DNA from: Dehalococcoidia bacterium
GTDB lineage: Bacteria > Chloroflexota > Dehalococcoidia > Tepidiformales > Tepidiformaceae
Reading direction: 5' to 3'
DNA length: 64,000 bases
NCBI GenBank assembly: GCA_020850615.1
Contig: JADZEI010000067.1
Location: 1-64,000, forward strand
Position 1 is the first letter of the stretch; each line of letters begins with the position of its first letter. The translations under genes were made by a program, and so were the position numbers. The notes beneath the pieces are model-generated. The model was not told the DNA's origin, searched no databases, and saw only the letters and a program-made list of their open reading frames with translations. This document shows, piece by piece, positions 1-64,000 of this stretch.

Positions 1-3
1 CGA

Positions 4-46
4 CCCCTCTCCCCCGCGGGGGAGAGGGGAGCCATGCCGTGCTGGA
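4..46. repeat. G/C-rich palindromic repeat, copy 1
   Basis: Positions 4-29 form a perfect 26-base palindrome (CCCCTCTCCCCC core and its complement), followed by AGCCATGCCGTGCTGG. A second imperfect copy with the same tail lies at 110-152. Related hairpins recur at 14770, 39411, 53438 and 59929. This is a dispersed REP-like element. The rest of 1-301 holds no gene I can support. Confidence 0.7.
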
Positions 47-109
47 GGATGAGCATGGCAGCATGCGGCCGGACTTGCCGAATCCTGTTCTGGTCAGCGA
101 CGCCCATCT

Positions 110-152
110 CCTCCTTCTCCCCTGCGGGGGAGGGGAGCCGAGCCGTGCTGGG
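110..152. repeat. G/C-rich palindromic repeat, copy 2
   Basis: Imperfect direct copy of the element at 4-46: a CTCCCC/GGGGAG hairpin followed by AGCCGAGCCGTGCTGG. The two copies are about 105 bases apart upstream of the DUF3352 gene, with no coding potential between them. Confidence 0.6.
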
Positions 153-301
153 AGCGAGGGGCTGCCGCAGTCATTGGTCAGGTGACATTCCCAAATCTCC
201 CGCCGCTGTGTGACCCTCCCCAACTTCCCCAGGACGGCCGATAGTTACTCTGCAGCCCGTCGCCGGACGATCGGCGAATCCAGGGGAGCGAGCACCCAAC
301 C

Positions 302-1867
302 ATGTCGACATTGCCCCGCCGCCAATACGGCCTCTTCCTGACGGCCGGCCTCGCCGCGATTGCCGCGGTCGTTGCCGGAGTCGTCCTCTTCACTTCGAGC
401 AAGGCCTCCGGGGTCGAGCTCACCACGGCCAAGCTGGTCCCGTCCGATGCCGGCCTCTACTACGCCATCAACACGGACCTCGATTCGAGCCAGTGGATCG
501 CCACCTTCGACCTCGCGAAGCGCATGGGCGAAGAGGACCCCGAGGAGCAGATCAAGGACGGCGCCGACGATGTGGACATCGCCTGGGACGACGAAGTGGC
601 GCCGTTCCTCGGCGGCAATGCCGCCGTCTACCTCCACAGCGTGGACGTCATCGAAGGCGACATGCGCGGCGCGGTCATCCTCAAGGCCGACGACGCCGAA
701 AAGGCGATGGACGTCATCCTCGACCGTGCGGGCGAGGACTGGGAAGACGGCACCGAAGACGGCCGCGAGTACCACTTCGACGAGTTCTCCGGCATCTGGC
801 TCGCGCGCATTGATGACCACATCGTCCTCGCCGCGAGCGAGGAGTCGCTGTTCGAAGTGTTCGCGGTCGCCGATGGCGACGTCGCCTCGCTCGACCAGAA
901 CGACGAGTACCGGCAGCTCCGCGACGACCTGAGCTCGAACTTCCTCTACTTCGTCTACGTGAACGCCGACGCCTTCGCCGAAGACGCGCTCGACTCGGTG
1001 GCGCGCGATGCGCTCGAAGAAGCCGGCGTCGACGAGCTGGCCCTCAAGCCAATGGCCTTCGTGGCGGGCGCGAAGAAGGACAGCTTCGAGTTCCAGGCAG
1101 CCTCGGTGGCCGGGCCGGGCACCGTCTCGGCGATGCTGGAGGCGAAGGACTCGCGCTTCGCGGACCTCGTGCCCGCGGACACGAGCGTCTTCGCCGTCAC
1201 CCGGAACATCGCCCAGGCCTGGGAAGAATCGGTCGAGCAGGCGCGTAGCACCATCGACGACGCCATCAGCGAGGACTCCGAGTACGACAGCCTCGATGAC
1301 GCGCTGCGCGACGCCGGGAGCGAGGTCGGCCTCGAAAGCATCCAGGAGCTCATCGACCAGCTCACCGGCGAGGCGGCCGTGGCATTCTGGTTCCCAACCG
1401 GCGACACGGAAGAGGCCGAGGGCGTTTTCCTCGCCGAGGTGGCCAGCGAAGCGGACGCCCGCGACATCATCGGGCGCATGAGCACCAGCGACGGTAGCCG
1501 CATCAAGGGCACCGAACAGGTGGACGGCGTCGAGATGACGCTGTTCGAGGACGAGGACGGCGAGGAGGCCGCCTGGGCCATCCGCGACGGCTACATCGTC
1601 ATCGGCTCGGTCGAGGGCGTGCGGCGCATCCTCGAAGGCGGCGAGAGCCTGGCCGACAGCGAGCGCTACCAGCGCACGGTGAGCCAGGTGCCCAGCCGCC
1701 TCGGCACGTTCCTCTTCGTGGACCTGCACGAAGTGCTGCGTCTCGAAGAAGCGGGCGTGCCGGAGGAGCTCGACGACGCCACGAGCGCGCTCGAAGGCCT
1801 CATCGTCAACCTTGTCGCCGACCGGGACATCGCGCGGATCAACGCTGCGCTGACCATCGCGGAGTAA
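302..1867 (+). CDS. DUF3352 domain-containing membrane-anchored protein
   Basis: The 521-residue product starts at an ATG. One hydrophobic segment at about residues 10-31 gives a signal anchor, and the rest is a large, very acidic extracytoplasmic domain. The layout (N-terminal anchor, repeated alpha/beta units, FVDLHEVL-like segments near the C-terminus) matches the DUF3352 family, whose biochemical role is unknown to me. It probably shares a transcript with the small membrane protein that starts 4 bases after its stop. The acidic composition may simply reflect the high-GC codon bias (GAC/GAG). The family call is moderately sure; no function is assigned. Confidence 0.75.
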   Translation: MSTLPRRQYGLFLTAGLAAIAAVVAGVVLFTSSKASGVELTTAKLVPSDAGLYYAINTDLDSSQWIATFDLAKRMGEEDPEEQIKDGADDVDIAWDDEVAPFLGGNAAVYLHSVDVIEGDMRGAVILKADDAEKAMDVILDRAGEDWEDGTEDGREYHFDEFSGIWLARIDDHIVLAASEESLFEVFAVADGDVASLDQNDEYRQLRDDLSSNFLYFVYVNADAFAEDALDSVARDALEEAGVDELALKPMAFVAGAKKDSFEFQAASVAGPGTVSAMLEAKDSRFADLVPADTSVFAVTRNIAQAWEESVEQARSTIDDAISEDSEYDSLDDALRDAGSEVGLESIQELIDQLTGEAAVAFWFPTGDTEEAEGVFLAEVASEADARDIIGRMSTSDGSRIKGTEQVDGVEMTLFEDEDGEEAAWAIRDGYIVIGSVEGVRRILEGGESLADSERYQRTVSQVPSRLGTFLFVDLHEVLRLEEAGVPEELDDATSALEGLIVNLVADRDIARINAALTIAE

Positions 1868-1871
1868 GCGC

Positions 1872-2348
1872 GTGACCATGGCCGCGGCCGCGAGCACGAT
1901 CAGCAGCATGCGCCCCCGGGACACCCTGGCGAAGGTGCGGAGCTGGTCGCGGCTCGCGGCCGGGCCACTGGCGTTCGTGGCGTTCTTCCTGCCATGGGCG
2001 CACGGCCCCGGCGTGCTCGCCGGCCAGTCCTACAGCGGCTTCGAGCTGGTCGGCTTCGCCGGGCGGCTCCAGGCGCTGGACCTGACCATCGCCCAGGGCG
2101 CGACGCTCTGGGCGGTGCGACTCGCCATCCTCGGGGTGGCGATCGCCGGGGCCTGGCTCACCGTGCTGGCGCCCCGCCACCACTGGCACCCCGCCTACCA
2201 CGCCAGCGGCTGGTACATCGCCGCCTTCGCGGGCCTGGTCGCCACGCTCGGGCTGCTGCGAAGCGGCCTAACGGTCCCGCCGGCCGGGCTGGCGCTGCTC
2301 GCCGCCGCGGGCGCCGCCTGGGTGCTCCGCACCCGCGCGGGGGTGTAG
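1872..2348 (+). CDS. Small multi-pass membrane protein, unknown function
   Basis: The 158-residue product starts at GTG 1872 (or ATG 1878). Four hydrophobic segments are visible, at about residues 28-46, 72-95, 115-132 and 138-153, with a His-rich loop (RHHWHPAYH) between the second and third. It follows the DUF3352 gene by 4 bases and ends 14 bases before the convergent peptidase gene, so it is probably the last gene of a two-gene operon. I do not recognise a family. Confidence 0.65.
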   Translation: MTMAAAASTISSMRPRDTLAKVRSWSRLAAGPLAFVAFFLPWAHGPGVLAGQSYSGFELVGFAGRLQALDLTIAQGATLWAVRLAILGVAIAGAWLTVLAPRHHWHPAYHASGWYIAAFAGLVATLGLLRSGLTVPPAGLALLAAAGAAWVLRTRAGV

Positions 2349-2362
2349 CGGGCGGCGCGCGC

Positions 2363-4504
2363 TTACAGGTGCTGTTCCAAGTAGCCGAGCACGCGGCGCT
2401 CCTGGTACTCAAGGCCCTTCGCGTCGCGCGGCATGTGGCGCTCCTCCGGGAAGATCAGCGTGTCGTACTCCTTCTGCGCCGCCGCGAGCGCGACCATCAG
2501 CCGCGCCGTGTGCCGGAAGTGCACGTTCTCGTCGACCATGCCGTGGACCAGCATGAGCTTGCCGCGCAGCGCATCGACGTGCGCCATCACCGAGCTCTCG
2601 CGGTACCCCTCGGGGTTGCGCTGCGGCGTCGAGATGTACCGCTCGGTGTAGGCCGTGTCGTAGCCGTCCCAGTGCGTCACCGGCGCGCCCGCCACGCCGA
2701 CCCGGAACAGCTCCGGCTCGCGCAGCATCGCCATCAGCGTCGCATAGCCGCCGTAGCTCCAGCCGTAGATGCCCACCCGGCCGATGTCGACGAAGTCGTA
2801 GTTCGCGGCGAGCCAGCGCACCGCCGCCGCCTGGTCCTCGATCTCCACGCGGCCGGGCTCGCGGTGGATCGGCGCTTCGAAGGCGAGGCCCCGGTTCGCG
2901 CTGCCGCGGTTGTCGACCTTCAGCACGGCGAAGCCTCGCTGCGCGAGATACTGCGCCCGCAGGTCCACCGTCATCGACCAGTCGTCGATGACCCGCTGCG
3001 CGTGGGGCCCGCCATAGACCGAGACCACGAGCGGGTAGCGCTTCCCCGGTTCGAGCCGCGCCGGCCGGTAGAGCGCGCCGTAGAGCGTGGTTGCCCCGTC
3101 CGCCGCGGGGAGCGTCACGATCTCCGGCGGCGCCAGGCCGAGCTGCTCCGCCGTCACGTCCGGCGCCTCGAAGAGCACTGCCTCCTCGCCGCCGTCGCTC
3201 GTGCGGCGGAGGGTGATGCGCGCCGCCCGCTCGCGCGTGCTGTGGGTGTCGACGAAGCGCGTGCCGTCGGCCGAGACCACGCAATCGTGCCACCCGGCGC
3301 CCTCGGTAAGCCGCCGCACCTCGCCGCCATCGAGCGAGACCGCGTAGAGGTGCCGCTCGGTGACGCCGTCCTTCGTGCCCGAGAAGTAGGCCACGCGCGC
3401 CCGCTCGTCGAGCGAAACCAGCCGCGTCACGACCCACTCGCCGCTGGTGAGCGCCCGCAGCTCGCGGCCGTCCGGCGCGTGGAGCGAGAGGTGGCGGTAG
3501 CCTGTCGCCTCGCTCGACCGGAGGATCTCGCCGGTTTCGAGCAGGCGCGTGTCGTTCGAGAGGTTGAGCCACGGCTCGCTGTGCTCGTCGATGAGCCGTG
3601 TCGGTTCGCCGCCGGGGAATGCCAGCAGGCGCAGGTCGAGCTGGTCGCGTGAGAGCACCTGCGCGGTGAGCACACCGTCGGGCCGCCAGGCGACCCGCGC
3701 GAGATAGATGTCGTCGTCCTCGCCCGTGTCCAGCCAGTGGACCGCGCCGGACTCCACCTCCACCACGCCCAGCCGCAGCACGGCGTTCCGCTCGCCGGCG
3801 AAGGGGTAGTGGTGGTGCTCGATGTCGACCACGTCCTTGCCCTGGTGGACGACCGGGTAGACCGGGATGTGGCGTTCGTCGGCGCGGATAAAGGCGATAC
3901 GGCGGCCGGTCGGGTCCCACCAGAAGCCGCGGTCGCGGTCGAGCTCTTCCTGGGCCATGAACTCCGCGAGGCCGTTGGTCAGCCCGTCCCCGGCGTCGTG
4001 GGTCAGGCGGCGCGGCGCACCGCCCGGCACGGCCGCGACGTAGAGGTCGCCCGCGCGGACGAACGCGACCTGCGTGCCGTCGGGGCTGAGGTGCGGGTCG
4101 ATGGCGTTGTCGCAGCCGGGGAGCTCCTCCAGCGGCCCGCCATCGATGCTCACAAAGAGCCGGCCGCCGCCCGGCACGAGCAGCAGGGGCTTCGCGGCCG
4201 TGCGCGCCCACTGGTACGCGGTGACGCCAAGCTCGCGCAGCCGCGCCCGCTCGCGGCGGAACTCCTCTTCGCGCGACAGCTCGCCCTCGTTCGTCGAGGC
4301 GGGCGGCGGGCCGGCGAGCACGGTCCGCTCGCCCGTGGCGATGTCGTACCGCCAGAGGCTGCGCACCAGGCTGCCCTCGGCGCTGTACAGGTAGGTGACC
4401 GCGGCGCTGTCGGGCGTGAACCCGAGCGCGCCCGGGACGACCGCCCCCGGACGCGGGAAGGCGGCCACCTGTTCGATGGTCAGGGCTTCGTAGGGGCGGG
4501 TCAC
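2363..4504 (-). CDS. S9 family peptidase, dipeptidyl-peptidase IV-like
   Basis: The 713-residue product has an N-terminal beta-propeller (DPPIV_N) and a C-terminal alpha/beta hydrolase. The triad is readable: nucleophile Ser583 in GWSYGG, Asp658 in HGMVDEN, His690 in EERHMPR. The EE pair at EFMAQEELDRDRGFWW matches the substrate N-terminus-binding Glu motif of DPP-IV, so removal of X-Pro dipeptides is likely. No signal peptide is seen, which suggests a cytoplasmic enzyme. The start is GTG at 4504, sharing the bases GTGA with the stop of the upstream Xaa-Pro aminopeptidase. The open frame runs on upstream, but that part is a shadow of the neighbour. The pair forms a proline-peptide degradation unit. 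Confidence 0.9.
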   Translation of the reverse strand: MTRPYEALTIEQVAAFPRPGAVVPGALGFTPDSAAVTYLYSAEGSLVRSLWRYDIATGERTVLAGPPPASTNEGELSREEEFRRERARLRELGVTAYQWARTAAKPLLLVPGGGRLFVSIDGGPLEELPGCDNAIDPHLSPDGTQVAFVRAGDLYVAAVPGGAPRRLTHDAGDGLTNGLAEFMAQEELDRDRGFWWDPTGRRIAFIRADERHIPVYPVVHQGKDVVDIEHHHYPFAGERNAVLRLGVVEVESGAVHWLDTGEDDDIYLARVAWRPDGVLTAQVLSRDQLDLRLLAFPGGEPTRLIDEHSEPWLNLSNDTRLLETGEILRSSEATGYRHLSLHAPDGRELRALTSGEWVVTRLVSLDERARVAYFSGTKDGVTERHLYAVSLDGGEVRRLTEGAGWHDCVVSADGTRFVDTHSTRERAARITLRRTSDGGEEAVLFEAPDVTAEQLGLAPPEIVTLPAADGATTLYGALYRPARLEPGKRYPLVVSVYGGPHAQRVIDDWSMTVDLRAQYLAQRGFAVLKVDNRGSANRGLAFEAPIHREPGRVEIEDQAAAVRWLAANYDFVDIGRVGIYGWSYGGYATLMAMLREPELFRVGVAGAPVTHWDGYDTAYTERYISTPQRNPEGYRESSVMAHVDALRGKLMLVHGMVDENVHFRHTARLMVALAAAQKEYDTLIFPEERHMPRDAKGLEYQERRVLGYLEQHL

Positions 4505-5886
4505 GCGGGCTGTGCCTCCTGGCGCAGGGCCTCGATGGCGGCGGCGGACTTCGGCAGCGCGGCCGTGAGCACTTCCGCGCCGTCCGGGGTAATAAGCACG
4601 TCGTCTTCGATGCGGATGCCGCCGAAATCGAGCAACTCGTCCACGCGCTCCCAGGCGACGTCGTCGCGGTACCGTTCGCGGCGGGCCGGGTCCTCCAGGA
4701 TCGCGCGCACGAAGTAGATCCCGGGCTCGATCGTCACCACGTAGCCGGGCTGGAGCGGCAGGTCGGCCCGCAGCCACTTGAGCCCGAAGCGGTCGCTCGG
4801 CGCGCGCCCCGCGAGGCAGCCGCCCGCGTCGTGCGTCGCCAGCCCAAGCATGTGCCCGAGGCCGTGGGGGAAGAACAGCGCGTGTGCGTCGCGCTCCACG
4901 AGGTCCTGCGGGGCGCCGCGCAGGATGCCGAGGTCCACCAGGCCCGCCGCGATCTGCTCCGCGGCCTCGAGGTGGAGCTCGCGGTACTCCTTGCCCGGCC
5001 GCGCCTTCGCGATCGCCCTCTCCTGCGTGGCGAGCACGAGCTCGTAGAGGTCGCGCTGGATGCCGGTGAACCGTGGGCCCACCGGGAACGTGCGCGTCAC
5101 GTCGGCGGCGTAGCCCTCGTGCTCGCCGGCGGCGTCGATGAGGACGATGTCGCCGTCTCGTAGCTCGCGCTGCGTGGGCGAGAAGTGCAGGACCGCGCCG
5201 TTCGGCCCAGTCCCGACGATCGAACCGTAGGCGGTGCGCGCCGCGCCGTGGCGGAAGAACTCGGCTTCGAGCTCGACCTGCAAGCGGCGCTCGGTCATCC
5301 CCGCGCGGGCGGTGCGCAGCGCGAGCAGGTGGCCGGCGACGCTCTGCCGCGCCGCCTCGCGCATCTTCGCGAGTTCGTCGCCGTCCTTCGCGCGCCGTGC
5401 CTCGGCGATCACCGCCGCCAGCCGCGACGAGCGCTCGCCGTCCACCTCCAGCTCGAGCGTGCGGAGCGACGGCATCGCATACCCGGCCGGGTGGTGGAGG
5501 ATGTCGGTGCTCCCGAGGAGCGCAAGCGGCTCGCCGCGGTGCGCTTCCAGCCAGCCGCGCAGCGCCGCCGTCCCGCGCACGCGCTCCAGCGCGGCCCGCC
5601 CGGCGATCGCGTCGAGCGGCTCGCTGTCGCCCGTCCAGATCCGCTCGTCCTCGTCCGCCACCGGCGCGAACAACGTCCAGCCCTCGCGCGGGTCGAAGGC
5701 GAGGACGCTGCCGGTGAGTTGCGTCCCGGCGAGGTAGTAGTGCTCGTTGTGGGCGTGGAAGTCGTGAAACTGGTCCGTCCCCTCGACCGGGACCGGCAGC
5801 CCGGAGGGGATGACCACCGGGCCGCGCAGGCCGCCCCACGCCGATTCGATGCGCGCCCGCCGCGCGCGGAGCTGTTCGGGGTCCAT
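4501..5886 (-). CDS. pepP: Xaa-Pro aminopeptidase (M24B metallopeptidase)
   Basis: The 461-residue product carries an N-terminal AMP_N-like domain and a C-terminal pita-bread M24 domain. Metal ligands are visible as Asp251 and Asp262 (IDAAGEHEGYAADVTRTF), His345 in HGLGHMLGL, Glu in VVTIEPG and Glu in GGIRIEDD. It removes N-terminal residues that precede proline, complementing the DPP-IV-like enzyme encoded immediately downstream (4-base overlap). A TACACT box lies 7 bases before the ATG with no Shine-Dalgarno, which suggests a leaderless transcript. Length and motifs are normal for the family. Confidence 0.92.
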   Translation of the reverse strand: MDPEQLRARRARIESAWGGLRGPVVIPSGLPVPVEGTDQFHDFHAHNEHYYLAGTQLTGSVLAFDPREGWTLFAPVADEDERIWTGDSEPLDAIAGRAALERVRGTAALRGWLEAHRGEPLALLGSTDILHHPAGYAMPSLRTLELEVDGERSSRLAAVIAEARRAKDGDELAKMREAARQSVAGHLLALRTARAGMTERRLQVELEAEFFRHGAARTAYGSIVGTGPNGAVLHFSPTQRELRDGDIVLIDAAGEHEGYAADVTRTFPVGPRFTGIQRDLYELVLATQERAIAKARPGKEYRELHLEAAEQIAAGLVDLGILRGAPQDLVERDAHALFFPHGLGHMLGLATHDAGGCLAGRAPSDRFGLKWLRADLPLQPGYVVTIEPGIYFVRAILEDPARRERYRDDVAWERVDELLDFGGIRIEDDVLITPDGAEVLTAALPKSAAAIEALRQEAQPA

Positions 5887-5926
5887 GGACGGGAGTGTAC
5901 CGGAGCACCGCCCCGCCGTGCGCCGG

Positions 5927-6895
5927 CTAGCGGTACTGCGCCGCGGCTTCGCGCAGGGAGCTCGCGATGAGGTCGACCAGCTCGGGCGGGGAGACGACGC
6001 GGGCGGCGGGCCCCCAGCTTCGCACCCACGGCACGAAGTCCAGGAAGCTCGGGATGCGCAGCTCCAGGCGGATACAGCCGTCGTCCGCCCAGGTGATCCG
6101 CTGCGACGGGTGCCAGGCGGATTCGGCCACGCGCCCCGCCGCTTCGGACGTGAATTCGACGACGACGTGGTGCTCGTCGTCGCCGAAGACCACGTCCCAG
6201 CTGCGGCTCAGCTTGTCCGTGATCTCGTCGAGCCCATCGGGCACGAAGGCGTCGCCGGTGAGCTCGGCGCTGGCGATCCGGTCCACCTTGAACGTGCGCA
6301 CCTGGTCGTGCTCGGTGGAGTAGCCGATGATGTAGAGCCCCTGGCCGTTCGTGCTCGGTTCGAGCAGGTAGGGGTGCAGGTCCGTCGCACGCAGCTCCCG
6401 CGCCGACTGCGACCGGTACTGGATGGCCACCACCAGCGAGCCCGCCCAGGCGCTCGTCAGCGTTCGCAGCACGTCCATCTGGCCGGAGCGCTCGGGCCGC
6501 GAGCGCAGCGCCTTCGCGGACGAGCGGATCTGCGCGCTCAGGGGCGGCGGCATCGCGTCGGCGAGCTTCTCCATCGCGCCGATCCCGTCGTCGTCGCGGT
6601 GGTCCGCGTGCCGGAGCAGGATGCGCGTGGCGATGTAAAGTGCCCGCGCTTCGAACAGCGTGAAGCGCACCGCCCCGATCGGCGTCGACCCCGGCAGCAG
6701 CCGCCACCGCCGGGAGTTCCCCTCGACCAGCGGGACGCCGAGCTCGCTTTCGAGCGCGTTCAGGTCCCGCTGGATGGTCCGCGGACTGTAGCCCAGGTCC
6801 TCCGCGAGCTGGCGCACGCTCAGCCCGGCGGGGTTGGCCCGCAATCGCCGCTCGATTTCGACCAGGCGCGTCGCCCGTCGAACCTGTTCAGTCAC
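5927..6895 (-). CDS. WYL domain transcriptional regulator with N-terminal HTH
   Basis: The 322-residue product has an N-terminal DeoR/HTH_11-type winged helix (residues about 8-62, including GYSPRTIQRDLNALESELG), a central WYL domain (about 140-225) and a C-terminal WCX extension. WYL proteins bind nucleic-acid or nucleotide ligands and regulate many accessory and stress genes. The start is GTG, behind a strong GGGAGGAG ribosome site. It is transcribed divergently from DUF3090 across about 140 bases that include the short inverted repeat CGACA-N5-TGTCG at 6964-6978, a possible operator. The target genes are not evident. Confidence 0.88.
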   Translation of the reverse strand: MTEQVRRATRLVEIERRLRANPAGLSVRQLAEDLGYSPRTIQRDLNALESELGVPLVEGNSRRWRLLPGSTPIGAVRFTLFEARALYIATRILLRHADHRDDDGIGAMEKLADAMPPPLSAQIRSSAKALRSRPERSGQMDVLRTLTSAWAGSLVVAIQYRSQSARELRATDLHPYLLEPSTNGQGLYIIGYSTEHDQVRTFKVDRIASAELTGDAFVPDGLDEITDKLSRSWDVVFGDDEHHVVVEFTSEAAGRVAESAWHPSQRITWADDGCIRLELRIPSFLDFVPWVRSWGPAARVVSPPELVDLIASSLREAAAQYR

Positions 6896-7033
6896 CGCTC
6901 TCCTCCCGCCATATTTCCGCGCTGCCGCGTAGTTTCGATACGGGTTAACCTATTTGTCTAATGCGACACTTCCTGTCGTGTTGTGCGGCGGTGTCGCGAC
7001 CAAAATGGCCGCCTCGCGTACGATGCGATGCCG

Positions 7034-7543
7034 ATGCCTGAAACGAACGAACTGGGCCCCTGTTCCCTCGTCGAGGCGGAGTCGATCGGCCAGCCGGGCC
7101 AGCGCCGCTTCCGCCTCAAAGCCATGAACGACGACGGCGAAGCCGCGTCCATCTGGATGGAAAAGGAACAGCTCGTCGCCCTCGGCGAGGCGCTCGAAAA
7201 CGTCCTCCGCGAAGAACAGTACGAGTACACGCCGCTCCCGCTCGATGATCTGCCGCAGGCCGCGGTATTCCCGCTCTCGCCGTCGATCGATTTCCGCGCG
7301 GCGCAGCTCTCCATGGGCGTGAACCGCGACACCCGCCGGATCATTCTCATCGGCACCGACGGCGACGAAGACGACGCCACGTCCGTCTCGTTCGAATTCG
7401 ACTACCGCCGGGGCGCCGAACTCCGCCGCCAGGTGACGGACGTGGCCGCAGCCGGCCGGCCGCCCTGCCCGCTCTGCAGCGCGCCGCTCGACCCTTCGGG
7501 CCACGTCTGCCCGCGGTCGAACGGGCACCACGCCCAGGGTTAG
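7034..7543 (+). CDS. DUF3090 family protein
   Basis: The 169-residue product (the frame is also open from 7028 and 6983) has the DUF3090 hallmark ETNELGPC...EAESIGQPGQRRFRL, a KEQLVALGEAL segment and a C-terminal CPLC...CPRSNGH putative zinc knuckle. The family is common in actinobacteria and Chloroflexi and its role is unknown. A TACGAT box lies 9 bases before ATG 7034 and only 3 before ATG 7028, so I prefer 7034 as a leaderless start. The usual partner genes of this family (a phosphoglycerate-mutase-like protein, an SCO1664-like protein) are absent here. Confidence 0.85.
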   Translation: MPETNELGPCSLVEAESIGQPGQRRFRLKAMNDDGEAASIWMEKEQLVALGEALENVLREEQYEYTPLPLDDLPQAAVFPLSPSIDFRAAQLSMGVNRDTRRIILIGTDGDEDDATSVSFEFDYRRGAELRRQVTDVAAAGRPPCPLCSAPLDPSGHVCPRSNGHHAQG

Positions 7544-7641
7544 CGCGGGGAGCTGCGACCCGCGAGCAGCACGATGAGCGCGAGGAGCAGCGCAGCGCCG
7601 CCGCTCACGAGGACGATGAACTCCGGGGACCAGCCTTCCAT
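7540..7641 (-). CDS. Possible 33-residue single-pass membrane peptide
   Basis: The frame encodes MEGWSPEF followed by one clean hydrophobic helix (about residues 9-28) and a basic C-terminus (GRSSPR). It converges with the DUF3090 gene, overlapping its stop by 4 bases. A longer open frame extends upstream to 7782, but that part is not membrane-like and overlaps the PIG-L gene. No convincing ribosome site is visible, so this is a tentative small protein. Confidence 0.35.
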   Translation of the reverse strand: MEGWSPEFIVLVSGGAALLLALIVLLAGRSSPR

Positions 7642-7711
7642 CTGAGCCGTACCTGCGAAGTGGGGTACTGCTATTGACGGCAGATCCCGCGCGGAAGTTC
7701 CGTGTGTTACG

Positions 7712-8476
7712 TCACGAATCTCGCGGTGTGGCCCTGATCCAATCCGCGAACAGCCCCCGCGCGCGGTCTCGCGATACCACATCCGCGGCGCGGTACTGCT
7801 CGCGCTCCATGAGCGCGCCGACGATGCCGGGCGGGAAGAGCGCCTCCGGGTCGCCGCCGGGGAGCTGGCTGCGGTGCGCGGCGATCGCGGCGCGCTTCCG
7901 CGCGGCCACCGCCCGGATGTCCACCTCCAGGTCGCACCCGGCGTCGCCGATGTCCGCGGGAGGCGGGCTGGGCGGGTCGCCCATCATCCCGATGCACTTC
8001 TCGTACTGCGGCAGGAAGAGCCCACGCGGGAACGAGGCCAACAGCAGCGCCGGCCGCTGCTTTGCCGGGAGTGCGCGCCAGGCCGCCACCACCCAGCGGT
8101 ACACGGCGAGGTGGTCCGGGTGGCCATAGGCGCCGTCTGCGCCGAGCGACAGCACGACGTCGGCGCCGGTGTCCTGGAGCGCGCGCACGAGCGCGGCGGG
8201 CGGCGCCGCGACCTCGCGGAGCGCGCCGTCCGCCAGGCCCCAGGTGACCGGTGGCTCCGCGCCCAGCACCGCGCAGGCGGCGGCGAGCTCCCGCTCGCGC
8301 GCGGCGCCCACCTCCGCCGGGTCGCCGCCGTCGTGGACCTTTCCGCGTTCGCCCCGGGTGGCGCAGTGCACCAGGCAGCGCCAGCCGGCCGCGGCCGCCA
8401 GCGCAATCGTGCCCCCAAAGGCATACGCCTCGTCGTCGGGGTGCGGGGTGATCACCAGCAGCGTCGGCACCCGCAC
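7712..8476 (-). CDS. PIG-L family deacetylase (LmbE-like)
   Basis: The 254-residue product carries the zinc-binding HPDDE motif at residues 12-16 and the downstream GHPDH motif of the N-acetylglucosaminyl deacetylase fold (MshB, BshB, LmbE). Members deacetylate GlcNAc conjugates in mycothiol or bacillithiol synthesis or trim glycolipids; no thiol-pathway partner is nearby, so the substrate is open. Start GTG 8476 or GTG 8470. The frame stays open upstream to 8566, but that segment is Gly/Pro-rich and unlike the family. The gene stands alone between the small membrane ORF and the CAP protein. Confidence 0.85.
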   Translation of the reverse strand: MRVPTLLVITPHPDDEAYAFGGTIALAAAAGWRCLVHCATRGERGKVHDGGDPAEVGAARERELAAACAVLGAEPPVTWGLADGALREVAAPPAALVRALQDTGADVVLSLGADGAYGHPDHLAVYRWVVAAWRALPAKQRPALLLASFPRGLFLPQYEKCIGMMGDPPSPPPADIGDAGCDLEVDIRAVAARKRAAIAAHRSQLPGGDPEALFPPGIVGALMEREQYRAADVVSRDRARGLFADWIRATPRDS

Positions 8477-8579
8477 AGTAGAGAAGACGCCCGCGCCGCC
8501 CGCAAGCCAACACGAAGGTCCGGGGCCGATCGACCCGGGCCCTCCCGGCCCGCGCGGCGGTTGCAAGCCCGCCGCGTAC

Positions 8580-9494
8580 TCAGCCGAGAAAGATCATCGT
8601 GAAGAAGTGCCGCCCGTCGGCGCTGGTCACTTCGCCGATGCCGATCCGGTAGAAGTCGCCGGCGAGGATGTTGTCGCGGTGGGTCGGGCTGTTCATCAGC
8701 ATGTCCACGGCGCGTTCCACCGTCTCGCCCACGCCGTAGTTGTTCACCGCCAGGTTCTCGCCGGCCCAGGCGTAGCTGTAGCCGAAGTGCCGGAGCAGCT
8801 CCCAGTACATCGAGTAGCCATACGGGTCGACGTGGCCGAAGTAGCCCTGGTCGACCATCTGCTGCGAACGGATGCGCGCGACCTCGGTCAGGCCGGCGTC
8901 GAAGACGAAGGGTGCGAGTCCCGCCTCGGCCCGGCGCACGTTCACCGCCGCGACCATCTCCTGTTCGAGCGCCGCGTTCCCGCCCACGGCCTCGGGGATG
9001 TAGAAGTTCGGCCGTGCGGGCGCGGGTGCGGGAGCAGCCGGCTCAATCGCGCGCGACTCGACCACCGGCGGCGCGGGCGTTGCGACGGGCGGGGCCGCTG
9101 GGGCGGCAGCTGGCGCTTCGGCGATCGGCACGACCGGCTCGGCGGCGGGCTCGACGACCGCGGGCGCCTCGATCACGGGCGCGGGCGTGACGGCGGGCAT
9201 GGGCGGCTCCGCGCCCGGGTCGTAGTTCGGGATGAACCACGTCGGCACGTCGATCGCGGGCGCCACGGCGAGCTCCAGCGGCGCAGCCGCCTCGAGCGCG
9301 GGAGCCTGCACCGGCCGTACGGTCGCAGGCTGGAACCCCTCTGGCTCGTCGAAGAGCAGCGTCAGGCCGAGGCCGGCAGCTGCACCGGCAAGGAGCCCCG
9401 CCGCATACAGTGGCGCGAACCGCCCGGCCTTCCAGCCGCGGGCCGCCCCGGCCAGGTCGCGAAGCCGTGCCTGTTCGAAGACCGCCATCACCAC
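8580..9494 (-). CDS. CAP/SCP domain (YkwD-like) secreted or anchored protein
   Basis: The 304-residue product has a hydrophobic anchor at about residues 27-47, a long Pro/Ala-rich linker (about 50-165) and a C-terminal CAP domain. CAP signatures are EQEMVAAVNVRRAEAGL, GYFGHVDPYG, AGENLAV and SPTHRDNIL. Bacterial CAP proteins are extracellular; their activity is mostly unknown. The start is GTG 9494, with ATG 9488 possible. The low-complexity linker suggests the domain is held away from the membrane. Confidence 0.85.
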   Translation of the reverse strand: MVMAVFEQARLRDLAGAARGWKAGRFAPLYAAGLLAGAAAGLGLTLLFDEPEGFQPATVRPVQAPALEAAAPLELAVAPAIDVPTWFIPNYDPGAEPPMPAVTPAPVIEAPAVVEPAAEPVVPIAEAPAAAPAAPPVATPAPPVVESRAIEPAAPAPAPARPNFYIPEAVGGNAALEQEMVAAVNVRRAEAGLAPFVFDAGLTEVARIRSQQMVDQGYFGHVDPYGYSMYWELLRHFGYSYAWAGENLAVNNYGVGETVERAVDMLMNSPTHRDNILAGDFYRIGIGEVTSADGRHFFTMIFLG

Positions 9495-9667
9495 ACCCCG
9501 CGGGCCTCCACTGCTGGTGGCCCCTGTGTGGCAATTCGGCGCTCGCGCCGGCGGATCCGGTAGACGCGGGGGTCGCGAGGGTTACAGCTGCGGGACCCGG
9601 CCGGGGCGCGGTCCCCCGCTGTCCACCGCGGGTTGCGAGTGAGTGGCGGATGGGGTCAGGCGGGGAC

Positions 9668-9877
9668 TTACACGGCGATGCGGGCGGCTTCGGTCACCGG
9701 TGCGGGGATGGCTTCGCCGTCTTGCGCCAGCAGTTCGATGTGCATCTCGATCGCCTCGCGGATCCGGCGCTCGACTTCGTCGCGCGTCTTTGCGACGGCG
9801 TAGCAGCCAGGCAGGTCGGGTACGGAGGCTCCCCAGCTGCGCTCGCCGCGTTCGAAGAGGACGACATACTCAGTCAC
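9668..9877 (-). CDS. HicB-like antitoxin domain protein without a HicA partner
   Basis: The 69-residue product matches the compact HicB (UPF0150) fold: YVVLFERGERSWGASVPDLPGC, then a helical EVERRIREAIEMHIELL and a short tail without an added DNA-binding domain. The start is GTG 9877, within the end of the Dam methylase gene (8-base overlap), so translation is probably coupled. No HicA frame is found on either side. It may be an orphan antitoxin or a regulator that has lost its toxin. Confidence 0.8.
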   Translation of the reverse strand: MTEYVVLFERGERSWGASVPDLPGCYAVAKTRDEVERRIREAIEMHIELLAQDGEAIPAPVTEAARIAV

Positions 9878-10784
9878 GGCGCTGCTCCATGCCGGCCAGT
9901 GTAGCGCACACCTCGGCCCGCCCCAGGTTGCCGATGAGCAACTCGGCGATCGGCGCCCGGCCCGTGCCCTTCGAGTTGATCGCGCGCGACATCGTCACCT
10001 GGTCCAGCGTGTACCCCCGGCCGCCGTACAGCTCGCGGACCACTGGGTGGTCCGAATTCGAAAGCAACGCCGCAACGCCACGCGCGGTAAGCCGGTCGAA
10101 GGCGTCGCGCAGCCGCTCCTGCTCGGGGAGGCCGAAGCTCTCGCGTGTGTAGTTGGTGAACCGGGCGGTCGCGGTGAGTGGATAGTAGGGCGGGTCCAGG
10201 TAGACGAAGTCGCCCGGGCGGGCGGCCTCGCAGGCGGCTTCGAAGTCCTCCGCGTCCAGCTCGCAGTGGGCCAGCGCGGCGCTCGCCGCCCGCAGCCGCT
10301 CCTCGTGGAGGATGCGCGGCCGCTTGTAGCGCCCGTGGGGCACGTTGAACCGCCCCGAGCTGTTCACCCGGTACAACCCGTTGTACCCCGTCCGGTTGAG
10401 GAAGATCGTGCGGGCTGCCGCCTCGTCCGGGTCCGCCGGTACGCAGCCCCGGACGCTGTAGTACACCGCCGCGCGGCACTCCGGATCGTCCGCGAAGTAG
10501 CGCGCCTCCAGCACGCGCAGCGCGGCGACGACACCGTCTACTTCGTCGCGGACCGCGCGGTAGGTCGCGACCAGGTCGGCGTTGCCATCGGACAGCCGGG
10601 CAGCGAGCCCCGGGTGCAGCCGTTCGAGCGCGAAGAAGACCGCGCCGCCGCCGAGAAAGGGCTCGTGATACCGCCCGAAGGCCGCCGGCGCGCGGGCGAG
10701 GATCTCCGGCACCAGCTTCGCCTTGCCGCCAGCCCATTTCAGGAACGGTGCTGCCACGGGTGCATTGTCGCGGAGCGGGGCCAT
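9870..10784 (-). CDS. dam: Dam-family DNA adenine methyltransferase
   Basis: The 304-residue product has the Dam layout: FLKWAGGK (residues 14-21, AdoMet motif I), the EPFLGGGAVF segment, and DPPY at 197-200, the catalytic motif of N6-adenine methylases. GATC is the usual target of the family; specificity cannot be proved from sequence. The start is ATG 10784, because upstream of it the open frame has no family features. No restriction endonuclease is adjacent, so it looks solitary. It is divergent from the HTH/PIN pair and coupled to the orphan HicB. Confidence 0.88.
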   Translation of the reverse strand: MAPLRDNAPVAAPFLKWAGGKAKLVPEILARAPAAFGRYHEPFLGGGAVFFALERLHPGLAARLSDGNADLVATYRAVRDEVDGVVAALRVLEARYFADDPECRAAVYYSVRGCVPADPDEAAARTIFLNRTGYNGLYRVNSSGRFNVPHGRYKRPRILHEERLRAASAALAHCELDAEDFEAACEAARPGDFVYLDPPYYPLTATARFTNYTRESFGLPEQERLRDAFDRLTARGVAALLSNSDHPVVRELYGGRGYTLDQVTMSRAINSKGTGRAPIAELLIGNLGRAEVCATLAGMEQRRD

Positions 10785-10950
10785 GCCGTCGCCCCGCGTC
10801 GCCGGCGCGCCCGGGTTCCGCAAACTCGCGGCATGACCCAACCGCCATCCTGGCCGCGCACGCTGTATCCGAAGAAGGAGGCGTGGCGGTGCGAGCAGCT
10901 GTTGACGGGCTCCGGCCCGGGCTGCAACGCTTCCCAATGGAGGCGACACG

Positions 10951-11391
10951 ATGGTGATTCGCACAGTCGGCCCCGCCGACGTAGCACCCGAGGACACCGG
11001 CGACCTCGCCCGGCTGGGCCGGCTGCTGGCGCGGCATCCCGGCGGCGCATTGCTGGTCGGCGAAGATGGCGAACAGGTGAACCTGCCGCCGGCCCTCGCG
11101 GGGCTGCTTGTCGACGCCGCCCGCGCGCTCGAACACGGGGGTGGCGTTCGCCTCGAGGAACTCGGCGTGACCGTCACGGTGCATGAGGCGGCCGAGCTGC
11201 TCGACCTGACACCCGCCCGCGTGGTCGAGCTCCTCGATAGCGGGACGCTCCACGCGGCCGACAGCGTCCATGGTCCCGCGATCGCACTCGCAGACGTCCT
11301 CGCCTATCGCCCCGTCTGGTTCGCCGAACGGCGGGCGATCCTGGGCGACATGGTGCGCGAAGCCCAGGAAATGGGCCTCTACGACCTTTGA
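10951..11391 (+). CDS. Helix-turn-helix antitoxin paired with PIN toxin
   Basis: The 146-residue product carries an excisionase/MerR-like HTH at about residues 73-100 (VTVHEAAELLDLTPARVVELLDSG) preceded by an N-terminal domain with an LPPALAGLL helix. The start is ATG with GGAGG 7 bases upstream. The stop overlaps the TTG start of the PIN gene (TTGA), the standard arrangement of an antitoxin-toxin operon. Such HTH proteins bind their own promoter and neutralise the PIN nuclease. No antitoxin family name is assigned. Confidence 0.75.
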   Translation: MVIRTVGPADVAPEDTGDLARLGRLLARHPGGALLVGEDGEQVNLPPALAGLLVDAARALEHGGGVRLEELGVTVTVHEAAELLDLTPARVVELLDSGTLHAADSVHGPAIALADVLAYRPVWFAERRAILGDMVREAQEMGLYDL

Positions 11392-11942
11392 GGCGCCGCG
11401 CCGTCCTGGATGCCAACTGCCTGTTTGGCATCACTGGGACCGACCTGCTCCTCCGGCTCGCTGAAGCCGATCTGTTCGAACCCCTCTGGAGCAAGCGGAT
11501 CCTCGACGAAGCGTTCAACGCCCTCCGTCGGAGAGGCCTGCAATCGGACGGGCTCGCGCGCCGGAGGGCCGCCATGGAGAGCGCATTCCCGCTTGCTGTG
11601 GTGGATGGCCGCGCGTTCATCGACCAGGTGCCTCCGGGCGTCGACCAGGCTGACCGGCATGTCGTGGCGACCGCCATCGCTGCCGGGGCAGGAACGATCG
11701 TCACCGATAACGTCCGCCACTTCGCCCCAGACGAGTTAAGCAGTCACAGGATTGCGGTGACTACGCTCGACGGCTTCCTCGGTGCGATGTTCGACGCGGA
11801 CCAAAATGTGGTGATCGCGGCGGTCAGATCGCAAGCCGCCGACACGCGCAACCCGCCCCTGGACGTCACGGAGCTCACCGACCGCCTCGCGCGCGTCGCG
11901 CCCGCATTCGCGGCGCGGATGCGCGAATCCCTCGGCCAGTAG
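11388..11942 (+). CDS. PIN domain ribonuclease toxin
   Basis: The 184-residue product shows PIN acidic residues Asp8 (VLDAN), Glu41 (DEAFNAL), Asp89 (DQADRHVVATAI) and Asp107 (VTDNVRHF), consistent with a Mg-dependent RNase. It is longer than classic VapC because of a C-terminal helical extension (about 140-184), as in the PIN_3/COG1569-like branch. The TTG start at 11388 overlaps the antitoxin stop by 4 bases. With its upstream HTH partner it forms a complete type II toxin-antitoxin locus. Confidence 0.82.
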   Translation: MRRRAVLDANCLFGITGTDLLLRLAEADLFEPLWSKRILDEAFNALRRRGLQSDGLARRRAAMESAFPLAVVDGRAFIDQVPPGVDQADRHVVATAIAAGAGTIVTDNVRHFAPDELSSHRIAVTTLDGFLGAMFDADQNVVIAAVRSQAADTRNPPLDVTELTDRLARVAPAFAARMRESLGQ

Positions 11943-11978
11943 CACCGCGAGCGCCCCGCGGGCGTAGAATCCCGCGCC

Positions 11979-12878
11979 ATGAAGGACTACCTCGATATCC
12001 TCCCCATCAAGAAGGACCGGCACGCCATCATCCAGCTCAACCGGCCGGAGAAGATGAACGCGCTCAGCCACAACCTCCGCGCCGAGCTGTTCGACTGCCT
12101 CAAGGACTTCGAGCTCGACCCCGAGGTCAAGGTCATCATCATCCGCGGCTCCGGGCGGGCGTTCAGCGCCGGCTACGACCTCTCCGGCATCTCCCAGACC
12201 CAGGACGACCGCGACTACGTCGAAAAGCGCAGCGGGCTCCCGAACGTCGGGCCGATCCACCCGGGCCAGGGGCAGTGGCCGCAGCATCTCCTCAGCGGCT
12301 ACTGGCAGATCTGGGAGCTGACCAAGCCGGTTATCTCGCAGGTGCACGGCTTCTGCCTCGCCGGCGGCACCGAGCTCGCCACCATGTGCGACCTCATGTT
12401 CGTCGCCGAAGACGCCATCATCGGCTACCCGCCCGTCCGCGCGATGACGCCGGTCGACATCGCCTACCACCCCTGGAACATGCACCAGAAGAAGGTGCGC
12501 GAGCTGCTCTACACCGGCGACAGCGTGAGCGGCCGGGAAGCGGTCGAGATCGGCTGGGCGAACCGCGCCGTGCCAGTCGACCAGCTCTGCGCCGTGACCG
12601 AGGCGTTCGCCGAGCGCATCGCCAACATCGACAGCCCGATGCTCCAGATGACCAAGCGGCAGGTGAACCGCGTCTACGAGATCATGGGCATCCGCACGGC
12701 CATGGCCGTCGGCGCCGACATCCAGGAGCTCGGCCGCGCCCGGCCCGGCGGCGCGGAGTTCGGCCGCATCGCCCGCGAGAAGGGGCTCAAGGCCGCGCTC
12801 GACTGGCGCGACAGCCCGTTCGGGGACTACGGCACCGCGCCCAAGGATGCGCCGAAGCCTGCCGGCGCCGCCTGGTGA
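11979..12878 (+). CDS. Enoyl-CoA hydratase/isomerase family protein (crotonase)
   Basis: The 299-residue crotonase-fold product has RPEKMNALS near the N-terminus, the oxyanion segments RAFSAGYDLSG and CLAGGTELATMCDL, and a C-terminal helical part. It is likely to act on an acyl-CoA in fatty-acid or aromatic degradation; the exact substrate is unclear. The position usually held by catalytic Glu is not obvious, so isomerase, hydratase or other crotonase chemistry is possible. A TAGAAT box sits 8 bases before ATG (leaderless type). It overlaps the thioesterase gene by 4 bases. Confidence 0.85.
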   Translation: MKDYLDILPIKKDRHAIIQLNRPEKMNALSHNLRAELFDCLKDFELDPEVKVIIIRGSGRAFSAGYDLSGISQTQDDRDYVEKRSGLPNVGPIHPGQGQWPQHLLSGYWQIWELTKPVISQVHGFCLAGGTELATMCDLMFVAEDAIIGYPPVRAMTPVDIAYHPWNMHQKKVRELLYTGDSVSGREAVEIGWANRAVPVDQLCAVTEAFAERIANIDSPMLQMTKRQVNRVYEIMGIRTAMAVGADIQELGRARPGGAEFGRIAREKGLKAALDWRDSPFGDYGTAPKDAPKPAGAAW

Positions 12879-13330
12879 GCCACCAGGTGCCACCGAAGTT
12901 CGCGGACCCGGTGGACTTCCCGCGCGACAAGCGGGAGTTCGATGGATTCCCGCTGCACCGCGCCCTCGGGCTCACGCTCGAAGAGCTCCGGCCCGGGTTC
13001 GCCCGCGTCGCCATCGCCGCCTCGCCCGTCACCATGGGCGGGGTCGGCGGGAGCGTCCACGGCGGCGTGCTCGCAGCGGTCGTCGACATCGTGATGCTCG
13101 AAGCGCTGGCGAAGATGTTCGAACCGGGCGAACAGCCCGCGGGCACCGCCGACCTGAACATCACCTACATGCGCCCGGCACTCGGAAACACGGTGTTCGC
13201 GGAGGCGATCGTCCTCAAGAAGGGCCGCTCGCTGATCGTGACCGAGGTGAGCATCCTCGACGACGAAGGCCGCCTCTGCGCGAAGGGCCGGACGCTGTAC
13301 TCGGTCCGCCAGCCAGCGGCGAAGGCCTGA
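12875..13330 (+). CDS. PaaI-type hotdog thioesterase
   Basis: The 151-residue hotdog-fold product has the PaaI signature GGSVHGGVLAAVVDIVMLEAL (VHGG loop plus Asp) and a C-terminal strand region KGRSLIVTEVSILDDEGRL. It would hydrolyse acyl-CoA esters. The start is GTG 12875 inside the crotonase stop (GTGA). The open frame extends far upstream, but only as a shadow of that gene. Coupling suggests it releases the product of, or relieves CoA trapping by, the same acyl-CoA pathway. Confidence 0.85.
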   Translation: MSHQVPPKFADPVDFPRDKREFDGFPLHRALGLTLEELRPGFARVAIAASPVTMGGVGGSVHGGVLAAVVDIVMLEALAKMFEPGEQPAGTADLNITYMRPALGNTVFAEAIVLKKGRSLIVTEVSILDDEGRLCAKGRTLYSVRQPAAKA

Positions 13331-13336
13331 CCGGCG

Positions 13337-14710
13337 CTACTTGAAGCCGAGCAAAGCCTTCATGCGCGGCTCGGCGCGGATGGCACGGACGACGCTGGCG
13401 GCGAACACCGCCAGCGCCAGCCACGCGAGCACGCCCGCCGCGGCCGCGAGGTGCATCCGCCCGTCTGTGTCCATGTGGTCGAAGGCGAGGCCCGCGCCCA
13501 CCCGCAGCACCACGGCTGCGACGAGCAGCCACAACGGCGCGCGTTCGAACAGCCGCGTGCTCCCCGGCTCCGCCCGTTCGAGCGCGAACACCGGCGCGAC
13601 CAGCCGCGCCATGCCGATGATGAGCATCGTGATCATGCCGAGCCCGAAGGCGTGCCGGGCGGCATCCCGAGCGCCGAAGGCCTCGAACTCGCCCGTGCCG
13701 AGCGTGCGTGCGCCGGCGTAGGCGACGAGCACGCCCGCGACGACCGTGACTACGTTCGCCGCGAGCACGTAGTGCGACGCCTGGCGCGCCCTCGGACGCA
13801 GCCGGTGCGCCGTGCCCCAAACTGAGCCCGCGACGGGCGCCAGCCAGCAGCTCGCAACCCCGGCAGCGAGCAGCCCAGCGCCCTGGAGCCGCTGCGCCGC
13901 CACATCCGGCAGGTCGAGCAGCGAGACCAGAATGAGCAGCGTCCCGCCGTTCAGCAGCAGGCCCGGCGCCAGCGCCGCCCGCACGGACGGCGTCTTGCGG
14001 CCGAAGAACACCGGCACGCTGCGGCTCTGCACGCCCCAGACGAAATTCGCAACGGCGCCGAAGGTCACGATCCAGGTCAGCGGCTCGTCGAAGGTCGCCG
14101 GGGTGTAGCGCGCGTTGTCCGCTGCGCGAAAGCCCGCCACGACGGTGAGCACGGCCCAGGCCGCCCACCACGCCGCCCCCGCGAAGGCGAAGTAGCGCCA
14201 CGGTTCGCGCTTGCGGCGGCCCTTTGCCAGCGTCACCGCGAGCACGGCCGCGACGGCGAGCGAACCAGCTCCGCTGAGCAGACCCGCGACTACGAGGAGC
14301 ACCTCGCCGGGCCTGCCCGTGATGGCGGGCTGCGCGACCGTCCGCAGAACCACGCCCGCAAGCAGGAGCACCAGGACCGGCAACGTCACGGTGCGGCGGA
14401 TCGGCTGGCGGCCGGCGAACCGCGGGATGAGCCGCATCGCCATTCCCGCGACGAACAGCCCGGCGAAGCCCTGGAGCTGCGCCCAGCCGTGCGCCTGGGT
14501 GAGCTGCGGCGTGCGCTCCTCCCAGGGGAGCACGCCCGTTATGGCAAGCGGCAGCAGCACCGCGAGCAGGAACCCGCCGGCCAGCGCCATCACCAGCGCC
14601 CCGCCGATGTAGCCCAGGTACGAGCGGTCCTCGACCGCAGGCACCGTCTCGGCGCTCTTCACCGTCGGGGGTTCGAGCTGGAGGTCGTCCTGGCCACGCG
14701 GTCGGGTCAC
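13337..14710 (-). CDS. NnrS family heme/copper membrane protein
   Basis: The 457-residue product has roughly 12 transmembrane segments. It matches NnrS by the helix containing AHGWAQLQGFAGLF and GMAMRLIPRF and by later RHAFGLGMITMLIIGMARL. NnrS proteins contain heme and copper and are linked to nitric-oxide stress protection in denitrifiers. No other nitrogen-oxide gene is present, so an NO-stress role is inferred from family alone. The start is GTG 14710, with TAGCGT 6 bases upstream and no ribosome site, another leaderless candidate. Confidence 0.82.
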   Translation of the reverse strand: MTRPRGQDDLQLEPPTVKSAETVPAVEDRSYLGYIGGALVMALAGGFLLAVLLPLAITGVLPWEERTPQLTQAHGWAQLQGFAGLFVAGMAMRLIPRFAGRQPIRRTVTLPVLVLLLAGVVLRTVAQPAITGRPGEVLLVVAGLLSGAGSLAVAAVLAVTLAKGRRKREPWRYFAFAGAAWWAAWAVLTVVAGFRAADNARYTPATFDEPLTWIVTFGAVANFVWGVQSRSVPVFFGRKTPSVRAALAPGLLLNGGTLLILVSLLDLPDVAAQRLQGAGLLAAGVASCWLAPVAGSVWGTAHRLRPRARQASHYVLAANVVTVVAGVLVAYAGARTLGTGEFEAFGARDAARHAFGLGMITMLIIGMARLVAPVFALERAEPGSTRLFERAPLWLLVAAVVLRVGAGLAFDHMDTDGRMHLAAAAGVLAWLALAVFAASVVRAIRAEPRMKALLGFK

Positions 14711-15044
14711 ACAGCCACGCTACCCCGCTTCGCCGCCGCGGGGAATGGCACGGGGTAGGCGCCGCAGCACCCTCACCCTCCCGGCCTCCCTCTCCCCTGC
14801 GGGGGAGAGGGAGGAGAAGGGGCGTTCCGACTGCCGGCCGCCGCCATTCTCCGGGACGCAACTGCCTCCCCTCTCCGCGCACGGGAGACACGATGGCTAA
14901 GGGCCAGGATGGCGGATGAAAATCGAATTCCGTCAGCGAGATTCGACAGATAACGAATACGGATTCCAGACACCACGCGGCTATTTTCAGAGCAGAGGGG
15001 CCGGGGGTGAGGGACGCCGCGTCACTCTCCCCTCGCCGTTCGCC
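14711..15044. other. Intergenic region with one repeat and an AT-richer patch
   Basis: The first part holds the REP-like hairpin at 14770-14820. Bases about 14915-14990 are markedly AT-richer than the surroundings. I see no gene, tRNA or convincing terminator. Confidence 0.5.
14770..14820. repeat. G/C-rich palindromic repeat
   Basis: CCCTCACCCTCCCGGC followed by the hairpin CCCTCTCCCC-TG-CGGGGGAGAGGG (14788-14811). It is related to the copies at 4, 110, 39411, 53438 and 59929. Confidence 0.65.
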
Positions 15045-15398
15045 TCAGTACAGCCCCTCGCCGGCGAGCTTCTCCCGCCAGAGCGCTTCCAGCGTGCCCA
15101 GCTCGTCCCGCACCTGGGCCGGCGTCATCTCGGTGGTGACGAGCACGGTTTCGAGCACTTCCAGAGCGAACGCGTCCATGCCGTACTCGCGGACGTCCTT
15201 CACCAGCCGCTGGTCGAGCGCGCCCGTGCTGTTCGAGCTCTGCGCGAAGGCGAACCGGTTCTGGATCGCGCCGGTGTTCGTCGTCGTGCCGATGAGCGAC
15301 CGGCCAGTCTGCCGGTTCACGATGCGATAGACGGCCGCATCGGTCCGCGCGGACTTGTATTCGCGCACGGCTTCCCGCCGCTGGCTTCGATCCTGCAT
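15045..15398 (-). CDS. GIY-YIG nuclease family protein
   Basis: The 117-residue product shows a diverged GIY-YIG fold: AVYRIVNRQTGRSLIG stands for the GIY...YIG strands, followed by an Arg-containing helix (IQNRFAFAQ) and a C-terminal LEALWREKL helix typical of short stand-alone family members. Catalytic competence is uncertain because the canonical tyrosines are partly replaced. It is a single gene between an intergenic repeat region and tesB, with no obvious partner. Confidence 0.7.
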   Translation of the reverse strand: MQDRSQRREAVREYKSARTDAAVYRIVNRQTGRSLIGTTTNTGAIQNRFAFAQSSNSTGALDQRLVKDVREYGMDAFALEVLETVLVTTEMTPAQVRDELGTLEALWREKLAGEGLY

Positions 15399-15459
15399 GG
15401 GCGTCCCTCCCTGCAGGACAGGCTACGCGTTCGGGGGCAGTCCTGCGACCCGCCGGGCG

Positions 15460-16317
15460 CTACCGCGTCGCGAACAGCGGCGGCGACTGGCGGAACAGGC
15501 TCTCCTGCGCCACCGAGGCGACGCGCACGCCCTCGCGGTTCCAGATGCCGCCCCAGATGAGCGCCCGGGCGTTGTGTCCTGCCGGGCTCTCCGTGACGTA
15601 CAGCAGCCAGTCGTCGTAGCGCGGCGGGTGGTGCCACCAGATCGAGTGGTCCAGGCTCGCGCTCGTCGGGTGCCAGCCGCCATAGGCCGCTCCCACGGTC
15701 GCGATCATCCCGCTGTCGGTCATGTAGGCGATGGTCGCGGCGTGGAGCAGCGGGTCTTCCGGCAGCGGCGCCCACGGCCGCGTCCAGACCGCGCGCTCCG
15801 GCAGCTCGTCGAGCGGGCTCGCGGTGTTGCGCGGCCCGGCGGCGCGGATCTCGATCGGCGGGTTCCAGCGCTTGCGGTTGGCCGCGGGCGGCGGCGACGG
15901 CAGCGTCTCCCACCACGGCACCTGGCCCTCGGGGCCGGGCACGTCCGGCATGCGCTCCTGGTGGTTCAGGCCCTCTTCGCCCACGGTGAACCCGACCGAT
16001 GCCTCGAAGATCGCGTCGCCGCCCTGGTAGGCCGTCACCCGGCGGGTGAGGAACGTGCGCCCTTCGCGGATGCGCTCGACGCCGTACTCCACGGGCATCG
16101 CGGGCTTGCCGGCGCGCAGGAAGTACGAATGGAGCGAGTGGATGTTGCCCTTCGCCACGGTCTTGCCGGCGGCGACGACGGACTGGGCGAGGATGAGCCC
16201 GCCGAAGAGGCGGCCCTCCTCCTGGTCGGTCTCGGCGCGGTAGTGGTCTTCGTCGATCGGCTTGAGGTCGAGGATCTCGATGAGCCGTTCGACGGCACGG
16301 ATATCTTCTTCGGCCAT
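15460..16317 (-). CDS. tesB: Acyl-CoA thioesterase II (TesB)
   Basis: The 285-residue double-hotdog protein carries the TesB signatures RLFGGLILAQS, SLHSYFLRAG and, in the second domain, TDSGMI and SLDHSIWWH (catalytic Asp and Thr/Gln region). It hydrolyses medium- and long-chain acyl-CoAs. The start is ATG 16317 (MAEEDI); the frame is open further upstream but has no family similarity. No cofactor is needed. Together with the crotonases and the PaaI enzyme it points to active acyl-CoA turnover. Confidence 0.9.
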   Translation of the reverse strand: MAEEDIRAVERLIEILDLKPIDEDHYRAETDQEEGRLFGGLILAQSVVAAGKTVAKGNIHSLHSYFLRAGKPAMPVEYGVERIREGRTFLTRRVTAYQGGDAIFEASVGFTVGEEGLNHQERMPDVPGPEGQVPWWETLPSPPPAANRKRWNPPIEIRAAGPRNTASPLDELPERAVWTRPWAPLPEDPLLHAATIAYMTDSGMIATVGAAYGGWHPTSASLDHSIWWHHPPRYDDWLLYVTESPAGHNARALIWGGIWNREGVRVASVAQESLFRQSPPLFATR

Positions 16318-16424
16318 GGGGTAGCGGTTCGCGCCGCGCGTGCGGTCGCAGCCGCGTTGCCTCCCGGGGTGGTGTGTGTGTCCAGTGTAGGGCGCGGGAT
16401 GCGAAGGCGGTATGGGAGGCGGGG

Positions 16425-16452
16425 GGTTCACGGTTCACGATTCACGGTTCAC
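16425..16452. repeat. Heptamer tandem repeat GGTTCAC x4
   Basis: Four contiguous 7-base units, GGTTCAC, GGTTCAC, GATTCAC and GGTTCAC, lie in the 262-base gap between tesB and the M3 peptidase gene. The unit length is shared with other intergenic arrays of this window although the sequence differs. No gene is visible elsewhere in this gap. Confidence 0.8.
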
Positions 16453-16579
16453 GCGGGTTTGGGGCCGGGTGGAGCGCTGCGCGGGACGTGGCCGCCGGGC
16501 GGAGAAGCCCTGCGTGCCAAAGGCACCGTGGCGGCTGCGCTTCCGGTACGCTGGCGGGACCACCGACCGGGAGCTGCCC

Positions 16580-18550
16580 ATGGCCGCCGATTCGCTCGAC
16601 CTCGTCGATTTCGCCGCACTCACGCCTGACGCGCTCGAACGGGCCTGCCGCGACGCCATGGCCGCCTGCGATGCCGCGCTCGAACGGATCGTCGCGGTCC
16701 CCGCCGGCGAGCGCACCTTCGCCAACACGATGCTCGCGATGGAGGAAGCGACCGAGCCGGTGGGCCTCGCTTCCGGTGCCTACGCCTTCATGGCCTATGT
16801 CTCCGCCGATGACGCGCTGCGCGAGAAGGCGCGCGAGCTCGACCAGGAGATCGACCAGTACAGCGTCGCCCTCTCCTTCCGCGAGGACCTCTACGAGGCG
16901 GTGCGCGCGTTCGCGGCGACGCCCGAGGCCCAGGCGCTCGACGGCGAGGCGAAGCGCGCGCTCGCGTTCGACCTGCGCGACTACCGACGCAACGGCTTCG
17001 AGCTGCCCCGCGAGCAGCGCGCCCGCGTGCGCGCGATCATGGACGAGCTGGTCGCGCTCGATGTCCAGTTCCGCAACGCGATCGACGACTGGGACGACGC
17101 CATCGAGGTCACGCGCGAGCAGCTCGCCGGCCTCCCCGACAGCTTCATCGAGCGCCTCAAGACGGTCGAGCGCGGCGCCGTGACGAAGTACCGCGTCTCG
17201 CTGGACTACCCGGAGCTCCACCCGTTTATGTCGAATGCGGCCGACGAGAGCCTGCGGCGGGAGCTCTTCCTCAAGGACCAGCGCAAGGGCGGCCTCGAAA
17301 ACGTCGAGCGGCTGGAGAAGGCGATCGCCCTGCGGAACGAAGCCGCGACCCTGCTCGGCTACGATTCCTGGGCCGCCTACCGCGTCGAAACCCGCATGGC
17401 GAAGCAGCGCCAGCAGGTCGACGCCTTCCTTGCGGACCTGCGCGAGAAGGTCGCCCGCAAGGCCGGGCTCGACTTCGAAGGGCTGCGCGAGGCCAAGGGC
17501 GGCGAGGTCCACATCTGGGACTGGCGCTACTACCACAACGAGCTGCTCAAGACGCGCTACGCCGTCGACGAGTTCGAGGTCGCGCAGTACTTCCCGCTCG
17601 ACGCCTGCCTCGACGGTCTGTTCGCTGTCACGCAGTCGATGCTCGGTGTGCGCTACGAACCTGCCCCGGCAGCGCCCCGCTGGCACCCCGACGTGCAGGT
17701 GTTCGACATCTACGAAGCGGACGCGCCCGCCGGCACCGAGCCCTTCGCGCGCTTCTACATGGACCTCTTCCCGCGGCCGAACAAGTACGGGCACGCGGCC
17801 GCGTTCACCCTCCGGCGCGGGCGCCTGCGGCCGGACGGGACGTACCAGCGGCCGGTCAGCGCGATCGTCGCGAACTTCACGAAGCCCTCGGCCACCGAGC
17901 CGTCGCTCCTCCGCCACACGGAGGTCGTGACGCTCTTCCACGAGTTCGGGCACATCCTCCACCAGACGCTCACGAGGGCGCAGCGTGCGCGGTTCAGCGG
18001 CACCGCGACCGAGCGCGACTTCGTGGAGGCGCCCTCGCAGATGCTGGAGCACTGGTGCTGGGAGCCGGAGGTGCTCGCCAGCTTCGCCCGCCACTACCAG
18101 ACCGGCGAACCGCTCCCGCAGGCACTGCTCGAGGCGATGATCGCGGCGAAGAACCTCGATTCGGGCGTGATGACGCTGCGGCAGCTGTTCTTCGCCTCGC
18201 TCGACTTCGCCTACCACTCGCCCGGCTTCGCCGGCGATACCACGCTCGTCGTGCGGGAGCTGCACCCCATCACCGGCTTTCCCTACCCGGATGGCACCTA
18301 CTTCCAGTCGGGCTTCGGGCACCTCTTCGGCTACGACGCCGGGTACTACGGCTACCTCTGGTCGCACGTCTTCGGCGACGACATGTACACGCGCTTCGAA
18401 GCCACGAGCCCGCTCGACCGCAGCATCGGCGCGCACTACCGCACGGCCGTCCTCGAACGCGGCGGCAGCGTCGACGGCGACCAGCTCGTCCGCGACTTCC
18501 TCGGCCGCGAACCGAACAGCGACGCGTTCCTCCGCGGCCTGGGACTGTAG
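16580..18550 (+). CDS. M3 family metallopeptidase (thimet oligopeptidase-like)
   Basis: The 656-residue, almost wholly helical zinc peptidase has HEFGH at 454-458, with the third ligand Glu in the downstream ERDFVEAPSQMLEHW segment. The C-terminal YFQSGFGHLFGYDAGYYGYLWS block is typical of M3A oligopeptidases that bind peptides through a Gly/Tyr-rich loop. It is expected to cleave peptides of up to about 20 residues in the cytoplasm. The start is ATG 16580 with GGGAG upstream; the open frame from 16412 is extra. Family certain, exact subgroup (OpdA/Dcp/PepF) not. Confidence 0.9.
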   Translation: MAADSLDLVDFAALTPDALERACRDAMAACDAALERIVAVPAGERTFANTMLAMEEATEPVGLASGAYAFMAYVSADDALREKARELDQEIDQYSVALSFREDLYEAVRAFAATPEAQALDGEAKRALAFDLRDYRRNGFELPREQRARVRAIMDELVALDVQFRNAIDDWDDAIEVTREQLAGLPDSFIERLKTVERGAVTKYRVSLDYPELHPFMSNAADESLRRELFLKDQRKGGLENVERLEKAIALRNEAATLLGYDSWAAYRVETRMAKQRQQVDAFLADLREKVARKAGLDFEGLREAKGGEVHIWDWRYYHNELLKTRYAVDEFEVAQYFPLDACLDGLFAVTQSMLGVRYEPAPAAPRWHPDVQVFDIYEADAPAGTEPFARFYMDLFPRPNKYGHAAAFTLRRGRLRPDGTYQRPVSAIVANFTKPSATEPSLLRHTEVVTLFHEFGHILHQTLTRAQRARFSGTATERDFVEAPSQMLEHWCWEPEVLASFARHYQTGEPLPQALLEAMIAAKNLDSGVMTLRQLFFASLDFAYHSPGFAGDTTLVVRELHPITGFPYPDGTYFQSGFGHLFGYDAGYYGYLWSHVFGDDMYTRFEATSPLDRSIGAHYRTAVLERGGSVDGDQLVRDFLGREPNSDAFLRGLGL

Positions 18551-18636
18551 GGATTGGCGGTTCAGTGGCGCGACCAATAGGGAGCGCTCCGTCGCACCCG
18601 GTGCGCGGCCCCGGGGCAGCGCGGACACTGACCAGC

Positions 18637-18694
18637 GGACCACACCGTACGAGCCGGGCCCTCGCGCGCTCGCGCCCTCGCAGCAAACGGACAT
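18637..18694. repeat. Left flank repeat of the HicBA locus
   Basis: A 58-base segment beginning GGACCACACCG and ending CGGACAT. It is imperfectly repeated in direct orientation at 19299-19356, on the other side of the hicB/hicA pair. Shared blocks are GGACCACACCG, GCCGGG, CGCCCTCGCAGC and CGGACAT. Confidence 0.6.
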
Positions 18695-18727
18695 GGCACG
18701 CGCTGCCGCGCGGCATGGCACGGACAA

Positions 18728-18768
18728 TCCCGCGGAGCAATGCTCCGCGGCTACGCCTGCGGCGCCAC
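18728..18768. repeat. 41-bp identical intergenic repeat, copy 1
   Basis: It is identical over 41 bases to 39610-39650. It contains a 10+10 hairpin (CCGCGGAGCA-A-TGCTCCGCGG) followed by CTACGCCTGCGGCGCCAC. Here it lies 64 bases upstream of the HicBA pair. Confidence 0.85.
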
Positions 18769-18832
18769 GGCCCCTGGGCACGGGCGTAGTCGCGCCGGCG
18801 AACCGCAGGGCTGCTACGATGGCGTTCACCAT

Positions 18833-19039
18833 ATGGAAGAGTTGATTTTCGTAGTGACGGAGGCGCCAGAGGGCGGCTATGACGCGCGGGCGCTCGGCCA
18901 GTCCATCTTCACACAGGCTGAAGACCTGGAGTCGCTGAAGGAGATGGTCCGAGAGGCGGTCCTCGCCCACTTCGACGAGGGCAAAGCGCCACGAATCGTC
19001 CGCCTTCACTTCGTCCGCGAAGATGTCATGGCAGTATGA
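18833..19039 (+). CDS. HicB-like antitoxin (short form)
   Basis: The 68-residue product (EELIFVVTEAPEGGYDARALG, then AEDLESLKEMVREAVLAHF) belongs to the short HicB-like group often mislabelled as a 2-oxoisovalerate dehydrogenase subunit. The start ATG 18833 is supported by the following overlap ATGA with the HicA gene. It should bind and neutralise HicA. The pair is bracketed by 58-base direct repeats, which suggests insertion as a cassette. Confidence 0.8.
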   Translation: MEELIFVVTEAPEGGYDARALGQSIFTQAEDLESLKEMVREAVLAHFDEGKAPRIVRLHFVREDVMAV

Positions 19040-19293
19040 CCCGCCTGCCTCGTGACATATCGGGGCAACAACTGGCACTGGCACTTTCGCGCCTTGGCTA
19101 CGCCCCTGTACGACAGGTTGGGAGCCATCTCCGGCTGCAGACCATGGAGAATGGCGAGCACCACGTCACGGTGCCGTTACATCCGTCGGTCCACGTTGGG
19201 ACGCTGGCGTCGATTCTGCGCGACGTGGGAGCCCACGCAGGGCTGGAGCGAGCCGAGCTCATCGAGCGCCTCTTCGGCCCAGGCCACGCCTGA
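19036..19293 (+). CDS. hicA: HicA family mRNA-interferase toxin
   Basis: The 85-residue product has a YcfA/HicA dsRBD-like fold: SGQQLALALSRLGYAPVRQ, then GSHLRL with the catalytic His31, and a VHVGTLASILRDVG strand-helix. HicA toxins cleave mRNA ribosome-independently. It overlaps the antitoxin gene by four bases (ATGA). The antitoxin-first order is the reverse of classic hicAB but common for this subfamily. Confidence 0.88.
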   Translation: MTRLPRDISGQQLALALSRLGYAPVRQVGSHLRLQTMENGEHHVTVPLHPSVHVGTLASILRDVGAHAGLERAELIERLFGPGHA

Positions 19294-19298
19294 CGGCC

Positions 19299-19356
19299 GG
19301 ACCACACCGCGCGCGCCGGGCGGTTGCTGCGCTCCCGCCCTCGCAGCCCCGGACAT
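19299..19356. repeat. Right flank repeat of the HicBA locus
   Basis: Direct, imperfect copy of 18637-18694, starting 5 bases after the hicA stop. It is followed by a 9-bp hairpin GCCGCGAAG-N6-CTTCGCGGC and by heptamer units at 19410. Confidence 0.6.
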
Positions 19357-19409
19357 CGGTGGGCCAGGGTGGATGCCGCGCCGCGAAGGCAGGGCTTCGC
19401 GGCCCCGCG

Positions 19410-19430
19410 GATAACTGATAACCGCCAACC
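19410..19430. repeat. Short heptamer array GATAACY x2-3
   Basis: GATAACT, GATAACC and GCCAACC are three consecutive 7-base units downstream of the HicBA cassette. They are related to the CGATAAC array at 39657. Confidence 0.5.
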
Positions 19431-19510
19431 GGGGACCCTAACCTGCGCCGGGTGAACCATCGCCGCCCGCGGCCGCGTGCTTATCCTGTACGTGGCACGG
19501 AGGTGTTGCC

Positions 19511-19975
19511 ATGACGATCGATGTCCAGTTCCGTCATCTGCCCGCGCAGACGGTCCTCGGGGTCGAGGCGCGGACCACCATCGAGGGCATCGCGGGGGTG
19601 CTCGATGATGCCCTGCCGGCGGCGTTCCAGTTCGCCGGCATGCACGGCGCCGCCTTCGCCGGGCCGCCGCTCACCTGGTACATCGAGCCGCCGGCCGACG
19701 GCGAGGTGCTCATCTTCACGGGCGCACCGATCGTGACCCCGATCGCCGGCGAGGGCCGCATCGAAGTCCGCACGATCCCCGAGTGCGACGCCGCCTACGT
19801 CGAGTACCTCGGGCCGTACGAGGGCATGCACCAGGCCTACGCCGCCATCGCCGAATGGGCCGCTGCCAACGGGCGCCAGCTCCGCAAGGACATGTGGGAG
19901 GTCTATTGGACCGACCCGGCCCAGGAGCCCGACCAGTCGAAGTGGCGCACGGAAATCTTCTGGCCGCTGGCATGA
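19511..19975 (+). CDS. GyrI-like / AraC effector-binding domain protein
   Basis: The 154-residue stand-alone SOUL/GyrI-like domain has the N-terminal VQFRHLPAQTVLGVEARTTI strand, the central EVRTIPECDAAYVEYLGPYEGMHQAY motif and the acidic WEVYWTDP tail typical of small-molecule-binding effector domains. It lacks a DNA-binding domain. GGAGG 8 bases before ATG gives a clear start. It lies just upstream of a TetR regulator and could sequester a drug or sense a ligand; the ligand is unknown. Confidence 0.82.
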   Translation: MTIDVQFRHLPAQTVLGVEARTTIEGIAGVLDDALPAAFQFAGMHGAAFAGPPLTWYIEPPADGEVLIFTGAPIVTPIAGEGRIEVRTIPECDAAYVEYLGPYEGMHQAYAAIAEWAAANGRQLRKDMWEVYWTDPAQEPDQSKWRTEIFWPLA

Positions 19976-20024
19976 TCGCGCGCATTGATTCGTAACGCTC
20001 GTTCCGCGTAGCGTCGGGCAACCG

Positions 20025-20624
20025 ATGACGATCGATGCGGCGCGCAAGCACGATCTCCTCGACCGGCTGGTCGACTACGCCTTCGAGCACGGCCTGTCCG
20101 ACCTGTCGCTGCGTCCGCTCGCGGCGGCGGCCGGGACCAGCGCCCGGATGCTCATCTACCACTTCGGGAGCAAAGAGCAGCTCACCATGGAGGTGCTCCA
20201 GGCCGCGCGCGATCGCCACTGGCGCCGCGTGGTGCTCGAAGCCGGCGCGGGTGACCCGCCGCCTGGGCTCCTCGCCGCTCGCACCTGGGAGGGGCTCGCC
20301 GCCGATGATATGCGGCCCTACCTGCGCCTCTTCTACGAAGGGCTCGGCATGGCCTTCCAGGGCCGCGAGCCCTTCACCCGCCTGCTCGACGGCGCCGTCA
20401 CCGAGCCGCTCGCCTTCCTGTGCCGCGCCTTCCAGCGGGCAGGGCTCGACCGCGACGTCGCCGGGCACGAGGCCACGCTCCTGCACGCGACCATCGGCGG
20501 CCTGCTCCTGGACCTGCTCGCCACCGGCGACCGGGCGCGCTGCGACGACGCCCTCGCGGTCTACGTGCACGGACTCGAAGCGCGGATGCCAGCACTGAGC
20601 GCCGCCGCAGCGGCTGCCGGCTGA
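20025..20624 (+). CDS. TetR family transcriptional regulator
   Basis: The 199-residue product has an N-terminal TetR HTH at about residues 8-52 (DYAFEHGLSDLSLRPLAAAAGTSARMLIYHFGSKEQL) and a helical ligand-binding C-domain. It would repress nearby or distant genes until a hydrophobic ligand binds. It follows the GyrI-like gene by 49 bases and may regulate it. The C-terminal domain is not close to a named TetR subgroup. Confidence 0.88.
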   Translation: MTIDAARKHDLLDRLVDYAFEHGLSDLSLRPLAAAAGTSARMLIYHFGSKEQLTMEVLQAARDRHWRRVVLEAGAGDPPPGLLAARTWEGLAADDMRPYLRLFYEGLGMAFQGREPFTRLLDGAVTEPLAFLCRAFQRAGLDRDVAGHEATLLHATIGGLLLDLLATGDRARCDDALAVYVHGLEARMPALSAAAAAAG

Positions 20625-20628
20625 GGGC

Positions 20629-20952
20629 TCAGCAGGCCGGTTCGATCACCGCGGACATGCTTCCCTGGCAGATCTCCAGGAATGGGTCGGCCCCAAAGGC
20701 ATGCACCTGGTCCTGCTTCCGCCGAACCTCGTCGTGGCTGCCGGTCATCACCACCGCCTGGCCCTGCGAATCCACCATGCAGGCGATCGCGAACGCCTTC
20801 TCCGGCCCGTAGCCGAAGACCGCGCCGAGCATGTGGATGACGTACTGGTACGTGTGCTCGTCGTCGTTCAGCAGGATGAGGTGGTAGGGCGGGTCGAGCA
20901 GTTCGTCGACCTGGTCGAAGATGTCGATCCCGGGCCTGGTAACACTGGTCAT
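20629..20952 (-). CDS. clpS: ATP-dependent Clp protease adaptor ClpS
   Basis: The 107-residue ClpS core includes YHLILLNDDEHTYQYVIHML, the LNDD and H residues of the N-degron pocket, and the AFAIACMVDSQGQAVVMTG segment. It delivers N-end-rule substrates to ClpAP/ClpCP. The start is ATG 20952 (MTSVTRP); a longer open frame to 21042 is not family-like. It converges with tetR. No clpA or clpC is adjacent. Confidence 0.9.
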   Translation of the reverse strand: MTSVTRPGIDIFDQVDELLDPPYHLILLNDDEHTYQYVIHMLGAVFGYGPEKAFAIACMVDSQGQAVVMTGSHDEVRRKQDQVHAFGADPFLEICQGSMSAVIEPAC

Positions 20953-21043
20953 GCGACTGCTGATCCTAACAGGCCCACGCCCGCCCGTGTAGGCGACGAG
21001 ACAGTCCGCACCCGGGCCCGGCGCGCGGCGGTACGCTGCCACC

Positions 21044-21778
21044 GTGGAGATCCGCGTCGGAACCAGCGGCTGGCACTACAAGCACTGGCGCGGCGACTTC
21101 TACCCCGCCGAGCTGCCGTCGCGCGCCTGGTTCGAACACTACGCCGAGCACTTCGACACGGTCGAGCTGAACAACAGCTTCTATCGCCAGCCCACGCCCG
21201 CCGCCTGGGACCTGTGGCGGGCGGAGGCGCCACCGGGATTCGTGTTCGCGGTGAAGGGCAGCCGATTCGTCACCCACCTGAAACGGCTGGCCGTGGAACA
21301 GGACTCCGTCGACCTCGTGATGAACGGGGCGCGGCGGCTGGGGTCACACCTCGGGCCCGTGCTCTGGCAGCTTCCGCCCGGCTTCCACCGCGACGAACGC
21401 ACCGTCGCCCGGCTCGACCGCTTCCTCGCGATGCTCCCGCGCGACGTGCCGCAGGTGTTCGAATTCCGCCACGACTCCTGGTTCGGCGAGGACACGCGGG
21501 CCCAGCTCGACCGCTGCGGCGCCTCCTTCTGCGCCTATCATATGCCCGGGCTCGAAGCGCCGCTGCACTGCGCCGGCGGCGTCGTCTACGTCCGCTTCCA
21601 CGGCTCGACGAGTAAGTACGGCGGCGGCTACAGCGACACCGAGCTCCGCCACTGGGCCACACGCATCCGCAATTGCGGCGAATCCGCCGACGCCCACACC
21701 GCCTACGTGTACTTCAACAACGATATCGGCGGCCACGCCCCCCGCGATGCGGAGCGGCTGCGCGAGCTGCTGGGATGA
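21044..21778 (+). CDS. DUF72 (YecE-like) protein
   Basis: The 244-residue TIM-barrel-like DUF72 protein starts with VGTSGWHYKHWRGDFYP and contains VELNNSFYRQP, FAVKGSRFVTHLKRL, EFRHDSWF and YVYFNNDIGGHA, all hallmark segments. Function is unknown; a role with nucleic acids or glycans has been proposed for the family. The start is GTG 21044, with a TACGCT box 6 bases upstream and no ribosome site, so probably leaderless. Confidence 0.9.
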   Translation: MEIRVGTSGWHYKHWRGDFYPAELPSRAWFEHYAEHFDTVELNNSFYRQPTPAAWDLWRAEAPPGFVFAVKGSRFVTHLKRLAVEQDSVDLVMNGARRLGSHLGPVLWQLPPGFHRDERTVARLDRFLAMLPRDVPQVFEFRHDSWFGEDTRAQLDRCGASFCAYHMPGLEAPLHCAGGVVYVRFHGSTSKYGGGYSDTELRHWATRIRNCGESADAHTAYVYFNNDIGGHAPRDAERLRELLG

Positions 21779-21839
21779 ACGTGACCGCGCGATGGGCGGG
21801 CGGCTATTCACGCTCACGGCGGGGAGCGATAATCGCGGA

Positions 21840-22211
21840 GTGAGTCAGCCGTCTCCATCCCACAAGCCGGACATGCCGGGCGACGAGTTGCCCGCCCTGG
21901 TCGAGGCGCTCCGCGCTGCGATCCAGGTGGCGAGCGACGAGGATTTCGACCTGCCAACGCCGGACGACGAACTCGAAGCACGCGTGCTGCTCGCGGAGAT
22001 CGCGAGGATCGCGCCACCGCGGGCTCTGCCCCCGGAGATCGGCGTGGGGCCCGATGGGTGCATCGGCATCGAACTGGAATGGCCCGGCGCGACAATCATC
22101 GTCGAGAAGCCCCGTGCCCGCTCCACCTACGACGTGCTCGTCAAGCGCGGCGGCACGAGGCAGCTCGTCTCGGCGATCGATCGACGGCAACTCCTGAGCG
22201 AAATCACCTGA
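21840..22211 (+). CDS. Hypothetical acidic protein, partner-like immunity or antitoxin size
   Basis: The 123-residue product has no recognised family: an acidic helical N-half (ELPALVEALRAAIQVASDEDFDLP) and a beta-rich C-half (GCIGIELEWPGATIIVEKPRARSTYDVLVK). The start is GTG 21840, where GATAAT lies 6 bases upstream; ATG 21873 is the alternative. Codon usage and frame conservation look real. No neighbour suggests a role. Confidence 0.6.
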   Translation: MSQPSPSHKPDMPGDELPALVEALRAAIQVASDEDFDLPTPDDELEARVLLAEIARIAPPRALPPEIGVGPDGCIGIELEWPGATIIVEKPRARSTYDVLVKRGGTRQLVSAIDRRQLLSEIT

Positions 22212-22215
22212 CCCT

Positions 22216-22659
22216 TCACAGGTACAGGCGGAATCCTGCCGACGAGTCGCGGAAGCCGTTCGCCGCGTAGAAGCGGTGCGCGTCGCGCCGCTGTTCGGCG
22301 CTCTGGAGCTGCACCTTGTAGCATCCGCGCTCGCGCGCCAGCGCGACGCACGCTGCCAGGAGCTCCCGCCCCACGCCCTGCCCGCGCGCCTGGCCGGCCA
22401 CCACCATGTTCTCGACCTGTGCCCATGGCCGCGCCCCGTGCGACAGGCCCGGCAGAACCGCGACCATCACCGTCCCGAGCGGCGTCCCATCGCCATCCTC
22501 GGCCACCAGCAGCGTGATCAGCGGCTCGGCAAGGATCGTCGCGAGCGCCGCGGCTGCGTCCTCACGCCCCGTGGCCGCGTTGTCCGGCGAGAGCTCGGCG
22601 TAAAGCGCCAGCAGCGCATCGACGTCGGACGCTTTGGCGTAGCGGATGGTCACGGGCAT
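22216..22659 (-). CDS. GNAT family N-acetyltransferase
   Basis: The 147-residue single GNAT domain starts MPVTIRYAKASDVDALLALY and carries the acetyl-CoA pyrophosphate-binding segment (V)AGQARGQGVGREL (Q/RxxGxG) plus the C-terminal QSAEQRRDAHRFYAANGFR signature. Substrate unknown. A TACCAT box sits 7 bases before ATG 22659, which decides this start over the upstream open frame. It converges with the preceding hypothetical gene. Confidence 0.87.
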   Translation of the reverse strand: MPVTIRYAKASDVDALLALYAELSPDNAATGREDAAAALATILAEPLITLLVAEDGDGTPLGTVMVAVLPGLSHGARPWAQVENMVVAGQARGQGVGRELLAACVALARERGCYKVQLQSAEQRRDAHRFYAANGFRDSSAGFRLYL

Positions 22660-22691
22660 GCGGCGGATGGTACCGGTTCGCCGCGCGCGGG

Positions 22692-23885
22692 TCAGCGCAC
22701 CAGCGCGACGTCCTGGCCCTGCGCGCCGGGGTCGATCGCGTAGGCCAGTTGCGTTACGTCGCCGGTCCAGAGGTCCATGCGCTCCAGCCGCCCATCGCTG
22801 CGGAGGAGCAGCGCGCTGGATGGGCCGTCCATCGCCACCTGCCACGTCTCATCGAGCGGGCGTTCGAGCAGCACGCCGCCGGTGCGGTTATCGACGACCT
22901 TCATCGCCGTCACCGCGCCGTCCGGGGCGGTGACCAGCCGGAGGTGCACGTCGGCGCCCGCAATCGCGCGCGCATCCCACTCGGCCGCGGGCACAGCGTA
23001 GGTGACCTCGACCGGGACGGAGCCGATGGCGACATCGACCAGGTAGCGCTCGCCGCCGTGCGCGCACGCCGCCACGACCGCGGACCCGCCCGCCGGCGCC
23101 AGGCCGCCCACCGTGCAGCTCCGTGGCACAGCTGCGATGAAACCGGCGTCCTGGCCCGCGTCCAGGTCGAGCGCGCGCACGGCCATGGCGTCGCAGGTCA
23201 CCGATGGCCCGGGGCAGGCGCCGGCGTTGTGTTCGACCCAGTACAGCCAGCGGCCATCGTCCGAAACGGCCATCGCGTTCGCGAAGAAGTGGAAGTTCAC
23301 GCGCCGGGCGGGCAGCTCGAACTCCACCGCCGCGGCCGGCATCCCGAGGTCGACGACGAGCACGCGGGCCCGCGCCCCCTCGCCCTCGCCGTGCCAGTCC
23401 GAGACCACGAGCGTGTTGTCGGCCGCGTTCAGGCGCGCCATCGGCGCGTAGCCCGTCTCGATGCGGACCGCGACCCGCCCCTGCGCGTCCAGCACGTCCA
23501 CGTGCGGCGGCGCCGCGCCCCAGTGCACCGCCAGCATCGCCTCCGCCGCGGTTGGCAGGGCACGCCGGCCGGGCACAACGAACAGGCGCCAGCTCTCCCC
23601 CGTGGCAGCGTGGTGCAGCAGCGGCTGGGGCAGTTCGTCCACCGCCGCGAACGCGGGCGTGCGGTCGGGCAGCGCCGTCGCGGCAGACGGTGCGAAGGCC
23701 CCGCGCGAGGATGCCGCGTCACGCGCGACGCTGGGCGACCCCGCGCCAGGCGAATTCGTGAGGTAGACGACGCTGGCGAGGGCCAGGCCGAGCACCACCA
23801 CCGGCACGCCGAACCGCACCAGCGCGTGCGCGCCGGGCAGCGGCGGGTGCCGGATGTCGGGGTCGAACGCAGGGCGCCGGGACAT
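22692..23885 (-). CDS. Membrane-anchored beta-propeller-like protein, unknown function
   Basis: The 397-residue product has a TM anchor at about residues 25-45 (VRFGVPVVVLGLALASVVYL), a Ser/Ala-rich linker and an extracytoplasmic domain of repeated four-strand units (DGRWLYWVEHN, DNTLVVSDWHG, DVHLRLVTAPDGAVTAMKV). This suggests a WD40/TolB-like propeller. Paired Cys near CPGPSVTC may form a disulfide. Start ATG 23885 (TACGTT 9 bases upstream). No named family recognised. Confidence 0.7.
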   Translation of the reverse strand: MSRRPAFDPDIRHPPLPGAHALVRFGVPVVVLGLALASVVYLTNSPGAGSPSVARDAASSRGAFAPSAATALPDRTPAFAAVDELPQPLLHHAATGESWRLFVVPGRRALPTAAEAMLAVHWGAAPPHVDVLDAQGRVAVRIETGYAPMARLNAADNTLVVSDWHGEGEGARARVLVVDLGMPAAAVEFELPARRVNFHFFANAMAVSDDGRWLYWVEHNAGACPGPSVTCDAMAVRALDLDAGQDAGFIAAVPRSCTVGGLAPAGGSAVVAACAHGGERYLVDVAIGSVPVEVTYAVPAAEWDARAIAGADVHLRLVTAPDGAVTAMKVVDNRTGGVLLERPLDETWQVAMDGPSSALLLRSDGRLERMDLWTGDVTQLAYAIDPGAQGQDVALVR

Positions 23886-23963
23886 GTGCGCGGAAACGTA
23901 CGCTGTTCGCGGCCGCTTGTGGAAACACGCCCGTAACAATTCCCTCGCGAATCCGTTCCAGCG

Positions 23964-23996
23964 CCAAAGAGGGCCGCGAATCGCGGCCCTCTTTGG
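23964..23996 (-). terminator. Strong hairpin downstream of sucC
   Basis: CCAAAGAGGGCCGCGA and its exact reverse complement, separated by one base, give a very stable hairpin 24 bases after the sucC stop. The U-run is weak (TTTGG), so it may be a terminator or mRNA-end stabiliser. It also separates sucC from the downstream membrane protein gene. Confidence 0.65.
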
Positions 23997-24020
23997 TGGT
24001 GTTTGCGGCGGTTGGTCGCG

Positions 24021-25283
24021 CTAGGCGACCTTGCCGGCGGCCTCGACCGACTTCGCGGCGGCCTCGCCGAGCTCCTTCGCACGGACGACCGGCAGGCCCG
24101 AGTCCTCGAGCAGCTTCTCGCCCTCCGCGAGGTTCGTGCCGACGAGGCGCATCACGACGGGCACCTTGATGTCCATCTGCTTGTGCGCATCGATCACGCC
24201 CTGGGCGATGATGTCGACCCGGGCCATGCCGCCGAAGATGTTCACGAGGATCGCCTTCACGGACGGATCTTCGAGGATGACCTTGAGCGCGTTCACCACG
24301 CGCTGCGGGTCGTTCACGGTGCCGATGTCGAGGAAGTTCGCCGGCTGGCCGCCCGCGAGCTTGATCGTGTCCATCGTCGCCATCGCCAGGCCGGCGCCGT
24401 TGACGACGCAGCCGATGTTGCCTTCGAGCTTGATGAAGTTCGCGACGCCGAGGTCCTGCGCCATCACTTCGAGCGGGTCCTCTTCGTCCTTGTCCCGCAT
24501 CGCTTCGAGGTCCGCGTGGCGGAAGAGGGCGTTGTCGTCAATCGTCACCTTGGCATCGAGCGCGAGCACCGTGCCGTCGGTCGTGACGACGAGCGGGTTG
24601 ACCTCGACGAGGCTCGCGTCGGTCGCGAGGAACGTCTTGTAGAGTCCCTCGAGCAGCCTCGTGAACTGCGTGGCCTGGTCGCCGGCGAACCCGAGGCGCT
24701 GGGCCAGCATTCGGCCGACGTACGGCTCGAACCCGGCGGCCGCTTCGACCGGCAGGCGGACGATCGCGTCCGGGTTGTTGTGGGCGACGACCTCGATCTC
24801 CTGGCCGCCTTCTGTCGAGGCCATGATCAGCGGCGTGCCCTTCGCGCCATCGATGATGATCGCGACGTAGTACTCCTTCGCGACATCCGTCTGGGCGGCG
24901 ACGAGCACGTTCTTGACGAGCTTGCCTTCCGGCCCGGTCTGGATGCTGACGAGATGCTTGCCGAGGATGGCGGACGCCGCGGCTTCCGCTTCCGCGGCCG
25001 TATCGGCCAGGCGGACGCCACCGACGCGCTCACCCTTCACCTGGCCGGAGTTGTTCGCCGGGTCGGTGGTGAGCTTCTGGAACATCGCGGCCGTTTCGCC
25101 GGCAGCGACGAGGCGGCCCTTGCCGCGGCCGCCGGCGTGGATCTGGGCCTTCACGACGACGCGGCCGCCGAGCTCGTCGGCGATAGCGCGGGCTTCGGCG
25201 GGGGTGGCGGCGACGCGGCCACCGGGAACCGGGACGCCATGCTTGGCGAGCAGGTCCCGGGCCTGGAATTCATGCAGCTTCAA
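24021..25283 (-). CDS. sucC: Succinate-CoA ligase (ADP/GDP-forming) subunit beta
   Basis: The 420-residue product has an N-terminal ATP-grasp domain (KLHEFQARDLLAKHGVPVP, VVKAQIHAGGRGKGRL) and a C-terminal CoA-ligase domain (INPLV-like EVNPLVVT, NFLDIGTVNDPQRV, ILVNIFGGMARVDIIA). It couples succinyl-CoA to succinate and ATP or GTP in the TCA cycle. The start is TTG 25283 behind GGAGATCTCC. The alpha subunit gene sucD, normally adjacent, is absent: upstream is tgt, downstream a terminator hairpin. The alpha subunit must be elsewhere. Confidence 0.93.
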   Translation of the reverse strand: MKLHEFQARDLLAKHGVPVPGGRVAATPAEARAIADELGGRVVVKAQIHAGGRGKGRLVAAGETAAMFQKLTTDPANNSGQVKGERVGGVRLADTAAEAEAAASAILGKHLVSIQTGPEGKLVKNVLVAAQTDVAKEYYVAIIIDGAKGTPLIMASTEGGQEIEVVAHNNPDAIVRLPVEAAAGFEPYVGRMLAQRLGFAGDQATQFTRLLEGLYKTFLATDASLVEVNPLVVTTDGTVLALDAKVTIDDNALFRHADLEAMRDKDEEDPLEVMAQDLGVANFIKLEGNIGCVVNGAGLAMATMDTIKLAGGQPANFLDIGTVNDPQRVVNALKVILEDPSVKAILVNIFGGMARVDIIAQGVIDAHKQMDIKVPVVMRLVGTNLAEGEKLLEDSGLPVVRAKELGEAAAKSVEAAGKVA

Positions 25284-25347
25284 GTGGAGATCTCCGAATG
25301 GACGTGCGCCGGAAACTCTATCAGCGAACGGCCGTGCGGGCGAACGG

Positions 25348-26508
25348 CTAGCGCGTGCGCGCCACGTAGCGCGCCTTCTGCTCCTGGCGGACCCGCTCGT
25401 CGGTCGCGCGGTAGCCCGCCAGGTATTCGGCCGCGAAGTCGGCGAATGTGCCCGCGGCGATGGCCTCGCGCATGCGTTCGGCGAGCCGCACCAGGTAGCG
25501 GACGTTGTGGATCGTCGCGAGCCGGTAGCCGAGCAGCTCGTCGTTGCGGAACAGGTGGTGCAGGTAGGCGCCGCTGAAGCGCGCGCAGGCGAGGCAGTCG
25601 CAGGCCGGGTCGATCGCCGTCGCGAGCTCGCGGAAGCGCGCGTTCCGGATGTTCACGCGGCCGTGGTCTGTGAACAGCGAGCCGTTCCGCCCGAGCCGTG
25701 TCGGCAGCACGCAATCGAACATGTCGACGCCGCGGGCGACGCCGTTGACCAGGTCCTCCGGGCTGCCGACGCCCATCAGGTAGCGCGGCTTCGCGATCGG
25801 CAGCTCGGCCGTGACGACTTCGGTCATCGCCCACATCTCCGGCTTCGATTCGCCCACCGAGAGGCCGCCGATGCTGTAGCCGGGCGCGTCCAGCTCCGCG
25901 AGCGCGCGCGCGTGCCAGCGGCGCAGCTCCGCGTGCACGCCACCCTGGACGATCGCGAACACCGCGCGGCCGCCGGCGGCCGCGCGGCAGCGTTCGTACC
26001 AGCGCAGCGTGCGCTCCGCGGCCTCGCGGGCCTTGCGCTCGGGCGCGGTGCCTTCGACCACGTGGTCCAGGGGCATGGCGACGTCGACGCCGAGCGCCTG
26101 CTGGACCGCGATCGCGAGCTCGGGCGTGTAGTGGTGCTCCGAACCGTCGATGTGCGAGCGGAAGCGGACGCCGTCCTCCGTGACCTTGCGCAGGTTCGAG
26201 AGGCTGAAGACCTGGAACCCGCCGCTGTCCGAGAGGATGGGCGCGTGCCAGTCCATGAAGCGGTGGACGCCGCCGAGCTGCGCGATGAGCTCGTGGCCCG
26301 GGCGCAGGTAGAGGTGATAGGCGTTCACGAGGAGGATCTCGGCGCCGGTGGCGGCGACCTCCTCCGGGAGCAGCGTCTTCACGTTCGCCAGCGTGCCCAC
26401 GGGCATGAACACCGGGGTGCGCACCTCGCCGTGGGGCGTCGAAAGCACGCCCGTGCGCGGCGCCACCGGCCCGGCCTGCGCGGAGGTGAGCCGGAACGCG
26501 ATGCTCAC
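25348..26508 (-). CDS. tgt: tRNA-guanine transglycosylase
   Basis: The 386-residue TIM-barrel enzyme exchanges G34 of GUN-anticodon tRNAs in queuosine synthesis. It has DSGGFQVFSL with Asp94, the GGLSVGE loop, the VDMFDCVLPTR motif containing the nucleophilic Asp, and a C-terminal zinc site (CDCLAC...HHL). The usual bacterial DEC(V/T) segment reads LDHVV, so the substrate-pocket Cys (158 in Zymomonas numbering) is Val, as in eukaryotic queuine-using enzymes, while the GGLSVG valine is kept. GTG start overlaps the vapC stop by 4 bases. No other queuosine gene is near. Confidence 0.92.
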   Translation of the reverse strand: MSIAFRLTSAQAGPVAPRTGVLSTPHGEVRTPVFMPVGTLANVKTLLPEEVAATGAEILLVNAYHLYLRPGHELIAQLGGVHRFMDWHAPILSDSGGFQVFSLSNLRKVTEDGVRFRSHIDGSEHHYTPELAIAVQQALGVDVAMPLDHVVEGTAPERKAREAAERTLRWYERCRAAAGGRAVFAIVQGGVHAELRRWHARALAELDAPGYSIGGLSVGESKPEMWAMTEVVTAELPIAKPRYLMGVGSPEDLVNGVARGVDMFDCVLPTRLGRNGSLFTDHGRVNIRNARFRELATAIDPACDCLACARFSGAYLHHLFRNDELLGYRLATIHNVRYLVRLAERMREAIAAGTFADFAAEYLAGYRATDERVRQEQKARYVARTR

Positions 26509-26882
26509 AGCGTGTAGGGCACGCGGATGGTCGGGTCGGCGGGGTTGAAGTCGCGCGTGTTCCGGGTCACGAGCTCGACGCCCTCATGGAGGGCGGTCGC
26601 GTGGATGATCGAGTCGGCCACCTTCAGATGACGCTCGCGGCGAAGCGTGACCGCGCGTTCGGCGATAGCGGGCGTAACGTCGAGTACACGAAAGCGCGCC
26701 AGAAACCGACGGGCAGCTCGTTCTTCTTCGACCGATCGAACCCCTACAAGCACTTCAATCCACGTCACGATGCTCACGACGCGTCGATCGACCGCCTCAA
26801 ACTCAGGGTCTGCCTGTGGGACGCCACGAAGCCAATCGATAATGATGTTGCTGTCGAAGCATCGTTCCGTCACCGCTCCCAT
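26505..26882 (-). CDS. vapC: VapC-type PIN toxin
   Basis: The 125-residue PIN-domain RNase has Asp10 (CFDSNIIIDWL), Glu43 (VTWIEVLVG), Asp90 (KVADSIIHATAL) and Asp111 (TRNTRDFN) as the acidic site. Family members often cleave tRNA anticodon loops or rRNA. It begins inside the end of the last antitoxin gene (13-base overlap) and its stop shares GTGA with the tgt start. It is the only toxin serving an array of three antitoxin genes. Confidence 0.9.
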   Translation of the reverse strand: MGAVTERCFDSNIIIDWLRGVPQADPEFEAVDRRVVSIVTWIEVLVGVRSVEEERAARRFLARFRVLDVTPAIAERAVTLRRERHLKVADSIIHATALHEGVELVTRNTRDFNPADPTIRVPYTL

Positions 26883-27103
26883 TCCTCACGCAGCTCCCGT
26901 TCGTAGTCCAGCGCGTCAAAGTCCCTATCTTTCCAAATACCGAAAGCAGCGCGCTTCGCCGCTTGCCATTCGGCCTCCTCCCGCCTCGCGATCAGCATGT
27001 CGACAGCGATTCGAACTGCCTCAGCCCGAGAGATGCCCTCTGCCTCACAAAGCTCCCGCAAGGAGGCCAGCTGCTCGTCCGAGAGATCAATGATTGTCCT
27101 CAT
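26870..27103 (-). CDS. VapB-like RHH antitoxin, array member 3
   Basis: The 77-residue product has an N-terminal ribbon-helix-helix (MRTIIDLSDEQLASLRELC, GISRAEAVRIAVDMLI) and a C-terminal toxin-binding tail (AAFGIWKDRDFDALDYEREL...). It is the copy directly before vapC and overlaps it by 13 bases. Its start overlaps the stop of array member 2 (ATGA). Its tail is nearly identical to that of the first unit of member 1, a sign of recent duplication. Confidence 0.85.
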   Translation of the reverse strand: MRTIIDLSDEQLASLRELCEAEGISRAEAVRIAVDMLIARREEAEWQAAKRAAFGIWKDRDFDALDYERELREEWER

Positions 27104-27333
27104 CGTTCGAACTCCTCGCGCAGCGCGCGCTCGTATTCCAGCGCGTCGATGTTGCGGTCCCTCCAGAGACCGAAGATCTCGTCGAGCGAGTCGCGGCGCG
27201 GCGTCTCGAGGTCGCGGTGGCGTGCGTCGGCCAGTACCCGCCGGATCGCCTCGGCTCGCGAGATGCCGTCGCGCTTGCACAGCTCGGCGAGCCACCTCAG
27301 CTGCTCCTCCGGCAGGTCGACGATCGTCCTCAT
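27100..27333 (-). CDS. VapB-like RHH antitoxin, array member 2
   Basis: The 77-residue paralogue of member 3 has MRTIVDLPEEQLRWLAELC, GISRAEAIRRVLADA and the tail FGLWRDRNIDALEYERALR. It has diverged mainly in the middle (DLETPRRDSLDEI). It overlaps both neighbours by four bases (ATGA at each end), so it is surely co-translated. It has no toxin gene of its own; it could bind the shared VapC, an unlinked toxin, or operator DNA only. Confidence 0.83.
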   Translation of the reverse strand: MRTIVDLPEEQLRWLAELCKRDGISRAEAIRRVLADARHRDLETPRRDSLDEIFGLWRDRNIDALEYERALREEFER

Positions 27334-27893
27334 CGCTCCGCCTCGCCCCGAAGTTCGTCCTCCCAGGCGAGGGCGTCGCGCGGGTTGTCCTTCCAGATGC
27401 CGAAGGACCGCGCTGCGGAACGCTCCCAGTCGCCGGCGTTTCGCGCCGCGATGAACAGGTCCACGGCCTGGCGGATGGCTTCGGGGCGGGAGATGCCGTC
27501 GGATTCGCGAATCCGATCGAGCTCGGCGAGCTGCTCCTCCGTCAGGTCCCACTCCGCCCCGCCCCAGATCTCCGAGCGCAGCGCTTCCAGGTCGATCGGG
27601 TTGTCCCGGAGCATGCCGAAGCTCGCGCGCTTCAACTCCTCCCACTCGGCGTCGCGGTCACGCGGCTCCCACTCCTCGCGCAGCTCGCGCTCGTCGTCGA
27701 GCGCGTCGAAGTCCCGGTCTTTCCAGGTCCCGAAGGCCGCCGCCTTCGCTTCCGCCCAGTGCGCGCCCTGCCGTTCGCTGACGTACCCGTCGATCGCGCG
27801 CCGGATCGCATCCTCGTGCGAGACGCCGTCCGCTTCGCACACGGAGACCAGCGCCGCCGCCTGCATTTCGTCGAGATCCACGGTCATGCGCAT
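27330..27893 (-). CDS. Fused multi-unit VapB-like antitoxin, array member 1
   Basis: The 187-residue product holds two RHH units in one chain. Unit 1 is MRMTVDLDEMQAAALVSVC with tail AAAFGTWKDRDFDALDDER. A decayed extra tail follows (ASFGMLRDNPIDLEALRSE). Unit 2 is WDLTEEQLAELDRIRESDGI with tail RSFGIWKDNPRDALAWEDE. It therefore looks like in-frame fusion of tandem antitoxin genes. It is the promoter-proximal gene, with a TATGAT box 6 bases before ATG inside a palindrome, and it overlaps member 2 by 4 bases. Confidence 0.82.
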   Translation of the reverse strand: MRMTVDLDEMQAAALVSVCEADGVSHEDAIRRAIDGYVSERQGAHWAEAKAAAFGTWKDRDFDALDDERELREEWEPRDRDAEWEELKRASFGMLRDNPIDLEALRSEIWGGAEWDLTEEQLAELDRIRESDGISRPEAIRQAVDLFIAARNAGDWERSAARSFGIWKDNPRDALAWEDELRGEAER

Positions 27894-27895
27894 GG

Positions 27896-27917
27896 CGTCA
27901 TCATACCATGATGACGT
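27896..27917 (-). promoter_or_regulatory. Palindromic operator and -10-like box of the antitoxin array
   Basis: CGTCATCAT-ACC-ATGATGACG (27896-27916) is a perfect 9+9 inverted repeat ending 3 bases before the array start codon. On the minus strand it contains TATGAT (27900-27905), 6 bases before ATG, so transcription would begin at or next to the start codon. RHH antitoxins autorepress through such palindromes; the placement fits a repressor that blocks the promoter directly. No clear -35 box. Confidence 0.75.
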
Positions 27918-27933
27918 GGCCGCCCCGGCCCGC

Positions 27934-29604
27934 TTACCCCGCCGCCAGCGCCTCCGCGACCGCCCGCTGGACCAGCGTCTCGGGCACGTCGTCGTGAACC
28001 GCGGCCTGGCCGATGCCTTCGAGCAGCACCCAGCGCACGCTCCCCGCGCGCACCTTCTTGTCGCTGCGTGTCGCCGCGATGACCGCGTCGGAGTCGAGCC
28101 CGGGCGCGGATTCGGGCAGCCCGCAGGCGCGCAGCACGCGCTGCTGGCGCTCGTACTCCTCCGCGGAGAGCAGGCCCAGCTCGACCGACATCGCCCCGGC
28201 GACCCGCATGCCGACCGCGACCGCCTCGCCGTGCAGGTAGCTGCTGTACCCCGTCACCGCCTCGATCGCGTGGCCGATGGTGTGCCCGTAGTTCAGCAGC
28301 GTGCGCCGCCCGGCCTCGCGCTCGTCCTCCGAGACGACGGCCGCCTTGATGGCAACGCTCCGGCCGATGAGGGCTGCATCAATCATCGCCTCCGGCTTCC
28401 CGGCCACCGCCTCCAGGTCGGCGAAGAGCTGCGCATCGAGGATGAGGCCGTGCTTCACCACCTCGGCCCAGCCGTTCACGAGCTGCCGGCGCGGCAACGA
28501 TTCGAGCACTGCCGGGTCGATGACCACCGCCCGCGGCTGCGCGAACGCGCCGATCATGTTCTTGCCCATCGCGTGGTCCACGCCCGTCTTGCCCCCGACG
28601 GATGCGTCGACCATCGCCAGGAGCGACGTCGGCACGTGCACGAAGTCGACCCCGCGCAGGCACGTGGCCGCCGCGAACCCGGCGAGGTCGGTCACCACGC
28701 CGCCGCCGAGGGAGACGACGAAGTCGGAGCGCTCGACCCGGTGCGAGAGCAGCCAGTCGAAGACCGTGCCGACCGTGGCGAGGTTCTTGTGCTCCTCGCC
28801 GGCCGGGATGGCGTGCGCCTGCGTGGAGTAGCCCGCCTCGTGGAGCGCACCGAGCACCGCCTCGCCGAACAGCGGGCCGACCGCCGTGTCGGTGACCACG
28901 AAGGCGCGACCGCGGAGCCCCTGCTCGCGGCACACCGCGCCCAGCTCGGCCAGCACGCCGCGCTCGACGACGACCGGGTAGGTCGCGCCCGCCGCCTGCG
29001 TGCGCACCATCGCCGCCACGCCGTGCCCGGCGGTGGGACGCTCGGCCGCCTCGGCGCCGAAGCGGCGGCGCGAGCCGGTGTTGTGCTCGCGCTCTTCGTG
29101 CCACAGGCGGACGATCTCCGCGGCGGCCTGCTCGGGCGTCAGCGAATCAACGTCGACGGCGGCGTCGGCGAGCTCGTAGAAGGCCTTGCGGTCCGCGAGC
29201 AGCCGCTCCAGCCGCGTCCGCGGGTCGCCCGCGAGCAGGGGGCGCTCCTCCGTCTCCGGGTTGGCGGCGAGCCGGGCGGCTGCGCGCTCGGGCGACACGA
29301 CGAGCCACACGGTGAACCCGCGGCCGAGCGCTTCGCGGGTGCCCGCGTGCGTCGGTGCGCCGCCGCCCGTCGCGATGACGACGTTGTGGCGCGAAACCGC
29401 GTCTTCGACCGCGAGCCGCTCCCGCTCGCGGAAGGCGGCCTCGCCCTCGCCGGAGAAGATCTGCGGGATCGGCCGGCCGGCGGCCTCCTCGACGAGCTGG
29501 TCCGTATCGACGAACCCCCAGCCGAGGCGCGCCGCGACCAGCCTGCCGACGGTCGACTTGCCGCTGCCCGAGAGGCCGACGAGGAGGATGACGTCCTGGT
29601 CCAC
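27934..29604 (-). CDS. aroKB: Shikimate kinase / 3-dehydroquinate synthase fusion
   Basis: The 556-residue bifunctional protein has an N-terminal shikimate kinase (about 1-175: Walker A GLSGSGKST at 10-18, the DTDQLVEE, GGGAP and RPLL motifs) and a C-terminal 3-dehydroquinate synthase (about 195-556: SLGGGVVTDLAGFAA, PTSLLAMVDASVGGKTG, LNYGHTIGHAIE zinc and NAD sites). It catalyses two separate steps of chorismate synthesis. A similar fusion is known in Thermotoga. The start is GTG 29604, one base after the aroC stop. It sits in an aroE-x-aroC-aroKB run. Confidence 0.93.
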   Translation of the reverse strand: MDQDVILLVGLSGSGKSTVGRLVAARLGWGFVDTDQLVEEAAGRPIPQIFSGEGEAAFRERERLAVEDAVSRHNVVIATGGGAPTHAGTREALGRGFTVWLVVSPERAAARLAANPETEERPLLAGDPRTRLERLLADRKAFYELADAAVDVDSLTPEQAAAEIVRLWHEEREHNTGSRRRFGAEAAERPTAGHGVAAMVRTQAAGATYPVVVERGVLAELGAVCREQGLRGRAFVVTDTAVGPLFGEAVLGALHEAGYSTQAHAIPAGEEHKNLATVGTVFDWLLSHRVERSDFVVSLGGGVVTDLAGFAAATCLRGVDFVHVPTSLLAMVDASVGGKTGVDHAMGKNMIGAFAQPRAVVIDPAVLESLPRRQLVNGWAEVVKHGLILDAQLFADLEAVAGKPEAMIDAALIGRSVAIKAAVVSEDEREAGRRTLLNYGHTIGHAIEAVTGYSSYLHGEAVAVGMRVAGAMSVELGLLSAEEYERQQRVLRACGLPESAPGLDSDAVIAATRSDKKVRAGSVRWVLLEGIGQAAVHDDVPETLVQRAVAEALAAG

Positions 29605-29605
29605 G

Positions 29606-30781
29606 TCAGGCGCGGCGGTGGCGCGGGCCCAGCTCCGCGACGTAGCTATCGTGGTTGCGGCGGACCTCGGCGAGCGTGTCCCCGCCGAACTTCTCGAGCC
29701 AGGCATCGGCGAGCACGATCGCGATCATCGCCTCCGCGACGACGCCGGCCGCCGGTACGACGCAGACGTCGCTGCGCTCGTAGTGCGCCTCCACCTTCTC
29801 GCCGGTCTCCAGGTCCACCGATGGCAGCGGGTGGGCGAGCGTCGGGATCGGCTTCACGGCCGCGCGCACGACGATCTCTTCGCCCGTCGACATGCCGCCT
29901 TCGATGCCACCGTGGTTGTTCGTCGCGTGGGGCCACTGGCGGCCGCCCCACTCCGCGATCGGGAGGATGACGTCGTGCACCTGCGAGCCCGGCAGCAGCG
30001 TGCCTTCGAAGCCGGCGCCGAAGCCCACGCCCTTGAACGCGTTGATGCTGCAGATTGCCTGGGCGATGCGACCGTCGAGCTTCCGGTCCCACTGCACGTA
30101 GCTGCCCAGCCCGAGCGGGATGCCCGCGACGCGCACCTCGACCTCGCCGCCGAGCGTGTCGCCCTCCTGCTTGGCCGCGTTGATCGCGTCGATCATCGCC
30201 GCGCTGGTCGCGGGGCCGGCCGCGCGGACGGCGTCGGCTTCGATCGCGTCCCAGTCGGGCCCGCCGCTGACCGCGCCGCGCACCGTGCCGATGCTGAGCG
30301 AGTAGCTGTTGAACGTGACGCCGAACTCCCCGAGGAGCCGCTTGGCGACGCCGCCAACGGCCACGCGGGCAGCTGTCTCGCGCGCGCTCGCCCGTTCGAG
30401 CACGTTGCGGACATCGTCGAAGCCGTACTTCACGGCACCGGGCAGGTCCGCGTGGCCGGGGCGCACGCGCGTCACGCGCTCGATTTCGACGTCGACCGGC
30501 TCGACGGCCATCTTCTCGGTCCAGTTCACCCAGTCGCGGTTCTGGATCCAGAGCGCGAGCGGCGAACCGAGCGTCTTGCCGTGGCGGACGCCGGCGGTGA
30601 TCTCGGCGTGGTCCTGCTCGATCTTCATACGGCCGCCGCGGCCGTAGCCGCCCTGGCGCCGGGCCATGTCCTTCGCGATCGCCGCTTCGGAAAGCGGCAG
30701 GCCCGCGGGCAGGCCTTCGATGACGCAGGTCAGGCCCTTGCCATGGCTCTCGCCCGCGGTGAGGAAACGGAAGCTACCCAT
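29606..30781 (-). CDS. aroC: Chorismate synthase
   Basis: The 391-residue FMN-dependent enzyme converts EPSP to chorismate. Signatures are GESHGKGLTCVIEG at the N-terminus, RPGHADLPGAVKY, ERASARETAARVAVG and the C-terminal AAGVVAEAMIAIVLADA. The start is ATG 30781 (MGSFRFLTAGESHG), 8 bases inside the end of the upstream membrane-protein gene. Together with aroE and aroKB it supplies four of the seven shikimate-pathway activities. Confidence 0.95.
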   Translation of the reverse strand: MGSFRFLTAGESHGKGLTCVIEGLPAGLPLSEAAIAKDMARRQGGYGRGGRMKIEQDHAEITAGVRHGKTLGSPLALWIQNRDWVNWTEKMAVEPVDVEIERVTRVRPGHADLPGAVKYGFDDVRNVLERASARETAARVAVGGVAKRLLGEFGVTFNSYSLSIGTVRGAVSGGPDWDAIEADAVRAAGPATSAAMIDAINAAKQEGDTLGGEVEVRVAGIPLGLGSYVQWDRKLDGRIAQAICSINAFKGVGFGAGFEGTLLPGSQVHDVILPIAEWGGRQWPHATNNHGGIEGGMSTGEEIVVRAAVKPIPTLAHPLPSVDLETGEKVEAHYERSDVCVVPAAGVVAEAMIAIVLADAWLEKFGGDTLAEVRRNHDSYVAELGPRHRRA

Positions 30782-31448
30782 CGATGATGTCCGAATTGCG
30801 AATTTCAGCGCCCTCCGGGCGGACCGGCTGCTCCGGGAGCGTGCCCTCCACCGGGTCGAGCATGATCGGCACCGCCTGGCCGCCGGAGGATCGCTCGTAG
30901 CGCGTTTCGAAGCGCGCGAGCAGCTCCTCCGCATCGAACGACTCCCACGTCAGCGAATCGGCCGTGGCGCGGTCCATGGTCGTGGTCAGGATCGGCTGCT
31001 GCACTGGCGTCCCGTCGGCCCCGGTGAAGGTGGAGTAGATGTCGACGCGGACCCAGCCGAGCCGGAGGTTCGGTACATCGTACAGCATCATGTCCCCGAG
31101 CTTCGTCGCCAGCGCGATCGCCTCGTCGATCGCCGGGCTGACCTGCACGCGGCGGCCGGACTCCGTCCGGAACTCGCCCTCCGCCGCGGACGAGACGGTC
31201 GCGCCGTCGGAGGTGACGGCGACGAGCTGCATGCCCTGCACGCCGGCCCAGAGGTGCGCGGAGGTGCCACGCGGCGGCCGGGCGCGGCGCCAAGTCGCCA
31301 GCGCCTCTTCGATCAGCGCCGCCACGATGGCAACGTCGCCCGATTCGACCCGCCGCCGCCAGGCGCGGTGCTGGAACATCTCGGTGAAGATCGCCCAGCC
31401 GAAGCCGAGGAAGATCACCAGGACGATGATGCTGCCGACGACGATCAT
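30774..31448 (-). CDS. Membrane-anchored hypothetical protein within the aro operon
   Basis: The 224-residue product has a single N-terminal TM helix (about 2-22, IVVGSIIVLVIFLGFGWAIF), then a soluble alpha/beta domain with no recognised motif (WAGVQGMQLVAVTSDGATV, DVPNLRLGWVRVDIYSTF). It overlaps aroE (ATGA) and aroC (8 bases), so it is co-translated with chorismate enzymes. The link may be positional only. Confidence 0.7.
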   Translation of the reverse strand: MIVVGSIIVLVIFLGFGWAIFTEMFQHRAWRRRVESGDVAIVAALIEEALATWRRARPPRGTSAHLWAGVQGMQLVAVTSDGATVSSAAEGEFRTESGRRVQVSPAIDEAIALATKLGDMMLYDVPNLRLGWVRVDIYSTFTGADGTPVQQPILTTTMDRATADSLTWESFDAEELLARFETRYERSSGGQAVPIMLDPVEGTLPEQPVRPEGAEIRNSDIIDG

Positions 31449-32281
31449 CGCCGCTGCGCGTCCAGTGCCCGGCGGGCGGCTTCGAACATCACCTCCACCG
31501 GCGCGGGCACGCCCGTCCAGAGCTCGAACGCCAGCGCGCCCTGGTAGATGAGCATCGGCAGGCCGCCGAGCACGGGCAGCCCGGCCGCCTTCGCCGCGGC
31601 GAGGAACGCCGTGTTCTCCGGCTTGTAGACGATGTCCACGGCGAGCGCGCCCGGTGCCGCGGTCGCGAAGTCGCAGGGGCTCGCGGCCTCGGTGCCGGTG
31701 CCCTCCATGCCGACCGAGGTGCAGTTCACGATGCAGTCGAAGCCAGCGGGGTCGGTCGAACCGGTCGCGCGCACCGTTGCGCCGGTGGCCGCGACATCGC
31801 CGGCGAGCCGCGCGGCACGCTCCGGCGTGCGGTTCCAGATGGCGACCTCCGCGGCGCGCGCTTCGCCGAGGGCGAAGGCGATGCCGCGCGCGGCTCCCCC
31901 CGCGCCGAGCAGGAGTACGCGCCGGCCCGCGGGGTCGAACACCGCCTCGTTCTTCAGCGCTGCGACGAAGCCGGGCCCATCGGTGTTGAACCCGAAGAGC
32001 CGCCCCTCGCGGTTGACGATCGTGTTGACCGCGCCCACCCGCGCGCTCTGCCCGCCCAGCTCGTCCAGGAGCAGGAAGACCGCCTCCTTGTGCGGGATTG
32101 TCACGTTCGCGCCGAGCGATTCCGGCCAGCGCAGCGAGGCCACGCGCGTCGCGAGCACGTCCGCGGGCGTGTCCCAGCGCTCGTAGCGCACGTCGAGCCC
32201 GCAGTAGTCGAACGCGGCCTGCTGAAAGACGGGCGAGAGCGAGTGCGCCACGGGGTGGCCGATGATCCCGGCCGTCTTCAT
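31445..32281 (-). CDS. aroE: Shikimate dehydrogenase (NADP)
   Basis: The 278-residue product has the catalytic domain (GHPVAHSLSPVFQQAAFD, GANVTIPHKE with catalytic Lys, FNTDGPGF) and an NADP-binding Rossmann domain (LLLGAGGAARGIAFAL, NRTPERA). It reduces 3-dehydroshikimate. The basic residue after NRT supports NADPH use. It overlaps mltG and the downstream membrane gene by four bases each. Confidence 0.94.
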   Translation of the reverse strand: MKTAGIIGHPVAHSLSPVFQQAAFDYCGLDVRYERWDTPADVLATRVASLRWPESLGANVTIPHKEAVFLLLDELGGQSARVGAVNTIVNREGRLFGFNTDGPGFVAALKNEAVFDPAGRRVLLLGAGGAARGIAFALGEARAAEVAIWNRTPERAARLAGDVAATGATVRATGSTDPAGFDCIVNCTSVGMEGTGTEAASPCDFATAAPGALAVDIVYKPENTAFLAAAKAAGLPVLGGLPMLIYQGALAFELWTGVPAPVEVMFEAARRALDAQRR

Positions 32282-33387
32282 GGGCTGCCGTACTGCGCGA
32301 TGTTCGCCTCGTGCTCGGCGAAGGTCACGGCGAAGACGTGCGAGCCGTCGGCCTTGATGGCGTCAGCCACGAAGTAATAGAACTCGGTCGGCGGCGCTGT
32401 CGCGACCGCTTCGAGCGAGGCGAGGCCCGGGTTCGTGATCGGCCCCGGCGGCAGCCCGGCCACCTTGCGCGTGTTGTAGGGCGAATCGATCGCGAGGTCC
32501 TCTAGGGTCAGCTCGGTCTTCCAGTAGCCGTGTTCGGCGACGCTGGCGGCGTCGAGGGCGACGGCGAACTGGGTGGTGGGGTCCGCGCCGATGAGGTCGC
32601 CAGCGGCGATCCGGTTCAGGAACACACCCGCGATGACCGGCCGTTCTTCCTCAATCACCGCCTCGCGCTCGACGATGGAGGCGAGCGTGACCAGCTGGTG
32701 CACGGTCAGCCCCTTCGCCTCCGCGGCGGCCCGCATCTCTGGCGTCACGCGTTCGGCGAAGGTGCGGACCATCAGGTCGACGAGCTCGGCCGGCGTCGCG
32801 TCCTCCGGCAGGATGTAGGTGTCCGGGAAGAGGTAGCCCTGGAGCCGGTAGCCCGCGACCTGGTTCGCCGGCGGCAGGACCGCGGCGATGTCCGGCGGCA
32901 CCTGGGCGACGAGCACCGCCGCGAGGAACTCCTCGCTCGTGCCGAAGCCCGCGTTTTCGGCCCGCTGGGCCATCTCCTCCACGCGGATGCCCTCGGGAAA
33001 GGTCACGCGCTTCACGGGGCCCGATTCCTTGACCGTCAGCTCGTCGATCGCCGCCAGCGTCGACGACCCCCGGGGCAGCTCGTAGTCGCCCGCGGAGAGC
33101 TGGTCCTGCAGGCCCATGAGCCGGACGAGCAGCCGGAACTGCCGCGCCGAGCGGATGATGCCAAGCGCCTCGAGGTCCTTCGCCACGTCGTCCGCGTTCG
33201 CGCCCTGGGCGAGCGTGTACTCCACTCGCTCGGCGCGGCCCGCCACGGGCGTGGCCGGCGTGACCATGTCCGCGGCGATGAGCTCGTCCGGCGTCCGCGC
33301 GATGAAGTACGCCGCGACGATCACCGCGAAGACGGCGATGCCCAGGCAGAGCGCCAGCGGCAGCACGGGCGTGCGATGGTCGCTCAC
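32278..33387 (-). CDS. mltG: Endolytic murein transglycosylase MltG
   Basis: The 369-residue product has an N-terminal TM helix (about 9-29), a LysM-like YceG subdomain and the catalytic domain with Glu in LASIVEREAVIEEERP and the VFLNRI, DSPYNTRKVAGLPPGPI motifs. MltG cuts nascent peptidoglycan strands to terminate glycan synthesis. The start GTG 33387 overlaps the ruvX stop. The mltG-ruvX-alaS order is a common bacterial arrangement. Confidence 0.93.
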   Translation of the reverse strand: MSDHRTPVLPLALCLGIAVFAVIVAAYFIARTPDELIAADMVTPATPVAGRAERVEYTLAQGANADDVAKDLEALGIIRSARQFRLLVRLMGLQDQLSAGDYELPRGSSTLAAIDELTVKESGPVKRVTFPEGIRVEEMAQRAENAGFGTSEEFLAAVLVAQVPPDIAAVLPPANQVAGYRLQGYLFPDTYILPEDATPAELVDLMVRTFAERVTPEMRAAAEAKGLTVHQLVTLASIVEREAVIEEERPVIAGVFLNRIAAGDLIGADPTTQFAVALDAASVAEHGYWKTELTLEDLAIDSPYNTRKVAGLPPGPITNPGLASLEAVATAPPTEFYYFVADAIKADGSHVFAVTFAEHEANIAQYGSP

Positions 33388-33809
33388 CGCTGGCCTCCCC
33401 GTCGCGCGTCGAGCACGGACTGGAGCACGATCTCCGCCGCCGCGGAGTCCACGTCGCCCGCCTGGCGGCGCTTGCGGCCCTTCACGTCGCGCTCGGCCTG
33501 TGCGCTCGAAAGGCGCTCGTCCCATTCCGTGACGCGGATGCCGAGCTTCTTGCGGAGCTGGCTCGCGAAGGCCCGCGCCTCGCGGGTCTGGTCCGATTCG
33601 CCGCCCGCGAGGGTGAGCGGCAGCCCGACGACCACCTCGGCCACGTCCTCCGCCTCGACGATGCGCGCGACCTGTTCGAGCACGTCCCCGCCGGTGATGG
33701 CGGCGCGGCGGTGGGCCATCATGCCCAGCTCGTCGCTCACAGCGACGCCCACCCGGCGGGAACCGGGGTCAAGGGCGAGGAGTCGTCGGTGTTGCGGTGG
33801 CTGTGCCAT
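33384..33809 (-). CDS. ruvX: RuvX/YqgF-type Holliday-junction resolvase or pre-16S nuclease
   Basis: The 141-residue RNase H-like product has LALDPGSRRVGVAVSD (first Asp), VVVGLPLTLAG and WDERLSSAQAER, and a later Asp in GDVDSAAAEIVLQ, giving the expected acidic site. The family is implicated in 16S rRNA 5' maturation. It overlaps the preceding baseplate-J-like gene by 41 bases in another frame and mltG by four. Confidence 0.93.
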   Translation of the reverse strand: MAQPPQHRRLLALDPGSRRVGVAVSDELGMMAHRRAAITGGDVLEQVARIVEAEDVAEVVVGLPLTLAGGESDQTREARAFASQLRKKLGIRVTEWDERLSSAQAERDVKGRKRRQAGDVDSAAAEIVLQSVLDARRGGQR

Positions 33810-35358
33810 TCGTCGCGGCGTCCCCGGAGGCGTCGTCCCCCGTGTCGAGCGGTTCCGTCAGCAGCGTTACGTCGATCCGGAAATCGAAGCGTGGCAGCCA
33901 CGGCGCCCAGCCGGGGGAGAGGTCCACCTGCGCGTCCTGAATACCATACCGCTCCGCGAGGGTCGATTGCGCGCCCTCTTCGGAGCGGCCTTTGACGGCG
34001 TCTTTCACCGCATCCCGCGTCACGTTCCGGGCGAACATCCCGCTCAGGCGGAGGTCCGTGCGGATGATGTTCGTCTCGGGGTCCAACTCCCGCGCACCCG
34101 TTTCCACCGCGCTCACGGAGCCGGGGACGAACTCGCCGATGCCCTGCTGCGCGCCGAGCACCGAGAGCGCGACCTCCTCCAGTGTCGCTTCGAGCACGGC
34201 CAGGGCCGTGACCCGCACCTCGACATCCATGAGCACCAGGTCCGCGGGCGTCCCCGCTGTCGCCGATACGTCCCCCGGCGTGACCGTCGTCTCCGCCGTG
34301 CGGATGAACACCGCATCGTGCGTGCGCCCTTCGAGGACCGACTGCTTCAGCGTCTCGGACCGTTCGAGGTCCCGGGCGAGCTGGCTCAGGGCGGTGAGGT
34401 CGGCCGCGCCCACGGCCTGGCGCTCCTCGCTAGCGCCGCCTGCCGCCGCCGCCGGGTTCGTCACGGTCACGCTCGCATACTGCGGGTCCGCCCAGGCCGT
34501 GACAGTCGCCGCGGCGACGTTCCCGCCGGTGCCCGGCACGCGCGCGGAGGCTTGCTGGATCGCCGCCTGCCCGGCCGGGATCGTGGTCTCCTGGTCGATC
34601 CGGAACTCGAGCTTGTTCGGCCCCGCATGGAGGACCGTCCCCTCGGGGATGACCACCTCCCGCGCGCCCGTGTTCGTCATGGTCACGAGCACCAGCGCCG
34701 GCGTCGTACCCACCATGGCCGTCCCGGTCGTCTTCACCGCCAGCGTCATCGTCCGGGTCGTGGTCACGCGCGTGGCCGGCACCTGGAACGGGGTCGCGCC
34801 AAGGTCGATGCCATCGAAGTCTTCCGAGACCTGGACCGTGACGTTCTCGGTGAGCGTCTCCGTCGGCGGCACGATAGTCACGTCCGCCGAGGGCGCCATC
34901 GTCAGCGCGAGGCCCGCGAACGCGCCGAGGATCGCGAAGATCGCGATGACCTGCAACCAGCCGCCGAGGTTCGGGATGGCCAGGCTCTTGCGGCCGAGGC
35001 GGACGACGCGCTTGCCCGCCGCGTCCCAGCGCACGTGCTCGGGCCGCCGTGCGACCGGGATGCCGACCTGTCGCGCGCGGTTCGCCAGCGCCATCGAACG
35101 CGTGGCGATGGCGACGACCTTGCCGCTTTCTTCCGCGTGCCGCTGGAGCCGGCGCATGCCCAGCTCCGAGGCGAGGGGGCGGTTACCATCGGGCGCGGAG
35201 ACGACGACCGCGAAGGTCGGGGCGGTATCGACGCGCCCGCAGATCGCGGCCACATCGTCGAGGCGGTCGACAAGGATGACGCTGGCCAGCCCGTCGGCGT
35301 CGCTCCCGATCATCTGATCGTCGTCATCGTCCCGCATGGGCGGCGGTTCGTTCGTCAA
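33769..35358 (-). CDS. Baseplate J/gp47-like membrane protein
   Basis: The 529-residue product has an N-terminal cytoplasmic domain (about 1-120, ending RRPEHVRWDAAGKRVVRLG), a TM helix (about 133-152) and a large extracytoplasmic beta-rich part that resembles baseplate J-like folds (VVIPEGTVLHAG, VPGTGGNVAAATV). Despite the phage-derived name no other phage gene is present, and it lies between alaS and ruvX in a housekeeping run. The start is TTG 35358 behind AAGGGGGACAGG. Function unknown. Confidence 0.72.
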   Translation of the reverse strand: MTNEPPPMRDDDDDQMIGSDADGLASVILVDRLDDVAAICGRVDTAPTFAVVVSAPDGNRPLASELGMRRLQRHAEESGKVVAIATRSMALANRARQVGIPVARRPEHVRWDAAGKRVVRLGRKSLAIPNLGGWLQVIAIFAILGAFAGLALTMAPSADVTIVPPTETLTENVTVQVSEDFDGIDLGATPFQVPATRVTTTRTMTLAVKTTGTAMVGTTPALVLVTMTNTGAREVVIPEGTVLHAGPNKLEFRIDQETTIPAGQAAIQQASARVPGTGGNVAAATVTAWADPQYASVTVTNPAAAAGGASEERQAVGAADLTALSQLARDLERSETLKQSVLEGRTHDAVFIRTAETTVTPGDVSATAGTPADLVLMDVEVRVTALAVLEATLEEVALSVLGAQQGIGEFVPGSVSAVETGARELDPETNIIRTDLRLSGMFARNVTRDAVKDAVKGRSEEGAQSTLAERYGIQDAQVDLSPGWAPWLPRFDFRIDVTLLTEPLDTGDDASGDAATNGTATATPTTPRP

Positions 35359-35373
35359 CCTGTCCCCCTTTCC

Positions 35374-38085
35374 CTAGCCCGCGGCACCCTCCAGGGCTTC
35401 GGTGGCGAGCCGCCGCCCGGTCCCGAGCGCCTCATCGAGGCGGCTCGCGTCCTTCGCGCCGGCGGTCGCCATGTCGGGACGGCCTCCCCCGCCGCCACCG
35501 GCTGCCTTCGCCACTTCGCGGATGAGGTTGCCCGAATGGATGCCCTTCGACACCAGGTCCGGGGTCGCCGCCACGAGGAATGATGGACGCCCGTCCATAA
35601 CAGACGCGATAACAAGAAGGCTCGGCTTGAGACGAGCGCGAACGCGATCAGCAATGTCCTTGAGAACATCCTGCGAGCCGCCATCCACGCGGCCGACGAC
35701 GAGGTGCGCGCCGCCCACCAGCGTCGCGGCTTCGATGAGCGCGTCGGCCGACGCCGCGCCCTGGGCGCGCTGCAGCTCCTCGCCCTGGCGGCGCAGCCGT
35801 TCGAGCTCGCCCTGCAGCGCCTCCACGCGCTCTTCCAGGTCCGCCGGCGTGGTCGAAAGGCGGTCTGCCAGGCGCTGCAGCCGGTCCTGCGTCTCGACCA
35901 GGTACTGCTCGGCGCCGCGCCCGGTGAGCGCTTCGATCCGCCGCGTGCCCGCCGCCACCGCCGATTCCCGCAGGATGTGCACGAAGCCGATTTCGCCCGT
36001 GCGGTGGACGTGGGTGCCGCCGCAGAGCTCGGCGCTGAAGGTCGCGCCGTCGTCCTTGATCTCGACGACGCGCACGTCGTTGCCGTACTTGTCGCCGAAG
36101 AAGGCGAGCGCGCCAGCGTCGATCGCCTGGCGGTAGCTCGTGTTGCGCCACTGCACCTCGAGGTCGTGGCGCACCTTCTCGTTGACCAGTTGCTGTACTT
36201 CGGCCAGCGCCTCGCGCGGGACCTGCTCCAGGTGCGTGAAGTCGAACCGCAGCCGTTCGGGCGTGACGTACGAGCCCTGCTGGCGCACGTGCGAACCGAG
36301 CAGCCCGCGCAGCGCCGCATGGAGCATGTGCGTGCCCGTGTGGTTCCGGGCCGAGCCGCTGCGGTAGGCAATGTCGACCTCCGCCTGCGCCGCTTCCCCC
36401 ACCCGGACGGCGCCTTCGCGCACACGTCCGCGGTGGATGATCGCGCCGCCGGTGCTCTGCGTGTCTTCCACCGCAAAGACGCCGGAGCGGGTCACGATGT
36501 TCCCGTGGTCGCCGACCTGGCCGCCGCCCTCGGGGTAGAACGGCGTCGTGTCAAGCACGATCTCCGCTTCCTCGCCCTCCGTCGCCATGTCCGCCAGCTG
36601 GCCGCCGCGGAGAATCGCGATGACGTTCGCATCGGCGTCGATGCGCGAATAGCCCACGAACGCGCTGTGCTCCTCGCCGAGCTGCTGGAGCAGCGGCGAG
36701 GGCTCGCCCTTGAGGAAGCGGCCGGCTTCGCGGGCGCGCCGCCGCTGGGCGTCGAGTGCCGCTTCGAAGCCGCTGTCATCGACATCGAAGCCCTCGCCCG
36801 CCGCGATTTCGCGCGTCAGCTCGATCGGCATTCCGAACGTGTCATAGAGGAGGAACGCCTCGTCGCCGGGCACGGTGGTAGTCCCCGCGTTGTTCAGCCG
36901 TTCGAGCAGCGCTTCCAGGCGCTGCGTGCCGCTTGCGAGCGTGCGCACGAAGCGCGCTTCCTCCGCGTGGAGCGCAGCCTGGACGAAGTCGCGCTGCTCG
37001 GCCATCTGCGGGTAGGCGCCGGCCAGCTTGTCGATCGCCGCCGCCGCCAGCCGCGCCGTGAAGTACTCCTTCACGCCCGCCCGGCGCGCCAGGTAGATCG
37101 CGCGCCGCACGACGCGGCGGAGCACGTAGCCGCGCCCCTCGTTGCTCGGTACCACGCCATCGGCGACGAGCATCGCCGCCGCGCGGCAGTGCTCCGACAT
37201 CGCCCGGATGGTGTAGCCCGGCTCTTCCTTCGCCCCGCCGCCGGTGTATTCCGTGCCCATCACCCGGGCCGCTTCCTGCAGCACCGGCAGGAAGATGTCG
37301 GTTTCGAACACGGAGCGCACACCCTGGAGCACCGCGGTCACGCGCTCCAGCCCGCTGCCGGTGTCGATGTTCTGGGCCGGCAGGTCGGCCCGCGTGCCGT
37401 CCGGGCTCTGGTAGAGCTGCATGAACACGAGGTTCCAGATCTCCAGGAACCGGTCGTCGTCGAAGCCGACGCCCTTCACGGGCTTGCCGCTTGCATCGAA
37501 CCCGAGCTGGGCGTCTTCGAGCCCGCGCTCCGGGTAGAAGTCGTAGTAGATCTCGCTGTCCGGGCCGCAGGGACCGCTCGCGCCCGGCGTGTCCTTCGGG
37601 AAGCTAAACCAGTAGTTCAGGTCCTCGTCCCGCCGGTGGATCCGCTCATCCGGCACGCCCACTTCGCGCCAGTACCCGTAGGCCTCGTCGTCCGTGAGGA
37701 AGATGGTGATGTGCAGCCGCTCCTCCGGGATGCCGTAGTGCTGCGTCAGCAGCTCCCACGCCATCTCGATCGCGCCCTTCTTGAAGTAGTCGCCGAGCGA
37801 AAAGTTGCCCAGCATTTCGAAGGCCGTGCAGTGGCTGTAGTCGCCCACCTCTTCGATGTCGGTGGTGCGGAAGCAGCGCTGGACGGTCGTGATCCGCGGG
37901 CCCGGCGGCGTGGCCTCGCCCATGAAGTAGGGCTTGAACTGCTGCATCCCGGCGCTCGTGAACAGTGACGTCGGGTCGCCAATCGGCACGAGCGGCCAGC
38001 CGGGCAGCTCCTGGTGGCCGCGCTCACGGAAGAAGCGCAGGTAGGTCTCGCGGATCTCGTCGGACGTACGGGGGTAATTGGGCAT
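35374..38085 (-). CDS. alaS: Alanine--tRNA ligase
   Basis: The 903-residue class II synthetase has an aminoacylation core with LFTSAGMQQFKPYF and RCFRTTDIEEVG, the editing domain zinc ligands HTGTHMLHAALR and CGGTHVHRTGEIG, and the C-Ala domain ending GGGGGGRPDMATAGAKD. It is full length. It is probably first in the long minus-strand run; the gap to the next gene is 15 bases. I see no T-box upstream. Confidence 0.96.
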   Translation of the reverse strand: MPNYPRTSDEIRETYLRFFRERGHQELPGWPLVPIGDPTSLFTSAGMQQFKPYFMGEATPPGPRITTVQRCFRTTDIEEVGDYSHCTAFEMLGNFSLGDYFKKGAIEMAWELLTQHYGIPEERLHITIFLTDDEAYGYWREVGVPDERIHRRDEDLNYWFSFPKDTPGASGPCGPDSEIYYDFYPERGLEDAQLGFDASGKPVKGVGFDDDRFLEIWNLVFMQLYQSPDGTRADLPAQNIDTGSGLERVTAVLQGVRSVFETDIFLPVLQEAARVMGTEYTGGGAKEEPGYTIRAMSEHCRAAAMLVADGVVPSNEGRGYVLRRVVRRAIYLARRAGVKEYFTARLAAAAIDKLAGAYPQMAEQRDFVQAALHAEEARFVRTLASGTQRLEALLERLNNAGTTTVPGDEAFLLYDTFGMPIELTREIAAGEGFDVDDSGFEAALDAQRRRAREAGRFLKGEPSPLLQQLGEEHSAFVGYSRIDADANVIAILRGGQLADMATEGEEAEIVLDTTPFYPEGGGQVGDHGNIVTRSGVFAVEDTQSTGGAIIHRGRVREGAVRVGEAAQAEVDIAYRSGSARNHTGTHMLHAALRGLLGSHVRQQGSYVTPERLRFDFTHLEQVPREALAEVQQLVNEKVRHDLEVQWRNTSYRQAIDAGALAFFGDKYGNDVRVVEIKDDGATFSAELCGGTHVHRTGEIGFVHILRESAVAAGTRRIEALTGRGAEQYLVETQDRLQRLADRLSTTPADLEERVEALQGELERLRRQGEELQRAQGAASADALIEAATLVGGAHLVVGRVDGGSQDVLKDIADRVRARLKPSLLVIASVMDGRPSFLVAATPDLVSKGIHSGNLIREVAKAAGGGGGGRPDMATAGAKDASRLDEALGTGRRLATEALEGAAG

Positions 38086-38200
38086 GGTCGTTGGGGCATG
38101 CTACGAAGCCGCGCCACGCCATGTCGAGAAGAACGCCAGCACCGGACCCCACCCAGACCGAGCCCGAAGCCCAACACCAAGAGCCGCAGCCCAAAGCTGT

Positions 38201-38228
38201 CAGCCGACAGCCGACAGCCGACAGCCAA
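38201..38228. repeat. Heptamer tandem repeat CAGCCGA x4
   Basis: Three CAGCCGA units and one CAGCCAA lie in the 207-base divergent gap between alaS and the crotonase gene. It is the reverse complement of the array downstream of topA (46417). The rest of this gap shows only a TAGCGT box and ribosome site for the plus-strand gene. Confidence 0.8.
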
Positions 38229-38292
38229 TTGACGCGCGCCCCCCACGCTCGTAGCGTGCCCGCCCATCAGCACACCCGCCGGAGGGACTCCC

Positions 38293-39093
38293 ATGGCCTA
38301 CGAAGACATCCTCTACGAAGTCGGCGACGACGGCGTTGCGACGCTGACCCTGAACCGCCCCGAGCGCATGAACGCGCTCCGCCCCCAGACCACCACCGAG
38401 ATGCGCGAAGTCATCGCCGATGCGAAGAACAACGACGCGGTGCGCTGCCTGCTCATCACCGGCGCCGGCCGCGGCTTCTGCGCCGGCGACGACTTCCAGG
38501 CGATCTTCCTCGCCCCCGAGCGCGGAAGCCGCCAGAACGCCCGCCAGATCCGCCGCATCACCCACGGCGACGAGTCGCTCGACGACATCTTCGCGCTCGA
38601 AAAGCCGACCGTCGCGGCGGTGAACGGCGCCGCCGTCGGCTACGGCATGGACCTCTCGCTCTACTGCGACATCCGCATCGCCAGCGAGAACGCGAAGTTC
38701 GGCTGGTACTTCACCCGCCGCGCGGTCATGGGCACCGTCGGGGGCACGTTCATCCTGCGCCAGCTCGTCGGGCTCTCGAAGGCGTTCGAGCTCACCCTCA
38801 CCGGCGACCTCGTCGACGCCCAGGAAGCCGCGCGCATCGGCCTCGTCTCGAAGGTGGTGCCGAACGACCAGCTCATGGACGACGCTCGCGCGATGGCCCG
38901 CAAGCTCGCCAGCGGCGCGCCCCTCGCCCAGCGCGCCGTGAAGCGCGCCATGCACAAGGGCTTCCAGATGGATTGGCGCTCGCTCGCCGAATACCAGCAG
39001 TCCCTCGGCGACGTCCTCTGGCAGACCGAGGACCACATGGAAGGCGTCAACTCGTTCACGGAGAAGCGCGAACCCCACTACAAGGGACGGTAG
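38293..39093 (+). CDS. Enoyl-CoA hydratase/isomerase family protein (crotonase)
   Basis: The 266-residue crotonase has LNRPERMNALR, the oxyanion loop GRGFCAGDDFQA and NGAAVGYGMDLSLYCD, plus GTFILRQLVGLSKAFEL. The catalytic Glu positions of hydratases are not clearly present, so isomerase-like or other chemistry is possible. The start ATG has GGAGGG upstream. It stands alone, and a long repeat-rich intergenic region follows. Confidence 0.86.
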   Translation: MAYEDILYEVGDDGVATLTLNRPERMNALRPQTTTEMREVIADAKNNDAVRCLLITGAGRGFCAGDDFQAIFLAPERGSRQNARQIRRITHGDESLDDIFALEKPTVAAVNGAAVGYGMDLSLYCDIRIASENAKFGWYFTRRAVMGTVGGTFILRQLVGLSKAFELTLTGDLVDAQEAARIGLVSKVVPNDQLMDDARAMARKLASGAPLAQRAVKRAMHKGFQMDWRSLAEYQQSLGDVLWQTEDHMEGVNSFTEKREPHYKGR

Positions 39094-39123
39094 CCCCCCG
39101 CCCCAGCCACCCCGCCCATTGCC

Positions 39124-39150
39124 GATTTTCGATTGCCGATTTCGATTTTC
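39124..39150. repeat. Heptamer array GATTTTC/GATTGCC
   Basis: GATTTTC, GATTGCC, GATTTC (one base short) and GATTTTC in tandem, preceded by CGCCCATTGCC. The same ATTGCCGATTTTCGATTG string occurs at 61670. Confidence 0.75.
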
Positions 39151-39383
39151 GCCGGGTGGGCGGGCGTGGAGCGCTGCCGCGCGGCCTTCCGCGCGGCTCG
39201 GGACCGCGCGAGCGGGGCGACGACGCGAAGCGGTAGTCAGCCGAGCCCCGCCTCGGCGGCGCGCCAGCCCAACCCATGCCCCGCGGTAGCCCTCCACCAT
39301 GCCCCGAGCCCCGCGAGGGCGGCAGCGCAGCGCCCGCCCGGCTCGAACAGGACGCCCGCGCGCCCCGGGTCCCATCCATGGCC

Positions 39384-39404
39384 GATTGTCGATTGCCGAT
39401 TCGC
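39384..39404. repeat. Heptamer array GATTGYC x3
   Basis: GATTGTC, GATTGCC and GATTCGC, directly before the REP-like hairpin at 39411. Confidence 0.65.
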
Positions 39405-39410
39405 AGGCAT

Positions 39411-39463
39411 GCCGAGCTCCCCCTCGCCCGCCGCAGCGGGAGAGGGGCCGGGGGGTGAGGGCG
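39411..39463. repeat. G/C-rich hairpin repeat
   Basis: GAGCTCCCCCTCGCCCGCCG followed by CAGCGGGAGAGGGG and a GGTGAGGGCG tail. It is nearly identical to 59929-59980 and is the reverse complement of 53438-53482. A mobile or expanding REP-like family is likely. Confidence 0.8.
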
Positions 39464-39609
39464 GGCACGAGCCGGGCATCCGTGGGCTGCCGCTCAGGGC
39501 CCACGAGGGGCCCGGGCTACACCCGGTGCCAGCGCGTGATCGCCGATTTCCACACCCCGGCTGCCGCGCCAGGGCGTGGGTCGCCGATTGGCGCGGCATG
39601 GTAAGCCAG

Positions 39610-39650
39610 TCCCGCGGAGCAATGCTCCGCGGCTACGCCTGCGGCGCCAC
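39610..39650. repeat. 41-bp identical intergenic repeat, copy 2
   Basis: Exact copy of 18728-18768 in the same orientation, including the CCGCGGAGCA-A-TGCTCCGCGG hairpin. Here it is followed 6 bases later by the CGATAAC heptamers. Confidence 0.85.
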
Positions 39651-39656
39651 CCCGGC

Positions 39657-39684
39657 CGATAACCGATAACGGACGACCGATAAC
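39657..39684. repeat. Heptamer array CGATAAC x3-4
   Basis: CGATAAC, CGATAAC, GGACGAC and CGATAAC in tandem with 7-base phase. Confidence 0.7.
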
Positions 39685-39729
39685 TGACCTGCCATCCACA
39701 GTCGTCAACCAGCAATCACCGATTCCGGA

Positions 39730-39759
39730 TTGACACGCTTTTCCCCCGCTCCCTAGCAT
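39730..39759 (+). promoter_or_regulatory. Sigma70-type promoter of glmU
   Basis: TTGACA (39730-39735), an 18-base spacer and TAGCAT (39754-39759) make the best consensus promoter in the window. Transcription would start near 39766, leaving a leader of about 114 bases before the GTG of glmU. Confidence 0.7.
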
Positions 39760-39760
39760 G

Positions 39761-39874
39761 GAGGGTGGACGCCGGATCGCGTCCGCTATGCACACAGACG
39801 GTGACCCTCCCAGTCGTCCCTCCCCGTTTTCCCGCGTGACCAGCGCAGGCCCGTCGGCCTGCGCGCCCCGGGAG
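39761..39874 (+). promoter_or_regulatory. Structured 5' leader of glmU
   Basis: GAGGGT (39761-39766) can pair with ACCCTC (39804-39809) around a GGACGC-N6-GCGTCC hairpin (39767-39784). A strong hairpin GCGCAGGCC-CGTC-GGCCTGCGC (39843-39864) ends 6 bases before the GGAG ribosome site (39871). This suggests post-transcriptional control of glmU. No known riboswitch class recognised. Confidence 0.45.
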
Positions 39875-39879
39875 CTGCC

Positions 39880-41220
39880 GTGAGCGGCCAGCTCGGGGTC
39901 GTCGTGCTCGCGGCAGGGCAGGGCACGCGGATGAAGTCCGCCCTGCCGAAGGTGCTCCACCCGGTCTGCGGTGTCCCCATGGCCCACCACGTCCTCAACG
40001 CGGCCCGCGGGCTTGGCCCGGCGCGCATCGCCGTCGTCGTCGGCCACGAAGCCGCCCGCGTGCGCGAAGCGCTGGCCGCGCCCGATGTCGTCTTCGTCGA
40101 ACAGGCCGAGCTCCTCGGCACCGGCGATGCAGTGCGGCGCTGCAAGGCCGCGCTCGAAGGTTGCCACGAGGTCCTCGTCCTCAACGGTGACGAGCCGCTC
40201 GTCACGACGGACTCGCTCCGGCGGCTGCTCCAGGCGCGGACTTCGCCCATGGCGTTTATCACCCAGGTCGTGGAGGATCCGGGCCGGCTCGGCCGCGTGG
40301 TCCGCGACGAGTCGTTCAACGTCGTCGCCATCGTCCAGGCCGCCGACTACGAGGGGGCGGACGGCGAGGGCGAGATCAACTGGGGCGAATACGCCTTCGA
40401 AGCCGGCTGGCTCTGGGAGCATCTCCCCTACCTCCCGCTCAGCTCGAAGAACGAGTACTACCTGACCCACCTTGCGAACCTCGCCTACGAAGACGGCACG
40501 CCCGCCGCGACCACCTATGCCGAGCTCGACGAAGCCCTCGGCGTCGACGACCGGGTGAAGCTCGCGCGGGCCGAGGCGCTCATGCGCCGGCGCGTCACCG
40601 AGCGCCATCTCCTCGGCGGCGTGACGATCACGGATCCCGCGACCACCTACATCGATGCCGCCGTCGAGATCGACCCGGACGTGACCATCCTGCCGAACAC
40701 GCACCTGCTCGGCGCCACGCGCATCGCCAGCGGCAGCGTCATCGGCCCCGGGACCACGCTGCGGAACAGCTCGGTTGGCCGCGACTGCGAAGTGAAGCAG
40801 TCCGTCATCGAAGAATCCGAACTGGGCGACCGCGTGCGCATCGGGCCGTTCTCGCACGTCCGGGGCAACGCCCGCATCGGCGAGGACTGCGAGCTGGGCA
40901 ACTTCGCGGAGGTGAAGAACTCCACCTTCTCGCCGGGCATCAAGATGCACCACTTCAGCTACATGGGCGACGCCACCATCGGCGAGCACAGCAACATCGC
41001 GGCCGGTGCCATCACCTGCAACTGGGACGGCATGAACAAAAACCGCACCACCATCGGCGCGCGCGTCTTCATCGGCTGCGACACCATGCTCGTCGCGCCC
41101 ATCGAAATCGGGGACGACGCCCTCACGGGCGCGGGCTCCGTGGTCACGAAGGACGTGCCGGCCGGGGAGCGGGTCGCCGGCGTCCCCGCCAGGCCGCTCC
41201 CCCCGCGCAAGGCGGACTGA
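39880..41220 (+). CDS. glmU: Bifunctional UDP-GlcNAc pyrophosphorylase / GlcN-1-P acetyltransferase
   Basis: The 446-residue product has an N-terminal uridyltransferase (VVLAAGQGTRMKSALPKVLH; NGDEPLV) and a C-terminal left-handed beta-helix acetyltransferase (hexapeptide repeats from about residue 245, GNFAEVKNS, NIAAGAITCNWDG with catalytic His region MHHFSYMGDA). It makes UDP-GlcNAc for cell-wall synthesis. The start is GTG with GGGAG upstream. The next gene begins 3 bases after its stop. Confidence 0.95.
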   Translation: MSGQLGVVVLAAGQGTRMKSALPKVLHPVCGVPMAHHVLNAARGLGPARIAVVVGHEAARVREALAAPDVVFVEQAELLGTGDAVRRCKAALEGCHEVLVLNGDEPLVTTDSLRRLLQARTSPMAFITQVVEDPGRLGRVVRDESFNVVAIVQAADYEGADGEGEINWGEYAFEAGWLWEHLPYLPLSSKNEYYLTHLANLAYEDGTPAATTYAELDEALGVDDRVKLARAEALMRRRVTERHLLGGVTITDPATTYIDAAVEIDPDVTILPNTHLLGATRIASGSVIGPGTTLRNSSVGRDCEVKQSVIEESELGDRVRIGPFSHVRGNARIGEDCELGNFAEVKNSTFSPGIKMHHFSYMGDATIGEHSNIAAGAITCNWDGMNKNRTTIGARVFIGCDTMLVAPIEIGDDALTGAGSVVTKDVPAGERVAGVPARPLPPRKAD

Positions 41221-41223
41221 GCC

Positions 41224-42498
41224 ATGGAAAGCGGCTCAATCATCGCCCTCGTGCTCATCGTGCCCGTGTCTGCCATCGTCGCGCTCGTGTCGGCCGCGGA
41301 GACGGCGCTGGAGCGCGCGAGCGACGCCCGGATCCAGGCCGCCGCGGTCCGCGGCGACCCCCGCGCCCGGCTCATCGCCGGCGAAACCGGGCATGCGCAC
41401 CGCCTCCTCGGGCCGCTCACCAGCGCGCGCGTCCTCTCGTCGGCGGTGACGGTCACGCTCGCCGCCTACATCGGCGCGGTCGAGCTCGACGGCGCGCGCG
41501 GGCCCCTGGCGCTCGGCCTCGCCGCCGGTCTCTGGGTGGCACTGCTGCAGATGACCGTCGGCCTCCTCGCCGCGCGCAACCCGGAATACGCGGCGCTCTA
41601 CCTGAGCAACGTCGTCCGCACCACCGGCCGCGTCTTCGGGCTGCCGGCGCTGCTGCTCGGGCTGCCCGCGCGGCTGCTCGCCCGCTCCCTGCGAACCGTC
41701 GCCCCGAAGATCGATACCGACATCCTCGCCGTCATCGAGCGCGAGGAAGCAGCTGGCGGCGTCGAGGAGCAAGAGAGCCGCATGATCCGCGGCATCATCA
41801 ACCTCGAAGACAAGACCGCGAGAGAGATCATGGTCCCCCGCATCGACATCGCCGCCGCCGACATCGACGACAGCGTCGAAGACGTCGCCACGATCGTGAA
41901 CGAGCGCGGCTTCAGCCGGATCCCGGTCTACCGCGAAAACATCGACGACATCGTGGGCATCGTCTTCGCCAAGGACCTGCTCCGCGCCATCACGAACGGC
42001 GGCCGCGAGCGCCAGCTCAAGGACCTCATCCGCGACGCCTACTTCATCCCCGAATCGAAGCGGCTGGACGAGCTCCTCGCCGAGATGAAGAGCCGCCGCA
42101 CCCACCTCGCCATCGTCGTCGACGAATACGGCGGCACGGCCGGCGTCGTCACGATCGAGGACCTGCTCGAAGAGATCGTCGGCGAAATCGAAGACGAGTA
42201 CGACATCGCCCGCCCGACCATGGAGGTCATCTCCCCCGACGAGGTCGTGCTCGACGCCGGTGTCACGACGGACGTGCTCAAGGAGCTGTTCGACTACGAA
42301 GTCGAGTCCGAGGACTTCGACACGGTCGGCGGGTTTGTGATCCACCAGCTCGGGCGGCTGCCCTCGGTCGGCGACGAAGTGCGCGCGAACGGGCTGACGT
42401 TGCGCGTGCTGAGCATGTCCGGGCGGCGCGTCCGCCGCCTGCGCATCGCCCGCGCGGCCCAGGACGAAGACATCGCCGAAACCGCCGGCGCCCGCTGA
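41224..42498 (+). CDS. CNNM/CorC-type membrane protein with CBS pair
   Basis: The 424-residue product has a DUF21 membrane domain (about 1-165, about four TM helices), two CBS domains (about 195-320: [74 protein letters not shown]) and a C-terminal CorC_HlyC domain (about 335-415). Family members are linked to Mg/Co efflux. It is the second gene after glmU, in probable operon. The hemolysin label often used is historical. Confidence 0.9.
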
Positions 42499-42610
42499 CA
42501 CCGGCGCGTGCAGGTGCGGCCACGCGCCAGAGCACCGCGGCGATGCGCGACCGGGTGACGGTGCCACGCCCCTTCGCACATGACTGGCGCGCACCGTAGA
42601 CTCGCGCGCC

Positions 42611-43792
42611 ATGGGCGACTCCCCAGAACTGCCGAAGTGGCTGGCGTTGCGCCGGGCGGGCCTCGGCAGCACGAACTTCTCGCTGCTCCTCAAGCGCTTC
42701 GGCTCCATCGACGCCGCCTGGGAGGCGCCCGCGGATGAGGTCGCCCGCGCCGGGCTGGACGCCAAGTTCCAGCGCGCCTTCGCCAGGGCCCGCGCGACCT
42801 ATGACCCCGAGAACGAGCTCGCCATGCTCCGGAACTTCGAGTGCCGCGCCTACACCTGGCTCGATGCCGACTTCCCGGAGCCGCTGCGCGACATCCCCCA
42901 GAGCCCGCCGGTGCTCTTCGTTCGCGGGAGCTGCGGGCCCGCCTTCGAACAGGCCGTCGCTGTCGTTGGCACCCGCCACGTCACGCCCTACGGCCGCCAG
43001 GCTACCGAGTACTTCTGCGAGGCGCTCGCCCGCGCGGGGGTCGCGATCATTTCCGGGCTTGCGCGCGGCGTCGACGCCATCGCCCACCGCATCGCCTGCG
43101 AACAGGGCGTCCCCACGGTCGCGGCGCTCGCCGGCGGCATCGATAAGGTGTACCCGCGGGAGAACGAGGGCCTCGCCCGCCGGGTGATGGAGAACGGCTG
43201 CCTGGTGAGCGAGTACCCGGCCGGCATCCCCGCCCGGCCCGACTACTTCCCCCGCCGCAACCGGATCGTCTCCGGCCTGGCGAAGGCCACGCTCCTTATC
43301 GAAGCCGGCGAGGGGAGCGGCGCCCTCCACACCGCGAACTGGGCGTTCGAACAGGGCCGCGACGTGTTCGCCGTGCCCGGCAGCATCTTCTCGCGCCAGA
43401 GCCACGGCACGAACCAGCTCATCCGCGAAAGCACCGCGAAGCTGGTGGCAACGCCGGACCAGCTCTGCGAAGAGCTGAACCTGCTCGGCGCCCGCGCCCC
43501 GCAGCGCCCGCTGCCCCTCCCGGGGATTGACCCGGCCGTGCCCGCTGCCGGAACCGTCCCACCGGCGGCCCGGACCGCCGTGCCGGTACCCGCCGTCCCG
43601 CCGAAACCGGCTATCTCCGCGACCCCCGAGGAGGGAAAGATCCTGCACTGGCTGCAGGACGAACCCCGCCATGTCGATGAGATAGCGAGGGCGTCCGGCT
43701 TGCCAGTCGCGCTCGTGAGCAGCACCCTGCAGGTGATGGAATTGAAGGGGATGGTGCGTCAGCAGCGGCCGCTCGTGTACGGGATCGCCTGA
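42611..43792 (+). CDS. dprA: DNA-processing protein DprA
   Basis: The 393-residue product has an N-terminal SAM-like region, the central Rossmann-fold DprA domain (VAVVGTRHVTPYGRQATEYF, SGLARGVDAIAHRIAC, ALAGGIDKVYPREN, EYPAGIPARPDYFPRRNRI, EAGEGSGALHTANWA) and a C-terminal winged-helix (DEIARASGLPVALVSSTLQVMELKG). It loads RecA on incoming ssDNA in transformation. A TAGACT box lies 8 bases before ATG. Adjacent topA downstream is a common dprA-topA pair. Confidence 0.94.
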   Translation: MGDSPELPKWLALRRAGLGSTNFSLLLKRFGSIDAAWEAPADEVARAGLDAKFQRAFARARATYDPENELAMLRNFECRAYTWLDADFPEPLRDIPQSPPVLFVRGSCGPAFEQAVAVVGTRHVTPYGRQATEYFCEALARAGVAIISGLARGVDAIAHRIACEQGVPTVAALAGGIDKVYPRENEGLARRVMENGCLVSEYPAGIPARPDYFPRRNRIVSGLAKATLLIEAGEGSGALHTANWAFEQGRDVFAVPGSIFSRQSHGTNQLIRESTAKLVATPDQLCEELNLLGARAPQRPLPLPGIDPAVPAAGTVPPAARTAVPVPAVPPKPAISATPEEGKILHWLQDEPRHVDEIARASGLPVALVSSTLQVMELKGMVRQQRPLVYGIA

Positions 43793-43812
43793 TCGCGTGC
43801 GTACGCGCAGGT

Positions 43813-43829
43813 GCGGCCCATAGGGCCGC
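43813..43829 (+). terminator. Hairpin after dprA
   Basis: GCGGCCC-ATA-GGGCCGC followed by TTCT, 20 bases after the dprA stop. It is a short perfect stem with a weak U-tract; possible terminator between dprA and topA. Confidence 0.4.
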
Positions 43830-43905
43830 TTCTACTCGACAAAGGAACGGCTCCCTCCCTACCCTCGTGATCTCGACAACAGCGGCAGCACGGACAGGAA
43901 CCACA

Positions 43906-46410
43906 TTGGCTACAGCAACAACCACACGAAAACGCGCCACGAAGGACGCTGCCGCCCCCCGGCGCACAGCTGCCCGCCCGGCGCGCGCAACGGCGGACGG
44001 CGCCGGCGCCACCCGCTCCCGCGGCCGCAAGGCGCGCAAGCTGGTCATCGTCGAATCGCCCGCGAAGGCGCGCACCGTCGGCAACATCCTCGGCGATGAC
44101 TACACCGTCATCGCCTCCGTCGGCCATGTCCGCGACCTGCCGCCCTACGGCTACGGCATCGAAGACTTCGAGTGCTTCAAGCCCAAGTACGTCGTCGTCA
44201 AGGACAAGAAGCGCGGCGTCGACAAGACCGAGGTGATCAAGGACATCGCCGGGGCGGCGAAGGACGCCGAGCGCGTCTACCTCAGCACCGACCCCGACCG
44301 CGAGGGCGAGGCGATCTCCTGGCATATCCGCGAGGCCGCCGGCATCCCGCCCGAGAAGACCACCCGCGTCGTCTTCCACGAGATCACGAAACCCGCGATC
44401 GAGGCCGCCTTCGCCGAGGCCGAGACCGGCGCCGCTTCCGACGGTGACAGCCACGGGCGCAAGGCCCCCGGCCAGCTCGACATGGACCTCGTCGATGCGC
44501 AGCAGGCCCGGCGCGTGCTCGACCGCCTGATCGGCTTCCCGCTGACGTGGTTCGTCCAGGGCAAGGTCGCGCGCAGCGCCAGCGCCGGCCGCGTGCAGTC
44601 CGTCGCCCTCCGCCTGATCGTCGAGCGCGAGCGCCAGATCCGCGATTTCCGCGCGACCGAGTACTGGAGCATCAAGGCGCAGCTCGCGAAGCAGGGCCGC
44701 ACCTTCGAAGCCGAGCTGGCGAAGCTCCCCGGCATGACGCGCCAGCAGTCGCTCAAGCCCCCGTTCGAAAACGGCAGGATGCCCGCGATCCCGGACGCGG
44801 ACACGGCCGGGGCCCTCGTCGCCGCGTTCGAGCGCTCCGCGTTCAGCATCGCGAAGGTGGACCGCGGGTCCCGCAAGAAGGGCCCGCTCCCGCCGTTCAC
44901 GACCAGCACTTTCCAGCAGGCCGCGAACAACCGGCTCGGCATGGGCGCCCAGCGCGCCATGGGCATCGCCCAGGAGCTCTACGAAGGCGACATCTCCGGC
45001 TGGTCCGGCGGCGGCCTCATCACCTACATGCGCACCGACTCGCTGAACATCTCGCCGCTCGCCCGCGGCGATGCCCGCCGCTACGTGGCCGAGCGCTGGG
45101 GCAGCGACTACATCCCCGAGAAGGAGCGCGTCTACTCCACGCGTTCGAAGGGCGCCCAGGAGGCGCACGAGGCGATCCGCCCGACCGACGTTCGCCGCAC
45201 GCCCGAAAGCCTCCGCCGGGTGCTGAACAACGACCAGCTCCGCATCTACACGCTCATCTGGCAGCGCTTTGCCGCCAGCCAGATGTCCGACGCCCGCTTC
45301 AGCACGATGACCGTCGACATCGAAGCGCGTGAGGGCGCCGACCTGCGCGGCACCTTTCGGGCGAGCGCCCAGAAGCTCGAGTTCCCCGGCCACATGGCCG
45401 CCTATGGGCACCACGCCGACGACGCCGAGGACAGGCCCGACGAGGACGGCGAAACCCAGCTCCCGGAGAACCTCGCCGCGGGCGACCAGCTCGACCGGCG
45501 GCGCGTCGAGAGCAAGCAGCACTTCACCGAGCCCCCCGCGCGCTACACCGAGGCGTCGCTGGTCAAGGCGCTGGAGGAGCTCGGCATCGGCCGCCCCAGC
45601 ACCTACGCGACCATCGTCCAGACCGTGCAGAAGCGGGAATACGTGAAGAAAGAGGGCCGCGCGCTCGTGCCCCAGGAGCTCGGCTTCCTCGTGAACGACC
45701 TTCTCGTCGAGCACGTCGACCGCTACGTCGCGACCGGCTTCACGAGCGCGATGGAGGAGGAGCTCGACGAAGTCGCCGACGGCAAGCGCGACTACCTCTC
45801 GGTGGTGCGCGACTTCTGGCAGGAGTTCGAACCCGACTACACGAAGGCGAAGGAATCCGCCGGGAAGGTCGGCGAAGAGCCGACCGACATCGAGTGCACC
45901 GCCTGCCACCAGGCCACCCTGGTCATCAAGTGGGGGCGAAACGGCAAGTTCTTCGCCTGCCCGCGCTACCCGGAGTGCAGCAACTCGCTGCCGATGGGCC
46001 CCGACGGGCAGCCGGTGCACATCGCGGCGCCCACGGAGTCGGCCTACGCCTGCCCGAAGTGCGGCGCGAAGACCGTGCAGAAGAACGGGCCGTTCGGGCC
46101 TTACCTGGACTGCACGAACCGCGACGCCAAGAAGTGTGACTTCCGCTCGGGCGTGCCCGTCGGCGTGGAGTGCCCGGAGGAGCCGGGGCACGGCCAGCTC
46201 GTCGAGAAGCGCACCCGGCGCGGCATCTTCTACGGCTGCTGGAACTACCCGAACTGCAGCTACACGGCCAACACGCTCGACCCGGCGAAGATGCCGGCGG
46301 CCCGCGAACCGGCCGAGCGCGAAGCCGCGAACGCAAAGCTCAAGGAGCGCAGCGCCCGCGGCAAGGCAGCCTTCGCCGCACGCAAGGCCAATGCCCGCAA
46401 GGCGAGCTGA
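43906..46410 (+). CDS. topA: DNA topoisomerase I
   Basis: The 834-residue type IA topoisomerase has a Toprim domain (KLVIVESPAKARTVGNIL, STDPDREGEAISWH), the catalytic domain with Tyr374 in GLITYMRTDS, and three C-terminal zinc ribbons (CTACHQ...CPRYPEC, CPKCGAK...CTNRDAKKC, CPEEPG...CWNYPNC). It relaxes negative supercoils. The N-terminal tail is basic and Thr/Ala-rich. Start TTG 43906 is preceded by AGGA at 6 bases; GTG 43867 is the outer alternative. It follows dprA. Confidence 0.94.
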   Translation: MATATTTRKRATKDAAAPRRTAARPARATADGAGATRSRGRKARKLVIVESPAKARTVGNILGDDYTVIASVGHVRDLPPYGYGIEDFECFKPKYVVVKDKKRGVDKTEVIKDIAGAAKDAERVYLSTDPDREGEAISWHIREAAGIPPEKTTRVVFHEITKPAIEAAFAEAETGAASDGDSHGRKAPGQLDMDLVDAQQARRVLDRLIGFPLTWFVQGKVARSASAGRVQSVALRLIVERERQIRDFRATEYWSIKAQLAKQGRTFEAELAKLPGMTRQQSLKPPFENGRMPAIPDADTAGALVAAFERSAFSIAKVDRGSRKKGPLPPFTTSTFQQAANNRLGMGAQRAMGIAQELYEGDISGWSGGGLITYMRTDSLNISPLARGDARRYVAERWGSDYIPEKERVYSTRSKGAQEAHEAIRPTDVRRTPESLRRVLNNDQLRIYTLIWQRFAASQMSDARFSTMTVDIEAREGADLRGTFRASAQKLEFPGHMAAYGHHADDAEDRPDEDGETQLPENLAAGDQLDRRRVESKQHFTEPPARYTEASLVKALEELGIGRPSTYATIVQTVQKREYVKKEGRALVPQELGFLVNDLLVEHVDRYVATGFTSAMEEELDEVADGKRDYLSVVRDFWQEFEPDYTKAKESAGKVGEEPTDIECTACHQATLVIKWGRNGKFFACPRYPECSNSLPMGPDGQPVHIAAPTESAYACPKCGAKTVQKNGPFGPYLDCTNRDAKKCDFRSGVPVGVECPEEPGHGQLVEKRTRRGIFYGCWNYPNCSYTANTLDPAKMPAAREPAEREAANAKLKERSARGKAAFAARKANARKAS

Positions 46411-46416
46411 GGCGGG

Positions 46417-46458
46417 CTGTCGGCTGTCGGCTGTCGGCTGTCAGCTGTCGGCTGTCGG
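46417..46458. repeat. Heptamer tandem repeat CTGTCGG x6
   Basis: Six contiguous 7-base units (five CTGTCGG, one CTGTCAG) begin 7 bases after the topA stop. It is the reverse complement of the CAGCCGA array at 38201. It lies just upstream of the HicBA promoter box. Confidence 0.88.
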
Positions 46459-46505
46459 CAAGAGGGCGACACCGCGCCGGGAACGCCGTCCGCTATACTG
46501 CTCCC

Positions 46506-46745
46506 GTGCGGTACTACTCGTTCGCCATCGTCATCGAGAAGGAGCCCGAGGACCCGGGCTACTTCGCCTATAGCCCAACGCTGCCGGGCTGCTTCAGCAA
46601 CGGGCTCACCATCGAAGAGACCCGGCGAAACATGTTCGATGCGGTCCAGCTCCACGTGGAGTCGATGATCGCCCACGGGGAAACGATCCCGCAGGGCGAG
46701 GGACCAGTGCATGTTGAGGAACTCACACTCGCGCTGCCTGCATGA
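46506..46745 (+). CDS. hicB: HicB family antitoxin
   Basis: The 79-residue product is a HicB/UPF0150 domain: RYYSFAIVIEKEPEDPGYFAYSPTLPGCFSNG, then TIEETRRNMFDAVQLHVESMIAHGE. The start is GTG 46506, with TATACT 6 bases upstream and no ribosome site (leaderless). The stop overlaps the HicA start (ATGA). It neutralises HicA. Confidence 0.88.
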   Translation: MRYYSFAIVIEKEPEDPGYFAYSPTLPGCFSNGLTIEETRRNMFDAVQLHVESMIAHGETIPQGEGPVHVEELTLALPA

Positions 46746-46966
46746 GCCGCCTGCCACAACTCAAGTCCGCGGAGTTGGTCGCGTTCTTCCGTCGCCAGGG
46801 CTTCGCCGACGACCGGCAGACTGGCAGTCATCTCACCCTTCTCCACCCGGACGGACGTCGCGTCACCGTTCCAGTGCACTCCGGGGCGGACCTTGGCCGC
46901 GGACTGGCAGTGCGGATACTCAAGGATGGCGGCTACACGGTGGACGATTACCTGCGTCTCCGGTAG
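46742..46966 (+). CDS. hicA: HicA family toxin
   Basis: The 74-residue product is a HicA dsRBD-like fold: LKSAELVAFFRRQGFADDRQ, TGSHLTL with catalytic His30, and HSGADLGRGLAVRILKDGG. It is an mRNA interferase paired with the overlapping HicB gene. It is the second complete HicBA locus in the window but not a close copy of the one at 18833-19293. Confidence 0.9.
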   Translation: MSRLPQLKSAELVAFFRRQGFADDRQTGSHLTLLHPDGRRVTVPVHSGADLGRGLAVRILKDGGYTVDDYLRLR

Positions 46967-46980
46967 GGCAACTCACGCGT

Positions 46981-47015
46981 CGCCTTTCGCCCTTCGGCCT
47001 TCGCCTTTCGACTTC
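46981..47015. repeat. Heptamer tandem repeat CGCCTTT-like x5
   Basis: CGCCTTT, CGCCCTT, CGGCCTT, CGCCTTT and CGACTTC in tandem, 15 bases after the HicBA locus, which is thus bracketed by two different heptamer arrays (46417 and 46981). Confidence 0.75.
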
Positions 47016-47097
47016 CCCGCCCGCCCCGTAGGATGCGCCCGAATCCATGACGTGCGCCCGCGTGGCCCGTGCGGCCGCCCCCGGGCCGGAGGTGTCC

Positions 47098-47904
47098 GTG
47101 GGCAGGCTCGATGGCAAGGTCGCGATCGTTACGGGCGGTGCTTCCGGCATCGGCAAGCGTACCGTCGAGGTGTTCGTCCAGGAGGGCGCGCGCGTCCTCG
47201 TCGCCGACCTCGACGCCGATGGCATCGGCGCGCTCATCGGCCAGCTCGGCCACAACTACGTCGATGGCGCGGTCGTGGACATCCGCGACGAGGTGGCGGT
47301 CGAGCGGATGGTCGCCCAGGCGGTGCGGCGCTTCGGCCGGCTCGACGTGGCGTTCAACAATGCCGGGGTGGGCGGCTTCTCGCCCATCCAGGACTACCCG
47401 CTCGAGGAGTTCGAACGCGTCCTCGGCATCTGCCTCACCGGCACGTTCCTCTGCATCAAGCACGAAACGAAGCACCTGATCGCGGCCGGCCAGGGCGGCT
47501 CGATCATCAACATCGCCAGCCTGAACGCGCAGCAGGCGACCGAGGGCTTCGCCGCCTACTGCTCCGCCAAGGCCGGCGTGGCGATGCTGACCAAGGTCGC
47601 CGCGCTGGAGCTGGGCCGGCACCGCATCCGCGTCAACGCCATCGGCCCCGGGCTCATCCACACCCCCGCGACGGAGGGGTTCAAGGCGATGCCCGGCGTC
47701 TACGACGCCTTCATCCACGAGTCGCCCATCGGCCGCGCCGGCGAGCCCGAGGATGTCGCCCAGCTCGCCGTCTACCTCGCCTCGGACGCGGCATCGCTCA
47801 TGACCGGGCAGACGCTGTACATCGATGGCGGGCAGAGCCTGAAGAAGTACCCGGAGCTCTTCGAGGCGTTCGCGGCGGTGGCGATCGAGGGACAGGGCGG
47901 GTAA
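47098..47904 (+). CDS. Short-chain dehydrogenase/reductase
   Basis: The 268-residue SDR has the NAD(P) motif VTGGASGIGKRT, LVADLD (acidic residue after strand 2, favouring NAD), NNAG, catalytic Ser in NIASLN, YCSAK (Tyr-x3-Lys) and the PG motif in AIGPGLIHTP. The start GTG 47098 is chosen because GGAGG ends 5 bases before it; the outer ATG 47047 adds a non-SDR extension. Substrate unknown. Confidence 0.9.
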   Translation: MGRLDGKVAIVTGGASGIGKRTVEVFVQEGARVLVADLDADGIGALIGQLGHNYVDGAVVDIRDEVAVERMVAQAVRRFGRLDVAFNNAGVGGFSPIQDYPLEEFERVLGICLTGTFLCIKHETKHLIAAGQGGSIINIASLNAQQATEGFAAYCSAKAGVAMLTKVAALELGRHRIRVNAIGPGLIHTPATEGFKAMPGVYDAFIHESPIGRAGEPEDVAQLAVYLASDAASLMTGQTLYIDGGQSLKKYPELFEAFAAVAIEGQGG

Positions 47905-47941
47905 GCGTCCACCCGCCGGCAACCGAACAGTCCCCGTTTAG

Positions 47942-47989
47942 TACCTTCTGGCCCCCGTCCGCGGCGGCAGCGTGCCGATACAGAAGGTA
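47942..47989 (+). promoter_or_regulatory. Inverted repeat masking the ribosome site of the REC-GGDEF gene
   Basis: TACCTTCTG (47942-47950) and CAGAAGGTA (47981-47989) are exact complements, 30 bases apart. The right arm contains the AGAAGG ribosome site for ATG 47993, so a folded mRNA would hide it. It could act as a thermosensor or ligand-responsive switch, or as a DNA operator. Confidence 0.5.
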
Positions 47990-47992
47990 ACC

Positions 47993-48961
47993 ATGTCTCG
48001 ACCAGCCCGATCCCTGCCGGCCCAGCGCGCGGTGCTTCGCGTCCTCCTCGTCGAGCCTTCGGTGGACGACACGCGCGCCGTCCGCGACCTCCTCAACGAG
48101 AGCGGCGACTACCGCGTGCACGCGGCCCGCGACCTGGACGAGGCGCGCACCCTGCTCGACGAGGGCCACTTCGATGCCGCGCTCGTGGAGTCGGGCCTCT
48201 GGCACGAAGATGGCGCCGGGCTCGTCCGGTTCATCCGCGAACGCCGCCCCGATGTGGCGATTGTCGTCATGACCAGCGCGGAGGATGAACGCGAGACGCT
48301 GCCCGCCCTCAAGCTCGGCGCGCACGACTTCGTGACCAAGCGCAACCTCGACACCGCCCAGCTGACCACCCGCATCGTCCTCGCCGTCGAAGAGAGCCGC
48401 GCGCTCCGCCGCAGGGACACGATGGTCCGCTGGCTCGAACGCGAAGCCCGCACCGACCACCTCACCGGGCTCTACAACCGCCGCGCCTTCGACGAACGCC
48501 TGCGCGACGCCTGCGCCATGGCCCGCACGCGCGACGAAGAGGTCGCCCTCGTCGTCGTCGACGTCGTCGGGACGCGCGTGGTGAACGAAGCGCACGGCCA
48601 CGAAGCCGGGGACGCGATGATCCGGCGCGCCGCACACGGCATCAGCCGCTGCCTGCGCGCGGGCGACTTCGCCGCGCGGATCGGGGGCGACGACTTCGGC
48701 ATCATCATCATCAACGGCGGCATCGAGCTCGGCCGGCGCATCGCCCGGCGGATCGCCCACGAAGTCGAGCGCTTGAACGACGAGGACTGGTCCGATTCGA
48801 TCCCCGTGTCGCTCGTCTTCGGCGTGGCCAGCGGGCGCGCCCCCGATGCAACAGACCTCTTCGCCGCTGCGGAAGACGGTGTGACCGCGCACGGTCCCGC
48901 CCGGCCCGCGGTGGCGTATTTCCCGTTCTGGGAGGACTCAGATGGCCCCTCGGTCGCCTGA
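47993..48961 (+). CDS. Pseudo-receiver plus degenerate GGDEF protein
   Basis: The 322-residue product has an N-terminal REC-like domain (about 12-132) in which the phospho-acceptor Asp is Glu66 (ALVESGLW) and the acidic pair is EP, while Thr and Lys (VVMTSA, FVTKRN) remain. A GGDEF domain (about 152-300) has GGDDF at 231-235, the second metal Asp lost (VVDVVGT) and an intact I-site RxxD (222-225) five residues before it. Phosphorylation-independent signalling and weak or no cyclase activity are likely. It overlaps the next gene by 20 bases. Confidence 0.82.
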   Translation: MSRPARSLPAQRAVLRVLLVEPSVDDTRAVRDLLNESGDYRVHAARDLDEARTLLDEGHFDAALVESGLWHEDGAGLVRFIRERRPDVAIVVMTSAEDERETLPALKLGAHDFVTKRNLDTAQLTTRIVLAVEESRALRRRDTMVRWLEREARTDHLTGLYNRRAFDERLRDACAMARTRDEEVALVVVDVVGTRVVNEAHGHEAGDAMIRRAAHGISRCLRAGDFAARIGGDDFGIIIINGGIELGRRIARRIAHEVERLNDEDWSDSIPVSLVFGVASGRAPDATDLFAAAEDGVTAHGPARPAVAYFPFWEDSDGPSVA

Positions 48962-49733
48962 AACCGCGCCCCGGCGGCTCCTGCGCGCTGGCGCGAACAT
49001 CACGCCGTATCTCGCTGCCTCGGCGACGACCGTCGTCGCCGCGCAGGCGATCTTCCCCACGAATGTGCCGCTCGCGGCGGGCATCACGGGCCTCGCCTGG
49101 GTGGGGGTCATCGTCGGCCGCGTGGCCCAGCGGTTCGCACCCGTCGTCGTCACGGAGGTCCGCGAGAACCCGGTGACGACGCTCATCGACGGCGAGTCCG
49201 GGCTCGGCAATGCCCGCCAGCTCGAAGAAGTGCTGCACCGCGAAATCGCGCGCAGCGTCCGCTACGGCGACCGCAGCGCCCTCGGCGTGTTCGACATCCA
49301 GGTCGGCGGATTCAACCCGGTGACGCCCGGCGACCAGCCGCCATCACCCGCCCGCTACGTGGCCCAGACGCTCGTGAACAGTGTCCGCGAAGCCGACACC
49401 GTGCTCCGGCTGGACCGCACGCGCTTCGTGGTCCTGCTCGCCGAATGCCCCCAGGAAGAGGGCGAGAAGCTCGTCGCCCGGCTTCGCACGCAGCTCAGCA
49501 CCACGCCCTACGGCCGGAACGCGGACGGTTCGGGGATCTACGTGCGGGCATGGGGAGCGCTGGCGGAGTGGGACCCGGCCTACCGCTCGCCCGAGACCTA
49601 CATGCGCGCCGCGCTGATCAAGCTCGAAGAGAGCCGCGGCGAATACGAGGCCGCGCAGGTCTGGTTCTCCGGGCAGCTCAACCCCGACCGGCGCCTCGCG
49701 CCGCCGCACCAGGCCCACAAAGAGACCGCCTGA
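48942..49733 (+). CDS. Membrane-anchored degenerate GGDEF protein
   Basis: The 263-residue product has one or two N-terminal TM helices (about 22-62) followed by a GGDEF-like domain that starts NPVTTLIDGESGLGNARQLEEVL. The signature motif is replaced by DRTRF (158-162), but RxxD (READ, 149-152) is still exactly five residues upstream. It cannot make c-di-GMP but may bind it. It is co-translated with the pseudo-receiver GGDEF gene by a 20-base overlap. Confidence 0.72.
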   Translation: MAPRSPETAPRRLLRAGANITPYLAASATTVVAAQAIFPTNVPLAAGITGLAWVGVIVGRVAQRFAPVVVTEVRENPVTTLIDGESGLGNARQLEEVLHREIARSVRYGDRSALGVFDIQVGGFNPVTPGDQPPSPARYVAQTLVNSVREADTVLRLDRTRFVVLLAECPQEEGEKLVARLRTQLSTTPYGRNADGSGIYVRAWGALAEWDPAYRSPETYMRAALIKLEESRGEYEAAQVWFSGQLNPDRRLAPPHQAHKETA

Positions 49734-49736
49734 GGC

Positions 49737-50705
49737 TCAGGCGCGGCCGGGCAGCGGCGGGACGTCCCACACCAGGGTGCTGGGGCCCGGGCGAAGCAGC
49801 GGCTTCACCACGCCATCCGCGATGACCACGATCAGGTCGTAACCTGCATACAGTGACGGGTCCATGCCGCGTAGCGCCCACGACAGCTTCTCGTCTTCGG
49901 CATAGGTCGCGCTGCCGAGCACGACCAGCGCCCGCGCATCGGCCTGGACGCCGAGCGTGGGGCTCGCCTCGCGCAGGAGCTGCCGCAGGTTCCGGCGGAG
50001 GGCCGCGCTCTGCTCGTCCGTCTCGTACTCGGGCGAACCGAGCACGTAGGACCCGCCCTCGCCGAGATCGTTCACCGTCCAGGCGTCCTCGGCCGTGATC
50101 GTCACCGAGTCGTCGACGTCCGGCTGGCCGGCGGCGAGGACGATGCGCTCGGCGAGCTCGTCCCGTTCGGACTGGCGTGCCGGCATGCGCATGAGCTCGA
50201 GCGAGTTGAGCTGGAAGCTGCCGGGGACGCGGTTCGTGAACTGCGCCCAGCTCGCCGCCAGCCCGCCGAGGATGCTCAGCACCGAGCCCGTGGTGCTCGT
50301 CCGGCGGAGGTAGAGCTCGACTGGCAGGCGCAGTTCCTTGCGCCCGTCCTCCAGCTGCGCCGCCGCATCCAGCCCGAGCACGAACTCGGAGACATCCGGT
50401 TCGCCCATCGGCAGGGCCGCGCCGCGCGGCACCCAGAGCACCACCGAGTGGCCGGCGCCGTCCAGGCGCTGCTCCAGGGCCGCTCGCGCCGCCTCCCAGG
50501 CGACGTTCGTCTCCGGGCGCAGGGTATCGAGCACGGCCAGCGCCAGCGTCCACTGGCGGCCCACGCCGACGGTCGCGGCGATGCCGTGTCCCGTGCGTTC
50601 TTCGCTGCCGACCCTCGTGGCACGCGCGTACGTGGCCCCGAACCAGCGAAGGAACAGGCGCAGCGCCGCCTCCGCGGGTTCGGCCGGGTACGTACGTCCT
50701 GGCAC
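49737..50705 (-). CDS. Hypothetical protein downstream of rplY
   Basis: The 322-residue product has no recognised family. There is an N-terminal helical region (EAALRLFLRWFGATYARA), a middle with LRLPVELYLRRTST, and a C-terminal Rossmann-like stretch (ARALVVLGSATYAEDEKL, YDLIVVIADG). It starts 4 bases after the rplY stop and is probably co-transcribed with it. It converges with the GGDEF gene at a 3-base gap. Confidence 0.65.
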   Translation of the reverse strand: MPGRTYPAEPAEAALRLFLRWFGATYARATRVGSEERTGHGIAATVGVGRQWTLALAVLDTLRPETNVAWEAARAALEQRLDGAGHSVVLWVPRGAALPMGEPDVSEFVLGLDAAAQLEDGRKELRLPVELYLRRTSTTGSVLSILGGLAASWAQFTNRVPGSFQLNSLELMRMPARQSERDELAERIVLAAGQPDVDDSVTITAEDAWTVNDLGEGGSYVLGSPEYETDEQSAALRRNLRQLLREASPTLGVQADARALVVLGSATYAEDEKLSWALRGMDPSLYAGYDLIVVIADGVVKPLLRPGPSTLVWDVPPLPGRA

Positions 50706-50709
50706 CGGG

Positions 50710-51318
50710 CTACTCCGCGTCGGAGCCTTCGTCGCCGCCCCCGAGGTCCAGGCGGATGCGCGGCGGGTTCACCGTCGCCACCACGACCGCGGGGTCGGTC
50801 AGCACGTCCACGCCCGCAGGCGCCTTGATGTCGCCGACCGTGAGGCTGATGTCGAAGTTCTTGAGCAGGCCCGCATCGACTTCCAGCGCCTCCGGGATTT
50901 CGAGCGGGAGGCAGCGGACCGAGACGATTTCGAGCTGCTGCAGCAGCGTCCCGGCGAGGTCGCGCACGGCCGGCGATTCGCCCGTGATGCGCAGCGGCAC
51001 GTTCTGCTGGATCGGCTGGTTCGGGTCCACCTGGTAGAAGTCCACGTGGAGCGCGTCGCCGGTGCCGCCGTAGCGCGTGAGACCGCGGACGACGACATAG
51101 CGCGGCTTGCTCTCGCCGGCGATGTTCAGCTCGAACATGCCGCGCACACCGACGCGCTTCACCGTGCGGCCGAACTCGCGCTGGTCGACCTGGATGGCGA
51201 CGGATTCGAGGCCGCGGCCATAGACGTTGGCGGGGAGGGTGCCGGCGCGCCGGAGTTGCTTGACCTTCTTACCGAGGACGGTGCGCGGCTCGGCCGCGAT
51301 GAGGACACGTTCTGCCAT
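50710..51318 (-). CDS. rplY: 50S ribosomal protein L25 / Ctc
   Basis: The 202-residue long-form L25 has an N-terminal 5S-rRNA-binding domain (LGKKVKQLRRAGTLPANVYGRG, DALHVDFYQVD) and a C-terminal TL5 beta domain (PLEIPEALEVDAGLL, DLGGGDEG acidic tail). It binds 5S rRNA. Ribosome site AGGAGC precedes ATG. It is separated from the upstream ferredoxin by a strong terminator. Confidence 0.94.
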   Translation of the reverse strand: MAERVLIAAEPRTVLGKKVKQLRRAGTLPANVYGRGLESVAIQVDQREFGRTVKRVGVRGMFELNIAGESKPRYVVVRGLTRYGGTGDALHVDFYQVDPNQPIQQNVPLRITGESPAVRDLAGTLLQQLEIVSVRCLPLEIPEALEVDAGLLKNFDISLTVGDIKAPAGVDVLTDPAVVVATVNPPRIRLDLGGGDEGSDAE

Positions 51319-51419
51319 TGCGAAAAGCTCCTGGCACCCACGCTTGATACGTGGCGCAAGGAATCAGACTGGCAAAGGAAGCCCTCACGGTCAATCTCCC
51401 GGCCGGCCGCCGGGCACGA

Positions 51420-51455
51420 AAAAAGCGGGGCCGCCTGTCGCTGCGGCCCCGCTTC
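51420..51455 (-). terminator. Rho-independent terminator of the ferredoxin gene
   Basis: On the minus strand AAGCGGGGCCGC pairs perfectly with GCGGCCCCGCTT across an 8-base loop and is followed by a run of six T. It lies 24 bases after the ferredoxin stop and is the clearest intrinsic terminator in the window. Confidence 0.9.
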
Positions 51456-51478
51456 AGCGGATTCCTTGGAACCAGGGA

Positions 51479-51766
51479 TCAGGCGGGCTTTGCCGCCGCC
51501 ACCGCCGCCCGGGCGCCAGCCTTATCGCTGTACCACTGGACGTTGATCTCCTTGAACGAGGCCTGGTCACCCGGCACGTCGTCCTCCGCGAAGATAGCCG
51601 TCACGGGGCACGCCGGCTCGCAGGCGCCGCAGTCGATGCATTCGTCCGGGTTGATGTAGAGCATCCGGTCTTCGCCTTCGTCGAAATGGATGCAGTCCAC
51701 CGGGCACACTTCGACGCAGGCCTGGTCCTGCACGTCGATGCAGGGAGTTGTGATGACGTAAGTCAT
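51479..51766 (-). CDS. 7Fe/8Fe bacterial-type ferredoxin
   Basis: The 95-residue ferredoxin has [20 protein letters not shown] and [16 protein letters not shown]. The first motif has the extended spacing of FdxA-type [3Fe-4S][4Fe-4S] ferredoxins. It is a soluble electron carrier. It is monocistronic: promoter at 51829-51857, ribosome site GAGAGG, terminator at 51420. Confidence 0.92.
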
Positions 51767-51828
51767 GGAGCCTCTCTTCCTTCTGTCGTCCTTTTTGCCG
51801 TTCCGCCGACCGTGGCCGAGCGGTTACT

Positions 51829-51857
51829 ACTATCCTCGGCAGAATGCCGGAAAGCAA
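51829..51857 (-). promoter_or_regulatory. Promoter of the ferredoxin gene
   Basis: On the minus strand TTGCTT (51857-51852), a 17-base spacer and GATAGT (51834-51829), giving a leader of about 55 bases to the ATG at 51766. Confidence 0.45.
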
Positions 51858-51885
51858 CACGCGAAGCATCGCCCGCGGGCGGCGC

Positions 51886-52545
51886 TCAGCGCGCGTGGAC
51901 GGGCGTCCCGCTGCGAAGGTCCACGGGGTGGAACCGGCCCGCCTTCAGCTCCTCGATCAGCTCCCGTTCGTCCCGGATCTCGCGCTCGAAGAAGGTCGCG
52001 CACTTGCCGATGTCGCTGATCGCATGGGAGTCGGTCCCCGCGGTCCCGGGCAGGTTCATCATCTCGCAGAGGCGCCGGGAGAACTCGTTCTCCTTGTCGC
52101 TACCGCGGCCGTTCAGCTCTTCGAGCCCCGAGACGTACTGGTAGGCCACGTTACGCGAGGCCTTTTCGAGCGCCGCTTCGTACTCCTCCTCGTTCCGGCT
52201 GAACCAGGGCATCTGGCGGCGGTAGGGGTGGGCCGCCACGAGCACGCCGTCGACCCGCTCGGCGTAGCTCGCAAGCTCCCGCGAACGGTGCATCCCGAAG
52301 ACGTACTTGTCGATCCCGAAGGCCAGGATGTGGCCGTCGTCCGTGCTGATCTCCACCCCCGCGAGCACCAGGAAGTTGTGCTTCGCCCGCAGCTCGTCGA
52401 TGGACTTCTGGTCCCAGACGGTGTCGTGCTCGGTGAACACGATCGCATCGAGGCCCGACGCCTTCGCTCGGACGACCAGGTCATCGGGATTGAGGACGCT
52501 ATCGTGGGAACGCGGCCAGGTGTGGGCGTGCAGATCGATCAGCAT
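51886..52545 (-). CDS. PHP domain phosphoesterase
   Basis: The 219-residue polymerase-and-histidinol-phosphatase fold has metal motifs IDLHAHTW, FTEHDTVW, AGVEISTDDGH, VAAHPYRR and GTDSHAISDIG. It probably hydrolyses a phosphate ester; substrate unknown. The start is ATG 52545 (MLIDLHAHT); TATAGT lies 10 bases upstream. It is divergent from yebC. Confidence 0.88.
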   Translation of the reverse strand: MLIDLHAHTWPRSHDSVLNPDDLVVRAKASGLDAIVFTEHDTVWDQKSIDELRAKHNFLVLAGVEISTDDGHILAFGIDKYVFGMHRSRELASYAERVDGVLVAAHPYRRQMPWFSRNEEEYEAALEKASRNVAYQYVSGLEELNGRGSDKENEFSRRLCEMMNLPGTAGTDSHAISDIGKCATFFEREIRDERELIEELKAGRFHPVDLRSGTPVHAR

Positions 52546-52686
52546 GGGAAAGCCAACTATATCCACGGCTATGGGCCGCGGGCAATTCCGGGGGTCGTGG
52601 CCGTTCGCTCGCCCGCTGTTTCGCCCTTGCCCGCCCCTCCCCTACACTCGGATGTCTACGAGATCCCATCTCCCAGGGTTTCTGCG

Positions 52687-53436
52687 ATGTCCGGACATTC
52701 CAAGTGGTCGACGATCAAGCGGCAGAAGGGCGCGAACGACGCGAAGCGCGGCGCCGTCTTCACGAAGCTCTCGCGCGAGATCATCCTCGCCGCCAAGCAG
52801 GGCGGCGGCGACCCGGCGATGAACTTCAAGCTCCGTCTCGCCGTGCAGCGCGCGAAGGCGGCGAACATGCCGAACGACAACATCGACCGCGCCATCGCCA
52901 AGGCGACCGGCAAGGCCGACGACGAGCAGCTCGACGAGATCATGTACGAGGGCTATGGCCCCGGCGGCACCGCCATCCTCGTCGCCGCCCTCACCGACAA
53001 CCGCAACCGCACGGTCGCCGAAATCCGGCACCGTTTCTCGCGCGCCGGGGGCAGCCTCGGCGAAACGAACTCCGTCGCCTGGCAGTTCGATGCCAAGGGC
53101 GTCATCAGCGTCCTCGCCGATGGACAGGACCCCGACGACATCGCCCTCCAGGCCATCGACGCCGGCGCCGAAGACGTCCAGGTCCAGGGCGAAACGGTCG
53201 AGGTCCAGACCGACCCCACGAACCTCGAGCCAGTCCGCAAAGCGCTCGAAGGCGCCGGGCTGACGATCGAGAACGCCGACTTCGCGATGGTCCCGAAGCT
53301 CACGGTCGAGCTCGACGAAAAGGCCGCGCACGCCGCGCTCAAGCTGCTGGATTCGCTCGAAGACCTGGAAGACGTCCAGCGCGTCTATTCGAACGCCGAG
53401 TTCACGGACGCCGTTATCGAGAGTTACGAGGCGTAG
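52687..53436 (+). CDS. yebC: YebC/PmpR family protein
   Basis: The 249-residue product shows the full family pattern MSGHSKWSTIKRQKGANDAK, FTKLSREIILAAKQGGGDP, RAKAANMPNDNIDRAIAKATG, EGYGPGGTAILV. YebC proteins act as transcription regulators and, in recent work, help ribosomes translate polyproline stretches. The start ATG is clear; the open frame to 51844 is a shadow. Confidence 0.95.
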   Translation: MSGHSKWSTIKRQKGANDAKRGAVFTKLSREIILAAKQGGGDPAMNFKLRLAVQRAKAANMPNDNIDRAIAKATGKADDEQLDEIMYEGYGPGGTAILVAALTDNRNRTVAEIRHRFSRAGGSLGETNSVAWQFDAKGVISVLADGQDPDDIALQAIDAGAEDVQVQGETVEVQTDPTNLEPVRKALEGAGLTIENADFAMVPKLTVELDEKAAHAALKLLDSLEDLEDVQRVYSNAEFTDAVIESYEA

Positions 53437-53437
53437 G

Positions 53438-53482
53438 CCCTCACCCCTGCCCCCTCTCCCGCTGCGGCGGGCGAGGGGGAGT
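53438..53482. repeat. G/C-rich hairpin repeat, inverted copy
   Basis: Reverse complement of the elements at 39411 and 59929 (CCCTCACCCCTGCCCCCTCT then the hairpin). It begins 2 bases after the yebC stop and may serve as its transcript end. Confidence 0.75.
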
Positions 53483-53513
53483 GGCGCCTCACTTGCGCGG
53501 CGGACGCGACGCT

Positions 53514-53972
53514 CTACGCCTTCACGCCTATCTGTGGTCCCTGTTCGATGAGCGGGTGGAGTGCCGTGAGGGCGCGGGCGAGCTCCTCGCCGACTTCGCG
53601 GCCGAGGTCGCGGGTGAGCGTTTCGAACGTGTAGGTGCGGTGGAGGCGGCGCCACGAGGCGGTCCACTCCTCCAGCTCCCAGCGCGGCCCGAGCGCGCAG
53701 AGCACGTCCGCCGCGTGCGCGCCGATGTGCGCGGCCCAGGCGTCGTTCGCCTCCACCGGCCCTTCGAAGTGCAGGCCGAGCTCAACCACGCGCCGAGACG
53801 GCTGTGGCTGCAGCTCGAAGTGGACCGCGGGGTTGCCCCAGTGCAGCTGGAGGATCGTCCACATCACCCGGCGCTCCGGGCGGGGAAACGTGGGCGGCAG
53901 CGACGCCATCGCGTGGTCTTCCGCGAAGAAGAGGAACTCGCGTGCTTTCAGCGTCCCATCCCGGCCCGGCAC
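53514..53972 (-). CDS. Hypothetical protein
   Basis: The 152-residue product has no recognised family. Features include TWLQLHWG-like WTILQLHWGNPAVHFELQ, VVELGLHFEGPVEANDAWA and a long amphipathic C-terminal helix. It resembles a small ligand- or protein-binding alpha/beta domain. It is preceded 33 bases upstream by a 29-residue membrane peptide gene in the same direction. Confidence 0.6.
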   Translation of the reverse strand: MPGRDGTLKAREFLFFAEDHAMASLPPTFPRPERRVMWTILQLHWGNPAVHFELQPQPSRRVVELGLHFEGPVEANDAWAAHIGAHAADVLCALGPRWELEEWTASWRRLHRTYTFETLTRDLGREVGEELARALTALHPLIEQGPQIGVKA

Positions 53973-54005
53973 ACGGACAAGGCTACGGGGGGTCGCCGGT
54001 GGAGG

Positions 54006-54095
54006 CTAGGAGTTGTTGCCGATGATCGAGAGGGTGATGAGCATCGCGATGAATACTCCGCAAATGGCCGACAGGTACCCGATTGTTCGCCACAT
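54006..54095 (-). CDS. 29-residue single-pass membrane peptide
   Basis: It encodes MWRTIGYLSAICG followed by a continuous hydrophobic helix (VFIAMLITLSIIG) and NNS. ATG 54095 is preceded by GGAGG at 10 bases. Size, single TM and ribosome site make a real small protein plausible. It is too short to be called by most pipelines. Confidence 0.55.
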   Translation of the reverse strand: MWRTIGYLSAICGVFIAMLITLSIIGNNS

Positions 54096-54227
54096 GGCCG
54101 TGGTGCCTCCGCGAAAGACGTGGTGGGCGGGTTACGCCTCCCCGATAGTACCGCGCGCGCGCCGCACCCGCACAACGCCCCTTCCCGGCTAAGATAGCGC
54201 GATGAACGACTCCCCCAGGCCCCGCCT

Positions 54228-54983
54228 GTGCGTGCGGTGATGCTCGCCGCCGGAGACGGCGGCAGGCTCGGCCCCCACACCGAAACCACGCCCAAGCCCC
54301 TCGTCGACCTGCACGGCAAGCCGCTCGCCGGCTACACGCTCGACGCCCTGCGCGCCTGCGGCGTCGAAGAGGTGGTGGTCGTCACCGGCTACCGCGAGGA
54401 GCAGGTCGTCGCGGGCCTCGCCGCGCACCGCAACGGCTGGCCCGAACTCCGCTTCGTCTCGAACCCCGCCTTCCACGAGGGGGCGTCCTACTCCCTCCGG
54501 GCCGCGCGCGAAGCCGCCGGCGACGAGCCCTTCCTCCTCGTCATGAGCGACCATCTCCTCTCCCACGGCCTCCTCGCGGCGCTCCTCGACGCGGCCGCCG
54601 CTGCCCCCTGGCGCACCTTCGTCGCCACCGATTTCGCCGCCAAGGAGCCCCGTTACGCCGACGAGGCCACCCGCGTCTGCACCGATGGCGGCGCGCGCGT
54701 GACCGCGATCGGTAAGCACCTCGCCGCCTGTGCCGGCTTCGACACCGGCGCCTTCTGGGTCGACCCCTCGGCCTGGGCCGCGATCGATCGCGCCCCCGCC
54801 GACTGCGAGCTGAGCGCGCTCCTCCGGCCGCTGGTCGAGGACCGCGCGCTCTTCGCCGCCGACGTCTCCGGGCACTTCTGGTACGACGTCGATACCGTCG
54901 AGGACCTCGAAACGGCGAGCGCGCTGCTCGCCGCCGACGCCCTTGTCGCGGGCGAAGGTACGGGCTGCGGGGCCGCGCGATGA
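54228..54983 (+). CDS. Sugar/inositol-phosphate nucleotidyltransferase (IPCT-like)
   Basis: The 251-residue NTP-transferase has the signature VMLAAGDGGRLGPHTETTPKPL, VTGYREEQV and SDHLLS (metal Asp). It resembles the cytidylyltransferase half of the IPCT/DIPPS protein that makes CDP-inositol for di-myo-inositol phosphate, and it overlaps a matching CDP-alcohol transferase gene. A TAAGAT box precedes a 12-codon ORF at 54202-54240 that overlaps this start, suggesting coupled translation. A MobA-like or CDP-choline role is the alternative. Confidence 0.75.
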   Translation: MRAVMLAAGDGGRLGPHTETTPKPLVDLHGKPLAGYTLDALRACGVEEVVVVTGYREEQVVAGLAAHRNGWPELRFVSNPAFHEGASYSLRAAREAAGDEPFLLVMSDHLLSHGLLAALLDAAAAAPWRTFVATDFAAKEPRYADEATRVCTDGGARVTAIGKHLAACAGFDTGAFWVDPSAWAAIDRAPADCELSALLRPLVEDRALFAADVSGHFWYDVDTVEDLETASALLAADALVAGEGTGCGAAR

Positions 54984-55591
54984 GCTACGACGGCTACGTC
55001 TCGCGCTACCTGAACCGGCCGCTCAGCCGGCCCGCGGCGCGCGCGCTCCGCGGCACGCCGGTCACGCCGAACAGCGTCACCGTGTTCACGCTCGTGCTGG
55101 CCGTGGCGACGGGCGCGATGCTCGCCGCCGGGTGGCACATCGCCGGCGGCATCGCCATCCAGGCCGTCTCAGTCATCGACGGCGTGGACGGCGAGCTGGC
55201 GCGGCTCAAGGACATGAGCTCGAAGTTCGGCCACATCCTCGACGCGGTCACGGACCGCTACGCCGACGCCATCATCCTCGGCGGCATGGGCGTCTACGCG
55301 GCCCGCTTCGAAGACCTGCCCCGGCCGGAGGTCATCGCGATGCTCGCCCTCGCCGGCGCGCTCAGCGTGAGCTACAGCCGCGCCCGCATCGAGGCGAGCC
55401 TCCAGGTCGAGCCCTCCGACGGCCTCTTCGGGCTCGCCAGCCGGGACGTGCGCTCGCTCGTCGCGGCCATCGGCGCAGTGCTCGGGCAGTGCTACTGGAC
55501 GCTGGTGGTGCTCGCGGTCATGTCGTTCCTCACGGTCGCGTGGCGGCTGCTGTACATGCGGGTGCGGCGTGTGGGGATGACGCCGTATTAG
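54980..55591 (+). CDS. CDP-alcohol phosphatidyltransferase family, DIPP-synthase-like
   Basis: The 203-residue membrane enzyme has the complete CDP-OH-P motif: Asp67, Asp70-Gly71, Ala74-Arg75, Gly84, Asp88, Asp92. The N-terminal DGYVSRYLNRPLSRPAAR and TPVTPNSVT resemble di-myo-inositol-1,3'-phosphate-1'-phosphate synthase. With the coupled cytidylyltransferase (ATGA overlap) it could make the thermoprotectant di-myo-inositol phosphate. A lipid headgroup transferase is the alternative. About five TM segments. Confidence 0.78.
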   Translation: MSYDGYVSRYLNRPLSRPAARALRGTPVTPNSVTVFTLVLAVATGAMLAAGWHIAGGIAIQAVSVIDGVDGELARLKDMSSKFGHILDAVTDRYADAIILGGMGVYAARFEDLPRPEVIAMLALAGALSVSYSRARIEASLQVEPSDGLFGLASRDVRSLVAAIGAVLGQCYWTLVVLAVMSFLTVAWRLLYMRVRRVGMTPY

Positions 55592-55592
55592 G

Positions 55593-55652
55593 GATTGGCG
55601 ATTGTCGATTGGCGATGGATTTTCGATTTTCGATTTTCGATTTTCGATTTTC
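55593..55652. repeat. Heptamer tandem repeat GATTGNC x3 then GATTTTC x5
   Basis: GATTGGC, GATTGTC, GATTGGC, a 4-base break, then five perfect GATTTTC units (55618-55652), directly after the stop of the CDP-alcohol transferase. The reverse-complement family occurs at 56111, on the other side of the next small gene. Confidence 0.9.
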
Positions 55653-55751
55653 GCCTGGGGTGCGGCTCGGCGGGCTTCGCCGTGGGCCCCCCGCTTTGGC
55701 GACGATTCGTGTAGGCGTGGTTACCGGCGGGTCGCCTTCGGGGGCGCGAGA

Positions 55752-56108
55752 ATGGCGACTATGACGCTCCATGCGGGCCGCTATCGGATCAGTCTGGTCG
55801 ATGTGCTGCGCTGCTGGGTGCTGCTGACGGTGGCGGTGTACGGTGCTGTCGCGTTCGGGATGCTGGCCTACTGGTTCTGGGAGTTCCCGCACCCGCTGGG
55901 GATAGCCGCGCTGCTCCTGTTCTGCGGCGGCGGGCCCGCGCTGACGGCAGCTGGCGCGTGGCGCTGGGACGGCGTTGGGGACTGGGCGAAGCGTGACTTC
56001 GGGCTCGTGTTGATGCTGCTCGGGCTGCTCCTCCTCTACCCCATCGCCGCGCTCCTCCTCCCGCTCGTCGTGCTCTCCCTTCCCTCCCTCCTCGTCCTCC
56101 GCCGCTGA
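55752..56108 (+). CDS. Small membrane protein, unknown function
   Basis: The 118-residue product has three hydrophobic segments (LLTVAVYGAVAFGMLAYWFW, LGIAALLLFCGGGPALTAAG, LMLLGLLLLYPIAALLLPLV) and a basic end. Start ATG 55752 or 55761. It lies between inverted heptamer arrays (55593 and 56111). No family recognised. Confidence 0.6.
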   Translation: MATMTLHAGRYRISLVDVLRCWVLLTVAVYGAVAFGMLAYWFWEFPHPLGIAALLLFCGGGPALTAAGAWRWDGVGDWAKRDFGLVLMLLGLLLLYPIAALLLPLVVLSLPSLLVLRR

Positions 56109-56110
56109 CC

Positions 56111-56145
56111 CAATCGACAACCGCCGGCCGCCAATCGACAATCGA
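56111..56145. repeat. Heptamer tandem repeat CAATCGA-like x5
   Basis: CAATCGA, CAACCGC, CGGCCGC, CAATCGA and CAATCGA end 3 bases before the ATG of the DUF1786 gene. It is the reverse complement of the GATTGTC units at 55593 and occupies the site where a ribosome-binding site would be. Confidence 0.75.
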
Positions 56146-56148
56146 TCG

Positions 56149-57246
56149 ATGCGCATCCTCGCCATCGACATGGGCACCGGCACCCAGGACATCCTCCTCT
56201 ACGACTCGACGAAGCCGGTCGAGAACAGCGTGAAGATGGTCCTGCCCTCGGCCACCGAGATCGCCGCGCGCCGCATCCGCCGGGCGACCGCGGCGGGGCG
56301 GGCGGTGGTGCTCGGCGGGGTGGTCGCGGGCGGCGGGCCCTGCAGCTGGGCGCTCGAAGACCACCTTCGCGCAGGCGGCACCGCCTTCGCCACCCCGGAG
56401 GCGGCACAGACGTTCAACGACGACCTCGACGAGGTGCGCGCCATGGGCGTCGAGCTCGTCAGCGAGGACGAGGCGGCGCGCATCGACGGCGAACGCGTCG
56501 TCCTCCAGGATCTCGACCTCGAGGCCATCCGCGTCGCCCTGATGGCGTTCGAAGAGCCCGGCGATGTCGACGGCATCGCGCTCGGCTGCCTGGACCACGG
56601 TGCGGCGCCCCGCGGCGTCTCCGACCGGCTCTTCCGCTTCGAACACCTGCGCCGCATCGTCGAATCGCGCAACGACCTCCTCGCCTTCGCCTCGCGCGGC
56701 GAGGAGCTCCCCGCCTACCTGACCCGCGCCCGGTCGATGGTCGCCTCCGCGCACGGCGCTGCGCCGGTCGCGTTCATGGACACGGGCCCCGCGGCCGCGC
56801 TCGGCGCCCTCCACGACGAGCACGTCGGCGCCCACGACGAGCACCTCGTGCTGAACCTGGGGAACATGCACCTGCTCGGCTTCCACCTCCGCGGGCGGCA
56901 GGTCGCGAGCCTGTTCGAACACCACACCGGCGAGGTCACATCCGAGCAGATCGTGCGCTTCGCGACGCGCCTCGCCGAGGGCACGCTCGAGCACGCCGAG
57001 ATCTTCGAGAGCAAGGGCCACGGCGCCTACCACGCCGGCCGCGAGCTGGTCCGCCCGGCGGTACCGGGCGTGGTCGCGGTCACCGGGCCGCAGCGGGGCA
57101 AGGTGCGCGGCACGGCGCTCCGGCCGTACTTCGCCGCGCCCTTCGGCGACATGATGATCAGCGGCTGCTTCGGCCTCCTCCGCGGCTACGCCGAGGTGTT
57201 CCCCGAAGCCCGCGACGCGGTGGAGGCGCAGCTGGGGCGGGGGTAG
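56149..57246 (+). CDS. DUF1786 family protein
   Basis: The 365-residue ASKHA-like protein opens with ILAIDMGTGTQDILLYD (phosphate-1-like loop) and has FMDTGPAAALGAL, LNLGNMHLLGFHL and the FAAPFGDMMISGCFGLLRG C-terminus of DUF1786. The family is found mainly in archaea and a few thermophilic bacteria; function unknown. No ribosome site is seen because a heptamer array abuts the ATG. Confidence 0.82.
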   Translation: MRILAIDMGTGTQDILLYDSTKPVENSVKMVLPSATEIAARRIRRATAAGRAVVLGGVVAGGGPCSWALEDHLRAGGTAFATPEAAQTFNDDLDEVRAMGVELVSEDEAARIDGERVVLQDLDLEAIRVALMAFEEPGDVDGIALGCLDHGAAPRGVSDRLFRFEHLRRIVESRNDLLAFASRGEELPAYLTRARSMVASAHGAAPVAFMDTGPAAALGALHDEHVGAHDEHLVLNLGNMHLLGFHLRGRQVASLFEHHTGEVTSEQIVRFATRLAEGTLEHAEIFESKGHGAYHAGRELVRPAVPGVVAVTGPQRGKVRGTALRPYFAAPFGDMMISGCFGLLRGYAEVFPEARDAVEAQLGRG

Positions 57247-57362
57247 CGGCTATTGGCTGTTGGTGCCTGGTTCGAACTGGTGCGCGGGCGGCGAGCGCAC
57301 AGACGGAGGGACGGCGGGTCCACACAACGTGCGAAGCCGCCGTTACCCCCGCCCTCTGGTCA

Positions 57363-58436
57363 TCAGCCGTTCGGCAGGACCACGATCTTGCAGTCGCGCG
57401 GGTCCGCGAGTGCCGTGAACGCTGCCGGGAGCTCGTCCAGCGCGACGGTGCGCGTGACCAGCGGGCTGGTGTCGACCGCGCCGTCGGCGAACGCCTGGAG
57501 CGCCTCGGCGTATTCCTGTGGCGTGTAGCCGAGCACGAACTTGAGCGTGAGCTGCTTGTTGATCCCGGTCATCGGCGTGATCCGGTCCTCGTTCATGCAC
57601 ACGCCGACCACGACCACGGTGCCCCGCGGCGAGACCACGTCCATCGCCTGCTGGAGCGTCCCTTCGACGCCCACGGCTTCGAACACGACATCCGGCGCCG
57701 GCCCGAGCGTGCCCGGTAGCGTCGGCTTGCCGGCCGCGGTCAGTGCCTCGCGCAGCGCCGTCGCCACGTCCGTCGTCTTCGGGTCGATGACGAGGTCCGC
57801 GCCCATCTTCGCCGCCAGCTCGCGCCGTTCCGGCGAGAAATCGCTGACCGCCACGAGCCCGGCGCCTTCCTTCTTCAGCCAGATCAGCGTCATCAGGCCG
57901 ATCGGCCCGGCGCCCATCACGAGCACGCTTTCGCCGCCCTTGAGCCCCGCTTCGCGCACCGCGTGCAGGCCCACGCCGCACGGCTCCGTCGTCGCCGCGA
58001 CGATGTCGCTGACGTTGTCCGGCACCGCCAGCACGAGCGGCGCGCTCAGGAGGACGAACTCGCCATAGGCGCCCGGGTAGACCGGGCTGTAGCCGATCGC
58101 CGTCATCCCGCTGTCGGTTTCCGGCGTGACCAGGACGGGCATGCTCGTCACGCGCGTGCCGGGGGTCCACTGCTCCGCGCCCGGCCCGGCAGTCACGACC
58201 TCGGCGACGAATTCGTGGCCCATGACGATACCGTTCGCCAGCTCCGCTTCGCTCGGACCGGGGCGACCCTGCGCCCGGGCGACGCTCATCATCTGGTCCA
58301 TGTACTTCGCCGCGTGCAAGTCGCTCCCGCAGATCCCGCAGGCGCGCACCTTCGCCAGCACCTGCCCCGGCCCGGGCGCCGGGACGTTCACATCTTCCAC
58401 CGCCAGGGCCGTGCCCTTGAGGACCATCGCGCGCAT
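57363..58436 (-). CDS. Zinc-binding medium-chain alcohol dehydrogenase
   Basis: The 357-residue MDR protein has catalytic-zinc ligands CGICGSDLH and GHEFVAEV, and Glu in TTEPCGVG, with the Rossmann motif VMGAGPIGLMTL; SDFSPER after strand 2 suggests NAD. The four-Cys structural zinc loop is absent. Substrate (threonine, polyol or other alcohol) unknown. The leader contains TATAGT (58474-58469) and a CTCCACG/CGTGGAG hairpin (58445-58465) before the ribosome site. Confidence 0.87.
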   Translation of the reverse strand: MRAMVLKGTALAVEDVNVPAPGPGQVLAKVRACGICGSDLHAAKYMDQMMSVARAQGRPGPSEAELANGIVMGHEFVAEVVTAGPGAEQWTPGTRVTSMPVLVTPETDSGMTAIGYSPVYPGAYGEFVLLSAPLVLAVPDNVSDIVAATTEPCGVGLHAVREAGLKGGESVLVMGAGPIGLMTLIWLKKEGAGLVAVSDFSPERRELAAKMGADLVIDPKTTDVATALREALTAAGKPTLPGTLGPAPDVVFEAVGVEGTLQQAMDVVSPRGTVVVVGVCMNEDRITPMTGINKQLTLKFVLGYTPQEYAEALQAFADGAVDTSPLVTRTVALDELPAAFTALADPRDCKIVVLPNG

Positions 58437-58565
58437 GTCTTCCCCTCCACGTCTTTTGCGTGGAGCGAACTATACACGTCCGCTCGGACCCGGACGCCGT
58501 TCGGATGGTCAGGGCTCTTTCTCCCGCCCTTGCAGGCGCTGTGGTTGCACCGGAAACTTCATCCG

Positions 58566-59156
58566 GTGCACAAGCTCCTGCTGGCGACGAACAACCCGGG
58601 CAAGGTGCGCGAGTTCCGCCGTCTGCTCGATGGCGTCCCCTTCGGTGTGGTGACGCCGGCGGAGCTCGGGGTCGCCCTCGAACCGGTCGAAGACGGCGCC
58701 AGCTACGGCGAGAACGCCGCCCTCAAGGCCCGCGCCTTCGCCACCGCCGGCGCCTGCTGGGCCCTCGCCGACGATTCCGGCATCGAGGTGGACGCGCTCG
58801 GCGGCAAGCCGGGCATGTACTCCGCCCGCTACGGCGGCCCCGGGCTCGATGACCCCGGCCGCACCGCGCTGCTCGTCCGCGAGCTCGAAGGCGTCCCCGA
58901 TGGGCAGCGCACCGCCCGCTACCGCGCCGTCGTCGCCGTCGCCTCTCCCGCCGGTGAGGTCGCGCTCTTCGAAGCGACGATGGAGGGCCGCATCGGCCAC
59001 GCCTTCCGGGGCGAGCGCGGCTTCGGCTACGACCCCGTGTTCGAAGTGGAAGACGGCCGCACCGCTGCCGAGCTCAGCGACGCCGAGAAGGACGCCATCA
59101 GCCATCGCGGCAAAGCCGTCCGCGCCGCCGCGGAGTATCTGCGAGGCCTCGGGTGA
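58566..59156 (+). CDS. rdgB: RdgB/HAM1 non-canonical purine NTP pyrophosphatase
   Basis: The 196-residue product has LLLATNNPGKVREFRRLL, ADDSGIEVDALGGKPGMYSARY, GRIGHAFRGERGFGYDPVF and AISHRGKA. It hydrolyses ITP and XTP to the monophosphates. The start is GTG 58566; the open frame to 57963 is a shadow. Its stop overlaps the GTG of the lipoprotein gene. Confidence 0.94.
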   Translation: MHKLLLATNNPGKVREFRRLLDGVPFGVVTPAELGVALEPVEDGASYGENAALKARAFATAGACWALADDSGIEVDALGGKPGMYSARYGGPGLDDPGRTALLVRELEGVPDGQRTARYRAVVAVASPAGEVALFEATMEGRIGHAFRGERGFGYDPVFEVEDGRTAAELSDAEKDAISHRGKAVRAAAEYLRGLG

Positions 59157-59671
59157 TCCGCGCCCGCATCGCCGCCGCCATCGTGCTCGGCGCGGTCCTC
59201 GCGCCGGCGCTGGCCGCGTGCAGCAGCGGCAGCTCCCTCCCCGAGCCTCCCGCGTGCGAGTCGCCCACCCCCACGCCCACGCCCCGCCAGGGCACCGGCG
59301 AGTTCCGCTACATCGCGGTCATGCGCTCCGGCACGCAGGCGCTCCACTCCCTGACCAACGACTGGCGGCTCGAGTGGGAGGACGGCAAGATGTCGAGCCG
59401 GCCCGAGTTCCGCGAGCAGTTCGTGGTCTACGCGGCGAAGAGCCGCTGCCTCGCCCAGGACATGCTCGCCACCAACCCGCCGGGGGGCCGTTTCAGCGCC
59501 GAAGAAGAGCAGTTCGAAGCCGCCCTCACCCAGTTCACCGCCGCGATGGACTTCGGGATGGCAGCCGTCCAGTCCCGCAACGTCTCCGAATACCGCGACT
59601 TCTACAAGCGCGTGGACGGCGCCTTCCAGCGCCTCGACGAGCTCGTCCTCGACCTCCCCTCTGGCCGCTGA
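59153..59671 (+). CDS. Putative lipoprotein, unknown function
   Basis: The 172-residue product has a signal peptide ending in the lipobox LAAC (Cys at about residue 23), a Pro/Thr-rich linker (PTPTPTP) and a helical domain (SEEEQFEAAL-like, DFYKRVDGAFQRLDELV). The start GTG 59153 overlaps the rdgB stop by four bases. No family recognised. Confidence 0.72.
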   Translation: MIRARIAAAIVLGAVLAPALAACSSGSSLPEPPACESPTPTPTPRQGTGEFRYIAVMRSGTQALHSLTNDWRLEWEDGKMSSRPEFREQFVVYAAKSRCLAQDMLATNPPGGRFSAEEEQFEAALTQFTAAMDFGMAAVQSRNVSEYRDFYKRVDGAFQRLDELVLDLPSGR

Positions 59672-59685
59672 CCCCTGCCCCGCGC

Positions 59686-59916
59686 ACACCGTTCGGAGAC
59701 ATGGGTAACACCCCGTCCAGGGACATGGGTAACACCCCGTCCAGGGACATGGGTAACACCCCGTTCGGGGACATGGGTAACGCCCCGTTCGGGGACATGG
59801 GTAACGCCCCGTTCGGAGACATGGGTAACGCCCCGTTCGGAGACATGGGTAACGCCCCGTTCGGGGACATGGGTAACGTCCCGTTCGGGGACATGGGTAA
59901 CACCCGTTCGGGGACA
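59686..59916. repeat. 24-bp tandem minisatellite, about 9.5 copies
   Basis: ATGGGTAAC recurs at 59701, 59725, 59749, 59773, 59797, 59821, 59845, 59869 and 59893, exactly 24 bases apart, with a near-invariant ACCCCGTTCGGGGAC-type remainder. Two variants alternate (CGTCCAGGGAC first, CGTTCGGGGAC later). The array starts 15 bases after the lipoprotein stop. Frames stay open through it, giving MGNAPFGD repeats, but there is no start or ribosome site. Confidence 0.95.
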
Positions 59917-59928
59917 TCGGTGATTTCC

Positions 59929-59980
59929 CGAGCTCCCCCTCGCCCGCCGCAGCGGGAGAGGGGGGCAGGGGGTGAGGGCG
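59929..59980. repeat. G/C-rich hairpin repeat
   Basis: GAGCTCCCCCTCGCCCGCCG followed by CAGCGGGAGAGGGG and GTGAGGGCG, near-identical to 39411-39463, joined directly to the end of the 24-bp minisatellite. Confidence 0.8.
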
Positions 59981-60131
59981 CGTAGTTCATCCCGCTCCAA
60001 TCTTTAACGTTCACGCGGGCCGCGGTGTGCTAACATTTCCGTAGTTGTTTACGTCGTGTCTGTGGCCTTCGACGCGCGTTCCCCCCGGTACCCCTGCACT
60101 GGAACCGGTTGCTGCTGGCGCCCTGCGCTGC

Positions 60132-60185
60132 GGTGTGGGTGGGCGTGTCCAAAACGGCCCCGAACCCACACCCAGCGAAAGGAAA
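60132..60185 (+). promoter_or_regulatory. Leader hairpin and ribosome site before the DEAD-box gene
   Basis: GGTGTGGGT (60132-60140) pairs exactly with ACCCACACC (60164-60172), and AAAGGAAA (60178-60185) follows 5 bases later. This makes a structured leader and would fit initiation at the in-frame CTG 60193 as well as at upstream GTG/TTG codons. Confidence 0.4.
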
Positions 60186-61641
60186 CCCAACCCTGTTCCG
60201 TTTTTGGCGAAACCGTAAGTCCAGCCCGGAGGCTGCGGCCCCCGGCGAACCCTCCTCCCAGGCCGAACCGGCCGCACACAGCAAGGCCGGCCCCGCCGTC
60301 GCCGTAGCGGTCGCGACGCCCGAGCCGGCCAGCCACGAAGCCCCGCATGAGGGCGCCACTCACGAGGACGGCACGCCCCGCCGCCGCCGCAACCGCGGTG
60401 GCCGACGGCGCCGCGGCACCGGCGCAGCTGCCGCCGGCGCGACCGCACCGACCGCCACCCACGCCGCCGCGCCTACCGCCCGCACCCTCAACGTCCCCGA
60501 AGCCCGCGCCGAGATCTCCGAGGCCTTCCGCGCGCTCGGCGTCGACGCCACCGGCCTCGATGCCATCGCCGCGCTCGGCTTCGACGACCCGACGCCCATC
60601 CAGGCCGCCGCGCTGCCGCTCCTCCTCGAAGGGCAGGACGTGGTCGGGCTGGCGCAGACCGGCACGGGCAAGACCCTCGCCTTCGGCCTCCCGCTCGCCC
60701 GCACCATCGACACCGAGCTCAACGCCGTCCAGGCGATCGTCCTCGTCCCCACCCGTGAGCTCGCCGTGCAGGTGCGAGATCTCGTCGACTTCCTCGGCCG
60801 CTTCTACGGCTTCTCCGTCCTCGGGCTCATGGGCGGCCGCCGCGTGAAATCGGACCTCATCGCGCTCGAAAAGGGCGCGCACGTGGTCGTCGGCACGCCC
60901 GGCCGGATCATCGACCACATGAAGCGCGGCACGCTCTCCCTGCGCGAAGTCCGCTTCGCCGTCCTCGACGAAGCCGACCAGATGCTCGACATTGGGTTCG
61001 CCCGCGACATCGACTACATCCTCCGCGTGACCCCGCGCGACCGGCAGACGGCGCTCTTCAGCGCGACGATGCCCGAGAGCATCGGCCGCCTGGTCTACCG
61101 CTACATGCGCAACGCCGAGCGCGTCGCCGTCGCGCCCGAACAGCGCACCGCCGAGGGCGTCCGCCAGCTCTACTGCGAGGTGGCGGAGCGCGACAAGTTC
61201 TACGCGCTGCGCTACCTCTACGAGCAGCTCGACCTCGGCCGGTCGCTCATCTTCCGGAACACGAAGATCGGCGTCGACCGGCTGACCGCGCAGCTGCAGT
61301 CGGCCGGCGTCGGCGCCCGCGCCATCCACGGCGACCTCCGCCAGGGCGAGCGCGACCGCGTGATGACCGATTTCCGCTCCGGCAAGCTCGAGTTCCTCGT
61401 GGCGACGAACGTCGCGGCCCGCGGCCTCGACATCCCGGACATCGAGCACGTCATCAACTACGACGTGCCCCAGAACTCCGAGGAGTACATCCACCGCATC
61501 GGCCGCACCGCCCGCGCGGGCAAGACTGGCACCTCGGTCACGCTCGTCAGCGAGTGGGAGCTCGACGAATTCCAGCGCATCCAGGACCTCCTGGGCGACG
61601 TCGACGTCGAATACCTGGAGATGCCGCCGACCTGGGACTAG
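60145..61641 (+). CDS. DEAD-box ATP-dependent RNA helicase
   Basis: The core is complete: Q-motif region GFDDPTPIQ, motif I AQTGTGKT, Ia PTRELA, GG, Ib TPGR, II DEAD, III SAT, IV LIFRNT, V ARGLDIPD, VI HRIGRTAR. The N-terminal tail of about 100 residues is Ala/Pro/Arg-rich (RRRRNRGGRRRR-like) and likely binds RNA. The stop is certain; the start is not: TTG 60109, GTG 60145 or CTG 60193 (with AAAGGAAA upstream). It is shorter at the C-terminus than typical CshA/DeaD proteins. Confidence 0.9.
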   Translation: MSKTAPNPHPAKGNPTLFRFWRNRKSSPEAAAPGEPSSQAEPAAHSKAGPAVAVAVATPEPASHEAPHEGATHEDGTPRRRRNRGGRRRRGTGAAAAGATAPTATHAAAPTARTLNVPEARAEISEAFRALGVDATGLDAIAALGFDDPTPIQAAALPLLLEGQDVVGLAQTGTGKTLAFGLPLARTIDTELNAVQAIVLVPTRELAVQVRDLVDFLGRFYGFSVLGLMGGRRVKSDLIALEKGAHVVVGTPGRIIDHMKRGTLSLREVRFAVLDEADQMLDIGFARDIDYILRVTPRDRQTALFSATMPESIGRLVYRYMRNAERVAVAPEQRTAEGVRQLYCEVAERDKFYALRYLYEQLDLGRSLIFRNTKIGVDRLTAQLQSAGVGARAIHGDLRQGERDRVMTDFRSGKLEFLVATNVAARGLDIPDIEHVINYDVPQNSEEYIHRIGRTARAGKTGTSVTLVSEWELDEFQRIQDLLGDVDVEYLEMPPTWD

Positions 61642-61656
61642 GCCCCGCCCCGCCGC

Positions 61657-61857
61657 CCCGCCCCGCCCCATTGCCGATTTTCGATTGAACGTCTCGCGGC
61701 GATGGGCGGGGTCGTGCGCTGACGCGGGGCAGTGGTATCCGGGGCGCGGCCCTGCCCTGCCTGACGGGTCGGGCTACTGATGGCGCGCGGCCCAGGGACA
61801 CGACCTCGCCCCCGGGCGCCCCAATCGACAATCGGCAATCGGCAATCGGCAATTCCA
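61657..61857. repeat. Long imperfect inverted repeat built on heptamers
   Basis: ATTGCCGATTTTCGATTG near 61670 is the near-complement of CAATCGACAATCGGCAAT (61822-61839). Inside, GGCGGGGTCGTG pairs with CACGACCTCGCC. Together they could form a hairpin of about 185 bases. The right side holds five heptamer units (CAATCGA, CAATCGG x3, CAATTCC). No gene lies in this gap. Confidence 0.6.
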
Positions 61858-61887
61858 AGACCCAGGTTCACCCCGATCCGAGGGCAA

Positions 61888-62769
61888 CTACAGCCGCCGC
61901 GCCTCCGGGATGACCCTCGTCGCCATCGCCTCGATGGGGGCCATGTCCTGGACGTTGATCAGGGCGCCCATTGCGCCCTGGGCGCCGGCTTCGGCGTAGC
62001 GGCCGAGCAGGTCGAGCACTTCGCCGGCCTTCTCGCCCTTCGGGCCCGGGTCCATGCGGCAGAGGACGGACTTGAAGATGCTGTCGTAGTCCCGGCCCAC
62101 GGCCTCGCAGTGCTCGCGCAGGACCGCGAACTTCCGGGCCGCGGTCGCCGGGTCCACGCCGACGAGGTTGCAGGCCTGGGCGTACTTCGCCACCAGCCGC
62201 AGCGTCTTCCGTTCGCCGCTGCCGCCGATGAGGATCGGCGGGTGCGGCTTCTGGATGGGTAGCGGGTCGCCCAGCGTCTCGGCGAGCTGGTAGTACGTCC
62301 CCTGGAACGGCCCCGTGTTCGTGCCGTCCCACATCTGCTTGGCGATGAGGATCGCCTCTTCCAGGCGGAGGAAGCGCTCGCGCAGCGGCGGGTATTCGAA
62401 CCCGAGGCCAACGTGCTCGCGTTCGAACCAGGCCGCGCCGATCCCGAGCCAGGCGCGCCCGCCCGAGAGCACGTCGAGCGTCGTGACCTGCTTCGCCAGC
62501 ATGCCCGGGTTGCGGTAGGTGACGCCCGTGACCATCGTCCCCAGCGTCGCCCGCTTCGTCACGCCGGCGAGGAACCCGAGCGTCGTGTACGCCTCGAGCA
62601 TGGGCTGCTCCGCGGCCCCGTTCGGCGGGATCTGGAAGAAGTGGTCCATCACCCAGATCGAGTCGTAGCCCGCTTCGTCCGCGTCGTGGGCGATCGCCGC
62701 CAGCTTCGGGCCGAGGACCGCGGGACCGCCGGGCCAGGTGAAGTTCGGGATTTGCAGGCCGATACGCAT
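61888..62769 (-). CDS. LLM class F420-dependent oxidoreductase
   Basis: The 293-residue luciferase-like TIM barrel has MRIGLQIPNFTW at the N-terminus, YDSIWVMDHFFQIPP, GTMVTGVTYRNPGMLAKQVTTLDVLSGGRAWLGIGAAWFEREH and PILIGGSGERKTLRLVAKYA. These fit the F420-using branch common in actinobacteria and Chloroflexi. Substrate unknown. Start ATG with GGAG upstream. Confidence 0.87.
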   Translation of the reverse strand: MRIGLQIPNFTWPGGPAVLGPKLAAIAHDADEAGYDSIWVMDHFFQIPPNGAAEQPMLEAYTTLGFLAGVTKRATLGTMVTGVTYRNPGMLAKQVTTLDVLSGGRAWLGIGAAWFEREHVGLGFEYPPLRERFLRLEEAILIAKQMWDGTNTGPFQGTYYQLAETLGDPLPIQKPHPPILIGGSGERKTLRLVAKYAQACNLVGVDPATAARKFAVLREHCEAVGRDYDSIFKSVLCRMDPGPKGEKAGEVLDLLGRYAEAGAQGAMGALINVQDMAPIEAMATRVIPEARRL

Positions 62770-62877
62770 GGCAGGAGCTCCGTGGGTGGTGCTCCGAGCA
62801 TACGCGCCGCCGGACGCCCCCGCTTGAGACCGGTCTGGTCCAATCGAGGCATGGGTGAACGAGTGCTGGGGACTGCG

Positions 62878-63489
62878 CTAGGCCGCGTGCTTCTGCCCGG
62901 CCGTGTCGAACTGCTCGGCGATGGCGCGGACCATGTTCCGGATGAACGCCGCCTGGGCCGGTTCGAGCTCGTGGAAGCGAAGGTGGAGGATCGTGCCCGT
63001 CTCGGCGGCGGTCGTCCCGACCACCTCGCAGCGGAGCGTGGCCGCGTAGCCGTCGAGCCAGAGCGGCACCTGCACGAACTTCGCCCGCACCGGGACCTTC
63101 ACCTCCACCGAGAGCCCGCCCGTGGAGATGTCGAGCACCGTGCCAGGCAGGAAGCTCTCGCTGTCGTCCGGCTGGACGCGCGTACCCACATGCAGCGGGA
63201 AGCGCGGCGATTGGCGCGGGTCGAACGCCTTCCACGGGCGGAGCAGGCTGAAGACGGCCAGCTCGCCCCGGCACATCGCGAACGCGGCCGGCGCCGAGAG
63301 CCGCTCCCGGCCGCTCCCGCGGACGAGCATGACCCGGTCCTGCGGCTGCCACCGCGCCTGCGTCCCCGGCGGCAGCTCGAGCGCCACACCGCTGTTGTTC
63401 GAACGCGCGACGGTGCCGTCGAGGCACTGCGAACGGCCGGCCTGGAGCCACACGACCCGGACAGCGGAGGTCGCACTCTCGCTGCTCAT
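62878..63489 (-). CDS. PilZ domain c-di-GMP-binding protein
   Basis: The 203-residue product has an N-terminal YcgR-like region (about 1-85) and a C-terminal PilZ domain with RxxxR (RQSPR, 92-96) and DxSxxG (DISTGG, 120-125), both intact for c-di-GMP binding. It is the only intact c-di-GMP receptor signature in the window besides the I-sites of the degenerate GGDEF pair. Start ATG 63489. Confidence 0.85.
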   Translation of the reverse strand: MSSESATSAVRVVWLQAGRSQCLDGTVARSNNSGVALELPPGTQARWQPQDRVMLVRGSGRERLSAPAAFAMCRGELAVFSLLRPWKAFDPRQSPRFPLHVGTRVQPDDSESFLPGTVLDISTGGLSVEVKVPVRAKFVQVPLWLDGYAATLRCEVVGTTAAETGTILHLRFHELEPAQAAFIRNMVRAIAEQFDTAGQKHAA

Positions 63490-63559
63490 ATGTGGACTAT
63501 CGAGCGATAGACGCGGTCGAACAGTCCTGCTTACCGGCAATTCGTCTACGATGAGACGA

Positions 63560-64000
63560 ATGCAGCCCGCCGACGGCACGATCGCTGGCCCCGCGACGAC
63601 CCTCCGCCTGCGCCGCATGGCTACCGCCGACATCCCGGCCGTCATGGCCATCGAGCACGCCGCCTACGATTCCGGCTGGCCGCCCACGGCGTTCGAACGC
63701 GAGCTCACCACCAATGCCATGGCCCGCTACATCGTCCTCGAACGCCACGGGGGCGGCGCGCCGGGCATCATCGGCTTCGCCGGCATGTGGCTCATGGTCG
63801 ACCAGGCGCACGTCGTGACCGTCGCCGTGAACCCCGCGGAGCGCCGCACCGGCTACGGCCGCCTCCTCCTCCACGCCCTCCTCGACCTCGCCATCCGCGA
63901 CGCCGCGACGGACGCCACGCTCGAGGTCCGCGTCTCGAACGAGGCAGCGCGCGCGCTCTACCGCGCCTACGGCTTCTGGGAGGTCGGCGAGCGCAAGCGC
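63560..64000 (+). CDS. rimI: RimI-like ribosomal-protein-alanine acetyltransferase (partial)
   Basis: 147 codons are visible before the window ends, so the C-terminus is missing. The GNAT domain has LRLRRMATADIPAVMAIEHAA, TVAVNPAERRTGYGRLLLHALL (R/QxxGxG/A) and SNEAARALYRAYGFWEVGER, all RimI-like. A TACGAT box (63547-63552) lies 7 bases before ATG 63560, which favours this over ATG 63551. It is divergent from the PilZ gene. Confidence 0.85.
   Translation, partial: MQPADGTIAGPATTLRLRRMATADIPAVMAIEHAAYDSGWPPTAFERELTTNAMARYIVLERHGGGAPGIIGFAGMWLMVDQAHVVTVAVNPAERRTGYGRLLLHALLDLAIRDAATDATLEVRVSNEAARALYRAYGFWEVGERKR

Follow-up and report, generated by a model that had tools for sequence, protein, structure and literature searches.

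Several c-di-GMP receptors are built on degenerate GGDEF domains. One report (PMC3509222, citing Duerig 2009 for PopA) presents PopA and SgmT as receptors with a dead A-site and an intact I-site. PopA of Caulobacter combines receiver and GGDEF domains with a degenerate A-site and an intact I-site according to the same report, a combination shared with the protein P1 described below, and ActA of Myxococcus likewise has a single receiver, a degenerate A-site, and an intact I-site; no partner gene like P2 is described for ActA there (PMC3509222). The GGDEF domain of SgmT, also from Myxococcus, has lost the A-site and the K442 and R446 positions, keeps RxxD and a further I-site arginine, and binds c-di-GMP via the I-site (PMC3509222). 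PelD and BcsE are degenerate GGDEF folds that sense c-di-GMP by RxxD, and BcsE, a soluble protein, acts together with BcsF, a small membrane protein; it is an example of a soluble c-di-GMP receptor acting through a membrane partner (PMC7439463).

A pair of GGDEF genes, encoding P1 and P2, was analysed in the window (the whole stretch of 64,000 nucleotides from the contig of a Dehalococcoidia bacterium). Two open reading frames with a 20-base overlap had been reported in a first-pass annotation; the pair is real and lies at the coordinates claimed (table 1). The order of the surrounding genes (orfX, bL25, ferredoxin, and PHP) is kept in many genomes and the contig is therefore not a contaminant. 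No effector gene linked to P1 and P2 was found at the locus, where the neighbours are mostly housekeeping genes, and PelD and BcsE belong to exopolysaccharide secretion operons whereas no exopolysaccharide secretion genes adjoin P1 and P2. A HicA-type toxin gene (46742-46966; PF07927, 6.5e-15), preceded by a probable HicB-like frame, is located upstream of P1. Convergent with P2 is a gene on the minus strand (49737-50705) for a 322-aa protein without a Pfam match, which occupies the same place in many genomes of the family (52-66% identity).

Table 1. Features of the P1–P2 locus, in positions of the window.
Feature	Position	Strand	Remarks
Conserved element GCCGATAC	47974..47981	+	GCCGAT in 20/22 regions upstream of P1, mostly GCCGATAC
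P1 gene	47993..48961	+	receiver and GGDEF protein, 322 aa (stop included); ORF and orthologues
P1 receiver (pseudo-receiver) domain	48041..48376	+	residues 17-128; PF00072; active-site columns variable
Glu66 codon, phospho-acceptor column	48188..48190	+	column D9 E5 A5 S3 G1 in 23 sequences
P1 GGDEF domain	48449..48874	+	residues 153-294; PF00990, 2.3e-25; AF2 model
P1 I-site RAGD (222-225; R222, D225)	48656..48667	+	RxxD in 23/23 orthologues
P1 signature GGDDF (231-235)	48683..48697	+	sequence and alignment
P1 Arg253 (PleD R390 equivalent)	48749..48751	+	23/23
P1/P2 stop/start overlap	48942..48961	+	20 nt; equal length in 9/14 genomes
P2 gene	48942..49733	+	membrane segment and degenerate GGDEF protein, 263 aa
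P1 C-terminal motif GPSVA-COOH	48944..48958	+	GP[SFY][VI]A in 23/23; tail predicted disordered
P2 hydrophobic segment, probable membrane	49062..49127	+	residues 41-62; Kyte-Doolittle maximum 1.73
P2 Arg104 (PleD R313 equivalent)	49251..49253	+	invariant 14/14
P2 I-site READ (149-152; R149, D152)	49386..49397	+	invariant 14/14
P2 DRTRF replacing GGDEF (158-162)	49413..49427	+	motif lost 14/14
P2 Arg180 (PleD R390 equivalent)	49479..49481	+	invariant 14/14

Pfam recognises a partial GGDEF domain in P2 (residues 139-231, 1e-8; 35.6 bits against a curated cut-off of 23.8 for PF00990), and 13/13 members of the P2 alignment A2 (columns 43% identical on average) match PF00990 at E 0.01 or better. The annotation had read GGDDF in P1 and DRTRF in P2 in place of GGDEF, each preceded at five residues by RxxD; both motifs are present and an alignment to PleD places RxxD in the I-site register in both proteins. 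Among the 14 P2 sequences the GGDEF position is occupied by DRTRF, DEHHF, DGTRF, DLTHF, GKQRF, and others. The guanine-binding Asp (D344 position) is replaced by Pro in all 14 sequences. P2 has Thr at position 370 and no consensus at the N335 position, and of the four metal and guanine ligands it retains D118 alone. All PleD I-site positions (R313, R359, D362, and R390) are kept, as R104, R149, D152, and R180 of P2, and account for four of the 12 invariant columns of the domain (D83, R104, R107, P134, A141, R149, D152, R156, F162, R180, A223, and A224; hypergeometric P ~2e-5 among 156 columns, P 4e-4 for charged columns only). R313 is the I-site arginine that reaches across the dimer. Because the A-site is lost while the complete I-site, RxxD in register together with the supporting arginines, is invariant in 14/14 sequences, the reading of P2 as a putative, enzymatically dead I-site receptor for c-di-GMP is well supported by comparative evidence. 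GGDEF structures with bound c-di-GMP are the best matches to the domain model of P2 (pLDDT >90; 3ign: Z 20.6, 155 residues aligned at rmsd 3.1; PleD 9g86: Z 19.9), a predicted common fold that alone is no proof of function.

Two arginines outside the I-site (R107 and R156) are also invariant, as would be expected if the I-site arginines of P2 served folding or contacts with proteins and P2 did not bind c-di-GMP; P2 could then be a pure dimerisation module. This appears unlikely given that four out of four I-site positions are kept while only the Phe survives of the A-site motif, and that intact GGDEF domains fold without RxxD. RxxD is present in all 37 P1 and P2 sequences versus 44 out of 72 intact GGDEF domains drawn from this genome and its relatives (Fisher 1e-6, an optimistic value as the sequences are related). 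The 28 domains without RxxD usually miss both residues, and RxxD is therefore dispensable for the fold. A less biased sample of intact domains contained RxxD in 20 out of 40, and the literature gives 44-57% of GGDEF domains (PMC3974145). Within the genome of the window, RxxD occurs in two of eight intact versus four of five degenerate GGDEF domains (Fisher P 0.09); the remaining degenerate domain has GESD in its place and belongs to a membrane protein with EGPVF in which the I-site Arg is missing (L206, contig C11, minus strand). Other degenerate membrane GGDEF proteins of this genome carry RTSD together with DAQRF (L204, contig C55, frame from base 1114, plus strand) or GGHRF (L205, contig C86, frame 3013-4035). 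Homologues of L204 in relatives (L023, L025, and L030) display DETRF or DDTRF and represent a further lineage with a dead A-site and a retained I-site.

P1 matches Response_reg (residues 17-128) and GGDEF (residues 153-294; 2.3e-25, 89.7 bits against the cut-off of 23.8). The nearest solved structures to its model, for which distant receiver-GGDEF loci were used as alignments, are the receiver-GGDEF cyclases DgcR (6zxb, Z 22.0), WspR (3bre, Z 21.1), and PleD (9g86, Z 20.8), from which P1 differs by GGDDF, by DVVGTR, by a degenerate receiver, and by a C-terminal motif. PopA has two receivers and, by description, is unlike P1 with its single receiver, partly intact nucleotide pocket, and conserved C-terminal pentapeptide. 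The I-site residues R222, D225, and R253 are conserved in 23/23 P1 sequences, but P1 has no Arg equivalent to R313. Its A-site is only partly lost. A metal Asp had been called lost in P1, which is wrong: D190 and D233, the equivalents of the PleD metal ligands D327 and E370, are present, and the Asp that is missing is the second one of DxD (V192). The guanine ligands N198 (N335) and D207 (D344) are also in place. Further losses are K332, changed to Arg, and Lys442 (in this sequence); DxDxFK reads DVVGTR, with FK turned into TR, and E371 is Asp. Judged from the aligned residues, P1 is thus less degenerate, and P2 more degenerate, than the annotation held.

The conservation of these residues (D327 equivalent in 20/23, N335 equivalent in 22/23, D344 equivalent in 23/23, and Asp at E370 in 21/23) would suit a diguanylate cyclase of full or weak activity, with an odd GGDDF site and ordinary I-site feedback inhibition, and P2 as its dead membrane regulatory partner. 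HK..R is kept near K442/R446 in several orthologues, RxxD is also present in most intact cyclases, and GSU1937, a protein with GGDDF, made cyclic dinucleotides in cells, whereas PA3258 with the same motif had no activity (PMC8835794). The altered DxDxFK motif and the missing K442 of P1 argue against a cyclase, as do the orthologues that have lost the metal Asp (to Asn or Gln, three sequences) or carry a broken A-site (AGDTF, GPAEF, or EGGRF) and still keep RxxD. A cyclase function of P1 is regarded as possible but doubtful. Neither GGDDF in P1 nor DRTRF in P2 conforms to the active-cyclase signature [G/A/S]G[D/E]E[F/Y]; since GGDDF can be active, this weakens the family claim and not a possible activity of P1. 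It has to be considered as well that P1 may be a GTP-binding pseudo-enzyme and that the pair may compare GTP, bound at the A-site of P1, with c-di-GMP at the I-site of P2, as N198 and D207 are almost invariant though K332, D329, and K442 are changed. The same conservation is equally expected for an active enzyme and the GTP comparison is quite improbable. Receptor, GTP-binding pseudo-enzyme, and weak cyclase are all conceivable roles of P1. The proposal of a c-di-GMP-sensing pair rather than cyclases is well supported for P2; for P1 sensing is no more than a possibility, since P1 retains its ligands for nucleotide and metal and activity has been demonstrated for a GGDDF domain (GSU1937).

The receiver of P1 carries E21-P22 and E66 in place of residues of the phosphorylatable set, of which T94 and K116 are kept. 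It looks like a pseudo-receiver in this genome because the full set survives among the 23 sequences only in three genomes of a single genus (G007, G030, and G027). The alignment confirms that Glu66 occupies the phospho-acceptor column, a position at which the PleD adaptor receiver has no Asp either. The suggestion that the Glu mimics constant phosphorylation was rejected as a family feature, as the residue at position 66 varies among D, E, A, S, and G. WspR D70E has been used as an active cyclase (PMC8835794), and Glu66 may act as a mimic in the protein or lineage of the window alone and not as a conserved mechanism.

The free C-terminus reads GP[SFY][VI]A in each of the 23 P1 proteins. The motif, with varying synonymous codons, persists in genomes that lack P2 or the overlap, and the idea that the tail merely results from the overlapping genes was therefore rejected. 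Residues 304-322 are predicted to be disordered (AF2), and the tail looks like a short binding peptide. The coding pattern of GPSVA and stop, GGNCCNTCNGTNGCNTRA (one Ser codon box, TAA/TGA stops), is found once in the genome, in P1. The tail had been compared with a tmRNA degradation tag; ARAGORN identified no tmRNA at the locus. The fixed C-terminal peptide offers a direct handle on the output of P1, to which the binding partner of the peptide would be the best lead.

Orthologues of P1 (E 1e-30 or better) were identified in 22 further genomes, among them Tepidiforma flava, all within the family of the window, and in 0 out of 24 genomes that belong to the class but not to this family. A scan of a separate collection of genome contigs, which may omit records near the window, returned only T. 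flava as a close match to P1, and a first P2 scan of this collection gave no match. P2 is located directly downstream of P1 in 13 of the 22 genomes, making 14 pairs with that of the window, and the pair and its overlap are kept across genera. P1 lacks an adjacent P2 in 9/23 genomes and the pair is therefore not obligatory. At eight of these nine loci the place of P2 is taken by an opposite-strand reading frame that looks MeaB-like by eye, and at the ninth there is no gap; on the P1 tree the genomes that have lost P2 cluster in a clade to which Tepidiforma belongs. Nine of the 14 genomes with the pair have an overlap of exactly 20 nt. The other five have a later P2 start and miss the hydrophobic segment, so that membrane anchoring tracks the overlap and is not universal. 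One soluble and one membrane-bound protein, as the annotation proposed, fits the genome of the window, where the segment is weak (it is stronger in several orthologues), but not these five relatives.

Both genes are under purifying selection. Between genomes G017 and G023, P2 has a dN/dS of 0.19 and P1 one of 0.12; three closer P1 pairs give 0.06-0.17, and the most diverged pair, in which synonymous sites are saturated, gives ~0.4. Degenerate motifs and a variable receiver site might be taken to indicate decaying paralogues without function. The dN/dS of 0.06-0.19 in the closer pairs, the long open frames in many genera, and the invariant C-terminal tail make such decay extremely improbable. 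Many of the P1 and P2 sequences come from close relatives and the conservation counts overstate their independence.

The genome of the window encodes 13 GGDEF, 3 EAL, and 2 PilZ domains, and the c-di-GMP ligand is therefore probably made. P1 is absent from 10 out of 10 genomes of the same family without GGDEF matches. A PilZ-domain protein (62878-63651, minus strand; PF07238, 2.6e-11), a candidate c-di-GMP effector, is encoded 13 kb downstream in the window.

The explanation preferred here, with moderate confidence, is that P2 is a c-di-GMP receptor with a dead A-site and P1 its coupled soluble relay partner. P2 would be a catalytically dead GGDEF protein that uses its I-site as the receptor and is probably tethered to the membrane in this genome. 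P1 would be the translationally coupled, soluble partner, built from a pseudo-receiver, a stalk helix, a GGDEF domain in which the I-site is kept and the nucleotide pocket largely so, a flexible tail, and the fixed C-terminal peptide. c-di-GMP from other cyclases of the cell would bind to the I-site of P2, and probably to that of P1 too; binding would change the association of P1 with P2, and P1 would relay the change via the GPSVA tail to a target. In functional terms P2 fits the class of receptors with a dead A-site and an intact I-site to which SgmT and PopA belong, although SgmT is a soluble hybrid kinase and P2 is short, has a membrane segment, and lacks a kinase. The pair appears to be a variant within this class by its pairing, its intact four-residue I-site, and the P1 tail, and is confined to one family as far as searched. 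A literature search for c-di-GMP receptors in Tepidiforma found no paper, and the few papers on Chloroflexota and GGDEF were off the subject by title. A family-wide receptor candidate with an invariant I-site and no active site would be a clean test case for the evolution of an enzyme into a sensor.

The two proteins might also form a single, two-protein receptor, in which c-di-GMP bridges a P1–P2 complex through the I-site of one protein and, for the other, the R313-type Arg of P2, P1 is recruited to the membrane, and GPSVA is exposed to or hidden from a partner, for example a protease or a peptide-binding domain. Such bridging is unlikely to be the case. If true, c-di-GMP would govern localisation or proteolysis in a lineage of Chloroflexota through a two-protein receptor of a kind not described before; on the ordinary reading alone, the pair extends the PopA/SgmT class by one member.

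The conserved element upstream of P1 is possibly an alternative-sigma promoter or an operator; GCCGATA has a background expectation of ~0.009 per 90 nt. As two FliA/WhiG-type sigma factors and flagellins are encoded in the genome, a flagellin-like sigma-28 promoter was weighed. GCCGATA was not found in the flagellin loci, nor TAAA at -35 of P1. A loosely conserved CCCTC precedes the GCCGAT element by ~15-17 nt, and the copy in the window abuts a 9-bp inverted repeat, TACCTTCTG...CAGAAGGTA (47942-47950 / 47981-47989).
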